64,000 bases of DNA. It comes from Rhodohalobacter mucosus. GTDB lineage: Bacteria > Bacteroidota > Rhodothermia > Balneolales > Balneolaceae. How positions within the stretch are numbered: the stretch's first letter is position 1; the number at the start of each line of letters is the position of its first letter. Of this stretch, positions 1-64,000 are shown piece after piece. The translations under genes were made by a program, and so were the position numbers. The notes beneath the pieces are model-generated. The model saw only the letters and a program-made list of their open reading frames with translations, made no database searches and was not told where the DNA came from. The DNA is taken from positions 62,001-126,000 of the forward strand of contig NZ_QGGB01000010.1 in the NCBI RefSeq assembly GCF_003150675.1, read 5' to 3'.

Positions 1-165
1 CTGAGCCAGCTCTTCCACCTCATCTTCGTCTCTCTCAAACCGGCGCACCACATGAAACACCACCGGCGCGTACCGGTCAATAAGCACGCTATACCGATCT
101 CTGGAACCGTTCAGGATCTTATCAATTATCTCAAACTCCGATTTCTTCAGTTCATCCGAATTCAT
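1..165 (-). CDS. ECF-type RNA polymerase sigma factor, N-terminal part (cut by window edge)
   Basis: The first 55 codons of a leftward gene are present; the rest lies outside the window. The visible protein begins MNSDELKKSEFEIIDKIL and continues into a sigma-70 region 2 pattern: an RDRYSVLIDRYAPVVFHVV stretch followed by an acidic ERDEDEVEELAQ segment, which in this family becomes the 'D.vQ.vF' core-binding helix. ECF sigma factors direct RNA polymerase to small regulons, often under control of an anti-sigma factor. The partner cannot be seen here. The gene is divergent from the M20-like gene, with a 192-base gap between them. The start is the only ATG in frame near the beginning of the similarity. 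Sigma identity is fairly sure; the subgroup is unknown. Confidence 0.75.
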   Translation of the reverse strand, partial: MNSDELKKSEFEIIDKILNGSRDRYSVLIDRYAPVVFHVVRRFERDEDEVEELAQ

Positions 166-357
166 GAGCGGAACGCTGTCGCGGGTACTTTGTAAACGTG
201 TGACGATGCAGTTTCAGAAAGGTTACCAAATAATATCCAAAATTTATATTCGAAGAGGCTCTACCAAAGAAGCGCTTTCACATGTTTTCCTGAATGATGT
301 CCCAAAATTTAGCATTTTATATGTCTAAAGAGACGTCTCACTTATTAATCAATCATC

Positions 358-1515
358 ATGAAAAACAACCAACTGCTTAAAAAGCTTCCCGACCTGGAGG
401 AGAGGCTAAAGGGGTTTAAAGAAGTGATTCTGGCCAATCTGGTGATGCTGGGGGAAATTGCAGCACCCACTTTTGAAGAAGCCGACCGAATAGAATTTTT
501 ACTTAACCGTTTCAATGAGGCCGATCTTACCGAGTCGTCGATCGATGACGGCGGTAACGGCATCGGTTTTCTGGAGGGTAAAAACGGAGATCAGGGAATT
601 TTAATCAATGCACACGCCGATACGGTTTTTTCATCCAAAACCGATCATACGATGCAGGTACTGGGTGATCGCATAAGCGGTCCCGGAGTAGCTGACAACA
701 GTCTCGGAATGGCGATTCTTGCAACCCTTCCCTACATATTAAGCGAGCTCGAGATAGAGCTGAACCACGATCTGATTTTGCTTGGCGGTACAAAAAGCCT
801 GGGCCGGGGTGACCTGCAGGGAATCCGCTTTTTCCTGAACAATCACAACTTCAACCTTTCACATGCACTCTGTATTGAGGGTGTTGAACTGGGGCGGCTT
901 AGCTATACCTCTATCGGCATGCTACGGGGAGAAATTACCTGCAAGGTTCCTGAAAGCTACGACTGGTCGCGCTTCGGTGATGCAAGTGCAATTCTGACTC
1001 TTAACGAAGTAATCAATAAAATTAATGATATCCGCCTTCCGAAACGGCCGCGAACCAGTATTGTGATGGGCTCCATTAATGGCGGAACTTCATTCAATAC
1101 CATCGCCAAAGACGCTACGCTGCGATTCGAGGTTCGGTCCGAATCGCAGGACGTTGTGCATTCAACAGGGCAAACTATCGAAGACATCGTTATGGAGGTA
1201 TCTTCCAAAACCGGTGACGAAGTGGAACTGGATATTTTTGCGCGCAGGAAACCGGGCGGTATTCCGTATGCACACCCTCTTAACAAGTGCGCACGCGACG
1301 TCATGAAAACACTGGATATTGAACCCAGGCTGGCACCCAGTATATCTGAACTTGCCGCTCTGATAGACAAAAAAATCCCGGCCCTTACTCTGGGCATCAC
1401 AACCGGCGACAACATGCAGAAAACCAATGAAACCATCTGGATTGAGCCGATATTTAAAGGTCTGGCCCAGCTAATCGGAATTTTAATTGCAATTGACGGA
1501 GGGCGCTGTGAATAA
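358..1515 (+). CDS. M20-family metallopeptidase homologue with degenerate active site
   Basis: This 385-residue protein follows the M20 peptidase/deacylase plan. It has a metal motif HADTV (H86, D88), a bridging Asp in GPGVADNSLG (D113), an IEG third-ligand position (E174), a lid/dimer domain with GSINGGTSFNTIA, and a return to the catalytic domain with KKIPALTLGITTG. Key residues are missing. The usual GEEG pair (catalytic base plus ligand) reads GTKS at 144-147, the lid motif GGHSWG reads PESYDW, and the C-terminal HT.DEW ligand region reads QKTNETIW. Hydrolysis therefore looks unlikely, and a binding or scaffold role is possible. The gene heads a three-gene unit: its stop lies inside the start of the glucosyl-3-phosphoglycerate synthase gene, so the two are probably translationally coupled. 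The fold is confident; any function is unknown. Confidence 0.7.
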   Translation: MKNNQLLKKLPDLEERLKGFKEVILANLVMLGEIAAPTFEEADRIEFLLNRFNEADLTESSIDDGGNGIGFLEGKNGDQGILINAHADTVFSSKTDHTMQVLGDRISGPGVADNSLGMAILATLPYILSELEIELNHDLILLGGTKSLGRGDLQGIRFFLNNHNFNLSHALCIEGVELGRLSYTSIGMLRGEITCKVPESYDWSRFGDASAILTLNEVINKINDIRLPKRPRTSIVMGSINGGTSFNTIAKDATLRFEVRSESQDVVHSTGQTIEDIVMEVSSKTGDEVELDIFARRKPGGIPYAHPLNKCARDVMKTLDIEPRLAPSISELAALIDKKIPALTLGITTGDNMQKTNETIWIEPIFKGLAQLIGILIAIDGGRCE

Positions 1516-2479
1516 TCTTCAGGAATGGATTGACAAAAATACGTACCACCACTCCCAGTTTTGGGACCTTAAAAAACTGGTTGAAACCAAGGAAAAGCTG
1601 GGGCTGACCATCTCACTCTGCCTGCCCACACTGAACGAAGAGAAAACCGTAGGTAAGGAGATTATCGTTTTTAAATCGGAACTGATGAACCGCTACCCGC
1701 TGATTGATGAAATTGCGGTGATCGACTCGGGTTCGGAAGACAATACGCTTGAAGTGGCAAGGAGCTATGGCGCCGATACCTATCTGTCAGCTGATATTCT
1801 TCCCAATCTTGAGCCGAAAATGGGTAAGGGTGAAAACCTGTGGAAAGCCATCTATCAGCTCACCGGCGACATTATTGTATATGTGGATGCAGACATCAGC
1901 AATATCCACCCTCGATTCGTGTATGGACTGGTGGCTCCGCTGATTTATCGTGAAGAGGTTAAATATGTGAAAGCTTTTTATGACCGGCCGCTTGCCATTT
2001 CAGGCAGCGTAAGAGCTTCGGGAGGCGGACGCGTTACCGAAATTCTTGTCAGGCCGCTTTTTTCACTCTTCTTTCCGGAACTGACTACCATTATTCAACC
2101 ACTTTCGGGAGAGTATGCCGTTCGACGTGAGGTGCTTGAACAGATTGCATTTCCCATCGGGTTCGGTGTGGAAACTTCACATCTGATCGATGTACACCAT
2201 AAATTCGGGCTTGAAGCATTCGCGCAGACCGATCTGGACAAGCGAGTTCACGAAAATAAGCCGACTATATCTCTCGGCAAGATGTCGTTCGGCATCCTGC
2301 AGACCTTTATCAAGCGCGCCAAAGCCCTTGGAATTCTGGAAAAAGCAGATCATGAAACGATTATGCGCCAGTTTCAGGTCACCAAAGATCACTATGAGCA
2401 GAATCTGATTGAGATCGTTGAAGAGGAGCGTCCGCCCATGATTGAAATTGAGGAGTACCGAAAAAAATTCAAAAAATGA
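1508..2479 (+). CDS. gpgS: Glucosyl-3-phosphoglycerate synthase (GT81 family)
   Basis: This enzyme transfers glucose from an NDP-glucose donor to 3-phosphoglycerate, the first step of glucosylglycerate synthesis; it is cytosolic. The protein (about 323 residues) is a GT-A fold glycosyltransferase. It shows SLCLPTLNEEKTVGKE at the nucleotide end, a metal-binding DAD in VYVDADIS, and the family blocks YVKAFYDRP, GGGRVTEILVRPL and QPLSGEYA. A longer reading frame opens at a TTG at 1487. The GTG at 1508 is preferred because a GGAGGG Shine-Dalgarno sits 5-6 bases before it, and it gives an 8-base overlap with the upstream gene. The downstream HAD gene overlaps this stop by 4 bases. A mannosyl enzyme is possible, but the motifs fit GpgS better. 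Confidence 0.88.
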   Translation: MNNLQEWIDKNTYHHSQFWDLKKLVETKEKLGLTISLCLPTLNEEKTVGKEIIVFKSELMNRYPLIDEIAVIDSGSEDNTLEVARSYGADTYLSADILPNLEPKMGKGENLWKAIYQLTGDIIVYVDADISNIHPRFVYGLVAPLIYREEVKYVKAFYDRPLAISGSVRASGGGRVTEILVRPLFSLFFPELTTIIQPLSGEYAVRREVLEQIAFPIGFGVETSHLIDVHHKFGLEAFAQTDLDKRVHENKPTISLGKMSFGILQTFIKRAKALGILEKADHETIMRQFQVTKDHYEQNLIEIVEEERPPMIEIEEYRKKFKK

Positions 2480-3393
2480 GTGAAACGGGTCCTGTTGATC
2501 AAGAGCTGAAACAGCGGTTTCGGAAACTGTCATCACCCATGGATGCGATCCCGACAGATACCGAATCCAGTCTGCAAAAACTAAGCGGAATACGCTTTGT
2601 TATGTACGATTTTTACGGTACGCTGTTTTTATCGGGTGTAGGTGATATCGGTATTGACGACGGCACATCCGACGCAGCGCTTATGAACGATGCTCTCGAG
2701 GGTGCCGGTATATCACTCAGAGATAAAAAAGCAGGTGAAAGGTCCCTATATCTGTACAATAGTGTGGTCGATGATGCTGTCAACCGCCTCAGACAAGAGG
2801 GTATTCAGACTCCTGAACCCGATATTCGTGAGATTTGGAGTACGGTTCTGGAACACCTGGTGTCCGAAAACCTGGTCGGCCCGATTGAAACTGCAGAGGC
2901 TGAAACGGCCATACGCATCTCCGTGGAATTTGAAGCGCGGATGAACCCGGTATGGCCGGTTGATGATGCAGCAGCAACCTTAAGGCACCTGAAAGAGCGC
3001 GGACTTCGACAGGGAATCATTTCCAACTCCCAGTTTTACACACCACTTGTTCTTGAGGCACTGATGGGAAAATCAATGACTGAACTGGGATTTGACCGCC
3101 GGCTTCTGCACTGGTCATTCAAAGAAAAAATGAAAAAGCCGGATATCGAATTTTACAGAAGATTTCTGGACAAAATGACCGCTGCCTTTCCGGAATCCCT
3201 GCCCAACGAAGTGCTCTATGTCGGAAACGACATGCTCAAGGATATCTGGCCGGCCGCATCGCTCGGCATGAAAACCGCTTTGTTTGCAGGTGACAGCCGA
3301 TCCCTGAAGTGGCGGAAAGAGGATGACCGCTGCAAAGATCTGGAACCGGATGTAATCATAACCAACTTCAGTCAGCTGCACGGTGTGGTTTAA
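2476..3393 (+). CDS. HAD-superfamily hydrolase, probable glucosyl-3-phosphoglycerate phosphatase
   Basis: A 305-residue haloacid-dehalogenase-type hydrolase. Motif I is DFYGTLF with the nucleophile Asp at 45; motif II is ISNS; a motif III lysine lies in KEKMKKPD; and motif IV is GNDMLKDIWPAASLGM. Its ATG overlaps the gpgS stop by 4 bases, so its product is expected to act with GpgS. The obvious job is removing phosphate from glucosyl-3-phosphoglycerate to give glucosylglycerate, a role filled by unrelated or HAD-type phosphatases in other organisms. One caution: the second Asp of the usual phosphatase DxD is Tyr here (D-F-Y), a form also seen in dehalogenase-like members, so phosphatase activity is not guaranteed. 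It is convergent with the permease gene, and the two stops overlap by 4 bases. The family is sure; the substrate is inferred from context. Confidence 0.72.
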   Translation: MSETGPVDQELKQRFRKLSSPMDAIPTDTESSLQKLSGIRFVMYDFYGTLFLSGVGDIGIDDGTSDAALMNDALEGAGISLRDKKAGERSLYLYNSVVDDAVNRLRQEGIQTPEPDIREIWSTVLEHLVSENLVGPIETAEAETAIRISVEFEARMNPVWPVDDAAATLRHLKERGLRQGIISNSQFYTPLVLEALMGKSMTELGFDRRLLHWSFKEKMKKPDIEFYRRFLDKMTAAFPESLPNEVLYVGNDMLKDIWPAASLGMKTALFAGDSRSLKWRKEDDRCKDLEPDVIITNFSQLHGVV

Positions 3394-4769
3394 TTCTGAT
3401 CAGACTGACCTGAACCGGTGCCGTTCTGTTTCCGTGCAAAAAAGTAGAGGCCTGTACCGATTACAATAAAGAGTGCGGTGAGCCAGATCGAATGAAAACT
3501 CACCTGAAGCATAAGCCAGATACATGCCAGAATTCCCAACACCGGAATGAGCAGACCTCCTTTTAATCGAAATCCACTCCCCTCAAATACAGGCCGCAGC
3601 ACCGGTACGGCACCGCATGTAATGATGTAAAGAAATAGCCTGGAAAGAACCGTCATAGCAGCGAGGAATGTAAACGAACCCAGCGCGGCTCCGATAAAGG
3701 CAAACACACCATAAAAAAGAATTGAGTTTGCAGGTGTGAGCCATCCCGGATGAACCTTGCCAAACCATTTTGGAAGCCAGCCCTCCAGAGCCATGGCGTA
3801 GGTAAGACGCGGCGCAGAGAAGAGGGATCCAATCAGGTTGCCTGTTACGGATGTAACCACTCCAATCATCAGAATCACGGCTCCCGCAGCTCCGAAAAGC
3901 ACTGCAGACGCATCGAGCAGCGGTGAAGAAGACGATGCGAGATCACTGACAGCTGACTCTGCGGTAAGCTGTATGAGCATGTAAAGCACCACAGTTGCGC
4001 CCAAACCGTAAAGCAGCGCCAAAGGCATATCCCGCTCCGGACGCCGGGTCTCTCCTGCCGGTACCACAGCGCCTTCAAATCCCACAAAAGCGTAAATCAG
4101 AAGAAGGGCCGCTGCCCCGAGATCACTGACAGGCGGCACAGTGGTCGTAAAAGAGGGCAGCATTTCCGTTCCGAGAAGAGCCAGGCCGCCAAAAACAAGA
4201 AAGATGAGCACTGAAAATTTCAAAACAGTAAACAGTGCAAGCGAACGTATAGACTCCAGCGAACCCAGCATATTTATCAGGGTCAGTCCACCGATGATCA
4301 CCGCAAGCGAAATTATTCTGCCGGCACCCTCGGCGGCCGGCTCCAGAAAATATCCGATACTGTCGACAAGCAATACGGAATTTGCCGCAAATGAAATGAG
4401 ACGTGCCACATAAAACAGCCATCCCGCCTGAAAACCTATAAACGGTCCAAAAGCTTCACTTCCATACCGTATCGGCCCGCCCGTTCCACGGAAATAACTT
4501 CCCAGCTCGGCAAAACAGAGAATCACAGGAAGCATAAGCAGTGCGCAGAGTGCGTAAATCCATATGCTGTACTCTCCTGCAAGCGCATATGCACCGCTCG
4601 GAAGGCCAAAAATTCCTGCGCCCACAAATCCATTAACAACCAACAGCCAAAGGCCCCACAAACCCAGATTTCGGGGCAGTTTCTCGCTTTTATTCTTTAT
4701 CAGAGGTGCTTTTTTCAACGTGGTACAAGAATATTCAATTTGTGAGTGGCCCGGCTTCTGCAGCCGCAA
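3390..4769 (-). CDS. APC-superfamily amino acid/polyamine-type permease
   Basis: A 459-residue integral membrane protein with about 12 hydrophobic segments. The APC signature lies in the first helix (WLLVVNGFVGAGIFGLPSG), followed by FAELGSYFRGTGGP. Later blocks include YAFVGFEGAVVPAGETRRPERDMP and a loop with APRLTYAMALEGWLPKWFGKVHP, both typical of amino acid permeases. It would import a small solute across the inner membrane with a proton or sodium ion. It lies 132 bases downstream of the sugar phosphorylase on the same strand, so the two may share a transcript, but no sugar or glycerate specificity can be read from the sequence. The N-terminal 30 residues are poorly conserved in style, and the true start may be an internal TTG nearer the first helix. 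Confidence 0.8.
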   Translation of the reverse strand: MRLQKPGHSQIEYSCTTLKKAPLIKNKSEKLPRNLGLWGLWLLVVNGFVGAGIFGLPSGAYALAGEYSIWIYALCALLMLPVILCFAELGSYFRGTGGPIRYGSEAFGPFIGFQAGWLFYVARLISFAANSVLLVDSIGYFLEPAAEGAGRIISLAVIIGGLTLINMLGSLESIRSLALFTVLKFSVLIFLVFGGLALLGTEMLPSFTTTVPPVSDLGAAALLLIYAFVGFEGAVVPAGETRRPERDMPLALLYGLGATVVLYMLIQLTAESAVSDLASSSSPLLDASAVLFGAAGAVILMIGVVTSVTGNLIGSLFSAPRLTYAMALEGWLPKWFGKVHPGWLTPANSILFYGVFAFIGAALGSFTFLAAMTVLSRLFLYIITCGAVPVLRPVFEGSGFRLKGGLLIPVLGILACIWLMLQVSFHSIWLTALFIVIGTGLYFFARKQNGTGSGQSDQN

Positions 4770-4901
4770 TATAAAGGAATCCGGCCTGATCAGGGAAAAG
4801 AGTGGTCAAAATTATGATAAACTCCCGCCCTATTAAACTATCCATTCTCCTTTGTTCTGTTCATCCGGTTCATTGCACTTCCCTTTTGCCCATTCCGGGC
4901 G

Positions 4902-6650
4902 TTACACCTTAATCCACAACACCGTAAAGGAGCTGACCGTGAGAGTGCCATCTTTCAGCACTTCCTTGCCTGAAATGATATCACTGTAGGATTGATCGGG
5001 ACGTAATGGCAAATCGGGACTTTCCGCTTCAATCTGGACCTCATCACCGGTTACGTTTGCCACAACCAGAACGCGTTCCGTCTCTTCCGGGTCCCATCTT
5101 TCGAAACAGAAAAGCGATGGGTCCACCTGATGAACCTTCTGCCCGCCAAAAGGGTGAAAAGCCGGGTGGTGCCATCTTTTTGATATCATATCGGTCATGC
5201 GGCCAAAAATACGGCTGGTGGTACTATCGGGATCCGTAAGCTCGTCCATCAGCTCCTCGTAATACCATTTTTTCCGGTTGATGGATCGATAGCGGCCGGT
5301 TAAGGCTACACCCTGCACATTGTTTCGTGTAGCAGTAAGGTTATGGAAGTAAATACCGGGTACTCCCTGAAGGCTCATAGCGATAATCTGTGAACAGATG
5401 TACTTCTTCTCCTGCCTTATATCAGATCCATTCCCGTCACCGAACGCGTCAAAATAGGTTATATTCAACTCGTAGGGACTCAGGGATCCGTCCTGATTCA
5501 TCTTTTCGGATACAAAACCGCCTTTTTTTCGAATTTCATTAATTAAAAGATCAAACTCCTCAGCGGGTACCAATCCTTCCAGAGGCCTTACTCCAATACC
5601 GTCATGAGAGGCAGTAAAATTAAAATAGGTGCAGTTTTCGGGCAAGGGTTCCAGTGAGAGTGCCCATTCTGTGAGATAATGTGCATTTTCACTCATTAGT
5701 GCGTGCAGCAACAAAGGCGGCAGGCTAAACTGATACACCATGTGCGCCTCATCTCCATCGCCAAAGTAGCTGATGTTCTCTTTATGTGGCACGTTTGTTT
5801 CTGTGATGAGTGTAGTTTGAGGCGCATAGCTATCGACTATCGTCCGGAAGAGTTTTACGATCTCATGGGTTTCATCCAGGTGGATGCAGGACGTACCGAT
5901 CTCTTTCCAGATAAATGCGACCGCATCAAGCCTGACAACGGAGATTCCCTTACTGAGATAGAAAAGAAAGATGTCGATGTATTGAAACAGGACTTCGGGA
6001 TTAGCAAAGTTCACATCCACCTGATCATCGCTGAATGTGCACCAGACAAATTTTTCGCCCTCTTCGGTGTGAACCGGCGTGAGAAGAGGTGAACTGCGCG
6101 GCCGAACCACACTCGAAAGGTCCGTGGATGGGTCCACTTCAATAAAATAGTCGGTATAGGGCTCCTCCTTATTCAGGTACCCCTGGAACCAGCGGCTGTA
6201 ACGTGACGTGTGATTCATAACGAGATCGGCCATCAGCCGAAAATCGCCGCTCATCTTCTCAATATCATCCCATCCACCGAGACGTGCATCCACACGTTTA
6301 TAATTCACAACGGAGAAACCGTCATCTGAAGAGCTTGGGAAAAAGGGCAGGATATGCACATTATCAATCAACCCCTTGAGTTTACGCTTCAAAAAATGGT
6401 GCTGTTTCGACAATTTGGAAACAGCTTCTCCCCTTTCGGGCTGAACCATGTCGCCGTATGTGATCAGGATCTGGTCCTGGTGGGTCCACACATCGTCAAA
6501 TGATACTTTTTCCACCGGTTCCAGACCGTATGTATCCATTAATTTGCCTGTCTCTTCAATCAGCAATTCCGGATCCATGTCCGGATAGATAATATTGAAG
6601 TGCTTGCGAAATTTCTTCTGAAGAATTTCGGGGATCTTTGAGCTGCTCAT
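4902..6650 (-). CDS. GH13_18 glycoside phosphorylase, probable glucosylglycerate phosphorylase
   Basis: A 582-residue cytosolic enzyme of the sucrose-phosphorylase-like GH13_18 subfamily, with no signal peptide. The catalytic residues are visible: nucleophile D242 in VVRLDAVAFIWK, acid/base E284 in LITETNVPH, and transition-state Asp 350 in ASHDGIGVRPLEGL. The DGIGVRPLEG block and the length match the branch containing glucosylglycerate phosphorylase (the YcjM-like group) better than true sucrose phosphorylase. That enzyme uses phosphate to release glucose-1-phosphate and glycerate. The assignment is strengthened by gpgS less than 3 kb away. The cell would then both make and recycle the osmolyte. 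A sucrose or other glucoside phosphorylase remains possible. The gene is divergent from the sigma-54 activator gene across a 157-base gap that must hold both promoters. Confidence 0.78.
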   Translation of the reverse strand: MSSSKIPEILQKKFRKHFNIIYPDMDPELLIEETGKLMDTYGLEPVEKVSFDDVWTHQDQILITYGDMVQPERGEAVSKLSKQHHFLKRKLKGLIDNVHILPFFPSSSDDGFSVVNYKRVDARLGGWDDIEKMSGDFRLMADLVMNHTSRYSRWFQGYLNKEEPYTDYFIEVDPSTDLSSVVRPRSSPLLTPVHTEEGEKFVWCTFSDDQVDVNFANPEVLFQYIDIFLFYLSKGISVVRLDAVAFIWKEIGTSCIHLDETHEIVKLFRTIVDSYAPQTTLITETNVPHKENISYFGDGDEAHMVYQFSLPPLLLHALMSENAHYLTEWALSLEPLPENCTYFNFTASHDGIGVRPLEGLVPAEEFDLLINEIRKKGGFVSEKMNQDGSLSPYELNITYFDAFGDGNGSDIRQEKKYICSQIIAMSLQGVPGIYFHNLTATRNNVQGVALTGRYRSINRKKWYYEELMDELTDPDSTTSRIFGRMTDMISKRWHHPAFHPFGGQKVHQVDPSLFCFERWDPEETERVLVVANVTGDEVQIEAESPDLPLRPDQSYSDIISGKEVLKDGTLTVSSFTVLWIKV

Positions 6651-6807
6651 AGATGATTTTTTTTATATCTCAGTTAACAAACGATCTTTTAGGCAAAATG
6701 TAAAGGGATTTTGAAGCAGCAGGAAAAAATGATCGTCAATCGATAAAAGCTTTCTATGGCAAGAATTGAATCTTTCTTACCTTTAAGATTCAAGAAAAAC
6801 GAATACT

Positions 6808-8103
6808 ATGGACAGGGAAGCACTACAGGAACGGTACGGAATCACCGGTGAGTCGGCAGCCATTCGTCAGGTTGTGGATAAAATCATGCAGGTTGCGGGC
6901 ACCGATATCACTGTTTTGCTGCAGGGCGAGAGCGGAGTTGGAAAGGATGTTACAGCCCGTGCCATCCACGCACTCAGCAACAGAAAAAGAAATAACCTGG
7001 TGATAGTGAACTGTGGTGCCATTCCGGAAGGTATCATCGAAAGTGAGCTTTTCGGGCATGAAAAGGGATCTTTTACCGGCGCACATGAGTCGCGCAAAGG
7101 CTATTTTGAAAAAGCTGACGGTGGCACCATTTTCCTTGATGAAATTGGTGACACTCCCAAAAATATACAGGTTAAGCTGCTTCGCGTGCTTGAAAGCGGT
7201 GAGTTTTTCAGGGTTGGGTCAAGCAAGATGTACACGTGCGATGTCCGGGTGATTGCGGCAACCAATCAGGACCTGTGGGAGCTTGTCAGAGAGGGGAAAT
7301 TCCGGGAAGATCTTTACTACCGCCTCGACACCGTTAAAATTAAGCTGCCCCCGCTTCGTGAAAGAAAAGAGGATATTATTCCCATTTTCAAAAAGTTTGT
7401 AAATGAGTTTTCCTCAAAATACGATTCTGTGTTCAAAGGTTTTTCTGATGAGGCCCGGGAACTGCTCACAAGCTATCGCTGGCCCGGAAACGTCCGGGAG
7501 TTACGCAATGTGGCAGAACAGCTTGTAGTACTCGAAAAATCGCAATTTGTTGATAAAGATACCCTTCAAAAATACCTTAAGGGGCGCCAGCACCTCGGGT
7601 CTGCCGATAATCTACCCGTTCTGTCACGTCCTGAAGAGTCCGGCGGATTCGAAGAGGAAAAACATACCACAGGTGCCGATTCCAGCCTCATTTATCGGGC
7701 ACTACTGGAGATGAGAACTGATATCAGTGACCTGAAAAAGATGCTGGCGAATTTTCTATACTCCACTTTTTCCGATAAAAATATAAAAGCTTTGCCGTCT
7801 GCCGTTCCGCGGGATATTGATCCAAACGATATTTCAAGTCACCTTCGCGACCAGATGGAGAGCGAATCGCTCGGTATACGAACCTCAGACGAATCCGTTT
7901 TGACGGATGAGGATACGGAAGAGGCCAGTGACCTGGACGAATTTTTCAGCAGTGATGAAATCCCTTCAATAGAGGAGGCTGAAAAATTTCTGATACAGCA
8001 GGCCTTGAGGCGGTTTGAAGGCAACCGTCGGAAAGCATCCGAAGCCCTTGGTGTGAGTGAACGGACCCTTTACCGCAAACTGGATCAGTATGGCCTTCAA
8101 TAG
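6808..8103 (+). CDS. Sigma-54-dependent Fis-family transcriptional activator without receiver domain
   Basis: A 431-residue bacterial enhancer-binding protein. It starts directly with the AAA+ module: Walker A GESGVGKD (40-47), the sigma-54 contact loop GSFTGA (87-92, a mild variant of GAFTGA), Walker B GGTIFLDEIGD, and the arginine-finger region REDLYYRLDTVKIKLPPLRER. A long acidic linker (about 270-385) follows, and the protein ends in a Fis-type helix-turn-helix, NRRKASEALGVSERTLYRKL. With no N-terminal sensor, activity would be set by expression or by the linker. Its end overlaps the LptE gene by 14 bases. This pairing is, from memory, common in Bacteroidota and suggests a link to envelope biogenesis. 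No convincing -24/-12 promoter was found in the window, so its targets are unknown. Confidence 0.88.
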   Translation: MDREALQERYGITGESAAIRQVVDKIMQVAGTDITVLLQGESGVGKDVTARAIHALSNRKRNNLVIVNCGAIPEGIIESELFGHEKGSFTGAHESRKGYFEKADGGTIFLDEIGDTPKNIQVKLLRVLESGEFFRVGSSKMYTCDVRVIAATNQDLWELVREGKFREDLYYRLDTVKIKLPPLRERKEDIIPIFKKFVNEFSSKYDSVFKGFSDEARELLTSYRWPGNVRELRNVAEQLVVLEKSQFVDKDTLQKYLKGRQHLGSADNLPVLSRPEESGGFEEEKHTTGADSSLIYRALLEMRTDISDLKKMLANFLYSTFSDKNIKALPSAVPRDIDPNDISSHLRDQMESESLGIRTSDESVLTDEDTEEASDLDEFFSSDEIPSIEEAEKFLIQQALRRFEGNRRKASEALGVSERTLYRKLDQYGLQ

Positions 8104-8617
8104 AAAATCATTTCTAACATTGGCTGTCATTTTCACAGCCCTGATAACAGCAGCTGCGGGATGCGTAAGGTACAGCTTCACGGGAACTTCCATACCTGCG
8201 GAGGTTCGAACTATCTATATTCCCTTTTTCCCTGACCAGTCTCAAAGCGGCCTCGGCGACCTGAGCGACCGTCTAAACCAGGCTCTTGTTCAGCGCTTTA
8301 TCAATCAAAGCCGCCTGTCTCTTGAAAATGACCTGGAAAACGCCGATGCCTATATCGAGGGAGCCATTCAGAATTACGTTAACCGTCCCTTCAGCGTTGC
8401 CGGCAATGAACAGGCCAATCTGAATGAGGTACAGATCACGGTTCGTGCATTGTTTCAATATGCGGATGATGAGGAGCCTTTGTGGAATAAAAATTTCAGC
8501 GGAAATGCCACATACGATGTGCTTGACAATCCGGTGGACGGAGAAATTGAAGCGGCCCGGCAGGCCCTTGAGCAGATTGCAAACAATATGTTCAATGATG
8601 CAGTAAGCAATTGGTAA
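8090..8617 (+). CDS. lptE: LptE-like outer-membrane LPS-assembly lipoprotein
   Basis: A predicted 175-residue lipoprotein: a basic start (MAFNRK), a hydrophobic stretch, and a lipobox ending TAAAGC with the lipidated Cys at 25. The mature part begins RYSFTGTSIPAEVRTIYIPFF, the pattern of the Bacteroidota LptE family, in which LptE plugs the LptD barrel that inserts lipopolysaccharide into the outer membrane. A frame extends upstream to a GTG at 8057. The ATG at 8090 is preferred because it places the signal peptide correctly at the N-terminus. It overlaps the end of the sigma-54 activator gene by 14 bases and is followed 28 bases later by a TPR-like gene. The assignment rests on signal type, size and the start of the mature protein. 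Confidence 0.78.
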   Translation: MAFNRKSFLTLAVIFTALITAAAGCVRYSFTGTSIPAEVRTIYIPFFPDQSQSGLGDLSDRLNQALVQRFINQSRLSLENDLENADAYIEGAIQNYVNRPFSVAGNEQANLNEVQITVRALFQYADDEEPLWNKNFSGNATYDVLDNPVDGEIEAARQALEQIANNMFNDAVSNW

Positions 8618-8645
8618 CTTAATCACTCATTTCATACCATTGAGC

Positions 8646-9311
8646 ATGCAGCTCGAAGTTCATCAGATACCAAAATCATTTCAGGGGTATATAGACCAGT
8701 TCGAGACCGATCCTTCCACGGCTCTTGAACGCCTCGAAAACCATATTGCACGCCGCAATACGGGAGCTGTGGGCTTTTTTTTCCTGGCCTGGCTTTATCA
8801 CCGTCATGGTGAGAATAAAAAAGCCGTTCAGGCTGCCATGAAAGCCAAAATGCTTGCGCCCGGAAGCAATCTGATGGAACGGCTGCACTATCTTCTCTCA
8901 CATCCACGCTCTTTCAATGCCTGGGAACCGCCAACCAAACAGGAACCTTTCCGCAAAGACAATCACAGCCATGACAGGGCACATCCTATTCAGGATCTGG
9001 ATCTGCTGATAGCACGCCTCTCATCGGTAGACCGAAGCCGCATGAAACCTGACCTGAACCCTAAAAACGAAGAGACGGATTTGAGCGAGCTCAGCAGTCA
9101 GGTAGACGATATTGTTACTGAGACGCTCGCATTAATTCATGAAAGGCAGGAGAATTATCCTGCAGCAATTGAAACGTTAAAGAAACTGCGCTCATCTCAT
9201 CCATCAAAAAAAGAACATTATGATGAGCAAATTTTCAGAGTTCAGCAGCTGGCTGAAAAGAGTGAAAAGGGGAAAGGCAAAAGTGAAAAGGGGAGTGAAG
9301 GGAGTGTTTAG
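8646..9311 (+). CDS. Uncharacterised protein with TPR-like helical repeats
   Basis: A 221-residue soluble protein with no signal peptide. Two segments look like tetratricopeptide units: FFLAWLYHRHGENKKAVQAAMKAKMLAPGS (first third) and ALIHERQENYPAAIETLKKLRSSHP (last third). Such repeats usually bind partner proteins. The C-terminus is a lysine/glutamate/serine-rich tail that looks like recent extension into low-complexity DNA. The start used is the ATG at 8646; a TTG two codons earlier is possible. It follows lptE by 28 bases on the same strand and probably belongs to that transcript. No function can be assigned. Confidence 0.6.
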   Translation: MQLEVHQIPKSFQGYIDQFETDPSTALERLENHIARRNTGAVGFFFLAWLYHRHGENKKAVQAAMKAKMLAPGSNLMERLHYLLSHPRSFNAWEPPTKQEPFRKDNHSHDRAHPIQDLDLLIARLSSVDRSRMKPDLNPKNEETDLSELSSQVDDIVTETLALIHERQENYPAAIETLKKLRSSHPSKKEHYDEQIFRVQQLAEKSEKGKGKSEKGSEGSV

Positions 9312-9464
9312 TTTTTAGTGTTTAGTGGTTAGTTGGCAATTGCTTGTTGTTTGTAAGAAAAGGCCGTTGAATAATTCAATTTTATAAATCCTGAATCGAC
9401 TGCCCACAACAAACCACCAACAACTAACAACCGTCAGCTGAGAGCTGACAGCTGACACCAATCC
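9312..9464. repeat. Heptamer-based inverted repeat between convergent genes
   Basis: On the left, five consecutive blocks of seven start with AGT: AGTGTTT, AGTTTTT, AGTGTTT, AGTGGTT, AGTTGGC. On the right, complementary blocks of seven appear (AACCACC, AACAACT, AACAACC), followed by a second seven-base series (GTCAGCT, GAGAGCT, GACAGCT). The two AGT-type arms could pair over about 100 bases and might end transcription from both sides. The same kind of structure recurs at 23295-23425. Confidence 0.6.
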
Positions 9465-10103
9465 TTACTCTCCTTTCACAAACGCATTATTCTTTTTCTC
9501 ATAACCGATGGTTGTGGCGGGTCCATGGCCGGGGAGCACTCGCGTAGAATCGGGCAGGGTGTAGAGTTTGTTGCGGATAGAGTCCGAAAGCAGATCAAAA
9601 TCACCTTTATACAGGTCTGTGCGGCCGATACTTTCCCTGAAAAGGGCATCACCTGCAATAAGCAGATCTTCGGATGGGAAATAGATGGAAACATGATCGG
9701 GTGAATGACCGGGAGTGCAGATCACATCCATTGAAAAAGAACCGATAGTGAATCCCTCTTGCTCATCTAACGGTTCAGGTGTGAAATCAAAATCAGGAAC
9801 GGAAAAACCAAAACGCCCGGCCTGGTCAGAAAAGTGGTTCCAAAGGTAAAGATCGGAATGGTTGAGATATACCGGGACTTTGTGATTCTTAAGTACTTTT
9901 TCAAGTCCAAGAACGTGGTCTACATGGGCGTGGGTCAGAATAACGGCTGTCAGTTTGTTCCCCGACTCGGCAAGATCGTCTTGAAAGACACTGTACTCGC
10001 GGGGCTGATAGAAACCGGGATCAATCAGCAGCGATGACCCTTGTTGAGAGATCAGGTAGGTGTTTTCGGCGAACGGCCCAACTGTGTAGAGTTCAATATC
10101 CAC
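9465..10103 (-). CDS. MBL-fold metallo-hydrolase (glyoxalase II-like)
   Basis: A predicted 212-residue cytosolic metallo-beta-lactamase-fold hydrolase. It shows the metal motif THAHVDH, the later ligands GHSPDH and GDALF, and the closing PGHG. The family commonly hydrolyses thioesters such as S-lactoylglutathione; the short form seen here is widespread in bacteria and usually unassigned. A longer frame opens at an ATG at 10145, but its extra 14 codons fall in the terminator of the L31 gene. The GTG at 10103 has a GAGGA ribosome-binding site seven bases upstream and gives the usual N-terminus, starting (M)DIELYTVGPFAENTYLI. Confidence 0.82.
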   Translation of the reverse strand: MDIELYTVGPFAENTYLISQQGSSLLIDPGFYQPREYSVFQDDLAESGNKLTAVILTHAHVDHVLGLEKVLKNHKVPVYLNHSDLYLWNHFSDQAGRFGFSVPDFDFTPEPLDEQEGFTIGSFSMDVICTPGHSPDHVSIYFPSEDLLIAGDALFRESIGRTDLYKGDFDLLSDSIRNKLYTLPDSTRVLPGHGPATTIGYEKKNNAFVKGE

Positions 10104-10120
10104 TATCTGTTTCCTCAAAT

Positions 10121-10155
10121 AAAAAAAGGATGCAATGAGGTTCATTACATCCTTT
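10121..10155 (-). terminator. Rho-independent terminator after the L31 gene
   Basis: An 11-base stem (GGATGCAATGA against TCATTACATCC, with one wobble pair on the minus strand) and a very short loop are followed on the minus strand by a run of seven T. It lies 20 bases after the L31 stop codon and before the MBL hydrolase start. Confidence 0.8.
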
Positions 10156-10174
10156 CCAAAAAGTCTGTTTACGG

Positions 10175-10387
10175 TTACTTCTTACCGTAGCGCTTGTTGA
10201 AGCGGTCAATACGGTCAGCTTTCTTCTGCAGTTTTTGATCTTTGTTATAGAACGGATGGTTTTTAGAGTCTACCTCACTCTTGTAAACACCGTCTTTGGT
10301 CTGCATGGTGCTGCGTGTTTTTATCTCTGTTCCGTCACTCATCAGGACGGTTATTTCATTATATTCCGGGTGGATACCTTTCTTCAT
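10175..10387 (-). CDS. rpmE: Large ribosomal subunit protein bL31
   Basis: A 70-residue basic protein starting MKKGIHPEYNEITVLMSDGTEIKTRST and ending DRIDRFNKRYGKK, the typical bL31 pattern; it is a component of the 50S subunit. It has no CxxC pairs, so it is the zinc-free form. It is flanked by its own terminator on the downstream side and by the fadE terminator upstream, so it probably forms a single-gene transcript. Confidence 0.93.
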   Translation of the reverse strand: MKKGIHPEYNEITVLMSDGTEIKTRSTMQTKDGVYKSEVDSKNHPFYNKDQKLQKKADRIDRFNKRYGKK

Positions 10388-10453
10388 TTTTCCTGAATTT
10401 TTAGAATCGTCAATAGACTAGAAAAGATACGGGATCAGTATTTGTTTTGCAAT

Positions 10454-10495
10454 CAATAAAAAAACCTGCAGCTCATGCTTGAGCCACAGGTTTGG
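10454..10495 (-). terminator. Rho-independent terminator after the acyl-CoA dehydrogenase gene
   Basis: A long hairpin (AAACCTG-CAGCTCA paired with TGAGCCA-CAGGTTT, small loop) is followed on the minus strand by a run of T into TTATTG. It begins 25 bases after the fadE stop and ends the tetR-fadE transcript. Confidence 0.85.
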
Positions 10496-10519
10496 ATTGT
10501 TGGGATCAATCGATTTTTA

Positions 10520-13030
10520 CTAACTCTTTTCATGAGCCAAAATGGACTTATCGTCCGGCTTTTCAAGCCCGGATGATACCGGAGCCGAAGCCCGTCCACT
10601 TTTGTATTCTTCCAACGTGAACTCATCAACCAATATTGCATCAAATCTGGCTTCTTCGGTTTTTCTGACCAGTTCTGCTTCTTCTTCTGTAATAATATCC
10701 TTTTCAAGTGCAGGATTGAGCTGTTTGAGAACATGATCTTTCGGAATTTCACGCGCCTTGGTAGCTTTGTAGAGTTTTTTGTAAACCGGGAATGACTCCT
10801 CGATTTGACTCATGGCATACTCATAGCGCCCGATCGCTTCCTCTTTACTATCAGGGACGTAAATTCCGTCCGTAATTCTGTCACGCGCTTCACCCCGCGA
10901 CTGCATCGCCTGTGCAATCTGATGTCCCAGCTTATCAGACGGTTTGCGGCCAATCCGGTTCATTCTGGACCATATGCCTACCGGTCCGCGGAACAACCAG
11001 CTGAGACCGGGAACCGTAATTTCGGAATAGATCTCATCAAAAGCGTTCTGAATCCGGTAAAAAGCGTGCTGCATCGCCCACTCGAAGTAGGGCATATCCT
11101 CTTTCCGGCGGCCTTCCGCTTCAAACCGTCGGAGCGTGGCCGTTGCAAGCAGCATCCAGCTTAGAATATCGGCATACCTGCCGGCCAGTTTCTCCTTCAT
11201 CTTGAGAGCTCCGCCGTACGATCCCAGCGCGATATCAGACATGAACGCAAACGATGCCGAAGCCCAGGCCAGCTTGCGATAGTATTTGGCAGCGGGCCCG
11301 CTTACGGGAGACCCGGACAGGCGTCCGCGGGTGATACTGAGCAGCAGTGCACGTATACTGTTCTGCACCACATGGCCCATATGTTTCCAGAATGCATTGT
11401 CAAAACCTTTTACATCCTTGTCCATTAAGGCGTTGATCTCCTTGAGCGCATAGGGATGGCTGCGGATAGCGCCCTGGCCAAAGATCATCAGCGTGCGGGT
11501 AAGTATATTGGCTCCCTCTACCGTGATCGCAATCGGCATGGCGATATATGAGTGCGCAAAGATATTCCGCGGTCCGCGTGAAATGCCGGCTCCGCCCACA
11601 ATATCCATGGCGTCATTTACGATTTCCCGGCCAAGCTCAGTGAAATTATACTTGGCAATGGCCGTGACCACAGCCGGCTTGGCACCTTCATCCAGAGCAC
11701 CGCAGATGTAGCCGCGAGCTGCATCCATCAGGTAGGTATAGCCTCCGATGCGTGCCATGGGTTCTTCAATTCCCTCAAAGCGGCCGATATTAAGCCCGAA
11801 TTGCTTTCTGATGAGCGAGTAGGCACCGATTGCACGGGTAGCGGTTTTGGCACCCCCTATCGCCTGTGCGGGGAGTGAAATACCGCGTCCCACAGCCAGC
11901 GACTCCATCAGCATGCGCCAGCCGTTACCTGCGCCTTCTTCTCCCCCGATGATGGCGTCGATAGGAACCACCACATCCTCGCCGCGGGTCGGACAGTTGT
12001 AAAACGGCACGCCGAGCGGATCATGCCGCTTGCCCAGCTCCACACCTTCGGTATCCGACGGAATCAGGGCGCATGTAATTCCCAGCTCTGTTCCCTTTCC
12101 AAGAAGATTCTCCGGGTCATACATCTTAAAGGCTAGACCTATAACCGTGGAAATAGCTGCGAGTGTTATATACCGCTTATCCCAGTTCAGTTTAAGGTAC
12201 AGATTTCCGTCATCGCCCTTGAAAACTTCTCCGGTTGACTGCATCGACCCCGCATCCGACCCTGCGTTGGGTTCGGTGAGCGCAAAACAGGGGATCTCCT
12301 CACCGGTGGCCAGGCGCGGAAGGTAGTGGTTCTTCTGTTCATCCGTGCCATAGTGCATCAGCAGCTCGGCCGGACCCAGGGAGTTCGGGACCATTACCGT
12401 AGTGGCGAGCGGTCCGCAACGCGAGGCCAGCTTGGCCACGATGGCACTGTGCGCATTGGCCGAAAAACCGTAACCGCCATATTTGTCGGGAATAATCAGT
12501 CCAAAAAACCGCTTGTCGCGCATGTATTGCCAGGTTGCATCATCAAATCCCTTGTTCTGGAATACTTCCCAATCGGAGACCATCGCACAGAGTTCTTCAA
12601 CAGGACCATCCATGAACTCTTTCTCTTTGTCGGTCAGGTCGGGATATTTCTCCTTATTAAGGCGATTCAGGTCGGGTTTCCCCGAGAAAAGTTCTCCCTC
12701 AACCCAAACCGTACCGGCATCAATGGCCGTTTGTTCGGTCTCCGATATGGCCGGAAGAATGTTTAGTGCGTCCAGAAGCTTCATCAACGGACCTGACAAG
12801 ACAGCTCTCCTGATCGGCTTTATGTTAAATACAACGGCCAACACAACAAATGTGATGACCAGCCAGGCCGGTGCGCTGAACCCGGCAAGGGCTATCAGCC
12901 CTGCCACAGCCCAAAGCCAGAGCGGTGCGCCGGCAAATCCAAAAACAAGGAATACAAGCACGATGCCGGCCCAGACTCCCCATGCTTCAAATTGATTTAA
13001 AAAACCAAACTGCTCCAAAAATGCTTCCAT
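10520..13030 (-). CDS. fadE: FadE-type acyl-CoA dehydrogenase
   Basis: An 836-residue protein in the size class of Escherichia coli FadE (814), much longer than ordinary acyl-CoA dehydrogenases. Residues 1-65 are hydrophobic and likely anchor it to the inner membrane. The dehydrogenase core follows: RFFGLIIPDKYGGYGFS, then the flavin/substrate motif CFALTEPNAGSDAGSM, then GAGNGWRMLMESLAVGRGISLP, and EGANILTRTLMIFGQG. A FadE-specific C-terminal domain completes it (DUF1974-like). It oxidises fatty acyl-CoA to the 2-enoyl-CoA, the first step of beta-oxidation. It is preceded 12 bases upstream by a TetR regulator on the same strand and is followed by a terminator, so the two genes form a short operon. 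Confidence 0.92.
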   Translation of the reverse strand: MEAFLEQFGFLNQFEAWGVWAGIVLVFLVFGFAGAPLWLWAVAGLIALAGFSAPAWLVITFVVLAVVFNIKPIRRAVLSGPLMKLLDALNILPAISETEQTAIDAGTVWVEGELFSGKPDLNRLNKEKYPDLTDKEKEFMDGPVEELCAMVSDWEVFQNKGFDDATWQYMRDKRFFGLIIPDKYGGYGFSANAHSAIVAKLASRCGPLATTVMVPNSLGPAELLMHYGTDEQKNHYLPRLATGEEIPCFALTEPNAGSDAGSMQSTGEVFKGDDGNLYLKLNWDKRYITLAAISTVIGLAFKMYDPENLLGKGTELGITCALIPSDTEGVELGKRHDPLGVPFYNCPTRGEDVVVPIDAIIGGEEGAGNGWRMLMESLAVGRGISLPAQAIGGAKTATRAIGAYSLIRKQFGLNIGRFEGIEEPMARIGGYTYLMDAARGYICGALDEGAKPAVVTAIAKYNFTELGREIVNDAMDIVGGAGISRGPRNIFAHSYIAMPIAITVEGANILTRTLMIFGQGAIRSHPYALKEINALMDKDVKGFDNAFWKHMGHVVQNSIRALLLSITRGRLSGSPVSGPAAKYYRKLAWASASFAFMSDIALGSYGGALKMKEKLAGRYADILSWMLLATATLRRFEAEGRRKEDMPYFEWAMQHAFYRIQNAFDEIYSEITVPGLSWLFRGPVGIWSRMNRIGRKPSDKLGHQIAQAMQSRGEARDRITDGIYVPDSKEEAIGRYEYAMSQIEESFPVYKKLYKATKAREIPKDHVLKQLNPALEKDIITEEEAELVRKTEEARFDAILVDEFTLEEYKSGRASAPVSSGLEKPDDKSILAHEKS

Positions 13031-13042
13031 AATGACCTCCTG

Positions 13043-13630
13043 TTAAGCGGGTGTTCTCTGAATGATAAAACCATGTATGATTTGGTCGATCGCATGATCC
13101 AAAAAAGGCTGTTTTGGAATTCGCGTATCGAGACGTTTACTAAGTACAACGGAAACCACACCGTGAAGCTGAGCCCAGATGGTATATGCACTAATCATAG
13201 GGTCATCCACGTCGAGTACATGCTTCTCTATACCAGAACGAATGATGGATGCGATCATTTCATAAATATCCCGTACCTGCTGAAATTTCTCCCTTGGATA
13301 TTTCGGCATCTCTTCCGGCCTCACCATATAGATAATTTCGTACTCCTGTGGGTTTTCCAGCGCATAATCCACGTATGTCCTGGTCAGTTTCTCCAGCTGC
13401 TTCACCGGGTCAGCGGACGGATCAATAGCACCTTTAAGTGCTGAAGTGAGACGTTCAATACTCTCCTCAACCAGCGCAAGCAGCAGTTCATCCTTGTTTT
13501 TAAAATAGAGATAGATGCTTGTTGCCGTTACACCGGCCCTGTTTGCAATCTTCCGCATGGAGAGTTTTGCGAACCCCTCCTTAAGAAGAAGTTCCTTGCT
13601 GACATCAATGATTTCACGCCTCAGCGACAT
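13043..13630 (-). CDS. TetR/AcrR-family transcriptional regulator
   Basis: A 195-residue regulator with a clear N-terminal TetR helix-turn-helix: FAKLSMRKIANRAGVTATSIYLYFKNKDELLLALVEE at about residues 19-55. The C-terminal ligand domain is not diagnostic but resembles the TetR_C group linked to acyl ligands. It lies immediately upstream of fadE (12-base gap, same strand), so it probably represses its own operon and responds to a long-chain acyl-CoA, as fatty-acid TetR regulators do elsewhere. That ligand is inferred from context only. Confidence 0.88.
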   Translation of the reverse strand: MSLRREIIDVSKELLLKEGFAKLSMRKIANRAGVTATSIYLYFKNKDELLLALVEESIERLTSALKGAIDPSADPVKQLEKLTRTYVDYALENPQEYEIIYMVRPEEMPKYPREKFQQVRDIYEMIASIIRSGIEKHVLDVDDPMISAYTIWAQLHGVVSVVLSKRLDTRIPKQPFLDHAIDQIIHGFIIQRTPA

Positions 13631-13694
13631 ATACAGATGGGTTAACAGTGTTAAGTAACGCTTTAATTTATCAAATTTGGGGTGAATGTCAATA

Positions 13695-13730
13695 GGGGGC
13701 AGGGCACAAGGTACAGGGTGCAGGGTGCTC
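13695..13730. repeat. Short heptamer repeat (GGGTGCA type)
   Basis: Four imperfect seven-base units (AGGGCAC, AAGGTAC, AGGGTGC, AGGGTGC) immediately precede a repeat module. The same unit forms the array at the cutC start (32973-33006). Confidence 0.6.
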
Positions 13731-13800
13731 GTCCCCTCTTGAGAGGGGACATGGTTAGATGAACGTGCAAAGCACGATTCAGATAACCAAGGGGTGTGTC
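13731..13800 (+). repeat. Isolated copy of the DUF559-associated hairpin module
   Basis: A 20-base near-palindrome (13731-13750, GTCCCCTC...GAGGGGAC) is followed by a hairpin: outer stem TGGTTA/TAACCA, lower stem GAA/TTC, apical stem CGTGC/GCACG, loop AAA, with one bulged A on the 3' side. The module ends in AGGGGTGTGTC (13790-13800). Order and spacing match the modules around the DUF559 gene 7 kb away, while the stem sequence differs. Confidence 0.75.
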
Positions 13801-13818
13801 TGACAGGCCTTGGCAGAA

Positions 13819-13937
13819 GGCTTCAGGCTTCAGGCTTCAGGCTTCAGGCTTCAGGCTTCAGGCTTCAGGCTTCAGGCTTCAGGCTTCAGGCTTCAGGCTT
13901 CAGGCTTCAGGCTTCAGGCTTCAGGCTTCAGGCTTCA
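13819..13937. repeat. Perfect heptamer array, GGCTTCA x17
   Basis: The 119 bases are exactly 17 uninterrupted copies of GGCTTCA. In every frame this encodes the same short peptide repeat without a stop, which produces spurious open frames. It is not a CRISPR: there are no spacers. Perfect copies imply recent expansion or active correction. Confidence 0.97.
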
Positions 13938-14050
13938 ACGGGCAACTTATGGAAAGTTCTGAAATCATACACCGAATATCTCCAATCGCATATCATTTCC
14001 TCCGTCTCATACAGGGGGAATGCCCCATCGGGATCCCTTCGGGAAATTCC

Positions 14051-14790
14051 CCGCTCGCATATGTCGACCTGCGGTCTTTATAAAGCTTTTCAGCAGTCAG
14101 CTATCAGCTATCAGCAGCCAGTATTTTTAATTTTCGATAAGGTACTTGAACATTGAGCGGTTGGTCAGTTGTATGATTGGATATTTCATCCCCTCCGTGG
14201 CAAACTACTCCGCGTTCTCTGCAACTCCGCGGTGAATCACTCCGTGGTGAATCACTCCACCGCATCCACATCCACGTTGATACGCACCGCGCACCCACGG
14301 GGAATGAATTCCCCGCTCGCGTGTGTCGACCTGCGGTCTTTTCGGGCTTACAGCAGTCAGCTATCAGCTATCAGCAGTCAACCTCAGTTATTTAGAAACT
14401 ACACTTGATCATTAATCGGTTGGTCAGTTGTGTGATTGGATATTTCATCCCCTCCGTGGCAAACCATCTCCGCGTTCTCTGCAACTCCGCGGTGAATCAC
14501 TCCGTGGTGAATTACTCCACCGCATCCACATCTACGTTGATACGCACCGCGCACCCAAGGGGAATGAATTCCCTGCTCGCATATGTCGACCTGCGGTCTT
14601 TTTAAAGCTTTTCAGCAGTCAGTATTTTTAATTTTCGAAAAAGCAGTTGATCACTGTTCGGTTTATCAGTTGAGCGGTTGGATATTTCACCCCCTCCGTG
14701 CCTCTGTGGCAAACTACTCCGCGCACTCAGCGTCTCTGTGGTTCACCTACTCCACCGCATCCACATCCACGTTAATACGAACCGCTCCTG
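14051..14790. repeat. ~261-bp tandem units, each carrying a copy of the priA 3' end
   Basis: The block beginning GTCGACCTGCGGTCT occurs at 14063, 14325 and 14585 (spacings 262 and 260). Each unit continues with CAGCAGTCAG/CTATCAG heptamers, a TTGGATATTTCA segment (14177, 14437, 14678) and a Ccgtgg...Ccgcg segment. It then has a 36-base match to the end of priA at 14255-14290, 14515-14550 and 14750-14785. The third is the real gene end. Read on the minus strand, the copies differ only at third codon positions, and each is followed by an in-frame stop (TGA, TAA and, in the gene, TAG). Confidence 0.85.
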
Positions 14791-17173
14791 AGCCTTTGGG
14801 TTTGATGGAGTCGTATTTCTTGAAGATATCGTTCAGCAGTTTTTCGATGGCGTGGCCGTTGAAATTGCGGCTCAACTTGATGTTGGCCTCCCACTGGTGC
14901 TGTCCGCTCATCCACTCGATTACGGAGGGAGAAGGGCCCATTACCGGTTCATCACCGGTAACCGTGCGCATGGCGTCACAGAATTTATCCGCCACCACCT
15001 GAACCTTGCTCCACGACGGACACTTGAACTGAAACACAACCATTCTGGAATAGGGCGGGTAGTGAAGCATTTCGCGGTTGGCCAGCTCGTGCCGTGCAAA
15101 GGCTTTGAAGTCGTGGGTCTTTGCGCATTGTATCGCGGGGTGATCCGGTTTCCAGGTCTGCACGTACACCACGCCCGGCTTCTCTGCACGCCCGGCACGG
15201 CCGGCCACCTGGCTCAGGAGCTGGAACATCCGCTCACCCGCCCTGAAGGACGGGAACGCCAGTTCGGTGTCGGCATTGAGCACACCCACAACGGTTACAT
15301 TAGGGAAGTCAAGTCCCTTGGCCACGATCTGCGTGCCGATCAGGATATCGGCCTGACCACTTAGAAATTGCTCGTAGATTGTCTGGTGCCCCCGCTTGCC
15401 GGAAGTAGAATCGCGGTCCATCCGCAGCAGCCGCGCCTGCGGGAACAGTTTCTCAACCTCCTCCTCCACCTGCTGGGTGCCGCTCCCCTTGGTTTTCAGG
15501 TTGGCGGATCCGCACATTTCGCACCGGGTATCGGCCCGTCTCGAGTAGCCGCTGTAGTGGTCCAGCAAAATATTTTTCTTTTTGTGATAGGTGAGGCTGG
15601 TGGAACTCTCCGGACTCTGGGGCACATGGCCGCAATCCTCGCACTGCATGAATGAAGCAAATCCGCGCCGGTTGTAGAGCAGGATCACCTGCTCTTTTCG
15701 TTTCAGGGCTTTCTCCACTTCGTTGTAAAGCTCCACCGTGAGCGGTCCCCGCATGGCCGATTTATACTCCAGCATGTTCAAAATCTGCACTTCCGGCATT
15801 GTTCCCGTAGGACGCAGCGGCAGGTGCAGCAGTTCGTGTTTCTCTTCCTTCACCGCCTGAACGGAGACCATCCCCGGCGTAGCCGATCCCAATACCGCAA
15901 CGGCGTTCTCCATGTGGGCGCGCATGACCGCCACATCGCGGGCGTGATAGCGAGGTGCGGGATCGTACTGCTTGTACGAGGTGTCATGCTCCTCGTCCAC
16001 AACAATCAGTCCCACATCCCTGACCGGTGCAAACACTGCGGACCTTGGACCGATGGCAATCCGCTTCTCGCCCGATTTCAGGCTCTGCCACGCTTCGAAC
16101 CGCTCCCGATCGGAAAGCCGGCTGTGCAATACGGCGATTTGATCGCCAAAGATGTGATAAAAGCGCTGCACGGTCTGCGGTGTGAGCGCAATTTCGGGCA
16201 CCAGCACCAGTCCGCCCCGCCCCTGCTCCAGTGCGTGTTTAAGAGCATGGATATAGACTTCGGTCTTCCCGGAACCGGTAACGCCAAAGAGCAGATAGCT
16301 CTTAAAAGCATGGGAATCCAGCGATTCACGGATCTTTTCAAACGCCTCCTGCTGCTGATCAGAGAGGATTTTGATCTCATCCGGCCGGTGAATGCCGTTG
16401 TGAACCGGTTCGCTCTCCACGGGAAGGTCCACCGACTCGATCCATCCCTCCTTTTCGATCCGGTTCAGGGTGTAGGTTGTAAACAGTTTATCCTCCAGCA
16501 GATGACGGTGAGGCAAAGGCAGGTTCATTCCGGTCAGCTTTTCGAACGCCTGTACCCATTTGTTGTCGCGTTCTTTTTCTTCAAGTCCTGCAAGTGCCTT
16601 ATCCGGGTTCACCGATTCCGCAAGCTGCCAATGCTTGACCTTCTTGTAATCCACTTTCTGTTTCGGCTGCTCCCAGACGGTCACCCACTCCTGCTTCAGG
16701 GCCTTTTTCAGAAACGCCTTTCCCTTCCCCTCGCGCCAGCGCTTTTCGGCCTCTTTCAGGGTGAGATGGCTTTCAGCGATCTCATCCAGCAGCTCCCGCT
16801 CCTCTTCGGAGATCCCCCCTTTAAAACCCTTGCGGACCTGCAGTCGTTTTTCGGACGCAAAATTCAACCCCACAGGCAGCGCCGCCTGGACCGCCTCTCC
16901 CCAGCTGCAGTAGTAGAAACGGTGGATCCACTCGGTGAGCTGCAGCATGGTGTGATCCATAACCGGTTCCTCATCCAGGATCCGCTCTACCGGACGCGTC
17001 TCAAACTCAGGTTTACGGTCGTGAACCTGAACAACCATCCCGATGGCAAACTCACTTCGAAGCGGCACCCACACCCTCATGCCGGGCCGGATTGTGGAAT
17101 CGCCCGTCTCATAGGTAAACAGGCGGCGAACGGCGGTGGGGAAGGCTATGTCTGCGTATCGGATTTTGCTCAT
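14747..17173 (-). CDS. priA: Primosomal protein N' (PriA helicase), one zinc site lost
   Basis: An 808-residue superfamily-2 helicase that reloads the replisome at stalled forks. It has an N-terminal 3'-OH-binding region (about 1-100), Walker A GVTGSGKTEVY (around 297), the DEEH box in IVVDEEHDTSYKQYDPAPRYHARD, and motifs IGTQIVAKGLDFPNVTVVG and QVAGRAGRAEKPGVVYVQT. PriA normally carries eight zinc cysteines. Here the outer four are kept (CEDCG about 509, CEMCG about 551), while the inner four read S, S, D and S (QSPESS and DHYSG), so exactly one of the two zinc sites has been lost. The 3' end lies in a tandem repeat that contains two further copies of the last 12 codons. The start gives the standard N-terminus, YADIAFPTAVRRLFTYE. 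Confidence 0.93.
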   Translation of the reverse strand: MSKIRYADIAFPTAVRRLFTYETGDSTIRPGMRVWVPLRSEFAIGMVVQVHDRKPEFETRPVERILDEEPVMDHTMLQLTEWIHRFYYCSWGEAVQAALPVGLNFASEKRLQVRKGFKGGISEEERELLDEIAESHLTLKEAEKRWREGKGKAFLKKALKQEWVTVWEQPKQKVDYKKVKHWQLAESVNPDKALAGLEEKERDNKWVQAFEKLTGMNLPLPHRHLLEDKLFTTYTLNRIEKEGWIESVDLPVESEPVHNGIHRPDEIKILSDQQQEAFEKIRESLDSHAFKSYLLFGVTGSGKTEVYIHALKHALEQGRGGLVLVPEIALTPQTVQRFYHIFGDQIAVLHSRLSDRERFEAWQSLKSGEKRIAIGPRSAVFAPVRDVGLIVVDEEHDTSYKQYDPAPRYHARDVAVMRAHMENAVAVLGSATPGMVSVQAVKEEKHELLHLPLRPTGTMPEVQILNMLEYKSAMRGPLTVELYNEVEKALKRKEQVILLYNRRGFASFMQCEDCGHVPQSPESSTSLTYHKKKNILLDHYSGYSRRADTRCEMCGSANLKTKGSGTQQVEEEVEKLFPQARLLRMDRDSTSGKRGHQTIYEQFLSGQADILIGTQIVAKGLDFPNVTVVGVLNADTELAFPSFRAGERMFQLLSQVAGRAGRAEKPGVVYVQTWKPDHPAIQCAKTHDFKAFARHELANREMLHYPPYSRMVVFQFKCPSWSKVQVVADKFCDAMRTVTGDEPVMGPSPSVIEWMSGQHQWEANIKLSRNFNGHAIEKLLNDIFKKYDSIKPKGSGAVRINVDVDAVE

Positions 17174-17546
17174 GGTGCTGGCAAACTATTGAATTCGGAA
17201 GCAAAACTCACCCCTCACATAGTGATCCCTTCGGGGCTGTTCCCCTCTCTTCTGCGACTGTCTCGCCCGCTTAACGCGGACTGACAATCTTGAATAGATG
17301 GGGAACGTCGATATTAGATTACTAGGCAGTATCTGCCATGCTTCAATCTGTGTTGAGGAGTCCCCCCTTCTATGCTCGCAGAGAGGGGGTCAAGGGGGGT
17401 GAGTCCGAGGGGTGAGTCCAACCTTTCTTGCTCAATATCTGAATCTCACCTACTTTACCTGAATGGGTACTTTCATCACTAAATTACACCGGCTTTTCCG
17501 GTTGTATCTGTAAAAACTCTTTCAAGATTTATTAATCATTTCACGC
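17174..17546. repeat. Gap with G/C-run inverted repeats related to the hairpin modules
   Basis: No gene is seen. At about 17205-17250 a segment reads ACTCACCCCTCA, a small TTC-loop hairpin, then TTCCCCTCTCTTC. At about 17350-17415 the opposite orientation appears: GTCCCCCCTT, spacer, AGAGGGGGTC, AAGGGGGGTGAGTC. This looks like a diverged pair of the modules found around the DUF559 gene, with GTGAGTC in place of GTGTGTC. The last 80 bases are AT-rich and presumably hold the pullulanase promoter. Confidence 0.5.
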
Positions 17547-20402
17547 ATGACATATCCAAGTAAATTACTCTTACCGCTATTATTCATCTCTCTGAGCTGT
17601 TCCACCACTGAAAAGCCCACCGTTCAGCAAGAAACTCAGCAGATGTCCGTCACCGGAGCCGCAGCTCACTGGGTCGATGCGGGTCACCTGATATGGAATC
17701 CCGGAACAGAGGCATTTTCCTATGCACTTTACTACAGTGACAATGCTGAAATCAAGGTCTATGACACCGAGGTGACCGGTGGACGATTTTTTGAGCTGGA
17801 ACCGGCAGATGAGCAGGTACCGATAGTTCAGAACCGGCTGCGACATCTTGAGGGAAGACCCGTTTTTACGTTGATGGTTGATAAGGAAGACATCCGGGAT
17901 GCGGTAAAAGGCCAGCTGATTGCCGTGGCCTTCGATGGTTCTGGGTACCCGGTCGCCGCCACGCATGTGCAGCGTCACGGCGTGCTGGATGATCTTTTTT
18001 ACTATGATGGGAAACTTGGCTCCGTTTACCATGACAACTCCATCGGACTGAACCTGTGGGCACCCACTGCACAGAGGGTCACCCTTCGTGTTTATGATGG
18101 AGAGAAAAATTTGATTGAGGAGGTCGCACCGGTTGTTGAATCACCTGAAAATGGCGTGTGGCGGTTTGAAGGGCCTGCAGATTGGGACCGCATGTATTAC
18201 CGGTTTGATATCCGGGTGTACCATCGTCAGACCGACACCGTGGAACAGTACGAAGTGACCGACCCCTATGCCGTAAGCCTGAGCACCGACAGTGAGTACA
18301 GCCAGTTTGTGAACCTGGCAGAAGATCCGGAGCTGAAACCGAATGGGTGGGACAGCCTTGTGAAGGAACTCCCCTTCCCCACGGATATCACGCTCTATGA
18401 AGCGCACATGCGCGACTTCAGTATCATTGATCAAACCGTACCCGAAGAGCACCGCGGCACCTACATGGCATTTACCCACAATGGTGAAGACGGCCAGGAT
18501 CTGACCGACGGAATGGACCATCTGAAGGTACTCGCCGATGCAGGGCTTACTCACCTCCACCTGCTCCCGGTGAACGATATTGCATCCGTCATAGAGGATC
18601 GCAGCGAGCGGGTGGACCTGGACGACCCCTACCGGCTGCTGTGCGACCGGCTGGGAATAGAAGAGCTGGCTGAGGAGTGTGAACGGTACGGCGATCAGCC
18701 CATCCGCGACGTGTTTGAAGAGATGGCAGAGAATGATCCCGTGACCCTGGAAATTCAGAACACCCTGGGCGCGCGCTATCCCGATCACCCGGCCCGGTAC
18801 GACGGATTCAACTGGGGTTACGATCCCTTCCACTTCAATGTGCCTGAGGGAAGCTACTCCACAGACCCGGATGGCCCGAAGCGTATCCTGGAATTCCGTG
18901 AAATGGTTCAGGCCCTCAATGACATTGGGCTGAAACTGGTGATTGACGTGGTGTACAACCATACCCACGCCACGGGTTTGTCGACCTACTCGGTGCTCGA
19001 CAAGGTGGTGCCTGATTACTACCAGCGGCTTAATATCGACACCGGAGAGGTGGAAACCTCCACCTGCTGCTCCAACACCGCCGCTGAATTCCTTATGATG
19101 GAGAAGCTGATCATCGATTCGGTCCTGTTGTGGGCAGAGCACTACAAGGTGGACTCCTTCCGGTTTGACCTGATGGGGCACCATCCCAAATACGTCATGG
19201 AAAATCTGCAAGAGGCGCTCAATGAGCTTACTGTCGAGGAGCATGGCGTGGATGGAAAAGGCATTTATATCTACGGCGAGGGATGGAATTTCGGGGAAGT
19301 GGCCGATAACCGTATTTTTGACCAGGCCACCCAGTTCATGACCGGGGGAATGGGCATCGGGCACTTCAACGACCGGATCCGCGATGCGGTGAAAGGCGGC
19401 TTCTACTCCTGGACCGGACGCGACCAGGGGTTTGCCACCGGGAAGTATCTCTTTCCGAATGAGGAGTCGAATGCATCAGAAGAAGAAAAAGCAGCCCTTC
19501 TCGACCAGGCCGATCGCGTTCGCGTAGGAATGGCCGGCAACCTGAGCACCTATCGGTATGTAAATCGATTCGGGCAAGCCGTCGATGGCGGCAATGAGGG
19601 AATCGGCTATACCCTGATGCCCCAGGAGACGGTAAACTATCTCGACAAGCACGACAACGAAACCCTGTGGGACAACACCCAGGCCAAACTTCCTTTTGAC
19701 ATGATGATGGAGGGCCGCGTTCGGGTGCACCTGCTCAGCAATGCGTTTATCAATTATGGTCAGGGCGTACCTTTTTACCAGCTGGGCTCAGACCTGCTCC
19801 GATCCAAGTCGATGGACCGCGACAGTTACGACTCTGGGGACTGGTACAACGCCATCGATTATACCATGGAAACCACCCACTGGGGTAAGGGGCTTCCGCC
19901 GGCGTGGCGAAACGAGGACCGCTGGGATGCGCTCCGAACCATCATGCAAAACGAGAATGTGGACATCACCAAAGAGCATATGGAATTTACGCGTGAGGTG
20001 TTTCTGGATCAGATCCGGGTCCGCTACAGCTCCCCGCTATTCCGGCTTCAATCCGCAGAAGAGATCCAAAAACGGGTGGCCTTTCACAACACCGGCCCGG
20101 ATCAGGATCCGGGGTTGATTGCCATGACTATCTCCGACGGTGCGTGTGCGGGTGAATCGCTCGATCCCAATTATGACGGAATCCTGGTGCTCTTTAATGC
20201 TGACGACGAACCCAAAACCGTTGACTCAGGGCTAACCGGAATGATGCTTCACCCGCTGCTTGAAGACGGCAGTGATCCGGTACTACGGGAGGCTTCGATT
20301 ACCACCGGCGGCAGCGTTCAGGTCCCGGCACTCTCCGCCCTGGTATTCGTGAAGCCGCAAGCCGGCGGCCAGGGAGAGTTTGTGTGTAATGAGGTGGAGT
20401 AA
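17547..20402 (+). CDS. pulA: Pullulanase-type alpha-1,6-glucosidase, lipoprotein (GH13)
   Basis: A 951-residue debranching enzyme that cleaves alpha-1,6 links in pullulan, glycogen or starch. The N-terminus is a lipoprotein signal (LLLPLLFISLSC, Cys 18), so it is predicted to be periplasmic or surface-bound. An N-terminal beta-sandwich region comes first, then a CBM48-like part (GLNLWAPTAQRVTLRVYDG) and the pullulanase motif FNWGYDPFHFNVPEGSY. The GH13 catalytic residues follow: nucleophile in SFRFDLMGHH (about 539), acid/base in IYGEGWNFGEV (about 577), and the third Asp in YLDKHDNETLWDN (about 703). The C-terminal part fits the DUF3372 domain of secreted pullulanases. It is monocistronic, with repeats on both sides. 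Confidence 0.9.
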   Translation: MTYPSKLLLPLLFISLSCSTTEKPTVQQETQQMSVTGAAAHWVDAGHLIWNPGTEAFSYALYYSDNAEIKVYDTEVTGGRFFELEPADEQVPIVQNRLRHLEGRPVFTLMVDKEDIRDAVKGQLIAVAFDGSGYPVAATHVQRHGVLDDLFYYDGKLGSVYHDNSIGLNLWAPTAQRVTLRVYDGEKNLIEEVAPVVESPENGVWRFEGPADWDRMYYRFDIRVYHRQTDTVEQYEVTDPYAVSLSTDSEYSQFVNLAEDPELKPNGWDSLVKELPFPTDITLYEAHMRDFSIIDQTVPEEHRGTYMAFTHNGEDGQDLTDGMDHLKVLADAGLTHLHLLPVNDIASVIEDRSERVDLDDPYRLLCDRLGIEELAEECERYGDQPIRDVFEEMAENDPVTLEIQNTLGARYPDHPARYDGFNWGYDPFHFNVPEGSYSTDPDGPKRILEFREMVQALNDIGLKLVIDVVYNHTHATGLSTYSVLDKVVPDYYQRLNIDTGEVETSTCCSNTAAEFLMMEKLIIDSVLLWAEHYKVDSFRFDLMGHHPKYVMENLQEALNELTVEEHGVDGKGIYIYGEGWNFGEVADNRIFDQATQFMTGGMGIGHFNDRIRDAVKGGFYSWTGRDQGFATGKYLFPNEESNASEEEKAALLDQADRVRVGMAGNLSTYRYVNRFGQAVDGGNEGIGYTLMPQETVNYLDKHDNETLWDNTQAKLPFDMMMEGRVRVHLLSNAFINYGQGVPFYQLGSDLLRSKSMDRDSYDSGDWYNAIDYTMETTHWGKGLPPAWRNEDRWDALRTIMQNENVDITKEHMEFTREVFLDQIRVRYSSPLFRLQSAEEIQKRVAFHNTGPDQDPGLIAMTISDGACAGESLDPNYDGILVLFNADDEPKTVDSGLTGMMLHPLLEDGSDPVLREASITTGGSVQVPALSALVFVKPQAGGQGEFVCNEVE

Positions 20403-20435
20403 ATTGGGAAATGCATGAGTGGGGCGAGGAAAAAA

Positions 20436-20505
20436 GTCCCCTCTCGAGAGGGGACAGATTTGAACAAGCAGGCATAGCCTGTCTTGAGAGGATCAGGGGT
20501 GTGTC
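20436..20505 (+). repeat. Hairpin module L-left
   Basis: Perfect 20-base palindrome GTCCCCTCTCGAGAGGGGAC (20436-20455). Hairpin CAAG-CAGGC, loop ATA, GCCTG, bulged T, CTTG (20465-20486). Box AGGGGTGTGTC (20495-20505). It starts 33 bases after the pullulanase stop. Confidence 0.85.
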
Positions 20506-20554
20506 CGGAGCATTGACACGGATTCGGGATGGTGTTTTACTCTCCACCCCCACT

Positions 20555-20622
20555 GACACACCCCTCGCTTAGCAAATCGGACTTCGTCCGTTTGCCCTCG
20601 CATTTCCCCTCTCCAGAGGGAA
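20555..20622 (-). repeat. Hairpin module L-right (inverted)
   Basis: Read on the minus strand: palindrome-like TTCCCTCTGGAGAGGGGAA, then hairpin GCAAA-CGGAC, loop GAA, GTCCG, bulged A, TTTGC (20572-20595), then the AGGGGTGTGTC box (20555-20565). It faces L-left and is the left-hand partner of the direct repeat at 21378-21446. Confidence 0.85.
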
Positions 20623-20650
20623 CTTTAGATGGCCTCGATGAATGCCCGTA

Positions 20651-20740
20651 AACACACCCCTTTCCCGGATGAATCACGCTTCGCATTTTCATACGGGTAT
20701 GTCCCCTCTTGCCGAAGGCATCCCTACGGGGCAAGAGGGG
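20651..20740 (-). repeat. Hairpin module M (inverted, palindrome interrupted)
   Basis: Read on the minus strand: an interrupted palindrome (CCCCTCTTGC and its complement, split by about 15 bases), hairpin ATGAA-AATGC, loop GAA, GCGTG, bulged A, TTCAT (20669-20692), then AGGGGTGTGTT (20651-20661). It ends about 35 bases from the DUF559 stop codon. Confidence 0.7.
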
Positions 20741-20774
20741 GTGGATGGTGGCCTTCGGCGAAGGCGCCACTTAT

Positions 20775-21161
20775 TTACAGCCCCAGCTTTCGTTTCTGCA
20801 ACAATACCTCATGCTCTATCGCACCCAGCACATAATCGATATCCTTCAAGACTTCCTCATTCCAGAAACGGATTACGTTCAGGCCCAGCTCCTGAAGTCT
20901 TCTCTCTCTGGCAATGTCTGCTGCTGCCTGAACCTCCAACAGATGAGAATATCCATACAGCTCAATGACCAGCCACAGCTCGCTGCAGATGAAATCAACA
21001 ATAAACTGATCAACCGGTCGCTGCCGGTGAAAGTCATATCCGTACATCTGTCTCCCTTTCAGATGCTTCCACAGGATGATCTCACTCATGGTGCTGTTGT
21101 TCCGAAGCTCACGGGCCAGCTTTTTCAGCTTTGGATTGTATGATATGATAGGTCTCTTCAT
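20775..21161 (-). CDS. DUF559 domain endonuclease-like protein (Vsr-like fold)
   Basis: A 128-residue protein with the DUF559 pattern: LARELRNNSTMSEIILWKHLKGRQMYGYDFHRQRPVDQFIVDFICSELWLVIELYGYSH, then IARERRLQELGLNVIRFWNEEVLKDIDYVL. The family is related to very-short-patch-repair endonucleases, with a PD-(D/E)xK-type core; the candidate acidic residues are the Asp of VDF and the Glu of VIEL. The frequent ELDG of the family reads ELYG here, so activity is uncertain. The gene has no operon partners. It lies alone in a nest of inverted and direct structured repeats (20436-20740 and 21259-21496), which suggests that the gene and repeats belong together as an element. No cellular role is established for the family as far as known to this reader. 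Confidence 0.85.
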   Translation of the reverse strand: MKRPIISYNPKLKKLARELRNNSTMSEIILWKHLKGRQMYGYDFHRQRPVDQFIVDFICSELWLVIELYGYSHLLEVQAAADIARERRLQELGLNVIRFWNEEVLKDIDYVLGAIEHEVLLQKRKLGL

Positions 21162-21258
21162 GATTAATCAATTGATTTCTCCCCTTTTTAGTAAGAACCC
21201 ATAATTCCGAAATCCTTACAGTATTATCAACAATCAAGAAACGAGGTCAGGTGGAAAA

Positions 21259-21328
21259 GTCCCCTCTTGAGAGGGGACAGATATGAGAAAGCTCGCACAG
21301 CGAGCCTTTCGAGGATCAGGGGTGTGTC
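21259..21328 (+). repeat. Hairpin module R-left
   Basis: Palindrome GTCCCCTCTTGAGAGGGGAC (21259-21278), hairpin GAAAG-CTCGC, loop ACA, GCGAG, bulged C, CTTTC (21287-21310), box AGGGGTGTGTC (21318-21328). Together with R-right it is a direct repeat of L-left/L-right (about 190 bases), so the DUF559 gene is bracketed by two paired units. Confidence 0.85.
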
Positions 21329-21377
21329 CGGGGCGATGATGCGGGTTCGGGATGGTGTTTCACTCTCCACCCCCGCT

Positions 21378-21446
21378 GACACACCCCTCGCTCAGCAAAC
21401 CGGACTTCATCCTTTTGCTTTCGCATTTCCCCTCTCCAGAGGGGAC
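21378..21446 (-). repeat. Hairpin module R-right (inverted)
   Basis: Read on the minus strand: palindrome GTCCCCTCTGGAGAGGGGAA (21427-21446), lower stem GCAAA/TTTGC, a weaker apical stem (AGGAT with GTCCG, one mismatch and one wobble) with loop GAA, then AGGGGTGTGTC (21378-21388). Confidence 0.75.
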
Positions 21447-21496
21447 AGATTCGAACAAGCAGGCAAAGCCTGACTTTGGAGAATCAGGGGTATGTC
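21427..21496 (+). repeat. Hairpin module R2-left, sharing its palindrome with R-right
   Basis: The palindrome at 21427-21446 also starts a rightward module: hairpin CAAG-CAGGC, loop AAA, GCCTG, bulged A, CTTTG (21456-21478), then AGGGGTATGTC (21486-21496). It runs up to the 5' end of the symporter genes, and an in-frame ATG at 21492 falls inside it. Confidence 0.8.
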
Positions 21497-21533
21497 CCCT
21501 TTCACTTTTCCCGGTAATCAGATAGATTCCGCC

Positions 21534-21797
21534 ATGGCACGAAATTCGTCAGATACCAAATCACAACCTCTCTTCTCATTCACCCTCCGGCGAAGCAGAG
21601 TACTTTTTGTTATGGTGATGCTGACAGCCGTACTTGCCGTCGTGTGGCCCGGCCATGCACTTTTTTCAGATCCCGAACCCTTTATCCTCGGCTTTCCGCT
21701 CAGTTTTGCATGGGTCATCTTCTGGGTACTTGTCAGTTTTGCAGCTATGAGTGGTCTCTATCTGTCCGACTTGAATCATGAAGATGAGGAAGAGTAG
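21534..21797 (+). CDS. Small membrane protein, putative symporter accessory subunit (DUF3311-like)
   Basis: An 87-residue protein with two hydrophobic segments (VLFVMVMLTAVLAVVWPGHALF and SFAWVIFWVLVSFAAMSGLYL) and an acidic tail (DLNHEDEEE). Small two-helix proteins of this kind commonly sit directly before sodium/solute symporter genes and are presumed accessory subunits. The symporter ATG follows three bases after this stop. The frame extends to an ATG at 21492, but that codon is inside a repeat module, so the ATG at 21534 (MARNSSDTKS) is preferred. Confidence 0.68.
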   Translation: MARNSSDTKSQPLFSFTLRRSRVLFVMVMLTAVLAVVWPGHALFSDPEPFILGFPLSFAWVIFWVLVSFAAMSGLYLSDLNHEDEEE

Positions 21798-21800
21798 GTA

Positions 21801-23279
21801 ATGGAATCCGGAACAATCATTCTGGTCATTGTAGGGCTCTATCTCCTGGTCTCTCTGGTGATGGGAATCATACCCTCGCTTCGAATCACATCCAGCGTAG
21901 ACGGCTATGTTGCCGGGGACCGCAGCATGAATGTATTTATCATGTATTTTGTGCTGGGCGCGTCGATCTTCTCCTCTTTTGCTTTTCTGGGCGGGCCGGG
22001 CTGGGCTTACTCACGCGGCGCTGCTGCGTTCTACATCATATCCTATGGTGTAATCGGTATCGTACCGCTCTATTTTTTTGGTCCCAGGGCCTGGCGGCTT
22101 GGCAAAACATACGGATTTGTAACACAGGCCGAACTGCTTGCCAACCGCTTTAACAGCAAAGGACTTTCCGTGATCCTTGGATTTCTGAGTGTTGCGGTAT
22201 TCATACCCTATCTTACGCTGCAGATGATTGGATCGGGCTACGTGCTGAATGTCATCAGTGAAGGAATGATCCCTTACTGGGCGGGTGCCGGTATCACCTA
22301 CCTGGTAGTCCTGATTTATGTGTATTTGAGCGGTGTGATGGGAGTTGGATGGTCGAATGCATTTCAGGGACTGTTCATGATGGTTCTTGCATGGTTCCTG
22401 GGAATTTATCTGCCGAACGAACTCTACGGGGGCATTGGCGAAATGTTCACCGCCATTATGGATTCGGGAGAGGCGAATATGCTCTATGCACCCGGCCTTG
22501 CTGCCGACGGCGAAACTCCGTGGGACTGGTGGGGATACGGATCAGCCGTGCTGGTTTCGGCAATCGGTTTTTCGGTATGGCCCCACTTTTTCATGCGCAG
22601 TTACGCAGCCCGAAGTCCGCGTTCATTCCGGCTGAGCGTAGTTCTCTACCCCACATTCCTGCTTTTTATGGTTCCCATACTCTTGATTGGATTCTCAGCC
22701 GTAGTGTCATTTCCGGGTGTGGAACCGGCCGACAGCATCCTTCCCCATATCCTGATGCAGCTGGATCTTCCAGCGGTTGTTATCGGGTTGTTCTGCGCCG
22801 GTGCACTTGCCGCATCCATGTCATCGGGCGATGCCATACTGCACTCGGCGGCCTCGGTTGGCATTCGGGACGGGATCCGTCCGCTGCTGAAACGTCCAAT
22901 TTCCGACCACAGCGAGAGGTTTTTAATTCAGATCCTGGTCGTGTTGCTTGGACTGATTTCCTATCTCTTTGCAGTTGTGATCGATATCTCCATCGTTTCG
23001 CTGCTTCTTGGCGCATACGGGGGCGTAGCCCAGATCTTTCCGGTTGTGTTTGCAATGTTTTACTGGCCGCGTGCAACAAAAAGCGGAGCGCTTGCCGGCC
23101 TTTTCGGAGGGATTGCGGTAAACACTTTTTTTCTGCTGATGCCCGAGCTGAAGCCCCTGCCGATGCATGAAGGGGTCTACGGACTGATAGCCAACGTCGG
23201 GCTGCTTACAGGCGTGAGTCTCTTAACCAAACCGGATGACCCTGAACGGGTGGAGAGGTTTACAAAGAGCGGCGGGTAA
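21801..23279 (+). CDS. Sodium/solute symporter (SSS family)
   Basis: A 492-residue membrane protein with about 13 hydrophobic helices. SSS hallmarks include GYVAGDRSMNVFIMYFVLGASIFSSFAFLGGPGWAYSRG near the N-terminus, SAIGFSVWPHFFMRSYAARSPRSFR in the middle, and the sodium-site region CAGALAASMSSGDAILHSAASVGIRDGIRP. It imports a small organic solute with sodium at the inner membrane; the substrate is not evident. It forms a two-gene unit with the small upstream protein (3-base gap), an arrangement typical of the pantothenate/carboxylate-like branch with a DUF3311-type partner. Confidence 0.88.
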   Translation: MESGTIILVIVGLYLLVSLVMGIIPSLRITSSVDGYVAGDRSMNVFIMYFVLGASIFSSFAFLGGPGWAYSRGAAAFYIISYGVIGIVPLYFFGPRAWRLGKTYGFVTQAELLANRFNSKGLSVILGFLSVAVFIPYLTLQMIGSGYVLNVISEGMIPYWAGAGITYLVVLIYVYLSGVMGVGWSNAFQGLFMMVLAWFLGIYLPNELYGGIGEMFTAIMDSGEANMLYAPGLAADGETPWDWWGYGSAVLVSAIGFSVWPHFFMRSYAARSPRSFRLSVVLYPTFLLFMVPILLIGFSAVVSFPGVEPADSILPHILMQLDLPAVVIGLFCAGALAASMSSGDAILHSAASVGIRDGIRPLLKRPISDHSERFLIQILVVLLGLISYLFAVVIDISIVSLLLGAYGGVAQIFPVVFAMFYWPRATKSGALAGLFGGIAVNTFFLLMPELKPLPMHEGVYGLIANVGLLTGVSLLTKPDDPERVERFTKSGG

Positions 23280-23590
23280 CTGGTTGATCGTCGGAGGCAG
23301 CCGGTTGTTTGTCGATAGTTGTTAGTTGTTCACATTGGAAGGTTACCATACAGTTTTTTCAATCTTCGCAAAGGCCATTCGACCACTAACAACTAACCAC
23401 CCACGACAATCAACCTACAATTTATTCATTTCATCTGCCGCCTTCTGCACTGCCGACCCATTAAGTAGTGACGATCGTGTTTTTTTTGATGGCCAGGTTC
23501 AGGCATTCGTTCAGCAGCGCTATTTCTCGTTTTGGGGTTGGCACCTGCTAATTGCAAATCTCCAGTTGAGCAGCAACAAAGTGCATGCAA
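23280..23590. repeat. Gap between convergent genes with heptamer inverted repeat
   Basis: No gene is seen. AGTTGTT units (two in tandem near 23316) face ACTAACA-ACTAACC units near 23384-23400, giving an imperfect inverted repeat like that at 9312-9464. The remainder is unique sequence without a recognisable hairpin terminator. Confidence 0.55.
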
Positions 23591-26500
23591 TCAGATATTG
23601 CTGGAAGAACCTTTCACGGATTCCGAGATATCAAAACTAAGAAAAAAAGATGTTCCTATCTCGTTTCGCTGGTAGCAGAACTCACCGTCAAGCTGGGTCA
23701 CCAGGGCTTTCACAAGCGTCATACCGAGACTTTCCTCATCATCCATGGAAAAGTTTTCCGGCAATCCCCTACCGTTATCCGTTATCTCCAGGAGAACCTT
23801 TTTATCCTGTCTTCGGATGTCGACCCTGATGTGACCTTCATCGGTTTCCGAAAATGCATGTTTATAACAGTTGGTCACCAACTCGTTGATCACAATGGCA
23901 AACGGGACGGCTTGATTGATATTCAACAGCACTTCATCACCGGTCAGCTGTACATCAATTTTTTCATATTGTCCCGAAAAGTACCCTAAATGATCGATCA
24001 GTTTGGCCGCATTCTTTTTTGCGTCGATTTTCGTGTATGAGGAGTATTGGTAAAGATCCTCATGAATGAGTGCTATTGATTTAATACGGCTCTGACTGTC
24101 AAGCAATACTTTCTGCGTATAGTCGTGTTCTGTTCTGAAAGCCTGCAGCTGCAGGAAGCCCGAAACAAGTGCCAGGTTGTTTTTCACTCTGTGGTGAACC
24201 TCCGACAGCAGGATCTCTTTCTCCTTCAGTGACTCCCGAATCTGCTCTTCGATAACTTTTTTCTCGTGTATATCCTGAAAGCTGCCGTACATGCGAATAC
24301 ATTTTCCATTCACTCTTTCAGCCTTGCCTATCGCGCGAATCCACCGTTCGTTTCCCTTTGCAGTAATAATCTGCAGTTCAACGTCAAACGGGGTGCCGGA
24401 TTCGATCAGCTGCTCAATCGCATTAAGAATGGCTTTCCGGCTCTTACCCGGCTTGTAGAAATTGATCCCCAAATTCAGGTCCGGTTCAAAATCCGCATTC
24501 ACCTCATGAATCTCTTTCGTAACCTGTGACCATGTCACTTTATCATTTAGAAGGTCCACTTCCCATGCACCGATTCGAGCCAGGCTGTGGGCCTGCTGAA
24601 GCAGAGTCTCCAGTCTGCGCTGCTCCGTAATGTCTATACCCGTTCCAAGAATGTAGTTTTTACCTTTATCCCGAAAAAAGGTGCCGGTGAGTTCATAGCA
24701 TGGCAAATGGCCATCTTTGGTCTTTATCCTGGATGTCAGCGTAGCCGATCCTTCCTGAAAAGCGCGTTCCACTGCCTTGAGCATGCGTTGCTGGTCCTCT
24801 TCAAGGTAGAAGTCGAGTGGTTCCATCTCATCCAGTTCATCCCTTGTGTAGCCCAGAGCCTTAACGAAGTTGTCATTGACACGAACAAAGTTTTGATTCT
24901 CATCAAGCACGTAAAAGAGTCCGGGTAGAGAATTCAGAGCGTGATCAGTAAACTGTTTTTCGCTTACCAGCTGCTTTTCAATCTTCTTCCGCTCCTCAAT
25001 ATTGATCCCTGTGCCGATCAGATAGCGCTCTTCATTGAGCTCATCAACTAAAGCAGAAATAACATAGGGCACACTCTCTCCATCAATACCTTTGATTCGC
25101 AGTTCCAAATCCGTCAAACCAAAATCAAACGCTTCCCGGAAGCTATCCAATGCCAATAGCTCATCATCGGGATCCACAAACTCATAGAACATTTTTTTCT
25201 CAATGTCAGGATTGTATCCTGTCAACTCCCTGAGTTCATCGTTCACTCTCTCAACAACCCCGCTGCTGGAGATGATGAAAAAGATACCCGGCATACTATC
25301 GATGATCTTTTCATTGAGATGGACCTGGCTTTTGAGTCTTTTTTCATATTCTTTGCGAATCGTTATATCGCGCATTACGGTCTGAATCTCAGTGACTTCA
25401 TCGGACTCAGAAGTCCTAAGAGCTCGGTTTGCAGATTCCACCCACGTCCAGCCACCCTCCTTTTCCCTGATCCTGTAGTCAATAACCAGTGTATCATCAG
25501 TATCGGAAACTTTTTGGCGTAGTTCCGAAAGTCTGTCAATATCATCCGGATGGCAGTAACTGTAAGCAGACGTTCCAACCAGTTCGTCCGGATTGTATCC
25601 CATTATGGCTTTACAAGCGGGTGAAACATAAAGATAGGTGCCGTCAGGAGCCTGGCGGGTAATTACGTCCGTTGAGTTTTCAGCCAGAAGCCGGTAATTT
25701 TCTTTCTCATCACTCAATTGCTCTACACGCCTTTTTCGCTCTAGCATGAAGCCGATTTGCTTACCAAGGCTTTCAAGAATGTGCTCTGTAGTGTCATCTA
25801 TCATTTGCTGCTCAGAGGAGTAGAATTCAATAACGGCCTCTGTCTCTTCATCCACAATCACAGGTACCATTAAACCCAACTGAATGCCGGACGCCATCAA
25901 GGGTTCTGCCCTCAAATAATCTTGGCTGAGGTCCGGTTTTTGAACCCAAAACGGCCTTTTTTCAAGAGCGGTTTTACCTACAAATCCCTCCCCAAGATTA
26001 AAAGACGTGCTTCTTGATGCTTGTACGAACTCATCATAACCGGGTCCGGCTGTGTTTTTTTCCAGCAGACATGACTCATATACGCTTTTTGCGTTGTCGG
26101 ACTTCCTGATGAACAGATGGCCTATATCCAAATTGAAATACGAGTTAATGCGATTCATGCATTTGCTCAGAAGCTCTTCAAATGTTCCCTTTTCGTTGAA
26201 AATCTTGGCAATTTCATTTTGCAGATCCAGCAATCTGTTATAGTCTCCTGTCGAATGAAATGCCTTGCTATCCTCTGATATCGGCCGAACGATGGTGCAG
26301 CACATCTTTCCAAGATCCTCAAGTTGCACATCTTTTGCAGTGGTTTCCACCTCAATCAGCCGTCCGCTTTTATGCCTGGCTACTTGTCTGCTTTTACCCG
26401 GCTTCATGGTTTGGCTGAATGTGGGGGGATCTACAAACAAATCCTCCCTCTTAAGCCCATTGATCTCTTCACGCTTATATCCCAAAAGTTCGCAGACTTC

Positions 26501-26605
26501 CGGGTTGGCATCCACAATAATGTTGTCATCTTCGGGATCCGTGATAAGAATACCGTCATCGATCACCTTAAACAGTATGCGAAGATTGTTACTCATAGAA
26601 GTCAT
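23591..26605 (-). CDS. Multi-PAS/GAF sensor histidine kinase (HisKA_2 type)
   Basis: A predicted cytosolic sensor kinase of about 1004 residues with no membrane segment. In order: a PAS domain (ILFKVIDDGILITD...), a GAF domain (IAKIFNEKGTFEELLSKCMNRI to the LGKQIGFMLE helix), and four further PAS/PAC units starting near NYRLLAENSTDVIT, KIIDSMPGIFFI, HALNSLPGLFYV and AHSLARIGAWEV. A HisKA_2 dimerisation domain follows with the phospho-His in LLSEVHHRVKNNLALVSGFLQLQ, and then an HATPase with INELVTNCYKHAF and DNGRGLPENF. HisKA_2 kinases often signal to separate response regulators, and none is nearby, so it is an orphan. The frame opens 35 codons earlier at 26710; the ATG at 26605 (or 26596) fits the domain start better. 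Confidence 0.87.
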   Translation of the reverse strand: MTSMSNNLRILFKVIDDGILITDPEDDNIIVDANPEVCELLGYKREEINGLKREDLFVDPPTFSQTMKPGKSRQVARHKSGRLIEVETTAKDVQLEDLGKMCCTIVRPISEDSKAFHSTGDYNRLLDLQNEIAKIFNEKGTFEELLSKCMNRINSYFNLDIGHLFIRKSDNAKSVYESCLLEKNTAGPGYDEFVQASRSTSFNLGEGFVGKTALEKRPFWVQKPDLSQDYLRAEPLMASGIQLGLMVPVIVDEETEAVIEFYSSEQQMIDDTTEHILESLGKQIGFMLERKRRVEQLSDEKENYRLLAENSTDVITRQAPDGTYLYVSPACKAIMGYNPDELVGTSAYSYCHPDDIDRLSELRQKVSDTDDTLVIDYRIREKEGGWTWVESANRALRTSESDEVTEIQTVMRDITIRKEYEKRLKSQVHLNEKIIDSMPGIFFIISSSGVVERVNDELRELTGYNPDIEKKMFYEFVDPDDELLALDSFREAFDFGLTDLELRIKGIDGESVPYVISALVDELNEERYLIGTGINIEERKKIEKQLVSEKQFTDHALNSLPGLFYVLDENQNFVRVNDNFVKALGYTRDELDEMEPLDFYLEEDQQRMLKAVERAFQEGSATLTSRIKTKDGHLPCYELTGTFFRDKGKNYILGTGIDITEQRRLETLLQQAHSLARIGAWEVDLLNDKVTWSQVTKEIHEVNADFEPDLNLGINFYKPGKSRKAILNAIEQLIESGTPFDVELQIITAKGNERWIRAIGKAERVNGKCIRMYGSFQDIHEKKVIEEQIRESLKEKEILLSEVHHRVKNNLALVSGFLQLQAFRTEHDYTQKVLLDSQSRIKSIALIHEDLYQYSSYTKIDAKKNAAKLIDHLGYFSGQYEKIDVQLTGDEVLLNINQAVPFAIVINELVTNCYKHAFSETDEGHIRVDIRRQDKKVLLEITDNGRGLPENFSMDDEESLGMTLVKALVTQLDGEFCYQRNEIGTSFFLSFDISESVKGSSSNI

Positions 26606-26924
26606 TCTCTTACTCAAATATTTTTTTTTCACACATCCGATGTATGAATTTGATATGCCAATTAACGCACGTATCCACCTCTTACATTGTTGCATAAAGC
26701 GCCAGCTCATTTGCCGGAAATGGATATAATGAGCGAAAAATTTCCAAACTAATTGCTTGGTTATTTCAGGAATCCGTGAAGTGGTTTATTCGGCAGAATC
26801 CTATCTGTCAGGGATAAAACAGGACTGTTTTAGTCACCTCTCTTCTTTTTGTGAAGTTATTATCTCCCAATAGGTTGGGTATGTATGAATACATTAATGA
26901 ACTTAGTTTTAATATGCAAACAGC
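26606..26924. other. Gap upstream of the histidine kinase
   Basis: AT-rich, with no recognisable gene, repeat or hairpin. It presumably contains the histidine kinase promoter and the 3' end of the DUF2256 transcript. Frames seen here on the plus strand have no similarity to any family this reader knows. Confidence 0.4.
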
Positions 26925-27089
26925 TCAGTTCTGCTCGGGATCATATAACGGTGAGGCACTATTTTTATTTCTCCGGCAACGCTCACTGCAGTACTTCACG
27001 TTTTGCCAGTCGCGCTGCCACTTTTTCCGCCAGGTGAAGGGACGGTTGCAGACCGGGCAGATTTTGGTTGGCAGATTCTTTTTGGACAT
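26925..27089 (-). CDS. DUF2256 zinc-ribbon protein
   Basis: A 54-residue protein found by reading the minus strand: it starts [20 protein letters not shown], continues [20 protein letters not shown] and ends [11 protein letters not shown]. The two pairs CPVC and CSERC form a small zinc-binding ribbon, and the central WRKKW is diagnostic of DUF2256. The function of the family is not established; in other bacteria it often sits near photolyase or cryptochrome genes, none of which is seen here. It lies between asd and the histidine kinase, all on the same strand, and is probably transcribed alone or from the asd side. Confidence 0.88.
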
Positions 27090-27198
27090 AACCTATTTGA
27101 TATGTGAGATGAGTGATGTTTGATTTATACTATTATGAATTCATTTAGAAGCGACCATAGAAATCGCTCATCGTACATCACTCATCTAACAGCTCACA

Positions 27199-28251
27199 TC
27201 ACAAATAGCCCTTCTTCACCAGCAGTTCGGCGTTCAGAATGGCTCCACCGGCTGCACCACGAACCGTGTTGTGTGCCATCGCAATGTAGGAGATATCCAG
27301 TACCCGGGTTTCGCGGATTCGGCCCACAGCTGTCTGCATTCCATTTTCGCTGTCGGCATGCAGGCGCGGTTGCGGATAGCGTTCATCCTCATGGATTTTT
27401 ATGGGAAACGGCGGAGCAGATGGCAGTCCCAGGTCAGCAATCGGGCTTTGCCAGTTCTTCATCGCATCTATTACATCAGACGCTGACGCCTTGTTCTTAA
27501 GACCCACCGTCACTGCCAGCATATGCCCGTTCTCAACGGGTACACGCGTGGCTGTGGACTGAATCGGAAATGAAGCGTTCAGTATACCCTCTTCATTTAA
27601 TTTGCCCAGTAATTTATGGGGTTCGCTTTCAACCTTGGATTCTTCCCCGCCAATGTAGGGAACCACATTTCCGAGAATATCGAGGCTGGCCACTCCCGGA
27701 TAGCCTGCGCCGGATATGGCCTGCATGGAAGTGACAACCACGGCATCTATTCCGAACGCATCATAAAGCGGCTTGAGTGATGTAACCAGAGGCACAACCA
27801 CACAGTTTGGATTGGTCACGATCCAGCCGGATCCGTCAGCGGTAAATTTTTGCTTCTTAATCAGTTCGATGTGATCCGGGTTTACCTCAGGAATCAACAG
27901 GGGTACGGTGGGGTCAGTGCGGTAGTTTTTGGCGTTGCTGATCACCGGGATGCCGGCCGAGGCAAAGTCTTTTTCAATGTCGGTGGCTACGGACGAATCG
28001 AGTCCGGAAAAGACAAAATCAACATCATCAAATTCGCCTGATACGCAGTTTCGCACACTCAGCCCGGCTACGGTGTCAGGCATCGGGACAGCTTCGATCC
28101 AGTTGGCGGCCTCTCTGTATGTTTTGCCTGCCGAGCGTTCAGAGGCACCCAGGGCGGTGATGGTGAACCACGGATGGTTTTGAAGAAGTCGGATAAATTT
28201 TTGCCCCACAGCGCCCGTCGCGCCGAGGATTCCTGCGTTAAATTTTGACAT
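27199..28251 (-). CDS. asd: Aspartate-semialdehyde dehydrogenase
   Basis: A 350-residue NADPH-dependent enzyme converting aspartyl phosphate to aspartate semialdehyde, the branch-point for lysine/diaminopimelate, threonine and methionine. It shows the nucleotide-binding start GILGATGAVGQKFIRLL, the catalytic cysteine 150 in IVTNPNCVVVPL, the substrate block MQAISGAGYPGVASLDILGNVVPYIGGEE, and a RVPVENGHMLAVTVG segment. The GEESKVESEPHKLLG block is of the archaeal/fungal-like branch (about 350 residues) rather than the proteobacterial one. It stands alone. Confidence 0.92.
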   Translation of the reverse strand: MSKFNAGILGATGAVGQKFIRLLQNHPWFTITALGASERSAGKTYREAANWIEAVPMPDTVAGLSVRNCVSGEFDDVDFVFSGLDSSVATDIEKDFASAGIPVISNAKNYRTDPTVPLLIPEVNPDHIELIKKQKFTADGSGWIVTNPNCVVVPLVTSLKPLYDAFGIDAVVVTSMQAISGAGYPGVASLDILGNVVPYIGGEESKVESEPHKLLGKLNEEGILNASFPIQSTATRVPVENGHMLAVTVGLKNKASASDVIDAMKNWQSPIADLGLPSAPPFPIKIHEDERYPQPRLHADSENGMQTAVGRIRETRVLDISYIAMAHNTVRGAAGGAILNAELLVKKGYL

Positions 28252-28259
28252 CGTATTCT

Positions 28260-28350
28260 TTCTCGCAGAGTCACGCAGATGATTCGCGAAGTTTCGCAGA
28301 TTTCAGCTTGAATCTGCGGCTAACTCAGCGTAAATCTGCGAGAACCTGAT
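28260..28350. repeat. CGCAGA-type inverted repeat upstream of asd
   Basis: TCGCAGAGTCACGCAGAT ... TTCGCAGATTT faces AATCTGCG ... AAATCTGCGAGAA, making an imperfect hairpin of about 85 bases just outside the asd start. Similar sequence occurs at 29955, 55371, 55717, 57372 and 58947. Confidence 0.6.
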
Positions 28351-28495
28351 TTATACTGTTTTTTATTTCTAATGTGAGCTAAAATAACAAACAATCCTCA
28401 CAAACGGTTCATAGAGGTGAGATTTTTCCTATCTTTGTGATCTTTTTACGGAACTGAATTCATAGACAAAACCAATCAACCGAGCTGATTTTTAC

Positions 28496-29950
28496 ATGCC
28501 AGAAAAGAACCTGACCGGCCTCGACGACATCGTATCCCTCTCCAAATCCAGAGGATTTATTTTCCAATCATCCGAAGTGTATGGCGGACTGGCCGCCGTG
28601 TACGATTACGGCCCCCTCGGTGTGGAGCTGAAGCGCAACATCCAGAACACGTGGTGGAAAGCGATGACCCAGGCGCACGACAATATCGTTGGAATTGACG
28701 CCGCCATCTTCATGCATCCGAAGGTGTGGGAGGCCAGCGGTCACGTAGAAGGTTTTAACGATCCGATGATTGATGATAAACAGTCAAAAAAACGTTACCG
28801 GGCGGATATGCTTATTGAGGAGTATATTCAAAAGTTACGTGATAAAGGGAAAGCGGAAAAAGCGGATGACCTTCAGCAACAGCTTGACACGACCGGTACA
28901 CGGAATGGGCTCTGCGAAGACCTCTACGAGATCATCATGCAGGAGGAGATCAAAGCACCTGATTCAGGGGCATTCGACTGGACCGAAGTGCGTCAGTTCA
29001 ATTTGATGTTCAAAACCCACTACGGTGCAACGTCAAAAGATGATGAGGATGCCATCTATTTGCGGCCTGAAACCGCACAGGGCATTTTTGTCAACTACAA
29101 GAACGTGCTTGATACCGCCCGGGTGCAGGTTCCTTTCGGCATTGCGCAGGTGGGTAAGGCGTTCCGGAATGAAGTGGTAGCCCGTCAGTTTGTTTTTCGC
29201 ATGAGAGAGTTTGAACAGATGGAGATGCAGTACTTCGTGGAACCGGGAACGGATGAAGAGACGTACAACAACTGGCTGAACAAGCGAATGGAGTGGCATA
29301 AAAGCATCGGTATCCGCGAAGAAAACCTGAGGGCCACACCGCATCCTGATGACAAGCTCGCGCATTATGCACGCGCCGCAGCGGATATCCAGTTCAACTT
29401 CCCGATCGGCTGGCAGGAGGTGGAAGGCATTCATAACCGCACCGATTTTGACCTGTCGCGACACCAGGAATACTCCGGCAAGAAGATGGAGTACTTCGAT
29501 CAGAAAGAGCAGAAACGGTACGTGCCGTATGTGATTGAAACCTCCATCGGCCTCGACCGCTGTACCCTGATGGTATTATGCGATGCCTATAGAGAGGAGG
29601 AGGTGGACGGAGACACTCGCGTCGTTCTGAAGATGCATCCAAAGCTGGCTCCAACCAAGGTTGGCATCTTTCCCCTTATCAAGAAGCCGGAGCTGCAGGA
29701 GCTTGCACACAAGATCGAAGCCGACCTTCAGGAAGAATACACGGTACTCTACGACGAATCCGGCTCTATCGGCAAGCGGTACCGCCGGCAGGATGAAGCA
29801 GGTACTCCCTTTTGCATCACGGTCGATTTTGACGGTCTTGAAGATAACACCGTCACCATTCGTTACCGGGATGACATGAAGCAGGACCGCGTTTCAGTTG
29901 ATAAGGTGGATGAGGTGATCCGGAGCGGGATCAAGAGCTGGAAGCAATAA
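28496..29950 (+). CDS. glyS: Glycine--tRNA ligase (dimeric class II form)
   Basis: A 484-residue class II synthetase charging tRNA-Gly; it is cytosolic. Motif 1 lies in FIFQSSEVYGGLAAVYDYGPLGVELKRNI. The RPETAQGIFVNYKN block and motif 2 FRNEVVARQFVFRMREFEQMEMQYF follow, and then motif 3 ETSIGLDRCTLMVL. The anticodon-binding domain (KVGIFPLIKKPELQELAHKI onward) completes the single-chain alpha-2 form, distinct from the alpha2-beta2 enzyme of many other bacteria. The start matches the usual N-terminus (DIVSLSKSRGFIF). Confidence 0.95.
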   Translation: MPEKNLTGLDDIVSLSKSRGFIFQSSEVYGGLAAVYDYGPLGVELKRNIQNTWWKAMTQAHDNIVGIDAAIFMHPKVWEASGHVEGFNDPMIDDKQSKKRYRADMLIEEYIQKLRDKGKAEKADDLQQQLDTTGTRNGLCEDLYEIIMQEEIKAPDSGAFDWTEVRQFNLMFKTHYGATSKDDEDAIYLRPETAQGIFVNYKNVLDTARVQVPFGIAQVGKAFRNEVVARQFVFRMREFEQMEMQYFVEPGTDEETYNNWLNKRMEWHKSIGIREENLRATPHPDDKLAHYARAAADIQFNFPIGWQEVEGIHNRTDFDLSRHQEYSGKKMEYFDQKEQKRYVPYVIETSIGLDRCTLMVLCDAYREEEVDGDTRVVLKMHPKLAPTKVGIFPLIKKPELQELAHKIEADLQEEYTVLYDESGSIGKRYRRQDEAGTPFCITVDFDGLEDNTVTIRYRDDMKQDRVSVDKVDEVIRSGIKSWKQ

Positions 29951-29954
29951 CGTC

Positions 29955-29990
29955 TCACCGCAGAGGCGCAGGGAACGCGGAGATTTTTAT
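29955..29990. repeat. Half of a CGCAGAG-type intergenic repeat
   Basis: TCACCGCAGAGGCGCAGGGA followed by ACGCGGAGATTTTT matches the left arm of the elements around the tRNA genes (55371 and 55717). No matching right arm is visible here. Confidence 0.6.
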
Positions 29991-30089
29991 ATTTATTGAC
30001 TTAATTCCCGGCTTATCAAAAGTATCACGGAACTGCTGAAAATTATTACAAACTTTGCGCTCTTAGCCCCGAAACTTCGGGGCGGTGAA

Positions 30090-31487
30090 TCACAAACCTG
30101 AAAGCCACTCCAGAATCGCCCCCAGGAACCCCTCCGCGAAGCGTTTCTCGAGCATGCCGTATTCGCCTGGCATACCGGTATTTGCCTGCTGAAAGAGGTG
30201 ATTGGCTTCAGGGATGGTAACGGTGTTCAGATCAATTTCGCTATTTTCGGCAAGACTATCAGCAGCTTCCCGGTTGGGTTCATTAATTACCTGCATATCT
30301 TTTTCTCCAAAGATCGCAAGCAACGGTATCTGCAATGTTTTTACCACTTCTGCGGGGTCAAGCTCTATAAAAGACCGAAACCAATCGGTTTTTGCAGCAG
30401 CAAGCTGCCTCGATACCTGGCTCCTGATAAATGCATCCATATCGCCGAGTGATTCACGCTGCTGCTCCGATAGCATATTCATCTGCTCCTCAAGACGCTC
30501 ATAAAGATCTTCTTCAACCTCTGCCCAATCTCCATTATTTCGCACCACTTCATAGATTCTGGCCTGGTACTCCAGGTTCTGCTCTACTACGGATTCACTG
30601 ACGTTCTGAGCTTCAGAGATAGCCCTGATTTGCTGGTTAATAATTTCATCTCCGCCAAAAAATGGCGCTGCCATGAAAATGATTCCGTCTACCAGCTCAT
30701 TACCGGAGGCTGCGAGCGCAGCTACTCCTCCACCCTGGCTGTGGCCAAGCAGCACAATGTCATTAAATGTTTCCACATGGTTGGATGCGAGATATTCAAT
30801 GATATCTTTCAGGTCATCCGCAAGATCCTGCAGGGTGGCATCTTCCACACCTGTTGATTCTCCCACTCCAATATCATCATATCGAAAACTGGAATATCCG
30901 CTGTCGAGAAGGGCCTCGGAGAGCTCTCCAAACACCCGGAATCCCGCCACATTTTCATCGCGGTCTTGAGAACCCGATCCGGTTATAAGTATCACAATGG
31001 GTTTTTGGCTATCACCTTGCAGAAGGGTACCCGACCGCTGGCCCGATTCGGTTGGAATGACAAGATTTGTACCTGAAGAATCAGATTGTGAAACCGAAAC
31101 CTGATTTTGGCGGATAATAGAAAATGGAAACCGCGTTCCAAGCTGCTCAAAGAGGCCGCTTATTTCATCATTGCTTTCATTCAGGCGGCCCATAAAAACG
31201 GCTGCACCCGTCCCGGTCTGAAACTGAAAAACCATCGAGTCGGCCTCAACGTATGTAAACTCCACGGGGAGATTGTAGGCAGCCTGCTGCGGAATGTCGA
31301 TTGTACCATCAAATTCGCCCTGGTTGTAGTTGAAGACAAATTCGATACCCAGTTCCTGTCCGTTAACCGTGATAGATCCTGACCAGTTTCCGACAATGTC
31401 GGCAGACTGCTGAGCATGGAGCACCGGACTTAGTGCAAAAAAGAGAACAAATAGAATTTTGAGCATTCGGGAAGGTATGAAAACCAT
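30090..31487 (-). CDS. Secreted alpha/beta-hydrolase
   Basis: A 465-residue protein with a signal peptide (MLKILFVLFFALSPVLHAQ after an optional short extension; an internal ATG at 31466 may be the true start). Residues about 30-130 form a beta-rich region (IVGNWSGSITVNGQELGIEFVF) seen in front of many Bacteroidota hydrolases. The hydrolase domain then shows PIVILITGSGSQDRDE, SFRYDDIGVGES, the nucleophile elbow LLGHSQGGGVAAL, a late Asp in FGEKDMQV and a His in EANHLFQ. It likely hydrolyses esters in the periplasm; the substrate is unknown. It is a single gene. Confidence 0.82.
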   Translation of the reverse strand: MVFIPSRMLKILFVLFFALSPVLHAQQSADIVGNWSGSITVNGQELGIEFVFNYNQGEFDGTIDIPQQAAYNLPVEFTYVEADSMVFQFQTGTGAAVFMGRLNESNDEISGLFEQLGTRFPFSIIRQNQVSVSQSDSSGTNLVIPTESGQRSGTLLQGDSQKPIVILITGSGSQDRDENVAGFRVFGELSEALLDSGYSSFRYDDIGVGESTGVEDATLQDLADDLKDIIEYLASNHVETFNDIVLLGHSQGGGVAALAASGNELVDGIIFMAAPFFGGDEIINQQIRAISEAQNVSESVVEQNLEYQARIYEVVRNNGDWAEVEEDLYERLEEQMNMLSEQQRESLGDMDAFIRSQVSRQLAAAKTDWFRSFIELDPAEVVKTLQIPLLAIFGEKDMQVINEPNREAADSLAENSEIDLNTVTIPEANHLFQQANTGMPGEYGMLEKRFAEGFLGAILEWLSGL

Positions 31488-31614
31488 CCTAATAATGCAT
31501 TATCCGGAGGCCTGCAATACGCAAATTTTTACGTAGAATTACGTAGATACAGCCCAAGCTCATGATCGCTGGTTTGCGGTATGCCAAATCACAGGTAAAC
31601 TGTAACCCGAACAA

Positions 31615-32190
31615 TTAATAATCAGGATTGGCCACACCAATAACGCCGCATCCAAGCCGCGCACCCGCTGCACCTGTAGGTTGTGTTTCAAGATCGTCCT
31701 GACCTGCATGTACGATCACTCCTCGTCCAAGAATGGAGTTCGGTCCGTTCAATTCAACCACATCGTCTGTGTAGTCAATTTCAGCGACCCCCTCTTCATT
31801 AGTCGGCAGATTCCCCAGGTCGCCTACGTGCCGGTCATCATCCGTCGGAGATCCGTGCGGCATGTCCATAGGATTGAAGTGGCCGGCTGCAGAGGTTCCG
31901 TCAGATGCTCTGCAATCACCATATTGATGAATATGGAAGCCATGGAGTGACTGTTCAACCAGCCCGGATACCGTAGCCTGCACCCGTACACCGTCTTCAG
32001 TCTGGGTAAATGTAACCATGCCTTCAATATCGTTGCCTTCAGTGGGGTAAATCACCGCCACTGCCTTTTCAATCATTGTTTCTGGCTCTTCCTCCATATT
32101 TTCGGATTGTTGCTGGGTCTGAGTGCATCCGGCAACAAGAAGAACTGCGATTAATAAAGTCAGTGTTGAGAAATATGCTTTTAATGACAT
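31615..32190 (-). CDS. sodC: Cu/Zn superoxide dismutase, lipoprotein
   Basis: A predicted 191-residue periplasmic or outer-membrane lipoprotein converting superoxide to oxygen and peroxide. Signal and lipobox: LIAVLLVAGC. Copper and zinc ligands are in place: HGFHIHQYGDC, then AAGHFNPMDMPHGSPTDDDRH with the zinc Asp in VGDLGN, and IVHAGQDD. The two cysteines (GDC and LGCGVIG) form the usual disulfide. The frame opens 14 codons upstream at 32232, but the ATG at 32190 places the signal peptide at the N-terminus. The next gene, on the same strand, encodes CutC, so both products may relate to copper. Confidence 0.93.
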   Translation of the reverse strand: MSLKAYFSTLTLLIAVLLVAGCTQTQQQSENMEEEPETMIEKAVAVIYPTEGNDIEGMVTFTQTEDGVRVQATVSGLVEQSLHGFHIHQYGDCRASDGTSAAGHFNPMDMPHGSPTDDDRHVGDLGNLPTNEEGVAEIDYTDDVVELNGPNSILGRGVIVHAGQDDLETQPTGAAGARLGCGVIGVANPDY

Positions 32191-32285
32191 TTTATGATGT
32201 TTTGTGTTGTTTTGTAGTTTATTGCCCATCAATATGTTAAACAGAAGAGAGGATTATATCATTCTGATTCAGCAAAAAGAAGTTT

Positions 32286-32972
32286 TCACCCGTGCAACCA
32301 ATTCTGAAACTTATTAAAAATATCATCTTCGAATAGTGGAATATCCTCTCGCCTTTTCCTTGCAATGCAGCTTGCATGAATGTCCTGGAGCAATCCGGTT
32401 TCCATTAACAAAGGAAGATGTTCTGGCATTAGTCCGCCTCCCGGCATAATGATGATCTTTCTTTCTGCAATTTTAAGCAGCCTGATGATCTCTTCCAGTC
32501 CCTCGCTCACATTTTCTTTCATACCGGATGTCAGAATCCGACTGAAGCCGCATTCAATACTTGTCTGGAGGCCCTCAAGGGGATTCCTGCATGAATCAAA
32601 TGCCCGGTGAAACGTGCACGGTTTTCCACCCGCTGCGCCAATCAACTCCCTGCAGGCATCGCTGTTTATACTGTGATCATTATTCAGGATGCCAAATACA
32701 AAACCATCCGCGCCGGCGTTGTTCAGCAAATCAATTTCCCGGTTCATCACCTCAATCTCATCTGATGTATAGATAAAATTCCCTCCCCGGGGACGGATCA
32801 TGACAAAAACCGGAATGTTCATTTTCTGTTTAACCCACTGAAGCATACCCACACCCGGTGTTTCTCCCCCCTCAGAAAACGAACTGCAGAGCTCAAGACG
32901 ATCCACACCTGCACCGGCCGCCCTAAGCGCTGATTCTGCATTAAAAACGGGAGCTTCAAATAGGATGGACAT
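32286..32972 (-). CDS. cutC: CutC-family protein
   Basis: A 228-residue TIM-barrel protein with the CutC landmarks GADRLELCSSFSEGG-like (here GVDRLELCSSFSEGGETP), VFVMIRPRGGNFIYTSDEIEVM, GADGFVFGIL, TFHRAFDSC and RILTSGM. CutC was named for copper tolerance, but its biochemical role is not settled. It lies upstream of sodC on the same strand (about 95-base gap). A heptamer repeat array starts at the very base before the ATG, occupying the place of a ribosome-binding site, so translation start signals are absent in the usual form. Confidence 0.9.
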   Translation of the reverse strand: MSILFEAPVFNAESALRAAGAGVDRLELCSSFSEGGETPGVGMLQWVKQKMNIPVFVMIRPRGGNFIYTSDEIEVMNREIDLLNNAGADGFVFGILNNDHSINSDACRELIGAAGGKPCTFHRAFDSCRNPLEGLQTSIECGFSRILTSGMKENVSEGLEEIIRLLKIAERKIIIMPGGGLMPEHLPLLMETGLLQDIHASCIARKRREDIPLFEDDIFNKFQNWLHG

Positions 32973-33006
32973 GGTGCAGGGTGCAGGGTGCAGGGTGCAG
33001 GGTGCA
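32973..33006. repeat. Heptamer array GGTGCAG x4.9 abutting the cutC start codon
   Basis: Nearly five perfect GGTGCAG units begin immediately next to the cutC ATG (32970-32972, minus strand), so copy number changes would alter the leader of the mRNA. Confidence 0.95.
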
Positions 33007-33070
33007 TTAAAACTGTTTTTTAAACTATTTAAACATCAATTTTATTAGTAACTTATGAACTTATTTTAGA

Positions 33071-33119
33071 CTGCCTTCTGCCTTCTGCCTTCTGCCTTCT
33101 GCCTTCTGCCTTCTGCCTT
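33071..33119. repeat. Perfect heptamer array CTGCCTT x7
   Basis: Exactly seven uninterrupted CTGCCTT units (49 bases) end 5 bases before the stop codon side of the alpha/beta-hydrolase gene. A third heptamer type for this window. Confidence 0.97.
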
Positions 33120-33124
33120 TTCAC

Positions 33125-33880
33125 TTATAAATAAATCTCCGCCCACTCAGCAATAATGGATCCCGCATACCGGCTGAATTTTTCGTCGGTGAGCAGGTGA
33201 TCCGCCTCATGCAGGGAGAGAAAACTTTTCGGGTGCCGGGCCATCTTGTAGATATGCGCTGCATTGTCAATCCCAACTGTATCGTCAAGCGGAGCATGCA
33301 TCACCAAAAGGGCACGGTCCAGATTTTCAATATAGCTGTCCATTCGTGTTTCGGCCAGGTCGTCAAGGAACTGCTTTTTGATCCGGAACGGACGGCCCGC
33401 AAGGTTTACAATTGCTGAGCCCTCCCTTTCTATCTCCTCTTTTTTGGATTCAAAATGATGCTCTACATGCTTTGGTTCGGATGGCGCACCTATTGTCGCA
33501 ACTGCCTTTACGGTTTCCATCCGGCCCGCTGCCTGAAGAACGGCCGCACCTCCGAGTGAGTGACCAATCAGGATAGTGGGTCCATGCATCTCTCTCTTCA
33601 TGTACTCTGCGGCCGCGATCAGATCATCCACGTTCGAACTGAAATTGGTATCCTCAAAACTGCCCCCGCTGTCGCCAAGCCCGGTGAAATCAAACCGAAA
33701 TACCAGCACCCCTTTCCTGTTCAGGGCCCTGGCGATATTGGAAACTGCTTTCAGATTTTTGGAACAGGTAAAACAGTGAGCAAAAAGAGCGCAGGCTCTG
33801 TGTTCACCGTCCGGACGATCCACTTTTGCAGAGAGCATCTCACCCAATACACCTTTGAACTCAATTTTTTCCGAAGCCAT
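33125..33880 (-). CDS. Cytosolic alpha/beta-hydrolase (OsmC-fusion-type relative)
   Basis: A 251-residue hydrolase without signal peptide. It shows FAHCFTCSKNLKAVSNIARALNRKGVLVFRFDFTGLGDSGG, the nucleophile elbow IGHSLGGAAVL, an Asp in HAPLDDTVGI and a His in LHEADHLL. The HCFTCSK pattern is that of hydrolases found alone or fused to an OsmC peroxiredoxin domain; no OsmC domain is present here. The substrate is unknown. It is a single gene next to the CTGCCTT array. Confidence 0.82.
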   Translation of the reverse strand: MASEKIEFKGVLGEMLSAKVDRPDGEHRACALFAHCFTCSKNLKAVSNIARALNRKGVLVFRFDFTGLGDSGGSFEDTNFSSNVDDLIAAAEYMKREMHGPTILIGHSLGGAAVLQAAGRMETVKAVATIGAPSEPKHVEHHFESKKEEIEREGSAIVNLAGRPFRIKKQFLDDLAETRMDSYIENLDRALLVMHAPLDDTVGIDNAAHIYKMARHPKSFLSLHEADHLLTDEKFSRYAGSIIAEWAEIYL

Positions 33881-34065
33881 AGTGATTTAAATTTTGGATT
33901 CAATAATAGTACACGCTTATTCAGCTCGAATCATCACAAATGTATACTGTCACTTATTCGGAATATTATCAAATTTTTACACTCCTTTCTCTTTTCCCCT
34001 TGAAGAATAGTCAGGATAACGGCACCTTAACCCGACTATAATATTGACACTAAATTATCGATTCT

Positions 34066-36552
34066 ATGACAACATATGTACTTCGTTTGTCTATGGTTCT
34101 GATTTCCGCATTTCTGATTGCCGGTTGTGCAAGCACGGATGCCGTTCAGCAGGACAATGGACCCTCAGAAAGACCGCAACGTTCAGCTTCATCAGGAAAC
34201 GGGGAGATCAAGCCCTTTTCAGAAGTAATCAAAGACAGCTTTGAGAAGGATGAAGGACTGTTTACCGTCTACAGAGACAAAAACACCTATTACTATGAAA
34301 TCCCCGACGATGTTCTCGGACGTGAGATGCTTATGGTTTCACGTATTGCCCGCACCGCCAATGGAATCAACTACGGCGGTATGCGAAACAACAACCAGGT
34401 TCTGCGCTGGGAAAAACGGGACGACAAAATTCTGCTTCGCCGGGTATCATTCAGCAATACGGCCAGCGATACACTTCCCATCTATGAAGCCGTTCGGAAC
34501 TCAAACTTTGAGCCGATCCTCGCTACATTTGACGTGAAGGCGCTGAATGCGGATTCTACCGGCTCCGTTATCGATGTAACGAGCCTGTTTACAACGGATG
34601 TTCCGGCACTCGGCCTCCAGGGTAGTTTCAGAAGCCGGTTTCAGGTGCGCCGCGTGGATGGCAACCGCACATTCATCGAGTCGATCCGGGCCTACCCGGA
34701 AAATGTGGAGGCACGGCATATCCTTACATACGATGCAAACAACCCGCCGTCAAACTCCGATGCCAATACCATCTCCCTGGAGATCAACCACAGTATGATC
34801 ATCCTGCCAGAAGAACCCATGCAGCGCCGGGAACCGGATGCACGGGTAGGCTATTTCACTGCCAACCAGGTTGACTACGGCACCGAGCAGCATCGTGCCG
34901 CACCGATGAGCCATATCACACGATGGAAACTGGTTCCCAAAGACAAGGAAGCGTATCTGCGTGGCGAGCTCGTGGAACCGGAAGAGCCCATCATATTTTA
35001 TATCGATCCGGCCACGCCCGTTGAGTGGAGAGAGTGGCTGATCAAGGGAGTGGATGACTGGCAGGTAGCCTTTGAGGAGGCCGGCTTCAAAAATGCCATC
35101 TATGGCAAAATGGCCCCGACACCCGAGGAAGATCCCGATTTCAGCCTGGAAGATACACGATACCCCTCGATCCGTTACTTCGCATCCCCGATTCAGAATG
35201 CGTTTGGACCGCACGTACACGATCCGCGATCCGGACAGATCATGACATCCGCCATCGGCTGGTATCACAACGTGATGCGACTGCTTCGAAACTGGTACTT
35301 TATCCAGACCGCGGCAGCCAATCCGGAGGCACGGAATGTTCAATTCGATGACGACGTAATGGGTGAGCTGATCCGGTTTGTATCAGCACACGAGGTGGGG
35401 CACACACTGGGGCTTCCGCATAACTGGGGTTCCAGCTACGCGGTACCGGTCGACTCCCTCCGATCACCCAGCTACACATCGGAAAACGGAACAGCTCCCT
35501 CTATTATGGACTACGCCCGTTTCAACTATATTGCACAGCCGGGCGACGGCGTTACCAACTTCTTCCCCCGTGTCGGTCCCTACGACAAGTGGGCCGTGAA
35601 GTGGGGCTATACATGGTTTGGCGACATGTCGCTTGAAGAGCAGCAGGAAGTACTGCACGAATGGACCACCGAACGCGCCGATGATCCCTACTATTTCTAT
35701 GGCCGCCAGACCGGTTCCAGAATCGATCCGCGATCCCAGAACGAAGACCTGGGCGACAACAGCATGAAAGCCAGCCGCTATGGCATTGCTAACCTTCAGG
35801 TGATTACGGAGAACCTGATTGACTGGATTGGCAAGGAAGGCGAGGACTTTGATGAGCTCGAAGAGCTGTACGGACAGGTTATCGGTCAGTGGAGCCGCTA
35901 CATGGGTCATGTTACCTCCAACGTTGCAGGCGTATATGAGAATCATAAAACCTTCGATCAGGATGGCGTGGTTTATGAGCCCGTTCCACGATCCGTGCAG
36001 AAAGAAGCCATGGACTTCCTTCGAACACACGCATTCAGCGATCCGTCATGGGTCATGAACCAGGAGATCCTGGGCCGCGTGAATCAGGCCGATTTTGTAG
36101 ATACGTTCCGCGGGCGGCAGGTATCCGTTCTGAATAACCTGGTAGATCCGCAGCGTCTTGCGCGCCTGATCGAATATGACAACAGAATGGACGGAGACGA
36201 CATCTACTCCCCGTTTGAATTTATGGACGATGTTCGCTCTATGATCTGGACGGAGCTTGACCGGAATTCCGAAGTTTCCGTTTATCGCAGAAATCTTCAG
36301 CGGGCTTACGTTGAAAGAATGGAGTACCTGATGACCAGCGAACTGCCCAGCATCCCCGCTGCATTCAGACAGTTTTTTGGATTTACATCCATCAATGTAA
36401 GCCAGTCTGATATCCGCCCCATTGTGCGTGAGCAGCTTGAAACCCTTCTTGCAGACGTTCAGCAAACAAAAACACGCGTTAGTGACCGCGCGACCCGTGT
36501 TCACCTGAACGATGTGGAAGAACGTATCGAAAATATCCTGGATCCGAGTTAA
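34066..36552 (+). CDS. Zinc-dependent metalloprotease lipoprotein (DUF5117/DUF4953 type)
   Basis: An 828-residue secreted protein with a lipobox signal (LISAFLIAGC). The N-terminal two thirds match the DUF5117-like domain common in Bacteroidota (FTVYRDKNTYYYEIPDDVLGREMLMVSRIART). The protease part carries the metzincin-like zinc site HEVGHTLGLPHN (about 442-453), preceded by DPRSGQIMTSAIGWYHNVMR and followed by SIMDYARFNY, a Met-turn-like segment. It probably degrades proteins outside the inner membrane; the target is unknown. It ends in a clear terminator and forms a single transcript. Confidence 0.87.
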   Translation: MTTYVLRLSMVLISAFLIAGCASTDAVQQDNGPSERPQRSASSGNGEIKPFSEVIKDSFEKDEGLFTVYRDKNTYYYEIPDDVLGREMLMVSRIARTANGINYGGMRNNNQVLRWEKRDDKILLRRVSFSNTASDTLPIYEAVRNSNFEPILATFDVKALNADSTGSVIDVTSLFTTDVPALGLQGSFRSRFQVRRVDGNRTFIESIRAYPENVEARHILTYDANNPPSNSDANTISLEINHSMIILPEEPMQRREPDARVGYFTANQVDYGTEQHRAAPMSHITRWKLVPKDKEAYLRGELVEPEEPIIFYIDPATPVEWREWLIKGVDDWQVAFEEAGFKNAIYGKMAPTPEEDPDFSLEDTRYPSIRYFASPIQNAFGPHVHDPRSGQIMTSAIGWYHNVMRLLRNWYFIQTAAANPEARNVQFDDDVMGELIRFVSAHEVGHTLGLPHNWGSSYAVPVDSLRSPSYTSENGTAPSIMDYARFNYIAQPGDGVTNFFPRVGPYDKWAVKWGYTWFGDMSLEEQQEVLHEWTTERADDPYYFYGRQTGSRIDPRSQNEDLGDNSMKASRYGIANLQVITENLIDWIGKEGEDFDELEELYGQVIGQWSRYMGHVTSNVAGVYENHKTFDQDGVVYEPVPRSVQKEAMDFLRTHAFSDPSWVMNQEILGRVNQADFVDTFRGRQVSVLNNLVDPQRLARLIEYDNRMDGDDIYSPFEFMDDVRSMIWTELDRNSEVSVYRRNLQRAYVERMEYLMTSELPSIPAAFRQFFGFTSINVSQSDIRPIVREQLETLLADVQQTKTRVSDRATRVHLNDVEERIENILDPS

Positions 36553-36580
36553 AAAGCGATTCAGTTACGTACATTTTCAA

Positions 36581-36618
36581 AAGAGCCGTACCGATTTTTT
36601 CGGGCGGCTCTTTTTTTT
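36581..36618 (+). terminator. Rho-independent terminator after the metalloprotease gene
   Basis: AAGAGCCG and CGGCTCTT form the stem, followed by eight T. It starts 29 bases after the stop codon. Confidence 0.88.
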
Positions 36619-36859
36619 ATTTATTCGTTCAGTGATCGTGACAAGCTTTTAACTGATCCGAACCGGGTGCTCCCGTACCCGATAAAAGCATCATTTTTGC
36701 TGTATTGCTGATTATTTAATGATTGTTTCAATGCCAATAATATGTTTATTTGAGTAACGCATTTCACGCCTCCCACTCATATTTTTACTATCAGTTGCAT
36801 CGATTACCGGTCGTTTTGTGGGATCAATAAAACAACACCCTTAACCAACTCTTACCATA
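36619..36859. promoter_or_regulatory. Leader region of the S9 peptidase gene
   Basis: AT-rich, no gene or repeat seen. It must contain the promoter of the peptidase gene. No individual promoter element could be assigned with confidence. Confidence 0.3.
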
Positions 36860-38905
36860 ATGCGAACACCCTTCTATACCACGAGCATCAGCCTTAAAGT
36901 TATCATGTCTGCCTTCATTTTGATGCTGCTTCTCATTCCTGTTTCTCAATCTGCCGCCCGGCAGTCTGCTGAAAGTGAAAAAACGCTGGATCTGAATATG
37001 TATTGGGAACTTCAGTCTGCCGGCAATACACAAATTTCACCTGATGGAAGCCTTATTGTATACACACGCGGGTGGATTGATCAGATCACGGATTCAAGAA
37101 AATCGGAAATCTGGATTATGAATTCGGACGGAACCCGCAAAAGGTTTTTAGCTGAAGGATCAAATCCCTCATGGTCGCCCGACGGCACACGTATAGCCTT
37201 TACGGCAGAAGGCGAACCCGGAGGCAGCCAGATTTATGTGCGCTGGATGGATAGCGAAGGAGCTACCAGTCAGATTACCCGCCTTACACACTCCCCATCC
37301 AATATCCGCTGGTCGCCCGACAGCCGGTACCTGTCATTCAATAAGAGGGTAGAAACCAAACCCTCGCTCACCATCAGCATGCCGTCCCGCCCCGACGGAG
37401 CCAGCTGGACGGCAAGCCCGAAAGTTGTGGAACGGCCGGTTTACAGACGCGACCGTCAGGGATACATCGATGATTCCTATACACACATTTTTGTGGTTTC
37501 AGCCGACGGAGGTGCGGTCCGCCAGCTAACGGATGGAAACTGGAACCACTCCTCATCGGAATGGACGGCAGACAGCCGTTCCCTGGTCTTTTCCACGCTT
37601 AGGGTAGAAGATGCAGAGCTTCAGTGGAGGCACAGTGAAATCTATTCCGTATCCGTAGATGACGGCACGATTCGCCAGTTAACCGACCGTTATGGGCCCG
37701 ACAGCAACCCGCTGCCCTCACCAGACGGCCGGCACATCGCTTATCTGGGTGATGACTGGCATACGGACACCTACAGAAACAGAAAAATCCATCTGATGAA
37801 TACGGACGGATCCAATCCAAGAATCATTGCACCCGATTTTGACCGTTCACCCCGCAACATGACCTGGGCACCGGACAGCAGGGGACTTTACTTTACCGCC
37901 AATTCCGAAGGAAACCGCAATATTTATTACGTCTCAGTTAACGGTGATGTAAGTCAGATTACAGAAGGCGTTCAACAGATCAATCTTCATTCAATCAGTA
38001 ACCTTGGTGATCTGGGCATTACTTCCACATCGTTTCATGAGCCTGGAGATATCTATGTTCTTACAACGGGACGCAACAGAACAATGACGCGGCTTACCTA
38101 TATGAACAGGGATTTGATGAAAGATGTAAAACTGGGCGAGGTCGAAGAAATCTGGTATAAATCGACCGATGATCTGGATATCCAGGGATGGGTTGTAAAG
38201 CCGCCCGACTTTGACCCCAGCCAAACCTATCCCATGATGCTGGTGATACACGGTGGTCCGCATGGAATGTACGGGGTGAATTTTAATTACTCATGGCAGG
38301 AGCATGCTGCCAACGGCTACCTGGTGCTTTACACGAATCCAAGGGGAAGCGCAGGTTACGGCAGCTCGTTCGGCAATGAAATCGACAATGCATACCCCAG
38401 CAAAGATTACGATGATCTGATGGCCGGAGTGGACGAGTTGGTCGGTAAAGGCTGGGTGGATACGGACCGAATGTACGTCTATGGCTGCTCAGGAGGAGGC
38501 GTTCTTACAGCCTGGGTTGTGGGCCATACAGACCGCTTTGCAGCGGCATCCTCTAACTGTCCGGTTATCAACTGGCTCTCTTTTGTCGGCACAACCGATG
38601 GAATCAGCTGGTACAGAAACTTTGAAAATCTTCCCTGGGAAGATCCGTCGGAGCACCTCAGACGCTCACCGCTCATGTATGTCGGAAATGTAACCACGCC
38701 CACCATGCTCATGACCGGCGAAAATGACCTTCGCACACCGATGCCGCAAACGGAAGAGTTTTATGCAGCTCTTCAGGTACTGGGCGTTCCGACAGCGATG
38801 GTCCGTTTTCAGGATGAGTGGCATGGTACAAGCTCCAAGCCTTCAAATTTTATCAGAACCCAGCTATACCTGAGAGCCTGGTTTGAAAAATGGGGTGAAA
38901 ATTAA
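36860..38905 (+). CDS. S9-family prolyl oligopeptidase-type serine peptidase, secreted
   Basis: A 681-residue protein with an N-terminal signal (LKVIMSAFILMLLLIPVSQSAA). Residues about 45-420 are a beta-propeller with TolB/WD40-like repeats (ISPDGSLIVYTRG, NPSWSPDGTRIAF, IRWSPDSRYLSF, MTWAPDSRGLYF). The catalytic domain follows with MLVIHGGPHGMYG, the nucleophile serine in MYVYGCSGGGVLTAW (about 543), the Asp in TGENDLRTPM (about 623) and the His in DEWHGTSS (about 655). It cleaves short peptides in the periplasm. It shares a two-way terminator with the fasciclin gene. Confidence 0.92.
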   Translation: MRTPFYTTSISLKVIMSAFILMLLLIPVSQSAARQSAESEKTLDLNMYWELQSAGNTQISPDGSLIVYTRGWIDQITDSRKSEIWIMNSDGTRKRFLAEGSNPSWSPDGTRIAFTAEGEPGGSQIYVRWMDSEGATSQITRLTHSPSNIRWSPDSRYLSFNKRVETKPSLTISMPSRPDGASWTASPKVVERPVYRRDRQGYIDDSYTHIFVVSADGGAVRQLTDGNWNHSSSEWTADSRSLVFSTLRVEDAELQWRHSEIYSVSVDDGTIRQLTDRYGPDSNPLPSPDGRHIAYLGDDWHTDTYRNRKIHLMNTDGSNPRIIAPDFDRSPRNMTWAPDSRGLYFTANSEGNRNIYYVSVNGDVSQITEGVQQINLHSISNLGDLGITSTSFHEPGDIYVLTTGRNRTMTRLTYMNRDLMKDVKLGEVEEIWYKSTDDLDIQGWVVKPPDFDPSQTYPMMLVIHGGPHGMYGVNFNYSWQEHAANGYLVLYTNPRGSAGYGSSFGNEIDNAYPSKDYDDLMAGVDELVGKGWVDTDRMYVYGCSGGGVLTAWVVGHTDRFAAASSNCPVINWLSFVGTTDGISWYRNFENLPWEDPSEHLRRSPLMYVGNVTTPTMLMTGENDLRTPMPQTEEFYAALQVLGVPTAMVRFQDEWHGTSSKPSNFIRTQLYLRAWFEKWGEN

Positions 38906-38936
38906 ATAATACGACCCAATCAGCCCTTCAGACATA

Positions 38937-38970
38937 AAAAAAGCCCGTTTTCTGTTGAAAACGGGCTTTT
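38937..38970. terminator. Two-way terminator between S9 peptidase and fasciclin genes
   Basis: AAAAGCCCGTTTTC and GAAAACGGGCTTTT form a 14-base perfect stem with a 4-base loop, with A and T runs on either side, so it can serve both convergent genes. Confidence 0.9.
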
Positions 38971-39009
38971 AATTTCCTGTAAATCAATTCTACAGGCTAT
39001 GCCTGTCAA

Positions 39010-39504
39010 TTAAGGAAGAATAACTGCATCAATAACGTGAATTACTCCGTTTGAAGCTTCGATGTCAGCAGTTACCACAGACGCATCGTCAACGGATACA
39101 CCGTAGTCGCCGATTGAAATTTCAACGCTGGAACCTTCAACGGTTTCAGCTGTCATTCCGTCGCTCAGATCGCCGGACATTACTTTACCCGGTACTACGT
39201 GGTAAGTAAGAACCTGGATAAGCTGGTCGCGATTCTCTTCCATCAGAAGGCTTTCAAGCGTACCCTCGGGAAGTGCTTCAAATGCTTCGTTCGTTGGCGC
39301 AAATACGGTGAAAGGACCGTCGCCCTGGAGTGTTTCCACGAGTCCTGCTGCCTGGAGAGCAGTTACAAGAGTTGAGAAGCTGTCATTTCCAGCTGCAATG
39401 GATACAATGTCGTTGTCATTGCTCTGTGCGGATGCCTCATTGACAGGTGCGAAAGTTAAAACGGTGATTGCCAATAATGCGATCGTGCTTTTTAAAAGTG
39501 TCAT
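39010..39504 (-). CDS. Secreted fasciclin-domain protein
   Basis: A 164-residue protein: a signal peptide ([25 protein letters not shown]) followed by a single FAS1 domain. The H1 motif is [37 protein letters not shown] and the H2 motif [21 protein letters not shown], with the YHV in between ([10 protein letters not shown]). FAS1 proteins act in adhesion or protein-protein contact outside the cytoplasm; no enzyme activity is implied. It is a single gene with its own two-way terminator. Confidence 0.93.
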
Positions 39505-39964
39505 ATCTGTTAAAGTTTAATTGGGGTTAAGGATTTGATTGCATCAAACCTTTGTGACACTCGAATCAACAGAGCCGCATACACCACGGTTCCTCATAAA
39601 AAGCTTTATTTTTTAATGCTCTATACTCCCATATTGATATGAAGCACAACAGGTTAGAATGTATAACACTCCTTTACAAAGATTAAATTACCGCTCAGAC
39701 CATCATAAAGAATTGAATATTGAGAATATTGTATGGTTTAATAGCCTGTCTTGCCGGTTCGTTTCCCTGCATTATATTCAATTTCAGTGTATCCGGGAAA
39801 GGAACTAAAATGAAACACTCTACTTCTCTCTGTCTGTCATATCTTCTGAGAAGAAGAGGAAGGTCACTTCATGAACTTATTAAAGCACTCTGTGAGAGTT
39901 ATCTAAAGAACTCACATTATATTAGGTATACCGCGTTCACCGGCTGTATTACAAGAGAACAAGG
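39505..39964. promoter_or_regulatory. Long AT-rich divergent promoter region
   Basis: 460 bases separate the fasciclin gene (leftward) from the ECF sigma operon (rightward). No real gene is recognised; a frame at 39720-39968 has no family features. The size suggests promoters for both sides, and ECF operons are often autoregulated, but no -35/-10 pair can be named with confidence. Confidence 0.35.
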
Positions 39965-40555
39965 ATGATGAGCGAAATCGACGATGAAACCATAAACCTC
40001 CTTGCAGCGAGGATCAGAAATGAAGACCGGCAGGCGTTTGACGACCTGTTCAGGTTGCTGTATCCGCGTCTGGTGTATTTTTCCATGAGATACGTGCACG
40101 ACAGGGACGCGGCATGTGATATGGTTCAGGATGCGTTTGTAGCCCTGTGGCAAAAAAGATCCGGCATTGACCCCGATCAGGCGCTCAGGTCCTATTTGTA
40201 TACCGCAGTAAGAAACCGTTCACTCAACTGGCTACAGCATTCTTCAAATAAAAATGAATCGATTCATGACCGGCCGGATATGAACCTAGTATCAGATAAC
40301 CGTACGGATACCACAGCCGAACAAGAAAATGACAATAAAAACTCTCTTTCCGGGCTTTTCAGAAAGTGGATTTCGGAATTGCCTGACCGTCGACAGGAAG
40401 CTTTTGAGCTGAGCAGGTTTGACGGACTTTCACATGATGAAATTGCAGGAATTATGGATGTATCTCCAAAAACAGTGAATAATCATATTGTATCTGCGCT
40501 CAGGCATCTTAGAGAGCGCTATGAACAGCACCGTAACACAGAAGCGGAGGAATGA
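39965..40555 (+). CDS. FecI-like ECF sigma factor
   Basis: A 196-residue sigma factor. Region 2 reads DDLFRLLYPRLVYFSMRYVHDRDAACDMVQDAFVALWQKR and region 4 LSRFDGLSHDEIAGIMDVSPKTVNNHIVSALRHLRERYEQ. It is of the Bacteroidota type paired with a FecR anti-sigma and a TonB receptor, as found directly downstream. When the receptor binds its ligand, FecR should release or activate this sigma factor to transcribe the receptor genes. Two in-frame ATGs adjoin (39965 and 39968), preceded by ACAAGG. The FecR start follows four bases after this stop. Confidence 0.92.
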   Translation: MMSEIDDETINLLAARIRNEDRQAFDDLFRLLYPRLVYFSMRYVHDRDAACDMVQDAFVALWQKRSGIDPDQALRSYLYTAVRNRSLNWLQHSSNKNESIHDRPDMNLVSDNRTDTTAEQENDNKNSLSGLFRKWISELPDRRQEAFELSRFDGLSHDEIAGIMDVSPKTVNNHIVSALRHLRERYEQHRNTEAEE

Positions 40556-40559
40556 TGCC

Positions 40560-41510
40560 ATGAACAGGAATAGCCCTAATCAAAACCGGCCGTATACAAA
40601 CGAATCTGAGCTCATCAGGATTTGGGAGATTTCCAAAACCGCTGAGCCGCATTCCACCGCACGGGAGATTGTCAGCGAAGCGGAAACGGAAAATGCATTG
40701 AGATCGGTTTGGGATCGAATCGATTCATCCGGAATGAAAGAGGAAACCAAAGTTCATGATGCGTCTCGAAACAGAGCAGAGAGATTCTGGATATGGGGAC
40801 GTTACATGGTGGCAGCCGCTGCCCTTATCATAGCCGTTTCATGGTATCTTTTTGTTCCTGTAACGGTTACGGCTCCCTATGGCGAACAGGTAACCCTGGA
40901 TTTACCTGATGGTTCACAGGCAGAGCTGAATAGCGGAACATCCATCACCTACAACCGGGCACTTTTTGGGCGAACGGACCGTGATTTAACGCTGAACGGT
41001 GAAGCCTGGTTTGACGTGACTCCCTCAGGTATTCCATTTACTGTAAAAGCAAACGGTACACTCACCAGTGTACTCGGAACATCCTTCAATATCAGGTCCT
41101 GGAGCAGTGACCCGGAAAACGACACGGAACTTTCCGTATCATCCGGCAGAGTGGCGTTCATGCCGCAGCAAGACATAAGAAGAGGAGTAACCCTCGAACC
41201 GGGACAGCTCAGTAGGTGGGATCCCTCTCTCACAGAACCCACGACTCCTGTATCCGTACCGATCAGCGAGATTACAGGATGGAGAGAGAACCGCATTATC
41301 TTCCGTGAGCAATCACTGCGCGTTATTATCAATGAACTTGAGCGCCGTTTTGATACCACGATCGACCTGGATGTGCCGGGGGCGGAGGATGATCCCATTA
41401 CCGCATATTATAATTCTCCCCAAAACCTTCAAACCGTACTCGATGATATAAGTATGGTAAAAGGGCTGCGTTATGCAGAAACAGCAAACGGATACCGGAT
41501 CTTCAAATAA
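40560..41510 (+). CDS. fecR: FecR-type anti-sigma factor
   Basis: A predicted 316-residue inner-membrane protein. It has a cytosolic N-terminal part of about 80 residues, one membrane segment (MVAAAALIIAVSWYLFVPV), a periplasmic FecR domain (VTLDLPDGSQAELNSGTSITYN...LNGEAWFDV...VLGTSFNIR), and a C-terminal DUF4974-like domain (IIFREQSLRVIINELERRF). The ATG at 40560 is chosen: it follows GGAGG with about 9 bases spacing and lies 4 bases after the sigma stop, while the longer frame from 40488 lacks such a signal. It should relay the receptor state to the sigma factor. Confidence 0.92.
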   Translation: MNRNSPNQNRPYTNESELIRIWEISKTAEPHSTAREIVSEAETENALRSVWDRIDSSGMKEETKVHDASRNRAERFWIWGRYMVAAAALIIAVSWYLFVPVTVTAPYGEQVTLDLPDGSQAELNSGTSITYNRALFGRTDRDLTLNGEAWFDVTPSGIPFTVKANGTLTSVLGTSFNIRSWSSDPENDTELSVSSGRVAFMPQQDIRRGVTLEPGQLSRWDPSLTEPTTPVSVPISEITGWRENRIIFREQSLRVIINELERRFDTTIDLDVPGAEDDPITAYYNSPQNLQTVLDDISMVKGLRYAETANGYRIFK

Positions 41511-41522
41511 GCTTCACAGAAT

Positions 41523-44300
41523 ATGACTCAGGGAATCAGTTTCCGGACATTTTGGATTGCGATTCTGCTGTCGCTTGGAGTGACTTTAACGCTCCGTGCG
41601 CAGGAATCTGCTCCGAAAAGCCCCCTGCAGTTCGAATTCTCCGGAGAAAGTATGATCAATGTACTCGACCGTATCGCCCGGGATACGGAAATCGACCTGG
41701 TGTATGATCCTGAACTGATCCGTAACATTACCGTATATAAAAGGCTTCGCCATCCCACTGTTACCGAGCTGCTCACCGACCTTCTGCAAGATTACAGGCT
41801 CGACTATATCACCCTCTCCTCAGGAACCATTGTTATCGTGAGAGCATCAAGAGAAACGCCCTCATTCGGCACCGTTTCGGGCCTGGTAGTTGACAGTGAT
41901 ACCGGTGAACCGCTGCCCGGCGCTACAGTTTTACTGGCAGATGCATCCGGGGGAACCAGCACAAATCACCACGGACGCTTTGCCATGAACCGCCTGATGA
42001 GCGGCACGCATCATCTTATTATCAGTTACATGGGGTATGAATCGGCTTTCAGAACCATCAGGATTGAACCGAATAGATCCTTGCAAGAACGCATCGTACT
42101 TACACCCCGGCCAATCGATGTAGAGCCGATTGTGGTACACGCACACAGATCGAGGCTGCCAAGCACCAACAGCGGCGGAATACTCAACGTGCAGTCTGAA
42201 GGAAACCGGTCGGGATTTACGGGCGGACCTATCCGCAGCCTCAGCCTTCTCAGTGGGGTGCAGTATGGCCTTCCCATGAAAGACCTCAATCTACAGGGCA
42301 GCGATCAGGGTGAGCACCGGATTACACTTGATGGCATTCCGGTCTACAATCCATACAGTTTTGGTAAACTGTTCAGCTCCTTCAGTCCATATGCAATAGG
42401 CAATGTTACGCTGCATAAAGCAGGATATGGCACAGCTGCAGGGAGCACAACCGCCGGACTGGTAGAACTAAAGCATGATATACGCCCCAACAGCCCAAAC
42501 CGACTGACGCTGCAGACTGATCCTTCCTATGTAAACCTTAGAGGCGATCTCTCACTTCCGGTTTCGGAAACCCGTTCTTTAAAAATGTTGGGGGCGCTCC
42601 GCACAAGCTACTGGGATCTGCAGCCGGATCCTTTCCTGAAAAATACTCTCAGGAACTGGGACCGGCTTGATCCGCTGATTACCAACGCCCTGATGGATCT
42701 TGAGGTGGATGCGGGACGTTACAAACCGCTTGAACACCGGTCCGACCTCTCTACATTTGATCTCCATGCTGCTGTACTTTATGAACCCGATGATTTCAGC
42801 CGTCTTCTCATATCAGCCTATGCTGCCAAAAACCGGATTGAGACCGGCCTCCTGAATGAGCAGACTTTCGATCCGGATGTTCAGCGCTACCTCTATGCTG
42901 TTGACGGGCATCAATGGTCAAACAGCCTGATTCAGGCCCAATGGAGCCGGATGCTCACTCCCAGACTGGACCTCTCTCTGCAAGCCGGATATTCCGAAAA
43001 CCACTTTGACCATGTGAATCGTGCAGGCCTCAGCAATAGCAGACCGTCTGACCTCTTTTTTCGAAGCCTTGGCTCAAGCGCTTCTCTGGATTCAGCTTCT
43101 CCCGAAACATCACAACCTTTGCCTACACGCATTAACGGCAACACGATACAGCACCTGCAGTTGAATGCAGACGCCGGTTACAGCCTCTCACCCGTCTTCT
43201 CGCTTCAGGGCGGTATTCGCGCCGAACAAGTCTATTCCAATGTTTCAATTTCAGAGCCTGCAACCATGATAACCGGCACCGATCAGCATTCCACCATAAT
43301 CGGAAGCTATCTGAATGCGGAGCATCAGGCAGGTCGAAACTGGCGACTGTCGTACGGTACACGGATTACCTGGCTTGATACAACAAATGATCTCTATGCT
43401 GAACCAAGATTTTCAATACAGTACGACCAGCCATCATCGCGCGCAGGCTATTGGTCGCTGAGGGTTGCGGGCGGACTTTACCGTCAATTCATTAACGAAT
43501 ATCGAATTACAAATACAGGCCCAACCGCAATTGTACCCGACATACCCATTTGGTCGCATACCGGCAATACAGCCATTCCGAAAGCATGGCATCTTACTGC
43601 CTCTCTCTTAATAGAACCCTCTGAACGTGCATCCGTTACAGCCGAATTATTTCACAAATGGCATCCGGAAGCTAATTTTACGACATACATTGAATCTGAT
43701 AACCTATCGGGCACCATTACCGACGTATCAGCTTTCGGTATCACCACGGAGATGCAGACATGGGGTGCAGGAATACGATATTCCCAGTATTTTTTCGATG
43801 AATCATTGCGGCTGACAGCCGGATACGATTACAGCTTTGCGGAGATCAGCCTGGAAGAGCAGTTTGGCAGCAACGTTTCCACCCCCTGGAATGAGCCCCA
43901 TCGAGCGCAGCTTTCGGCGCTCTGGAGAATAACGTCCAATCTCTCGCTGGTCACGGGCTGGCAGGGTATCTGGGGGAGAAAATGGGGCTACAGGCGTGCT
44001 TACTACAACTTCCTATTATTTGACGAGAGTACAGCCGAATTGAGCAGCCGTTTCAGCAATCCGGACAGGGACAAGCTGCCTGCTTTCCTGCAAACAGATA
44101 TCACGTTCGTTTGGCAGCCGTCGCTTCGCATCGCAGATCTTGAGTTGCGTGCAGGACTGGTAAATCTGATGAACCGCAAGAATGTTCTGGAAACATACCT
44201 TGTACCTGTATATGAAAATGATGTGCGAACGGGATATGAAGAAGAGTACCGCACAATGCCGGGTATCTACCCTGTTTTCAGCTTCAGCATCGATCTCTAA
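41523..44300 (+). CDS. TonB-dependent receptor with N-terminal STN signalling domain
   Basis: A 925-residue outer-membrane receptor. Signal peptide (WIAILLSLGVTLTLRAQ), then an STN domain (FEFSGESMINVLDRIARDTEIDLVYDPELI), then a carboxypeptidase-regulatory-like beta-sandwich (GTVSGLVVDSDTGEPLPGATV). A plug follows (LSLLSGVQYG...DLNLQGSDQGEHRITLDGIPVYNPYSFGKLF), and then a long beta-barrel ending in FSFSIDL with terminal aromatic/hydrophobic alternation. With the ECF sigma and FecR genes just upstream (12-base gap to fecR) it forms a complete surface-signalling unit. No SusD partner is present, so it is more likely a metal-chelate or small-ligand receptor than a SusC glycan system. The ligand is unknown. 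Confidence 0.9.
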   Translation: MTQGISFRTFWIAILLSLGVTLTLRAQESAPKSPLQFEFSGESMINVLDRIARDTEIDLVYDPELIRNITVYKRLRHPTVTELLTDLLQDYRLDYITLSSGTIVIVRASRETPSFGTVSGLVVDSDTGEPLPGATVLLADASGGTSTNHHGRFAMNRLMSGTHHLIISYMGYESAFRTIRIEPNRSLQERIVLTPRPIDVEPIVVHAHRSRLPSTNSGGILNVQSEGNRSGFTGGPIRSLSLLSGVQYGLPMKDLNLQGSDQGEHRITLDGIPVYNPYSFGKLFSSFSPYAIGNVTLHKAGYGTAAGSTTAGLVELKHDIRPNSPNRLTLQTDPSYVNLRGDLSLPVSETRSLKMLGALRTSYWDLQPDPFLKNTLRNWDRLDPLITNALMDLEVDAGRYKPLEHRSDLSTFDLHAAVLYEPDDFSRLLISAYAAKNRIETGLLNEQTFDPDVQRYLYAVDGHQWSNSLIQAQWSRMLTPRLDLSLQAGYSENHFDHVNRAGLSNSRPSDLFFRSLGSSASLDSASPETSQPLPTRINGNTIQHLQLNADAGYSLSPVFSLQGGIRAEQVYSNVSISEPATMITGTDQHSTIIGSYLNAEHQAGRNWRLSYGTRITWLDTTNDLYAEPRFSIQYDQPSSRAGYWSLRVAGGLYRQFINEYRITNTGPTAIVPDIPIWSHTGNTAIPKAWHLTASLLIEPSERASVTAELFHKWHPEANFTTYIESDNLSGTITDVSAFGITTEMQTWGAGIRYSQYFFDESLRLTAGYDYSFAEISLEEQFGSNVSTPWNEPHRAQLSALWRITSNLSLVTGWQGIWGRKWGYRRAYYNFLLFDESTAELSSRFSNPDRDKLPAFLQTDITFVWQPSLRIADLELRAGLVNLMNRKNVLETYLVPVYENDVRTGYEEEYRTMPGIYPVFSFSIDL

Positions 44301-44374
44301 CCGATATGAGCAGAAGCCCTTGCGGCGTGAGTTCGATAAAGTCATCGGATGACTCATTCAAACCCGTGACGCAT

Positions 44375-45034
44375 TCAGGCTTTGTCCCAGCCCTTTTTGC
44401 CTATGAGGGGTACGAACTTGAAGTGGCTGAGCTGCTCTTCCTCATAGCTGTCCTCCGATACCCTTGTAATTCGAATCATCACCTGACTCTCCTGATTTCC
44501 AACCGGCACCACGAGCCGTCCGCCCACGTTCAGCTGTTTCACCAGATCGTCGGGAACAACGGGTGCCCCCGCCGTCACTACGATACCGTCGTACGGAGCG
44601 TATGCGCTCCAGCCCATCGTACCGTCACCCAGTTTAAGGTGCGGGCGAAAACCCAGTTCCCTGAGAACCTTTTTGGCGTTGTGATAGAGCTCTTCCTGAC
44701 GTTCCACACTATATACCTCCGCTCCCATCTGGCAAAGAATGGCGGCCTGATATCCCGAACCTGTGCCGATCTCAAGAATCTTATCCCCTCTCTCTACCTG
44801 CAGCAGTTCCGTCTGAACCGCCACCGTGTAGGGCTGTGATATGGTCTGACCGCTCCCGATAGGCAGCGCGCTATCCTCATAGGCGCGGTTTTCCAGTGCC
44901 GTATCCACCATAATGTGGCGCGGAACCGTGCGGATTGCCTCAATAACGCGTTCATCCTGAATTCCTTTTGCCCGAACCTGATCTGCCAGCGCTTCCCTTC
45001 GCTGCCTGTATTTTCGATTGGATTTACCCTCCAT
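44375..45034 (-). CDS. pcm: Protein-L-isoaspartate O-methyltransferase
   Basis: A 219-residue SAM-dependent enzyme that starts the repair of isoaspartyl residues in aged proteins. It shows the N-terminal family block VPRHIMVDTALENRAYEDSALPIGSGQTISQPYTVA, the SAM site ILEIGTGSGYQAAIL, and VTAGAPVVPDDLVKQLNVGGRLVVPVG. Length is normal for the family. It is convergent with the TonB receptor at 41523-44300 and stands alone. Confidence 0.94.
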   Translation of the reverse strand: MEGKSNRKYRQRREALADQVRAKGIQDERVIEAIRTVPRHIMVDTALENRAYEDSALPIGSGQTISQPYTVAVQTELLQVERGDKILEIGTGSGYQAAILCQMGAEVYSVERQEELYHNAKKVLRELGFRPHLKLGDGTMGWSAYAPYDGIVVTAGAPVVPDDLVKQLNVGGRLVVPVGNQESQVMIRITRVSEDSYEEEQLSHFKFVPLIGKKGWDKA

Positions 45035-45192
45035 CAGCGGACCCCGTATGATTTGATATCATCCATATTGTTTACAGGATACGGATTTACGCACACTGAT
45101 TGAAATACATTCATCACCGGACCCGGCGGTTCATTACAGAACGGCTGATCCGGCGGGAAATCAAAAAATTTTTTAAATAACCTGAGATGAAG

Positions 45193-47682
45193 CTACGTGT
45201 CGAAAAGAAATTGCAGGGTTGTATACCAGGTTCTGGGAGGCGATGGAATGATGCCCGGACCCGGGTAGCCGGTGGCACGTCTTGTAAAGTATAAATTGTT
45301 AAAGAGGTTATTGATGCCGCTTTCAATCCTGAACCGTCCGGCGCTCCAGCTTACCGACACGTCTGCCACTCCATAGGCCGGAATGGCTCCCCTGATTCCG
45401 CTCTGGTTGTCGTTGATATTCCGGGAGGCATTTGAAGCGTCCGTGAACTGGCTTGAAAGGTACGTGTATTGCAGCCCCGCAAGAAAGTTTCTGTACCCCA
45501 GGGAAGCACCCGCCTTGAGGTTCAAAGAGGGTACGAATTCAACATGATTCCCTTCCACGCCCGGAATTTCTGAGTCCAGATATTCCGACCGGGTAACTGC
45601 TGTATTGAGATAGAGATTGAACCGGGCCTGGGTTATGCCTGGACGAAATGTGCCCAATACATTCCACTCCACAAGTGATTCAACACCGGCCATAAACGCC
45701 CTTCCAATATTCCCGCGAAAGCGAACCACACGGCCTGTCTCAACCTCTTCACCGGTGGCGTCCACGCGTGTTTCAGCCCTCAAAACCTCACCTAAACGGT
45801 CATCATACATCAAACCAAAAGCGCCCGCTTCAAACGAAAGCCATTCTCCCAGCCTGCCTCTCACCCCAATGTCGCCCGTAAATCCACTCTCATCCGTAAT
45901 GTCAGGATCCACCTGGAACGACGGATTGACAATGCGGATATCGTTAAACGTGACGGATCGATAGTTCTGTGAAAAGTTTCCATAGAACTCAATGCCTGGG
46001 TCCGGCAGGTAGCTGAGCCCGATTCCAAGAAGCACGAATTGCCGGTCGAATTCGCGATTCTCCTCAAAGGTCCTGTTCAGAATGGGATTTCCTGAAAGAT
46101 CAAAATTGACGCGCTTGTAGCTTCCTGTACTCTCTGTCTTAATATATTCGTAGCGGAAGCCGGGTGTCACTGAAAAGTTGTCTTTCAGGTAAAGAATATG
46201 CTCTCCAAACAGTGCCAGGTTCCGGTTCGGGAAATCAAAATCGGACTGATTGGGATAGTCGGGGAAGGTATCGTTTGCAAGTGTAAAATCCGGGGCAGCG
46301 GATGCACTGCCGGGACCTTGCACTGCACGGTTATCCGACTTGTAGAACTTCGATCCGATCAAAAATACGGCATTGCGTGAACCGACTGTATACCGGTGTA
46401 GAAATCGTGCCTCTGTTCCCCAGTTGCTGAAATCACCAATAATGAGGTCGCGGGGCGCGTCCGGATCGTCCTGTTGAGAAACGCGATTTGTGCGGAAACC
46501 GACCGACTTTCTGGAGGCATCAAGCCCGTATGCTACGAGACTGAAACGTGTTCTGAATGAAAACCGGTGATCCAGCTGAAGAGATGCAAGGCGCCAGTCC
46601 ACTGCAAACCAGTTTCGCTCCCGGTTGCTTTGGAATGGATTGTTGATAAACTGTACATCCGTGAGCCCGCCCGGCTGCCGGGCCAGGTAGGTCAGATATG
46701 TTGCATCCAGGCTTAACCGGGTTTTCTCAGATAGTTCTGCATCCAGGTAGAGATAGAGGTTATCTGAATCAAAGCCCGAATTCGGTCGAAAGCCATTGCC
46801 TTCCTTGTAATTGTAGTATGCATAATAACCGACCTTCCCCGCATTTCCGCTCACGCTGTTAAAAGAGGTCAGCAGTCCGTTTGAACCTGCGGTTTGCCGG
46901 GTGCGAAGTTCAAACACCTCGTTCGGATCCGGCTTGTTCATCTGGAAATTGACCAGACCTCCGAACTGGGTTCCATACTGCAGCGATGCGGCTCCCCGAA
47001 TCACCTGGATCTCCTCCACCGCTTCTGCCGGTGGTGTATAGTAGCTTTCCGGGTAGCCCAAAACATCCGCGCTGATATCATATCCGTTCTGCCGGATGTT
47101 AAAGTTGGATGACCTGTTGGGGTCCAGTCCCCGACCACCGATATTGAGTTGCAGCCCCGCATCGTTGGATTCGAAAATGTTCAATCCTGACACCTTCGCA
47201 TAGACTTGCCTTGCATTGTTGGCTGCTTTATTTGCAAATACCCGGTTCAGCGCTATCACTTCATTTTTCTTGCCCGCAAAAATGGATGTTCCCTCAACTT
47301 CCCGAAGCCGCCTGATGGAAAACATGTCTTCACGCTGGTCCATCACTGTTACCTCGGTCAGCTCGCGAGCCAGTTCCTCCATTTCAATATTTATTTCCTG
47401 ATTTTCGCCTCGGATCTCTACATTTCTGGTTACCACTTCATAGCCAAGCAGGTAAAAATAGATCGTATATACCCCGTCCTGAAGGTTGCCCATTCTGTAT
47501 GTCCCTTCCTTGTCTGTGTTTACCACAATACCAGCACTGTTATTATATACATCCACCTGCGATAGAGGTTCTCCGCTCGCAGAGTCTGTAACCTTGCCGG
47601 TGATCGCATTTTGGGCATTCACCATACCGGGTAAAACGGCCAAAAAAAGTACAAGAAAACTATAGGCCTTTAATCTCATCAT
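45193..47682 (-). CDS. TonB-dependent receptor, FecA-like
   Basis: An 829-residue outer-membrane receptor: signal peptide (FLVLFLAVLPGMVNAQ), a carboxypeptidase-regulatory-like domain (ITGKVTDSASGEPLSQVDVYN), and a TonB-box/plug region (VFANKAANNARQVYAKVSGLNIFESNDAGLQLNIGGRGLDPNRS...VEEIQVIRGAASLQYGTQFGGLVNF). A beta-barrel follows, ending WYTTLQFLFDT. The plug style is that of iron-chelate receptors of the FecA group. Its start lies inside the end of the HTTM gene (23-base overlap), so it is the last gene of the DUF4856/imelysin/HTTM operon, which supports an iron or heme role. Confidence 0.9.
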   Translation of the reverse strand: MMRLKAYSFLVLFLAVLPGMVNAQNAITGKVTDSASGEPLSQVDVYNNSAGIVVNTDKEGTYRMGNLQDGVYTIYFYLLGYEVVTRNVEIRGENQEINIEMEELARELTEVTVMDQREDMFSIRRLREVEGTSIFAGKKNEVIALNRVFANKAANNARQVYAKVSGLNIFESNDAGLQLNIGGRGLDPNRSSNFNIRQNGYDISADVLGYPESYYTPPAEAVEEIQVIRGAASLQYGTQFGGLVNFQMNKPDPNEVFELRTRQTAGSNGLLTSFNSVSGNAGKVGYYAYYNYKEGNGFRPNSGFDSDNLYLYLDAELSEKTRLSLDATYLTYLARQPGGLTDVQFINNPFQSNRERNWFAVDWRLASLQLDHRFSFRTRFSLVAYGLDASRKSVGFRTNRVSQQDDPDAPRDLIIGDFSNWGTEARFLHRYTVGSRNAVFLIGSKFYKSDNRAVQGPGSASAAPDFTLANDTFPDYPNQSDFDFPNRNLALFGEHILYLKDNFSVTPGFRYEYIKTESTGSYKRVNFDLSGNPILNRTFEENREFDRQFVLLGIGLSYLPDPGIEFYGNFSQNYRSVTFNDIRIVNPSFQVDPDITDESGFTGDIGVRGRLGEWLSFEAGAFGLMYDDRLGEVLRAETRVDATGEEVETGRVVRFRGNIGRAFMAGVESLVEWNVLGTFRPGITQARFNLYLNTAVTRSEYLDSEIPGVEGNHVEFVPSLNLKAGASLGYRNFLAGLQYTYLSSQFTDASNASRNINDNQSGIRGAIPAYGVADVSVSWSAGRFRIESGINNLFNNLYFTRRATGYPGPGIIPSPPRTWYTTLQFLFDT

Positions 47683-49030
47683 TAAATGGTAAAATCCAGT
47701 CTCTGTGTTTAAATGAAGGTTCTATTTCTGAAAGATCCCGTTCCGGATCCACATATGGCCGGCTTGGCCGACCGTTCAGAGCCACATAACTCTCTGCATA
47801 TATTTCAGGATCTGATATTCCTCCTTCCCGGTAAATATCTTCGAGAAAATGAGCATACTCCAGAATAAAGTCGGGCTGTGTTGCCATCTGTTTTTCCTGA
47901 AAAGGGGTCAAAAAACGGGAGTTGTCTATAGCCATGCGCGTGCCGGTTTCAGGATCCACAACCCAAAACTGTGCGTAGCCTGCTTTTTCCATGAGCATTA
48001 CACGCCAGGAAAAACGATACCCCTCTTCCGTCCAGAACAGTTCACCCGGGTAGAGCAGATACCGGAACGGCATCAGAAGCTGAACCAAAAAAAAGACGCC
48101 TATGATTCCGATCGACGCTTTCCTGAAGATGCTCTTTTGAAATCGATACGCTTTCCCGTTTTTGAATATTTCCGCAGGTACCCGAAGCAGTCGGGCAATG
48201 GCTTCAAGGATTTTCTGATGAAACCCCGGATCGAAAAAAATCAGTGCAGCTCCAATCATGATGTAGGGAAACATGCCGATAGGAAAGAGAACCCTGGTAA
48301 GAAGATGAAATATGATAACCAGTATAAATGCAAACCAGCGTGTTCGCTTCATCAGCAGCAAGAATGGGATTGCGAGGTCGTACAGGGCTCCTCCCCAGCT
48401 GAACAGATAGTGAACCCATTCTTTTTGAAGCAAATCACCCAATAGCGGAATTGAGTACTTGGCGGGCAGCCAGATCGCAAGAGGCATGGCATGAATCAGC
48501 CACTCCGAATTGAGCTTGGCCAGGCCTGCGTAGAACCAAACGATACCCAGAAGCAGCTTGATGGAATCGATACTCCAGGATGGAACCAATTCTGACCGGA
48601 GCGAGGGGTTCCGGCGCGCATCCAATGAATAGTAGGCGTGAGCCGGAAGAAAGATCATCAAAAAGCTGAGTATGCTTATAAAATAGTAGTGATTCAGATA
48701 GGTCGTTTTATCCATCAGCTCTATGTAGGTAAAGCTGAGGAAAAAGGTGACCATAGCCAGCCGGTACTTAAACCCCGCCATCACAAAAAGAGCCGAAACA
48801 CCGCAGATCAGAAAGATCAGATAGGTCCAGTCTCCAATGGGTTTTACCCATTCAAAACCGTAGTAGGAGAAGAAAAAAGCAGGTTCAATATAGAGCTTTG
48901 AGATCCACCCGTTTGCAGCAAACCGAACCACGCTGACCGCCATTAGCAACCCGAACACAATCCGGAAAAGAGCCAGCGGGGCCGCGTGGGAGTGCCGGTT
49001 CAGGTAGTCTCGGGCAGATTGAACAAACAT
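47660..49030 (-). CDS. HTTM-domain membrane protein (vitamin K-dependent carboxylase-like)
   Basis: A 456-residue protein with about 9-10 membrane helices and the HTTM pattern: APLALFRIVFGLLMAVSVVRF, YFFSYYGFEWVKP, YIELMDKTTYLNHYYFISILSFLMIFLPAHAYYSLD, WFYAGLAKLNSEWL. It is related to the membrane part of vertebrate gamma-glutamyl carboxylase, and the C-terminal soluble part is present. Bacterial members have unknown chemistry. Here it sits between an imelysin-like protein (7-base gap) and an overlapping TonB receptor, a grouping this reader associates with iron acquisition in Bacteroidota. Its role in uptake is not established. Confidence 0.85.
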   Translation of the reverse strand: MFVQSARDYLNRHSHAAPLALFRIVFGLLMAVSVVRFAANGWISKLYIEPAFFFSYYGFEWVKPIGDWTYLIFLICGVSALFVMAGFKYRLAMVTFFLSFTYIELMDKTTYLNHYYFISILSFLMIFLPAHAYYSLDARRNPSLRSELVPSWSIDSIKLLLGIVWFYAGLAKLNSEWLIHAMPLAIWLPAKYSIPLLGDLLQKEWVHYLFSWGGALYDLAIPFLLLMKRTRWFAFILVIIFHLLTRVLFPIGMFPYIMIGAALIFFDPGFHQKILEAIARLLRVPAEIFKNGKAYRFQKSIFRKASIGIIGVFFLVQLLMPFRYLLYPGELFWTEEGYRFSWRVMLMEKAGYAQFWVVDPETGTRMAIDNSRFLTPFQEKQMATQPDFILEYAHFLEDIYREGGISDPEIYAESYVALNGRPSRPYVDPERDLSEIEPSFKHRDWILPFNDEIKGL

Positions 49031-49037
49031 AAGCTAT

Positions 49038-50174
49038 TTAATCACCATCGGCGTCCACATAGTCAACACTGATGTTTAGCGCCTGCAGCATATCCACCTT
49101 CATGAAAACAACATTTTTTTGCAGTTCATCGTAGGCGTTGAGCATGCGGATATTGTCGTTCTCAACCTGGTCGGCAAAGTTTTGCTGCAATGATTCAAGT
49201 TCGCTTCTGGCACTCTCAAACTGACTGTTTATAAGCACACTCAGCTGTGAACCGTCTCTCCTGCTGTCAAGATAGTCAAGGTAAGAGTTCAGGCTTTCAC
49301 CGCTTCCTGTACCGTTAACGTGGTTTCCGTTGAAAAAATCCTGAACGGCACTGAGTGCCTCAAGTGCAAGCTGCCTTGAAAAGCTTCCGTGATACAGTGC
49401 CTCAACGTGTGTTGGAAGCGGCGTTCCCGAGAAGACTCCAGCAGGTATGCCCACTTTCCCGGCCCGAAGCCATTTTTCATAGTAAAATATGTAGTCGTTC
49501 ACCATCATATCGATCGACGCATTGGCCCCGTTACCGCTATTGTCTGTAAACTCATCCCGGTAGCCGGTTTCCCATGCATTCAAAACGTTTCCAGCGAGGC
49601 CCGCTATACGGGCACTTAGCGTCTGCAAATAGCTGCGGTACAAAGGAGCATCGGCACCTTCCGAGTACAAGGCAAGAATTTCGGCTTCGCTTCCGGCGGC
49701 CCCATACAGCAGATAGTCGAGTGCCGGAAATCCCTGGGCATCAAGCTGCGACGGCAGATCCAGATTGATATCGTTCAGGGATACATTTTCTACAATCTGC
49801 GCTGTATCCGACGGGTAACTGTTCAGGTAGTTTCGCAGATTGATTCCCTGAGCTCCCACCTGCATGGCAGGGCCTATTTCGTACATCGAAACCTTCTGGA
49901 AACTCAGATATGCGGTTTCAAATGCATTCCGGAGCGCCAACAATTCATCTGCAGCCGGATTGGCTGAAAAATCTGCTGCAGCCGACTCCAGCGCTTCGGC
50001 ATCGGCCACAAAGTTTTGGTAGGCCGGTACAATCAGGTTATCGGCCCAGTTAGTCAGTATGGCACTTCGATCAAAATCGTCGGGGTCGGGTCCCAGGGGA
50101 CCATCATCCGTACAGCCGTGCATAAGCACAGCGGTTGAAAATATAAGAAGTGTTAAAATTGAGTATCTCTTCAT
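49038..50174 (-). CDS. Imelysin-like lipoprotein
   Basis: A 378-residue lipoprotein (STAVLMHGC lipobox, then an acidic/proline linker GPLGPDPDD). The all-helical body has the imelysin pattern: ILTNWADNLIVPAYQNFVADAEAL, ELLALRNAFETAYLSFQKVSMYEIGPA, LDAQGFPALDYLLYG, and YFYYEKWLRAGKVGIPAGVF-like sequence. The GxHxxE motif of EfeO/imelysin-type proteins is replaced by GFPALDY, as in the Bacteroidota branch, so direct metal binding by that motif is not supported. It is the second gene of the operon and probably a surface or periplasmic partner of the TonB receptor. Confidence 0.85.
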   Translation of the reverse strand: MKRYSILTLLIFSTAVLMHGCTDDGPLGPDPDDFDRSAILTNWADNLIVPAYQNFVADAEALESAAADFSANPAADELLALRNAFETAYLSFQKVSMYEIGPAMQVGAQGINLRNYLNSYPSDTAQIVENVSLNDINLDLPSQLDAQGFPALDYLLYGAAGSEAEILALYSEGADAPLYRSYLQTLSARIAGLAGNVLNAWETGYRDEFTDNSGNGANASIDMMVNDYIFYYEKWLRAGKVGIPAGVFSGTPLPTHVEALYHGSFSRQLALEALSAVQDFFNGNHVNGTGSGESLNSYLDYLDSRRDGSQLSVLINSQFESARSELESLQQNFADQVENDNIRMLNAYDELQKNVVFMKVDMLQALNISVDYVDADGD

Positions 50175-50257
50175 AGCGGATGTTCAACAAATTTTAAATG
50201 CAAAATGGTCCCCGCTCCAGGCAACCATTTTGCAGAATCAAATTCTCGGATTACAAA

Positions 50258-51481
50258 TTATCCCGCAGCCTCTTCAATACTAAAATTGAACGGTGCAGCG
50301 ATATCATCTGAAAGTGCATCCAGGGTTTCAGGGGTCAGGTCCCAGAGACCATTGGGTCCATCACCCAGCATTCGATCTAAGAAAGACTGAACTTCACTGC
50401 CGGTGAAATAGGGTTCATCCGAACCGGGAACGCGCGTGAACTGCAGGCTGTAAATAAATCCGTAAGCTTCGGAAAGGTCATGGAAAATGGCTCCATAGTC
50501 GGGAGAGTTTCCTTCCAGGATAGTTTTGGCAGACTCGAGATAAAAAACTGCGCGGATACCAATGATCTCCGATATTCTTTGACGTATAATTTCAGCCTGC
50601 TCGTCGCGTACATCGTAGGCGCCTGCCACAATAGCTGCACGACCCCTTTTGAACGCATTGAAAATTTCCTCTGCAATTCCTGCAAAATCATCGTCATTTT
50701 CCACACGGCCAAGGTATTTGTCCAGAAAACTGTCTGCACTTCCCAGTTCAGTCAGCGGATCGGCCTGATTCGACGCTGCACCGAAAAGATATCCATAGGC
50801 TTCATCCCACTTATGTTCCATTGTTGTATAGCTGGTACCGTCAACAAGCACTTCATTGTCATTGTCTTCGCGGTTGGTACCTGCATCCAGTACGGACGAA
50901 CTCAGATAGTTATTCAGCATCTGGTCTGTCATCAGCGCACCGATCAGTGATTTGGTGACCATCTGATTGTACTCCAGACCCTGCGCATTAACATAGCGTA
51001 CGGATGTGCCGTCAGCAATCTGACCGGCCTGACCCGGTGAGGCAAGTGTATTTTCGTTCGGGAACACTTCGCTTACCTGGCCTGAAATCCATGATTCAAA
51101 CTCATTCCTTATCTGAACGCTTTCAGAGGCATTTGATGAGAAATAGTCCTCCGATGCTGCAACTTTCTCCTTGATGCTCTTGGTTTCGCTGTTCAGCTCC
51201 GGATTTGAGAACGGATCTGCATTGCCACCCGACGCATCCCGATTGCGATACATCTGGAGCAGCAGGCTTTCTGTCGCGCCGTCAAAGTCCATCATGGTGC
51301 TGATCAGCTCTTCAGCCATCAGGATTCTTGCGGTTTGTCCGGAGAAGCTGACTGTGGATGAGCCGTTCCTTGTAAATTCATAGACCTCAGGTTCGTCTAT
51401 AGCGACTTCGGTGTTGTTGTCATTCACACATGATACCAATATGAAAGCCAGTAAAAATAGTGGGATAGATTTCTTGTACAT
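50258..51481 (-). CDS. DUF4856 lipoprotein
   Basis: A 407-residue lipoprotein (FLLAFILVSC lipobox). The body matches DUF4856 by the opening VYEFTRNGSSTVSFSGQTARILMAEELISTM, the central YTTMEHKWDEAYGYLFGAA, and the closing YGFIYSLQFTRVPGSDEPYFTGSEVQSFLDRML. It is all-helical in appearance and distantly reminiscent of imelysins. Nothing is known of its chemistry. It is the first gene of the four-gene leftward operon; upstream lie two matching palindromes that look like operators. Confidence 0.85.
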   Translation of the reverse strand: MYKKSIPLFLLAFILVSCVNDNNTEVAIDEPEVYEFTRNGSSTVSFSGQTARILMAEELISTMMDFDGATESLLLQMYRNRDASGGNADPFSNPELNSETKSIKEKVAASEDYFSSNASESVQIRNEFESWISGQVSEVFPNENTLASPGQAGQIADGTSVRYVNAQGLEYNQMVTKSLIGALMTDQMLNNYLSSSVLDAGTNREDNDNEVLVDGTSYTTMEHKWDEAYGYLFGAASNQADPLTELGSADSFLDKYLGRVENDDDFAGIAEEIFNAFKRGRAAIVAGAYDVRDEQAEIIRQRISEIIGIRAVFYLESAKTILEGNSPDYGAIFHDLSEAYGFIYSLQFTRVPGSDEPYFTGSEVQSFLDRMLGDGPNGLWDLTPETLDALSDDIAAPFNFSIEEAAG

Positions 51482-51516
51482 CTTAGTGAAAAGGGATATT
51501 TGTTTGTGATTCTTTA

Positions 51517-51533
51517 TTTAGAAGGAATCTAAA
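51517..51533. promoter_or_regulatory. Operator-like palindrome 1 upstream of the iron-type operon
   Basis: TTTAGA-AGGAA-TCTAAA, a perfect 6-5-6 inverted repeat, 36 bases before the DUF4856 start codon. The form recalls DtxR/MntR- or Fur-type metalloregulator sites, which would fit an iron locus; the regulator is not identified. Confidence 0.55.
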
Positions 51534-51565
51534 GTAAGGGCATGCAGAACGAATATCAACCTCTA

Positions 51566-51582
51566 TGTAGACTAAATCTAAA
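51566..51582. promoter_or_regulatory. Operator-like palindrome 2, same architecture
   Basis: TGTAGA-CTAAA-TCTAAA has the same 6-5-6 layout with one mismatch, 49 bases from the first site. Two spaced sites suggest cooperative repression. The remaining gap up to pckA (51583-51815) is AT-rich without other recognised elements and must hold the pckA promoter. Confidence 0.5.
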
Positions 51583-51815
51583 TTAAAATTGCCTCTTCTA
51601 AATCCTCAACGGGATCTGTTAAATGTCTATTTCCGCGCCGTGAAATTTTTCTGAAAATGAACCCCCTCAATGGGTGGAAAAGCTCTGATAGGTACTGATT
51701 TATGATTATATTGAGTGAAAGATCTACGGCCATTCAAAATTCTCGATGAAAATTTTTTTACGAATAAATTAAAAAGCTAAAACTGACTACCATCTCAATA
51801 CAAAACAACCAGATT

Positions 51816-53408
51816 ATGACGAATACTGAACTTGATCTCTCAAAGCACAGTATTACTGTGAAAAACATTATCAGAAACCCTGCTCCATCCAGATTTTATG
51901 AGGAAGCCATCAAATTCGATCCCGGCTCCGCCATCACAAGTGACGGTGCTCTTGCTGTCCGATCCGGTAAACGGACGGGCCGAAGCCCGGCCGATAAACG
52001 GGTTGTTAATACCGATGGAATCAGCGATGACGTGTGGTGGGGAAACATCAACATTCCACTTGATGTGCATACCTTTCGCATTAATCTTCAGCGCGGTATA
52101 GACTACCTGAATACACGCGAAAGGCTCTACGTTACGGATGGATTTGCAGGGTGGGACCCGAAATACCGGCTTAAAGTCAGAATAATCGCAGAGCGCCCGT
52201 ATCACGGCTTATTCATGCAGAACATGCTTATCCGTCCCACTGAAGAGGAGCTCGCTGAGTTTGGAGAGCCCGATTTTGTGGTTTACAATGCCGGTAAATT
52301 TCCTGCCAACCAGTTTACGGAAGGCATGACATCCGACGCCAGCGTGGACGTCAATTTCGACACCAATGAAATGATCATTCTGGGTACGGAATATGCGGGT
52401 GAGATGAAGAAGGGCATCTTTACGGTAATGCACTATCTCATGCCGAAAAGAGATGTACTTTCCATGCACTGTTCAGCCAACGAAGGCGACGACCCCTCTG
52501 ACGTGGCACTCTTTTTCGGTTTGTCAGGCACAGGTAAAACCACTCTCTCTGCCGATGCAAGCCGAAAACTGATCGGTGATGACGAGCACTGCTGGAGCGA
52601 TAACGGCGTCTTCAACATTGAGGGCGGATGCTACGCCAAAACCATCAATCTCTCCAAGGAGAAAGAACCTGAAATTTACGATGCCATCAAATTCGGCACG
52701 GTTCTGGAAAATGTGATCTACGATGAGAAAACCAGGGAGGTGGACTATGATGACACCAGCATCACCCAGAACACACGTGCCTCCTACCCGATTGAGCATA
52801 TCTCCAACGCTAAGATTCCATGTATTGCGGGTCACCCGAAAAACATCATTTTTCTGACCTATGACGCTTTCGGAGTACTACCTCCTGTTAGCAAACTGAC
52901 CCCGGAACAGGCCATGTATCACTTTATCAGCGGATATACCGCAAAAGTAGCCGGTACGGAAGTGGGCGTCACCGAACCCCAGGCCACCTTTTCTGCATGT
53001 TTTGGCGCAGCATTCCTTGTATGGCCACCCTCTAAATATGCGGAAATGCTTGCCGAAAAAATGAGGGCGCACAATACCAGTGCGTGGCTTATTAACACGG
53101 GAATTACCGGGGGTGCCTATGGCACAGGCAGCAGGATCAATCTCAAGAATACCCGGTCTATTGTTGAGGCCATTCACAATGGTGAGCTTGAAAATGTACA
53201 AACGAAACCAGATGAAGTATTCGGTTTTGAAATCCCGACCACGTGTCCGAATGTTCCGTCTGATATCCTTCTTCCAAAACAGACGTGGGACAATCCGGAT
53301 GAATATGACAAGCAGGCGAAAAAACTGGCAGATCTCTTCATTAATAATTTCAAAAAGTATGAAGAGGACAGCAGCGATGAAATAATCAACGCAGGGCCAA
53401 ACGTTTGA
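51816..53408 (+). CDS. pckA: Phosphoenolpyruvate carboxykinase (ATP)
   Basis: A 530-residue cytosolic enzyme converting oxaloacetate and ATP to phosphoenolpyruvate, the entry to gluconeogenesis. It shows the early block [19 protein letters not shown], the P-loop [13 protein letters not shown] (about 235-247), the metal/substrate motif [26 protein letters not shown], the [10 protein letters not shown] segment, and [11 protein letters not shown] near the C-terminus. Length is normal for the ATP-dependent form. It is a single gene with a very strong terminator. Confidence 0.96.
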
Positions 53409-53450
53409 CCCCACCTGCATGATATAAATCCCCGACGGGATACTTCTTTA

Positions 53451-53496
53451 ACCGGACGCATCCGGATCTCAGGATCCGGATGCGTCCGGTTTTTTT
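53451..53496 (+). terminator. Rho-independent terminator after pckA
   Basis: A perfect 17-base stem with a 6-base loop (CTCAGG) is followed by a run of T; it starts 42 bases after the stop codon. Confidence 0.95.
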
Positions 53497-53597
53497 ATGC
53501 CTTATGCTTCCCGGGTCCTTCGCCAATTTTCCAATTGTATTTCTCTACAATGCTTGTATTTTCTTACATCCTTTTTTCACTTATCACATGATTGCAA

Positions 53598-55343
53598 ATG
53601 AAGAAATTCGGACTCATTGCACTATTTATGGTTTTGTCGACGCTGCTCGTTGGCTGGCTGGATCTGCAGGCATTCACCCAGGAAGGACCTGAATCGTCCG
53701 GTATATTCGGTACCTGGATCAGCCTGATCCCTCCGCTGGTAGCCATCGGCCTGGCGCTGATCACGAGAGAAGTCGTAGTTTCGCTTTTTGCCGGAATATG
53801 GATAGGTGCCCTGATGCTTGTAGGCCTTGACCCTTTCGAGGGAACAGCCCGTTCCATTGATGTACTGACGGATGCACTTGTAAATGCAGATCATGTTGCC
53901 ATCGTTGTTTTCAGCTTGTTTCTGGGAGGTATGGTTGGCGTGATTACACGCGGGGGCGGCACGCAGGGAATTGTGGACAAAATCGGGTCATTCGCAGATA
54001 CCCGTAAAAAAGGACAGATTTTTTCCTGGGCATCGGCCCTCTTTATCTTTTTTGATGACTATGCCAACACGCTGATTCGCGGCAATGCCCTTCGCCCGAT
54101 AACAGACAGGCTGAATATTTCGCGCGAGAAACTGGCCTATATCGTTGACTCCACGGCAGCACCCCTTGCGGTGAGTGCAGTCATTACCACATGGATCGGT
54201 TTTGAGATTACTCAGATTCAAAACTCATTGACAGGCATTGCTGAAATAACCACCGACCCGGTGCTTTCTGAACAGCTCCTGGCCGGTGCAGAAAATGCAT
54301 TTATCATTTTCCTGCACTCCATTCCCTATCTATTCTACCCTATCCTTGCCCTTATCTTTGTACTGATGACCATAGTGATGAATAGAGAGTTTGGACCAAT
54401 GCTGGAAGCCGAACGCAGGGCCTACTCCGGCGGGGGTGTTTTGCGGCCTAATTCCAATCCGGCCAGCGATATGAGTCTGGATGCGCTCCAGCCCCTTCCG
54501 GGTAAACCCAAGCGATGGTACAATGCGGTTCTGCCGGTAGGTTTTGTGATCCTGGTTGCACTCTATGGGCTGTACTCCACGGGTGCTTCAGCGCTCGCGC
54601 CCGGCGAACGTGGTATAACCGCCATAATTGGCAATGCTGACCCGTTTGCAGCACTTCTGTGGGCATCTTTTACCGGATGTGTGGTAGCGATCGGCCTGCT
54701 GCTTGTTCAGCGTATACTTACCATCAATCAGGCCATTGAATCCCTCGTCGGCGGTATGCAATCGATGCTGATGGCCATTGTTATCCTGGTCTTGGCCTGG
54801 GGGCTGGGCGGTATTACGCAACTGATCGGCACAGGGCCTTATCTGGCATCGCTGCTGCAGGAATCACTGCCGCTTTCACTGCTCCCCGGCCTGGTATTTT
54901 TTATTGCAGCGCTTACAGCGTTTTCGACCGGAACATCCTGGGGCACCATGGCCATCCTCTTTCCTGTCGTGGTGCCGCTCTCCATAGCGATGGGTGCGGG
55001 CATCGGATTTGCCGGCGGTGAAAATTACGGTATTCTGCTGGGGGCCGTTAGTTCCGTCATGGCAGGTGCGGTTTTTGGCGATCACTGTTCTCCGATCTCT
55101 GACACTACGGTACTGAGCTCCATGAGCTCTGCCTGCGACCTTATTGATCATGTGCGTACCCAGCTGCCCTATGCGCTGGTAATCGCTGGTGTCGCACTGG
55201 TTGTGGGAGAAATCCCCGCCGCTTTTGACTTCATCCATCCTGTATTCGGGCTGATTGCAGGAGTTGTTATTCTCTACCTGATCCTCAAATTCTTCGGCAA
55301 GAATCCGGAAGAAGGTGTGGAGGCGGCCCCGGTTGATATCTAG
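53598..55343 (+). CDS. NhaC-family Na+/H+ antiporter-like transporter
   Basis: A 581-residue membrane protein with about 12-13 helices. Family features: IPPLVAIGLALITREVVVSLFAGIWIGAL, GGMVGVITRGGGTQGIVDKI, LFIFFDDYANTLIRGNALRPITDRL, VDSTAAPLAVSAVITTWIGFEI, and AVSSVMAGAVFGDHCSPISDTTVLSSMSSACDLIDHV. It belongs to the NhaC/ion-antiporter group; sodium/proton exchange or amino acid/antiport are both known in the family. The start is the ATG at 53598; the frame runs on to a TTG at 53592. It is a single gene, downstream of pckA. Confidence 0.87.
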   Translation: MKKFGLIALFMVLSTLLVGWLDLQAFTQEGPESSGIFGTWISLIPPLVAIGLALITREVVVSLFAGIWIGALMLVGLDPFEGTARSIDVLTDALVNADHVAIVVFSLFLGGMVGVITRGGGTQGIVDKIGSFADTRKKGQIFSWASALFIFFDDYANTLIRGNALRPITDRLNISREKLAYIVDSTAAPLAVSAVITTWIGFEITQIQNSLTGIAEITTDPVLSEQLLAGAENAFIIFLHSIPYLFYPILALIFVLMTIVMNREFGPMLEAERRAYSGGGVLRPNSNPASDMSLDALQPLPGKPKRWYNAVLPVGFVILVALYGLYSTGASALAPGERGITAIIGNADPFAALLWASFTGCVVAIGLLLVQRILTINQAIESLVGGMQSMLMAIVILVLAWGLGGITQLIGTGPYLASLLQESLPLSLLPGLVFFIAALTAFSTGTSWGTMAILFPVVVPLSIAMGAGIGFAGGENYGILLGAVSSVMAGAVFGDHCSPISDTTVLSSMSSACDLIDHVRTQLPYALVIAGVALVVGEIPAAFDFIHPVFGLIAGVVILYLILKFFGKNPEEGVEAAPVDI

Positions 55344-55370
55344 TTTCGGGATCGGGGTTAACTCTTTGTT

Positions 55371-55523
55371 AAACGCAGAAGCGCCAAGTTCGCGGAGATT
55401 TTTTGTTTGCCACGGAAGCACAGAAAAGGTTAGGGATGTTTAAATCGATGAATTGATAATTACAAATAACTCCGGGTCTCTGTGGCAAATTTTCTCAGCG
55501 TTCCTGGTGGCACCGCGGTGAAA
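55371..55523. repeat. Inverted intergenic repeat (CGCAGA ... TGCGGTGAA type), copy 1
   Basis: Left arm AAACGCAGAAGCGCCAAG, then CGCGGAGATTTTTTG and GCCACGGAAGCACAG. The right arm has CTCTGTGGCAAATTTTCTCAGCG and CACCGCGGTGAAA, the reverse complement in degraded form. It precedes tRNA-Thr. Confidence 0.75.
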
Positions 55524-55581
55524 TCCTCTATTCATAGCTTCCAATTTTTCCAAATTGCCTTTATCTTAAAAGTCTTTGCAT

Positions 55582-55653
55582 GCCGGAGTAGCTCAGGGGT
55601 AGAGCAATTCTCTCGTAAAGAATAGGTCGTCGGTTCAAATCCGATCTCCGGCT
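55582..55653 (+). tRNA. tRNA-Thr (anticodon CGT)
   Basis: Acceptor GCCGGAG pairs with CTCCGGC; the D stem is GCTC/GAGC; the anticodon stem ATTCT/AGAAT encloses loop CTCGTAA, giving anticodon CGT; the T arm is GTCGG-TTCAAAT-CCGAT. 72 bases, no encoded CCA. It reads ACG codons. Confidence 0.93.
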
Positions 55654-55716
55654 CAAAGAAAAGGGTAGGTCGCCCCTCCCGAAAGTTCGGGATCGGGGTC
55701 TCCGGCTCTAAAAGAT

Positions 55717-55868
55717 TCACCGCAGAGACGCGAAGGCCGCAGAGTTTTGTAAGCCACGGAAGCACGGAAAAAAGTTTGCAGTGACGGAAATAGTGATTTG
55801 AAGAATACAACTAATTCCGTGCCTCTGTGGCAAATTTTCTCCGCGTTCTTAGCGCCTTTGCGGTGAAA
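55717..55868. repeat. Inverted intergenic repeat, copy 2, ending 2 bases before tRNA-Arg
   Basis: Left arm TTCACCGCAGAGACGCGAAG then GCCACGGAAGCACGG; right arm CCGTGCCTCTGTGGCAAATT then CTCCGCGTTCTTAGCGCCTT and TGCGGTGAA. The arms are near reverse complements over about 50 bases, around a unique centre of about 40 bases. Confidence 0.8.
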
Positions 55869-55870
55869 AT

Positions 55871-55943
55871 GACCCTGTAGTTCAACCGGATAGAATAGGA
55901 GCCTCCTAAGCTCTAGATCTGGGTTCGAGTCCCGGCGGGGTCA
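55871..55943 (+). tRNA. tRNA-Arg (anticodon CCT)
   Basis: Acceptor GACCCTG pairs with CGGGGTC (one G-U); the D stem is GTTC/GAAT; the anticodon stem GGAGC/GCTCT encloses CTCCTAA, giving anticodon CCT; the T arm is CTGGG-TTCGAGT-CCCGG. 73 bases, no encoded CCA. It reads AGG codons. Confidence 0.93.
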
Positions 55944-55956
55944 CTGTCATTTGCAT

Positions 55957-55985
55957 AAAAAAAGGCCGGAACACTCCGGCCTTTT
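55957..55985. terminator. Two-way terminator between tRNA-Arg and the M19 dipeptidase gene
   Basis: AAAGGCCGGA, loop ACAC, TCCGGCCTTT with A and T runs outside; serves the tRNA transcript and the convergent dipeptidase gene. Confidence 0.88.
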
Positions 55986-56020
55986 CCATTTCAGAAATCC
56001 AAAAAGAGTGAATCACCACC

Positions 56021-57295
56021 TCACTCAAAATCCGTTATCAGCACTTCTGACGGTCCACGTTCTTCTCTCAGCCTCTCGGATACTTCTTCTGCACCACGCA
56101 GAACGCGCAGCATATTCAGCCCTGCAATCTTCTCCAGATCTTCCTCACTGTAGCCGCGCTTAAGCAGTTCTGCAAACAGATCGGGATAGGTGGAGACATC
56201 TTCAAGGCCCAGGGGCAGGGATGAGACACCGTCGTAGTCGCCTCCGATGCCGATGTAGTCCACGCCTACCAGGTCGCGGATATAGTCGATATGATCGGCA
56301 ACCTGCTCAAGCGTTGATTTGGGCGCTTCGTTTTCAGCCTCCCAGGCCTCCATTGCCTCGCTGATCCTGTCGGGCTGCCCGCCCCACAGCGATTCCATTT
56401 TGGCACGGTATCCGTTTCGCTCTGCGTAGTACTGCCGCAGCTCCTCGGAAGTGAAGGACTCCACAAAGGTAACCATCACCAGGCCGTCTTTTTCGGGAAG
56501 CATCATGATAACATCGTCCGGTACATTACGAGGATGACCCGATACCGCACGCGCATTGGAGTGTGAGAACATCACCGGGGCTTCCGTAACCCGTAGTGCA
56601 TCCTTCATGGTTTCCGGGGTCACGTGCGAGAGGTCCACCATCATGCCAAGGCGGTTCATCTCGCGAATTACTTCCTCACCGAACTCCGTGAGTCCGCCGT
56701 GCCGGGGCTCATCGCCGGCCGCATCGGCCCAGTCGAGCGTGCGGCTGTGGGTGATGGTCATGTAGCGCGCACCCAGTTCATAGAACATGCGCAGTGTGGC
56801 GAGGGAGTTGTTAATGGAGTGGCCTCCCTCCATGCCAATCAGGGATGCAATCTTTCCGTCTTCAAAAATGCGCTCCACATCATCGGCTGTCAGTGCCATC
56901 TCAAACACATCCGGGTAGCGCTCCGTCATTCGGTGCACGAAATCGATCTGCTCCATAGTCTGCTTCACAGCCGTGGGTTCCGGAATCCCGGCAGGCACAT
57001 AAACCGACCACCATTGGGCACCCACCCTTCCATCTCGAAGTCTCGGGATATCGGTGTGCATGGGTCGTTCAAACTGTGTGGTGTCGTAAAAGTCGAGTTC
57101 GGAAAACTTGTAGCCAACCCGGTTGCGGTACTGCCACGGAGCATCGTTGTGTCCGTCAAATAGCGGGACGCTTTCAAGGATTTCAATGGCTTGCTGACGA
57201 TAGTCGTCATTGTCGGTCTGTGCGGAGAGGGATCCGCAGCCGACCAGCAGTGTGGAGAAAAGAACGAGAAGAGTGATTCGCATGTCTGAAAGCAT
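56021..57295 (-). CDS. Membrane dipeptidase (peptidase M19), lipoprotein
   Basis: A 424-residue lipoprotein (LFSTLLVGC lipobox) of the renal-dipeptidase family. The zinc site and family blocks are complete: VPLFDGHNDAPWQYR, ASLIGMEGGHSINNSLATLRMFYELGARYMTITHS, GMMVDLSHVTPETMKDAL, PVMFSHSNARAVSGHPRNVPDD, and IGIGGDYDGV. It hydrolyses dipeptides in the periplasm, with possible action on D-amino acid products. An internal ATG at 57283 would give a start closer to the signal core. It stands alone. Confidence 0.92.
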   Translation of the reverse strand: MLSDMRITLLVLFSTLLVGCGSLSAQTDNDDYRQQAIEILESVPLFDGHNDAPWQYRNRVGYKFSELDFYDTTQFERPMHTDIPRLRDGRVGAQWWSVYVPAGIPEPTAVKQTMEQIDFVHRMTERYPDVFEMALTADDVERIFEDGKIASLIGMEGGHSINNSLATLRMFYELGARYMTITHSRTLDWADAAGDEPRHGGLTEFGEEVIREMNRLGMMVDLSHVTPETMKDALRVTEAPVMFSHSNARAVSGHPRNVPDDVIMMLPEKDGLVMVTFVESFTSEELRQYYAERNGYRAKMESLWGGQPDRISEAMEAWEAENEAPKSTLEQVADHIDYIRDLVGVDYIGIGGDYDGVSSLPLGLEDVSTYPDLFAELLKRGYSEEDLEKIAGLNMLRVLRGAEEVSERLREERGPSEVLITDFE

Positions 57296-57371
57296 AGTTG
57301 GATGGTTATGAATGAAATGAACTGGGTGTTTTTAAAAATCTAAACATCTATTCAAGATCTAAATCTACTAT

Positions 57372-57412
57372 TTCTCGCAGATGTTCGCAGAGTTTTCCGC
57401 AGAGTCGCGCTG
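57372..57412. repeat. CGCAGA-type repeat fragment
   Basis: TCTCGCAGATGTTCGCAGAG followed by CGCAGAGTCGCGCTGATTT, the same repeat type as at 28260-28350. A CCCCTCCTTGCGAAGTAGGGG hairpin follows near 57458. Confidence 0.5.
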
Positions 57413-57538
57413 ATTTTGTGTACAGTGTTTAATTATAACGACTTGAGAAGAACACTCCCCTCCTTGCGAAGTAGGGGATACTTATAAATGACTCTCACCC
57501 AGTAAATTGACTACTCTGCTATTTCGAAAATAGTTTCT

Positions 57539-58780
57539 TCACTGGCTGTAAGGAACCCTGGCCGTTCTGACCTTTAGGTTGGGATCCGTCTGGGTCCATG
57601 CAACAAGAATAAACTCCCCGGCATCCGCAAGCCTCGGAAATCCGCTGTTGCGCGAGGCTCCGGTCAATCCCACCCGGAACGGCATTGCGGCCGTACCATC
57701 TGGTGATACCTTTCTCATGGTAACTTCTCCCAAACCGTTCACGTTGGCCATCCAGCTCACATAGATGCTGCCCTCTTCCGTCAGAAGCAGATCGGACCTT
57801 CCAAGGGTGTTGCCGCCCGCAATAACCTGCGGTTCGCTGAACGATTCCCCCCTATCTGATGATATCGCGAGCTGTACCCGGGTGGAATCATCTGCGCCGG
57901 TATACCATGCCACAGCCAGCCGATCCTGGTCGGCAACAATCCGGGGTCCGTTCACCGGGCAGGCACTGATCTGCCAGCCGTCATTTGCAACCGCATCGGG
58001 TGTGCTCCACTCACCGGTTTCAATATTGTATGTTGCAAGATAGATATCACGAATTTCGTCTTCAGTCCGGTTTCTGTACACAGCATAAACCTCACTATCG
58101 CTTTTTACAAGGTCAGTCTGGCAGCAGTCACACACCGAGTCGTCGATCAGTCTCGGACGAATCACCTCGCCCGCCGGCGTAATTTCAGCCGAACGCAGAG
58201 TCATCGCCTTGCTGAAGTCGCTGTACTCATCGTGGGCGCGCCCGGCCGTCTCCCGGCCGTCGAGCCAAATCACCAGCGTATTCCCGTTGCCCAGCGGTTC
58301 CATGCTAACAAATCCATGTTCGGTAGGGGTACCGTCATTATGAGGTGTTACAGTTTCGCTCCATCGGTCTCCGTTTTCATCGCGTAAGGCCACCTCCACA
58401 TTATACGCATAGGGCCCTCCCTCAATCTTTCTGAGCCAGTGGGCCGCTGTTGCAACCCCTTCGTGCCCTACAACTGAGGGAAAGTCGGCCCAGTTGACAA
58501 AAAATTCTGTACCAACCTCCACCGTTTCAGGTTCTGTCCAACGTCCTCCAACCATTCGTGAATACTGAAGTGCATAAATATCCTCTTCTATTCCCATGAT
58601 CCAGCTCATATAGATCGTACCGGAATCATCCGTGTAAAAGTTGGGGTATCGTGAGCCCACATCCGCCGGATTGGTGAATGTATATTCAAAAACAGGCCGC
58701 TGGCGTTCTTCACCGCAGGATGAGAGAAGAACGAATCCGAGAATCGTTGTGAGGATGCATAAAAATCTGGGCTGTGTCAT
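57539..58780 (-). CDS. Sialidase-fold (BNR-like) lipoprotein with CxCC motif
   Basis: A 413-residue lipoprotein (LGFVLLSSC, Cys 22). The body looks like a six-bladed beta-propeller: repeats such as YPNFYTDDSGTIYMSWI, RIVADQDRLAVAWY and AISSDRGESFSEPQVI have the Asp-box style of sialidases. Sialidase catalytic residues are not evident. A distinctive cysteine cluster reads VCDCCQTDL (Cys 217, 219, 220), with a further Cys 274 in ISACPVNGPRI. This reader has met the same CxCC plus CPVNGP pairing in uncharacterised secreted proteins. It could bind a metal; the function is unknown. It is a single gene. Confidence 0.75.
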   Translation of the reverse strand: MTQPRFLCILTTILGFVLLSSCGEERQRPVFEYTFTNPADVGSRYPNFYTDDSGTIYMSWIMGIEEDIYALQYSRMVGGRWTEPETVEVGTEFFVNWADFPSVVGHEGVATAAHWLRKIEGGPYAYNVEVALRDENGDRWSETVTPHNDGTPTEHGFVSMEPLGNGNTLVIWLDGRETAGRAHDEYSDFSKAMTLRSAEITPAGEVIRPRLIDDSVCDCCQTDLVKSDSEVYAVYRNRTEDEIRDIYLATYNIETGEWSTPDAVANDGWQISACPVNGPRIVADQDRLAVAWYTGADDSTRVQLAISSDRGESFSEPQVIAGGNTLGRSDLLLTEEGSIYVSWMANVNGLGEVTMRKVSPDGTAAMPFRVGLTGASRNSGFPRLADAGEFILVAWTQTDPNLKVRTARVPYSQ

Positions 58781-59102
58781 GAGAACGTGTTTAAATCAAT
58801 CCGTAATGATGGTATTTTACCGCCTTCCGTACAATCCGGCCTGAGTCAGAAGGCCTGGTCGGGTAGAACGTGCAAAGTATAAGCCATAAACGGGATAAAA
58901 TCCTGTTCGGTGCATTTTTTAACTGTTGAAAGGATTTTCGCTTAAGTTTCTCGCAGATGATCGCAAAGTGAAGTGCGGACGTTCGCAAATTTTGACTCAC
59001 AGTTTGGATTTTTGTGACCGGTAAATCTCTCACCTCCTGGTGAAGGAGGAGAGAATGGAACCTGATATAAAATTATCTAAAAACCCCTGATAACTTTTTC
59101 CC
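58781..59102. other. Gap between divergent genes with short repeat fragments
   Basis: No gene is recognised. A CGCAGA-type fragment lies at about 58947-58990 (TCTCGCAGATGATCGCAAAG ... TTCGCAAATTTT), and a CTCCTGGTGAAGGAG hairpin near 59032-59050. Promoters for the propeller lipoprotein and the ABC-F gene must lie here. Confidence 0.45.
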
Positions 59103-61085
59103 ATGCTCCACATTGACGGCATAACCCTGCATTTTGGCGATCGTCCGCTGTTCGATAACATATCGGCGATGATCAATCCGGGTGAGCGAATTGGTCTTGT
59201 AGGACCCAACGGCGCCGGGAAATCCACCCTGCTAAAAGTGATTGCGGGCGAACAGCCGGTTGATGAAGGCAAGATATCGATGAGCAACACAGCCACAATA
59301 GGGTATCTGCCCCAGGATGGCGTGGATCCTGACCCGGGGCTTACTGTCTTTGAAGAGGTTGAAAAGGCTTTTGAGGAAATTCTTGAATTGCGCAGCAAAA
59401 TCGACATAATCCAGAAGAAACTGGATACGCTTGACCCTGAAAGCGAACATCACAAAGAAGCGCTGGAGGAGTTCGGCAAGATTCAGCACCGGCTTGAGCA
59501 TTCGGGATCATACACGCTTAAAACCGATATAGAGAGAATTCTTACAGGTTTGGGATTCCGTGAGACTGATTTTAACCGTTCCACAACGGAATTCAGCGGG
59601 GGATGGCTGATGCGTATTGCGCTGGCCAAACTGCTGTTGTTAAATCCAACCTATCTGCTGCTCGATGAGCCTACCAACCATCTCGATATTGAATCCCTTC
59701 AATGGATAGAGTCGTTTCTCAAAAACTATGAAGGCGCCGTAATACTAGTTTCTCACGATCGTGCATTCCTCGACTCAGTAACCAATCGCACACTTTCGTT
59801 AAGGCGGGGGCAGCTTGAGGACTATGCCGGCAACTATTCTTTTTATGAGAAGAAGTATGCCGAACAAAAAGAGCTTCTGAAAAAGCAGTATGAGAATCAG
59901 CAAAAAGAGTTAAAGGATACCCGCGAATTCATCGACCGGTTCCGGTATAAAGCCACCAAGGCGAAGCAGGTTCAGAGCCGCATCAAGCAGCTGGAGAAGA
60001 TGGAATTGATTGAACTTGAGGATGAGCAGTCTGAGATTTCCTTTCGTTTCCCCTCACCCCAGAGGTCCGGACAGGTTGTTCTTACACTCCTGAATCTTGT
60101 TAAGCGCTACGGTGACAATACCGTGTTCAATGGAATTGATTATGAGGTGGAACGGGGCGATAAAATAGCGGTCGTGGGACCAAACGGCGCCGGCAAGTCA
60201 ACGCTGATCCGGATTCTGGCAGGAATTGAGCCCATCACTTCAGGTAAGCGCGAAGCAGGGTACAATGTGACCGCAGGGTATTTTGCACAGCACCAGGCCG
60301 AAGAGCTGAATCCTGCAAATACCGCCCTCGATGAGATGAAAGACGCGGGTACCAGGGAATCCGAAACGCGGCTTCGAACCATTTTGGGATGCTTTCTATT
60401 CACCGGAGATGACGTCTTCAAAAAGGTAAGGGTGTTGTCGGGCGGTGAAAAAAGCAGGCTGGCCCTGGCCAAAATGCTGCTGAATCCGGGTAACTTTCTC
60501 ATTTTTGACGAACCCACCAACCATCTTGACATGCAGTCGAAAGGAATCCTGAAGCAGGCACTCCAGCAATATGAAGGTACTCTGATGATTGTATCTCACG
60601 ATCGCGATTTTCTCGATCCCATCGTCAACAAAACGCTGGAGGTGCAGCCCGGACACATCAAAACGTGGCTGGGTAACGTGAGTTACTATCTCGACAAAAA
60701 GCAGGAGGAGGATCTTTCAAACCTGAATCGTGAGAGCGGCCGGGAGAAGCAGCGGGCATCAGACGGCAATCTCAGCCGAAAGGAGCAGCGTCGCCTGGAG
60801 GCCGAAATGCGCAATGCGCTTTCCAAAAAAGTGAAGCCGCTCAGGGAACGGCTTGAAAAGATTGAAAAAGGCATCGAGTCGAGGGAAAACCGAAAGTCTG
60901 AGATCGAGTCCCTGATGGCCGATACCGGATTCTATGACGACCCAGAGAAGGTAAAGGAGGTCTCTCTTGAGTATGAGCAAGTCAAACAGGAACTGGCCGA
61001 TCACCTCAACAAGTGGGAAGACGTTGCCGGACGCATCGAATTCATTGAAGAAGAGTGGGCCGCGGAGCACCAGGGCAGCGGTTGA
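59103..61085 (+). CDS. ABC-F family ATP-binding protein
   Basis: A 660-residue soluble protein with two ABC ATPase domains and no membrane part. Domain 1: Walker A GLVGPNGAGKSTLLK (residues about 33-46), signature FSGGWLMRIALAKLLL, Walker B TYLLLDEPTNHLDIES. Between the domains is a charged helical linker (about 250-310, KKQYENQQKELKDTREFIDRFRYKATKAKQVQSRIKQLEK). Domain 2: GPNGAGKSTLIRIL, LSGGEKSRLALAKMLL, FLIFDEPTNHLDMQS. A lysine-rich coiled-coil tail follows. ABC-F proteins act on the ribosome (translation factors or resistance proteins); the tail is like that of Uup/YheS-type housekeeping members. Confidence 0.92.
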   Translation: MLHIDGITLHFGDRPLFDNISAMINPGERIGLVGPNGAGKSTLLKVIAGEQPVDEGKISMSNTATIGYLPQDGVDPDPGLTVFEEVEKAFEEILELRSKIDIIQKKLDTLDPESEHHKEALEEFGKIQHRLEHSGSYTLKTDIERILTGLGFRETDFNRSTTEFSGGWLMRIALAKLLLLNPTYLLLDEPTNHLDIESLQWIESFLKNYEGAVILVSHDRAFLDSVTNRTLSLRRGQLEDYAGNYSFYEKKYAEQKELLKKQYENQQKELKDTREFIDRFRYKATKAKQVQSRIKQLEKMELIELEDEQSEISFRFPSPQRSGQVVLTLLNLVKRYGDNTVFNGIDYEVERGDKIAVVGPNGAGKSTLIRILAGIEPITSGKREAGYNVTAGYFAQHQAEELNPANTALDEMKDAGTRESETRLRTILGCFLFTGDDVFKKVRVLSGGEKSRLALAKMLLNPGNFLIFDEPTNHLDMQSKGILKQALQQYEGTLMIVSHDRDFLDPIVNKTLEVQPGHIKTWLGNVSYYLDKKQEEDLSNLNRESGREKQRASDGNLSRKEQRRLEAEMRNALSKKVKPLRERLEKIEKGIESRENRKSEIESLMADTGFYDDPEKVKEVSLEYEQVKQELADHLNKWEDVAGRIEFIEEEWAAEHQGSG

Positions 61086-61390
61086 AAAAGTCTTTATAAA
61101 ATCGTTTTTCCAGCTTTTGCCTTTCGAGCAAAGCAAGAATGATCCCCTCCATTTTAAGGAGGTGCCGGGGGTGGTTTCAAATCTTTGATTAGATTTACCA
61201 TTGAATCATTCGTTTAAAAACCTTGATCAACCACCCCTTAATCCCCTCCTTGAAAAGGAGTGGAGATATCATCAACTTGCTCCGAACCTATTAACATATT
61301 AGATAATCTGCGCGACTCCGCGCATTCTTCTGCGCAAATCTGCCCCGCAGGGATGCATACGGCGCGAGATACCATAAGGAGTCCATCACT
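61086..61390. repeat. Gap with an inverted CCCCTCC/GGGGTGG repeat
   Basis: Left arm 61144-61176: CCCCTCC-ATTTTAA-GGAGG then GGGGGTGGTT. Right arm 61229-61260: AACCACCCC then CCCCTCCTTGAAAAGGAG. The arms face each other around about 50 unique bases. This resembles a shorter version of the DUF559-linked repeat, without the bulged hairpin. A CGCGCAT/TGCGC fragment follows at about 61312-61345. A ribosome-binding site for the next gene (AAGGAG) is at 61376-61381. Confidence 0.65.
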
Positions 61391-62065
61391 TTGAAACTAG
61401 CCATTCTCCAGCCCGTCTTTATACCCGATCTGCACGACCTTGCCATGATGCTGGCGGCCGATATGATCGTCTATCAGGATTCCGAGACCTGGTCCAGAAA
61501 AGGTCGCACGCACAGGGCACTGATTCGCACGCCCGACGGAACAGACTACCTCAATGTACCGGTCAGAACAGACGACAGGAAGAAGCCCATTCGGCAAATC
61601 CGGATCGATCATGCTGAAAAGTGGATTGAACCCATACTCAGATCATTGGAATACAACTACCGGAACAGTGTTTACTACGATTTTTATGAGCCGGAAATAC
61701 GTGCAGATTTTGAAATGGGTCACCAGTTTGAACTGCTTCTGGACTTCAATCTCTTTCTGAGGAACCGCATCCTGCGGTTTATGGAGATTGATATCGGTGC
61801 GAAGACACACCACTCATCGGCCATGGAGCTTTATCATTCAGACCCCGACAAACTTGCCGGGAACCTGGACGCGGACACATACTGGCAGGAGCACGGTTCG
61901 CGCCACTACATGCGCCAGGGCAGGAATAAGGAGAAATTCCGTTTTACCCACCCCCGCTATCGTCAGCACTTCGATGGGTTCCATCCCGGCTGCTGTCTGC
62001 TCGATCTGCTGTTTCAGTATGGACCGGAGAGCTTCAGGATTGTGGATCAACTGATTATAGAGTAG
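61391..62065 (+). CDS. WbqC-like protein
   Basis: A 224-residue soluble protein of the WbqC family: the N-terminal (M)KLAILQPVFIPDLHDLAMMLAADMIVYQDSETWSRKGRTHRALIRTP, and later LEYNYRNSVYYDFYEPEI. WbqC-like proteins occur in surface-polysaccharide and sugar-modification clusters, and the chemistry is unclear; no such cluster is visible here. The start is a TTG at 61391, supported by an AAGGAG Shine-Dalgarno nine bases upstream and by the family N-terminus KLAILQP. This is one of the few clear ribosome-binding sites in the window. Confidence 0.82.
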   Translation: MKLAILQPVFIPDLHDLAMMLAADMIVYQDSETWSRKGRTHRALIRTPDGTDYLNVPVRTDDRKKPIRQIRIDHAEKWIEPILRSLEYNYRNSVYYDFYEPEIRADFEMGHQFELLLDFNLFLRNRILRFMEIDIGAKTHHSSAMELYHSDPDKLAGNLDADTYWQEHGSRHYMRQGRNKEKFRFTHPRYRQHFDGFHPGCCLLDLLFQYGPESFRIVDQLIIE

Positions 62066-62296
62066 GGTGCAGTCTACTACGCTGAAGCTATGTAAGATCA
62101 GGAAAGCTTTGTTGACCGGGGAGTGCAGCGAAAGCGTTACTTTTGCAACAGCTTACTTTCAACTATATCAGTATCTTTTCAGTTATAAACTTCGACAGGC
62201 AACAGTTCCCGAGGGTTGGGAGCAACGGCAACAGTCAACCGGCAAAATTGACCCTTTCGTGATTTTTCTGCTCTTTTTATGACGTAACCTATCGAT

Positions 62297-63004
62297 ATGC
62301 AAGGATTTGCACATACCGCCATTCTACTGTTCAGCAGAACGCCTGAGTCTGAAGCCCGTATGAAACGCCTGGCCGGGCGAAGCGACTCCCGAAACAAGTC
62401 CGTTCAGCAGGTGCTATGGCGCCAAACACTGGATCAGCTGCGAGCTGCTCCCCTCCCTCTGGTAGTGATCAGTGAAGAACGTCAGCGCGGAACCGGATTT
62501 GCGGAGCGGTTCAGCAACGCAATCGCCGACGTTTTCGCTTTGGGGTATGAACAAGTCATTGCCGTGGGAGGCGATTGCCCCCATCTGCATGATATCCCCT
62601 GGCATGACATTGCCGCAAAACTTTCAGGCCGGGAAGCTGTTCTGGGACCGACTCAGCGAAACGGCGCCTACCTGATTGGCCTGAGCAGGCATCAATTTTG
62701 TGAGCAGACCTTCCGCAGCCTGCCGTGGCAGCAACACAGCCTGCTCGACTCACTGAAGAACTACTTTTTGAAGCGGTCTTCCGGCGTATACATTCTACGC
62801 ACCAAAACCGACATCAATACATACGGCGACCTTGAAAGGTACCTCTTTCACTCCGCTACCGGAATCATCCGGATCGTCAGGAACCTTCTGAGCCAGATTC
62901 TCAACACGGCCTCCGTGCCCTGCTTCCCAATAGAACGTACAGTGCCCCGGTACGCTGAACATATCCCCCCGCGTGCACCGCCCATCACCTCTCCTCTTCA
63001 CTGA
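62297..63004 (+). CDS. DUF2064 / TIGR04282-type glycosyltransferase-like protein
   Basis: A 235-residue protein with the pattern of the 'rSAM/selenodomain-associated transferase 1' group: AILLFSRTPESEARMKRLAG at the N-terminus, QRGTGFAERFSNAIADVFALGYEQVIAVGGDCPHLHDIP as the GxDCP core, and EAVLGPTQRNGAYLIGLSR. The fold is a nucleotidyl/glycosyltransferase GT-A type; the substrates are not known. The canonical GTDCP reads GGDCP. It lies between a WbqC-like gene and a TonB receptor. Confidence 0.82.
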   Translation: MQGFAHTAILLFSRTPESEARMKRLAGRSDSRNKSVQQVLWRQTLDQLRAAPLPLVVISEERQRGTGFAERFSNAIADVFALGYEQVIAVGGDCPHLHDIPWHDIAAKLSGREAVLGPTQRNGAYLIGLSRHQFCEQTFRSLPWQQHSLLDSLKNYFLKRSSGVYILRTKTDINTYGDLERYLFHSATGIIRIVRNLLSQILNTASVPCFPIERTVPRYAEHIPPRAPPITSPLH

Positions 63005-63092
63005 ACGGACCCGTTCGCACCCATTCAACAACTACTCATTAGATTAATCGTCTGAAGCCGCGGCAAAGAGCGGCCAGGATATCATTACTCCC

Positions 63093-64000
63093 ATGAAATC
63101 ATTTTATCTGTTTCTGTTCCTTTTCATAGCAGCCACCCTGCAGCTGCATGCACAATCTCTTACCATTACCGTCATTGAAAATGAAACGAATCTGGCTCAG
63201 CAAAACACACAGGTCATTATTGAGAATCCGGATATCGGATTTTCGGTATCCCGAACAACATCAGAAAGCGGAAGAATTGTGCTTACGGGACTATCTACAT
63301 CCGGAGAGTACATTGTGAGAACTGAACCCTCTGAAGCTTATTTTGAGTCGATAAGTGAACCCATATCCCTTATATCGAATCGCAACACCAGCGTGCTGCT
63401 GATTGTGTTCAGCCGAAGAACCGGACGGCTCGATGAACTCACCGTTACCGCACGCTCCACAACAATCAATACGGTTGATGCACAGGTGGCCTCGGAGATA
63501 TCGGCAAACGAAATTGAATCGATACCCATTGAAGCCCGCGATATTTCCCGTGCCCTCTACAGGCTCCCGAATATATCACAGTCAACCGGTTTCTTTCCGG
63601 AGGCCCCGAATGTGGCCATCAACGGCGCCAACTCTCTCTTTACCAATTACCAAATCGATGGGTTTGATAACAATGAAAATTTTCTGGGCGGACAGCGTTT
63701 TCGGATCCCGGTCGGCATCACACAAAACATCACAGCGCTTACCAATAACTTCAGTGCGGAATATGGCAGAACAAGCAACGGCGTGATCAATATTACAACC
63801 CTTTCGGGAAGCAATGAGTTGAGCGGCGAAGTTTTTCTGATGACGCGTCCCGGCCCGCCGCTCGATGCCTCATCCCCGTTTGCGCAGCGCGACCTCAGCG
63901 GCAACCAGGTGAAAGATGGCTTTGCACGCTACCAGGTAGGATTCTCGGTTGGAGGGCCGATCGTGGAAGACCAAACATTCTTTTTTGTAAATGCTGAACA
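63093..64000 (+). CDS. TonB-dependent receptor, N-terminal part (cut by window edge)
   Basis: The first ~302 codons of an outer-membrane receptor. Signal peptide (FYLFLFLFIAATLQLHAQ), a short carboxypeptidase-regulatory-like domain (LTITVIENETNLAQQNTQVIIENP), and a plug start: LDELTVTARSTTINTV, SIPIEARDISRALYRLPNISQ, NVAINGANSLFTNYQIDGFDNNENFLGGQRFRIPVG, TNNFSAEYGRTSNGVINITT. The FSAEYGR-GVI block is that of the Oar/OmpA-related-receptor group. The barrel continues outside the window. The ligand cannot be judged from this part. Confidence 0.88.
   Translation, partial: MKSFYLFLFLFIAATLQLHAQSLTITVIENETNLAQQNTQVIIENPDIGFSVSRTTSESGRIVLTGLSTSGEYIVRTEPSEAYFESISEPISLISNRNTSVLLIVFSRRTGRLDELTVTARSTTINTVDAQVASEISANEIESIPIEARDISRALYRLPNISQSTGFFPEAPNVAINGANSLFTNYQIDGFDNNENFLGGQRFRIPVGITQNITALTNNFSAEYGRTSNGVINITTLSGSNELSGEVFLMTRPGPPLDASSPFAQRDLSGNQVKDGFARYQVGFSVGGPIVEDQTFFFVNAE

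Follow-up and report, generated by a model that had tools for sequence, protein, structure and literature searches.

The locus analysed here raises the question of why a solitary gene for a Vsr-like DUF559 nuclease lies among structured repeat modules, and whether gene and modules together form a mobile system. The window, i.e. the whole 64,000-nucleotide stretch of Rhodohalobacter mucosus DNA that was analysed, encodes a lone DUF559 protein (PF04480, E 6e-31, 107 bits versus a curated cut-off of 20.6), with a pullulanase-type gene on one side and a sodium:solute symporter gene, preceded by a small gene, on the other. Six palindrome-hairpin-GGGGTGTGTC modules surround the DUF559 gene, four of which make up two 192-bp units in direct order (Table 1). 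The earlier note had described the gene as bracketed by two direct units of about 190 bp, each made of two facing modules, with extra modules beyond them; our analysis bears this out, the units being 192 nt each with 86% identity and consisting of modules 1 and 2 and modules 4 and 5, respectively, with modules 3 and 6 as the extra ones. The proposed order of palindrome, bulged hairpin and box likewise holds in every module, with a larger hairpin inside the palindrome of module 3.

Table 1. Positions of the nuclease gene, its leader and the repeat modules in the window.
Feature	Position	Strand	Basis or remark
Module 7: lone copy elsewhere in window	13729..13802	+	covariance model
First 192-bp facing pair (modules 1+2, boxes inward)	20432..20623	.	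unit alignment
Module 1: palindrome, hairpin 2, AGGGGTGTGTC box	20434..20507	+	covariance model, 91 bits
Module 2	20553..20625	-	covariance model, 81.2 bits
Module 3: palindrome enlarged by inserted hairpin; palindrome towards gene	20649..20744	-	41.3 bits
DUF559 Vsr-like nuclease gene	20775..21161	-	PF04480; 128 aa; Tyr at Asp69 position
Gene leader, TGTAAGGA ... GGTTCTTAC	21191..21220	-	common to clade leaders, by eye
Second 192-bp facing pair (modules 4+5, boxes inward)	21255..21446	.	86% identity to first
Module 4: palindrome towards gene	21257..21330	+	covariance model, 87.4 bits
Module 5	21376..21448	-	covariance model, 76 bits
Module 6: palindrome common with module 5	21425..21498	+	covariance model, 84.9 bits

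The window locus has modules but lacks a simple palindrome-box-gene-box-palindrome unit, its DUF559 gene lying outside the facing pairs. The gene belongs to a ten-strong clade within the genus, five members of which have the simple layout (L086 with an altered right palindrome) and five, the window included, longer arrays; palindromes, not boxes, are nearest the gene on both sides in four of the five longer-array loci. A leader of the form TGTAAGGA...GGTTC(A/T)TAC, which may be a promoter, precedes window-clade DUF559 genes at five further loci (L071, L074, L087, L093 and L098), and one of like form precedes the four-helix genes at L246 and L252, described below. The lone module 7 is identical in sequence to the copy at G000:C10:27213-27286. 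Directly after it, the 7-bp unit TTCAGGC is repeated in tandem (window ~13820-13938), and short stretches similar to this array adjoin other single module copies (L008, L012).

Each module comprises a palindrome of ~20 bp, a bulged short-loop hairpin of variable sequence and a AGGGGTGTGTC box. Within the window, nine matches to the box (<=1 mismatch) compare with 0.91 expected and five to the palindrome (<=3 mismatches) with 0.18 expected, as many being reached in 0/100 shuffles in either case. A two-hairpin structure over 30 modules pairs 92.5% of cells, with a covariation score of 0.335 versus 0.128 in shuffled data (0/500 as high) and with both partners altered in seven of the eight hairpin-2 pairs, in an alignment that was fitted to the model and is hence biased towards the two-hairpin fold. 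The genome-wide search with a covariance model that the earlier note had proposed found the modules dispersed: a model built from six window modules and used to score 150 of 708 candidates gave 54 matches at E <= 0.01 in the 3.9-Mb genome, several of them standing as facing pairs and the weakest being partial. A shorter version of the module, of ~56 bp, is clustered at G000:C10:277348-287203 and C8:20216-33213 (L036, L037), each cluster being mainly one-stranded and spread over ~10 kb.

The predicted fold of the window protein (mean pLDDT 91.9) is closest to the Neisseria protein 3hrl (E 8e-8), followed by the catalytic domain of I-Bth0305I, a homing endonuclease of the EDxHD type (E 2.6e-4, a comparison at the level of the fold), and by Vsr (E 0.03); a profile search of solved structures likewise gave 3hrl (E 4e-25) and I-Bth0305I (E 0.001). 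Pfam, fold and solved-structure searches thus all lead to DUF559, 3hrl, I-Bth0305I or Vsr, and the enzyme is not of the HUH type. E27, D56, E67, H73 and D82 are intact, but a Tyr takes the place of the near-invariant Asp69 of the E-x-D-G-x-x-H motif, a position that is Asp in 141 of 143 protein rows and Asn in one. Since it is this Asp that is missing, the window copy makes an unpromising candidate for a functioning nuclease and is probably inactive, and the window locus would be an array of the DUF559-module system whose nuclease probably no longer acts. A role in defence was considered and dropped: PADLOC matched neither the window protein nor L168, and gave partial weak matches for L219 and L118.

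The flanking of DUF559 genes by inverted repeats extends well beyond this locus. The five DUF559 matches in the same genome represent four genes, one of which is split in two; this broken gene is flanked by a perfect 35-bp inverted repeat. The three other DUF559 genes of the genome lie, as read by eye, between facing units that likewise combine a palindrome with a G-box but belong to other sequence types; the window-type covariance model gave no match to these units. For solitary genes generally, the upstream flank of 500 bp was scored against the reverse-complemented downstream flank of equal length, and the threshold was set at 26, the highest score reached by any of 120 random placements in the genomes concerned. 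Of 58 relatives searched, 33 have DUF559, and in the subset of matches fetched 59/70 distinct solitary genes exceeded this threshold (0/120 random placements), with four genes at contig edges and four fused loci with long frames (L066, L067, L069, L073) standing outside the 70. One of the three other DUF559 genes of the window's genome fell below the threshold because its two ends differ. As the random placements are, we infer, mostly coding, ORFs of the same loci served as the control for a named multi-phylum set (80 loci from a scan seeded with the window clade, seven at edges), in which 60/73 DUF559 genes but only 16/312 ORFs exceeded 26 (p 6e-30). The threshold was missed by 11/70 genes of the relatives and 13/73 of the named set.

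Window-like ends, TCCCCTCTTGAGAGGGG-TTAGGGGTGTGT with boxes inward, occur in Aureibaculum (L168), Mucilaginibacter (L206), Pontibacter (L208) and many others; closely similar ends are present in Zixibacteria (L171) and Pelosinus (L207). Eight of ten distant plasmid-borne outgroup genes, from Alphaproteobacteria, Deinococcus and cyanobacteria, also exceeded 26, a threshold taken from the relatives' control and not matched for G+C. Plasmid carriage was considered and set aside, as the 37 DUF559 records found in a plasmid search are all distant (<60% identity) and gave no sign of recent plasmid transfer. In a positive control, five of six Y1_Tnp genes of the genome exceeded 26 too, with other repeats; flanking repeats as such are therefore not peculiar to DUF559. 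Most Y1_Tnp loci of the genome (L046-L051, G000) have their own, different repeats, at L048 as tandem units of ~147 bp, and these form a second repeat system of the same genome. The pairing of DUF559 genes with repeats across many bacterial phyla suggests a widespread, tiny selfish element.

Repeat type tracks nuclease clade. Over 106 loci, protein identity correlates with terminal-repeat similarity (Mantel rho 0.343, 0/500 permutations as high); the correlation is also seen between the relatives' and the named sets (rho 0.209, 1/500 as high) and is weak inside the named set (rho 0.109, 21/500 as high). On a tree of 143 proteins three repeat classes require nine changes versus 36 when shuffled (0/200), with 97/143 rows classed, 43 fitting no pattern, three fitting two and 12 that fit both the W and B patterns scored as W.

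The earlier note had expected module number to follow the presence of a DUF559 gene, and the comparison is suggestive. Among 28 genomes of the genus, window-type (R1) modules number 0-47 (median 17.5) in the ten with a window-clade gene and 0-31 in the 18 without (p 0.0039), in a comparison that scored <=84 candidates per genome, entered L120 of G011, on a very long branch near the window clade, as gene-less, ignored incomplete assemblies and is uncorrected for kinship. R1 modules are present in genomes in which the cognate gene was not found (25 in G019, 31 in G024, 15 in G021 and 13 in G008), and two genomes with a window-clade gene have none (G020) or only three (G010). That note had also considered that module copies might prove unassociated with DUF559 genes; this was looked at, and association is what we found.

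One of the repeat families linked to DUF559 is already on file, as whalefall-1 (RF01762), and the link is new. The window modules score 24.2, 21.3 and 18.9 bits against RF01762, under its gathering score of 37, with module 6 best; at a DUF559 gene of a related genome (L062, G030), matches over that threshold (54.7 and 52.5 bits) lie on each side. RF01762 was found at E <= 0.001 in 38 of 128 genomes of the order, 18 of which have matches that reach the gathering score. Up to 40 copies were scored per genome, and G201 has at least that many; the copies often form facing doublets ~30 bp apart. Among the matches listed, over-threshold copies lie within 700 bp of 9/83 DUF559 matches versus 0.31 expected, a count over the 16 genomes with both DUF559 and over-threshold RF01762 among those matches. 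It takes in G004, G015, G209 and weak DUF559 fragments and leaves out G191, which has no DUF559; the one remaining genome of the 18 with over-threshold RF01762 stands outside the matches listed. A smaller, 13-genome count, without these four genomes and three weak fragments, gives 9/62 versus 0.27 expected. The nine neighbourings are one in each of nine of the 16 genomes, with RF01762 copies flanking the gene left and right in five and lying on one side in four among the matches listed, in which the other seven genomes show no such neighbours.

On a tree of 89 proteins, the 12 RF01762-linked DUF559 rows require two changes versus 11.5 when shuffled (0/500), forming one clade plus a single exception, L328 of G206. 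Within genus g21, the clade gene occurs together with 9-11 RF01762 matches in three genomes (G166, G169, G171), and three more (G167, G170, G172) have neither. In two others a clear clade gene is missing although matches are present, 11 of them in G165 and 10 in G168, implying that modules can persist after the gene is lost or spread ahead of it; the best hit of a partial frame in G165 (L361) is a clade row, at 41% over 73 aa. In G184 nine matches are present and the cognate gene was not found, and G191 and G202 have RF01762 matches with zero DUF559 matches. As far as the accessible part of its description goes, whalefall-1 was rated a certain RNA, not cis-regulatory, and came from whalefall samples only (PMC2864571).

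Element boundaries and site occupancy bear on whether such units move. For two elements from different genomes with 84% identity over the element (L109 and L110), homology spans outer palindrome edge to outer palindrome edge, and the flanks do not align. Homology between elements of Nostoc (L194) and Cyanothece (L212) stops at the palindrome on the 3' side, and that of other pairs stops near the palindrome or, for L071 and L074, at the leader. The site between EngB and UbiA in Mucilaginibacter was followed through 100 genomes, EngB being present in 95; of the 30 loci that were read, 24 have the two genes adjacent. Among these, a DUF559 element is present in 11 species and absent in 13, and in ten of the 13 the gap measures 32-45 bp. 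Mapped on an EngB tree, occupancy requires eight changes of state, with at least five of the changes forced by starred branches. Three elements (L276, L279, L290) have matching termini of 32 bp; by eye no target-site duplication was seen at these three, where empty sites are not near-identical. One species nested among occupied ones (L277) retains half of the left palindrome. As read by eye, the EngB C-terminus in L267, L272 and L276 runs through an element or relic palindrome, giving SPLER-type tails, and, from these sequences, old insertions seem to have become coding at the EngB end. At the same site L284 (G157) carries a different palindromic repeat (CGTCATTGCGAGGAACGAAGCAATCTC...) where congeners carry DUF559 elements.

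A second case is an RND operon matched in 13/28 genomes of the window's genus. Two of its intergenic sites vary in content: they may be empty or be occupied by a DUF559 element, of which there are two types, by a gene-less pair or by some other small gene; in G007 a gene-less pair lies at the flank where G002 has a gene between boxes. At three loci (L246, L247, L252) a small gene or its remnant lies near GTGAAAAGGCAGAAGTGAAAAG-type repeats, at sites where congeners have DUF559 elements; the small gene reads like that of the four-helix 23S rRNA intervening-sequence protein. Some gene-less pairs hold an apparent 3' end of a DUF559 gene. Under a strict pattern, three of six gene-less type-A pairs exceed shuffles, and since one of these three is circular, the deletion-derivative link rests on two cases and on reading by eye.

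We consider it moderately probable that this is a REPIN-like mobile system, one in which a lone Vsr-like DUF559 nuclease is partnered by palindrome-(hairpin)-G-box modules cognate to it and, we infer from sequence comparison, would be the mover of the modules. The nuclease would recognise its cognate module folded as single-stranded or cruciform DNA, in which two facing boxes may pair with a palindrome hairpin on either side, and would cut it at the foot or centre of the palindrome; host repair or replication might then copy the unit or drop it. Gene-bearing units would be autonomous, with gene-less facing pairs and single modules non-autonomous, and the window locus could be a relic of the system or depend on another copy of the nuclease. 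The proposal of the earlier note that a Vsr-like DUF559 protein is analogous, though unrelated, to RAYTs is upheld with respect to the dispersal of the modules, their inverted doublets, the match between clade and repeat type and the occurrence in many phyla, with its further element, spreading by DUF559, being an interpretation of these patterns. To our knowledge, no DUF559 enzyme is known to move DNA on its own.

The main rival to the mobile-system reading is homing into existing modules, in which DUF559 would be a free-standing EDxHD-type nuclease that cuts gene-less pairs, recombination would copy the gene in, and the modules would spread otherwise. I-Bth0305I, the nearest functionally known solved relative, is itself a homing endonuclease; a PADLOC homing-endonuclease model weakly matches L118 (E 3.6e-6); the gene-less pair of G007 and the boxed gene of G002 occupy the same flank in the RND operon; and modules are numerous in some genomes in which the cognate gene is undetected. 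The alternation of occupied and module-free EngB-UbiA sites among congeners, however, asks for insertion of the whole unit, and module type tracks nuclease clade, such that we regard homing as unlikely, albeit deserving of serious consideration. That the modules are REP sequences moved by Y1_Tnp proteins, with DUF559 incidental, is highly improbable: although the genome has nine Y1_Tnp matches, several with flanking repeats of their own, these repeats differ in sequence, and the R1 module occurs at 0/8 Y1_Tnp loci (1.5 kb searched on each side; the ninth, weak match is without a locus), which rules against RAYTs as movers in this genome.

Repeats might alternatively gather around solitary, horizontally acquired genes, with DUF559 a repair-type bystander like VsrA of Caulobacter, where, in the accessible part of the source, a functional link between a DUF559 protein and a solitary cytosine methyltransferase is described (PMC12907096). 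Repeats are indeed common in these genomes and flank Y1_Tnp genes as well; their presence at 16/312 within-locus ORFs versus 60/73 DUF559 genes, the tracking of nuclease clade by repeat class across phyla and the single clade, but for one member, of the RF01762-linked genes make a bystander role improbable. A functional structured RNA, one that might guide or regulate the nuclease, with the covariation reflecting an RNA fold, would accord with the strong covariation of hairpin 2 and with the rating of RF01762 as a certain RNA that is not cis-regulatory, so far as its description is accessible (PMC2864571). Folded single-stranded DNA would covary alike, however, and dispersed copies (at least 40 in G201), facing doublets and neighbouring nuclease genes better fit mobile DNA; an RNA function seems to us a little less probable still than a bystander role.

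Returning to the mobile-system reading, its broadest form, on which we are evenly divided, is that miniature mobile elements driven by a lone Vsr-like DUF559 protein, in the absence of any transposase or recombinase and with each nuclease clade owning a population of structured palindromic modules, are found bacteria-wide and include whalefall-1 and many anonymous CCCC...GGGG repeats of intergenic regions. In the literature searched, mostly outside subscription journals, we found no account of the flanking repeats of DUF559 genes and no publication on REP sequences with a Vsr endonuclease. The results provide a candidate role and partner for DUF559, a large family of unknown function, a candidate origin for the widespread G/C-run palindromes of bacterial genomes and a new meaning for RF01762, an Rfam family filed as non-coding RNA. 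They also make testable the question of whether a solitary Vsr-like nuclease can spread its own repeats without a transposase.

Comparison with known systems reveals both likenesses and differences. REPIN/RAYT systems, according to the accessible parts of their descriptions, consist of short dispersed palindromic repeats in inverted doublets, co-varying with a cognate enzyme gene nearby (PMC3116915, PMC8266576), and their palindromes have a GTAG- or CGTC-type tag at one end (PMC3733652). The modules described here are similarly dispersed, palindromic and arranged as inverted doublets, with an enzyme gene that is near the repeat and co-varies with it, DUF559 in place of RAYT; unlike in REPIN/RAYT systems, the enzyme is Vsr-like rather than a Y1 HUH protein (PF01797), its gene often lies between boxes as part of a compact unit, and a G-box and in many cases another covarying hairpin come on top of the palindrome in each module. 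With whalefall-1 they have in common a palindromic hairpin, GACAGA, a variable hairpin and a UCAGGGuGAGG box, in the same order, and RF01762 members over the gathering score adjoin DUF559 genes; the window modules, in contrast, fall under that score, and Rfam places RF01762 among the non-coding RNAs rather than with mobile DNA. In fold and sequence searches the nuclease comes close to the EDxHD homing endonuclease I-Bth0305I and to Vsr, and it would follow a similar logic of a selfish gene, whereas, judged by context, it lies outside any intron or intein and is bounded by its own inverted structured repeats. Like insertion sequences with their MITE derivatives, the DUF559 units of relatives have a gene between inverted termini, gene-less kin and presence or absence at orthologous sites, but they differ in that a known transposase or recombinase is absent from the unit.
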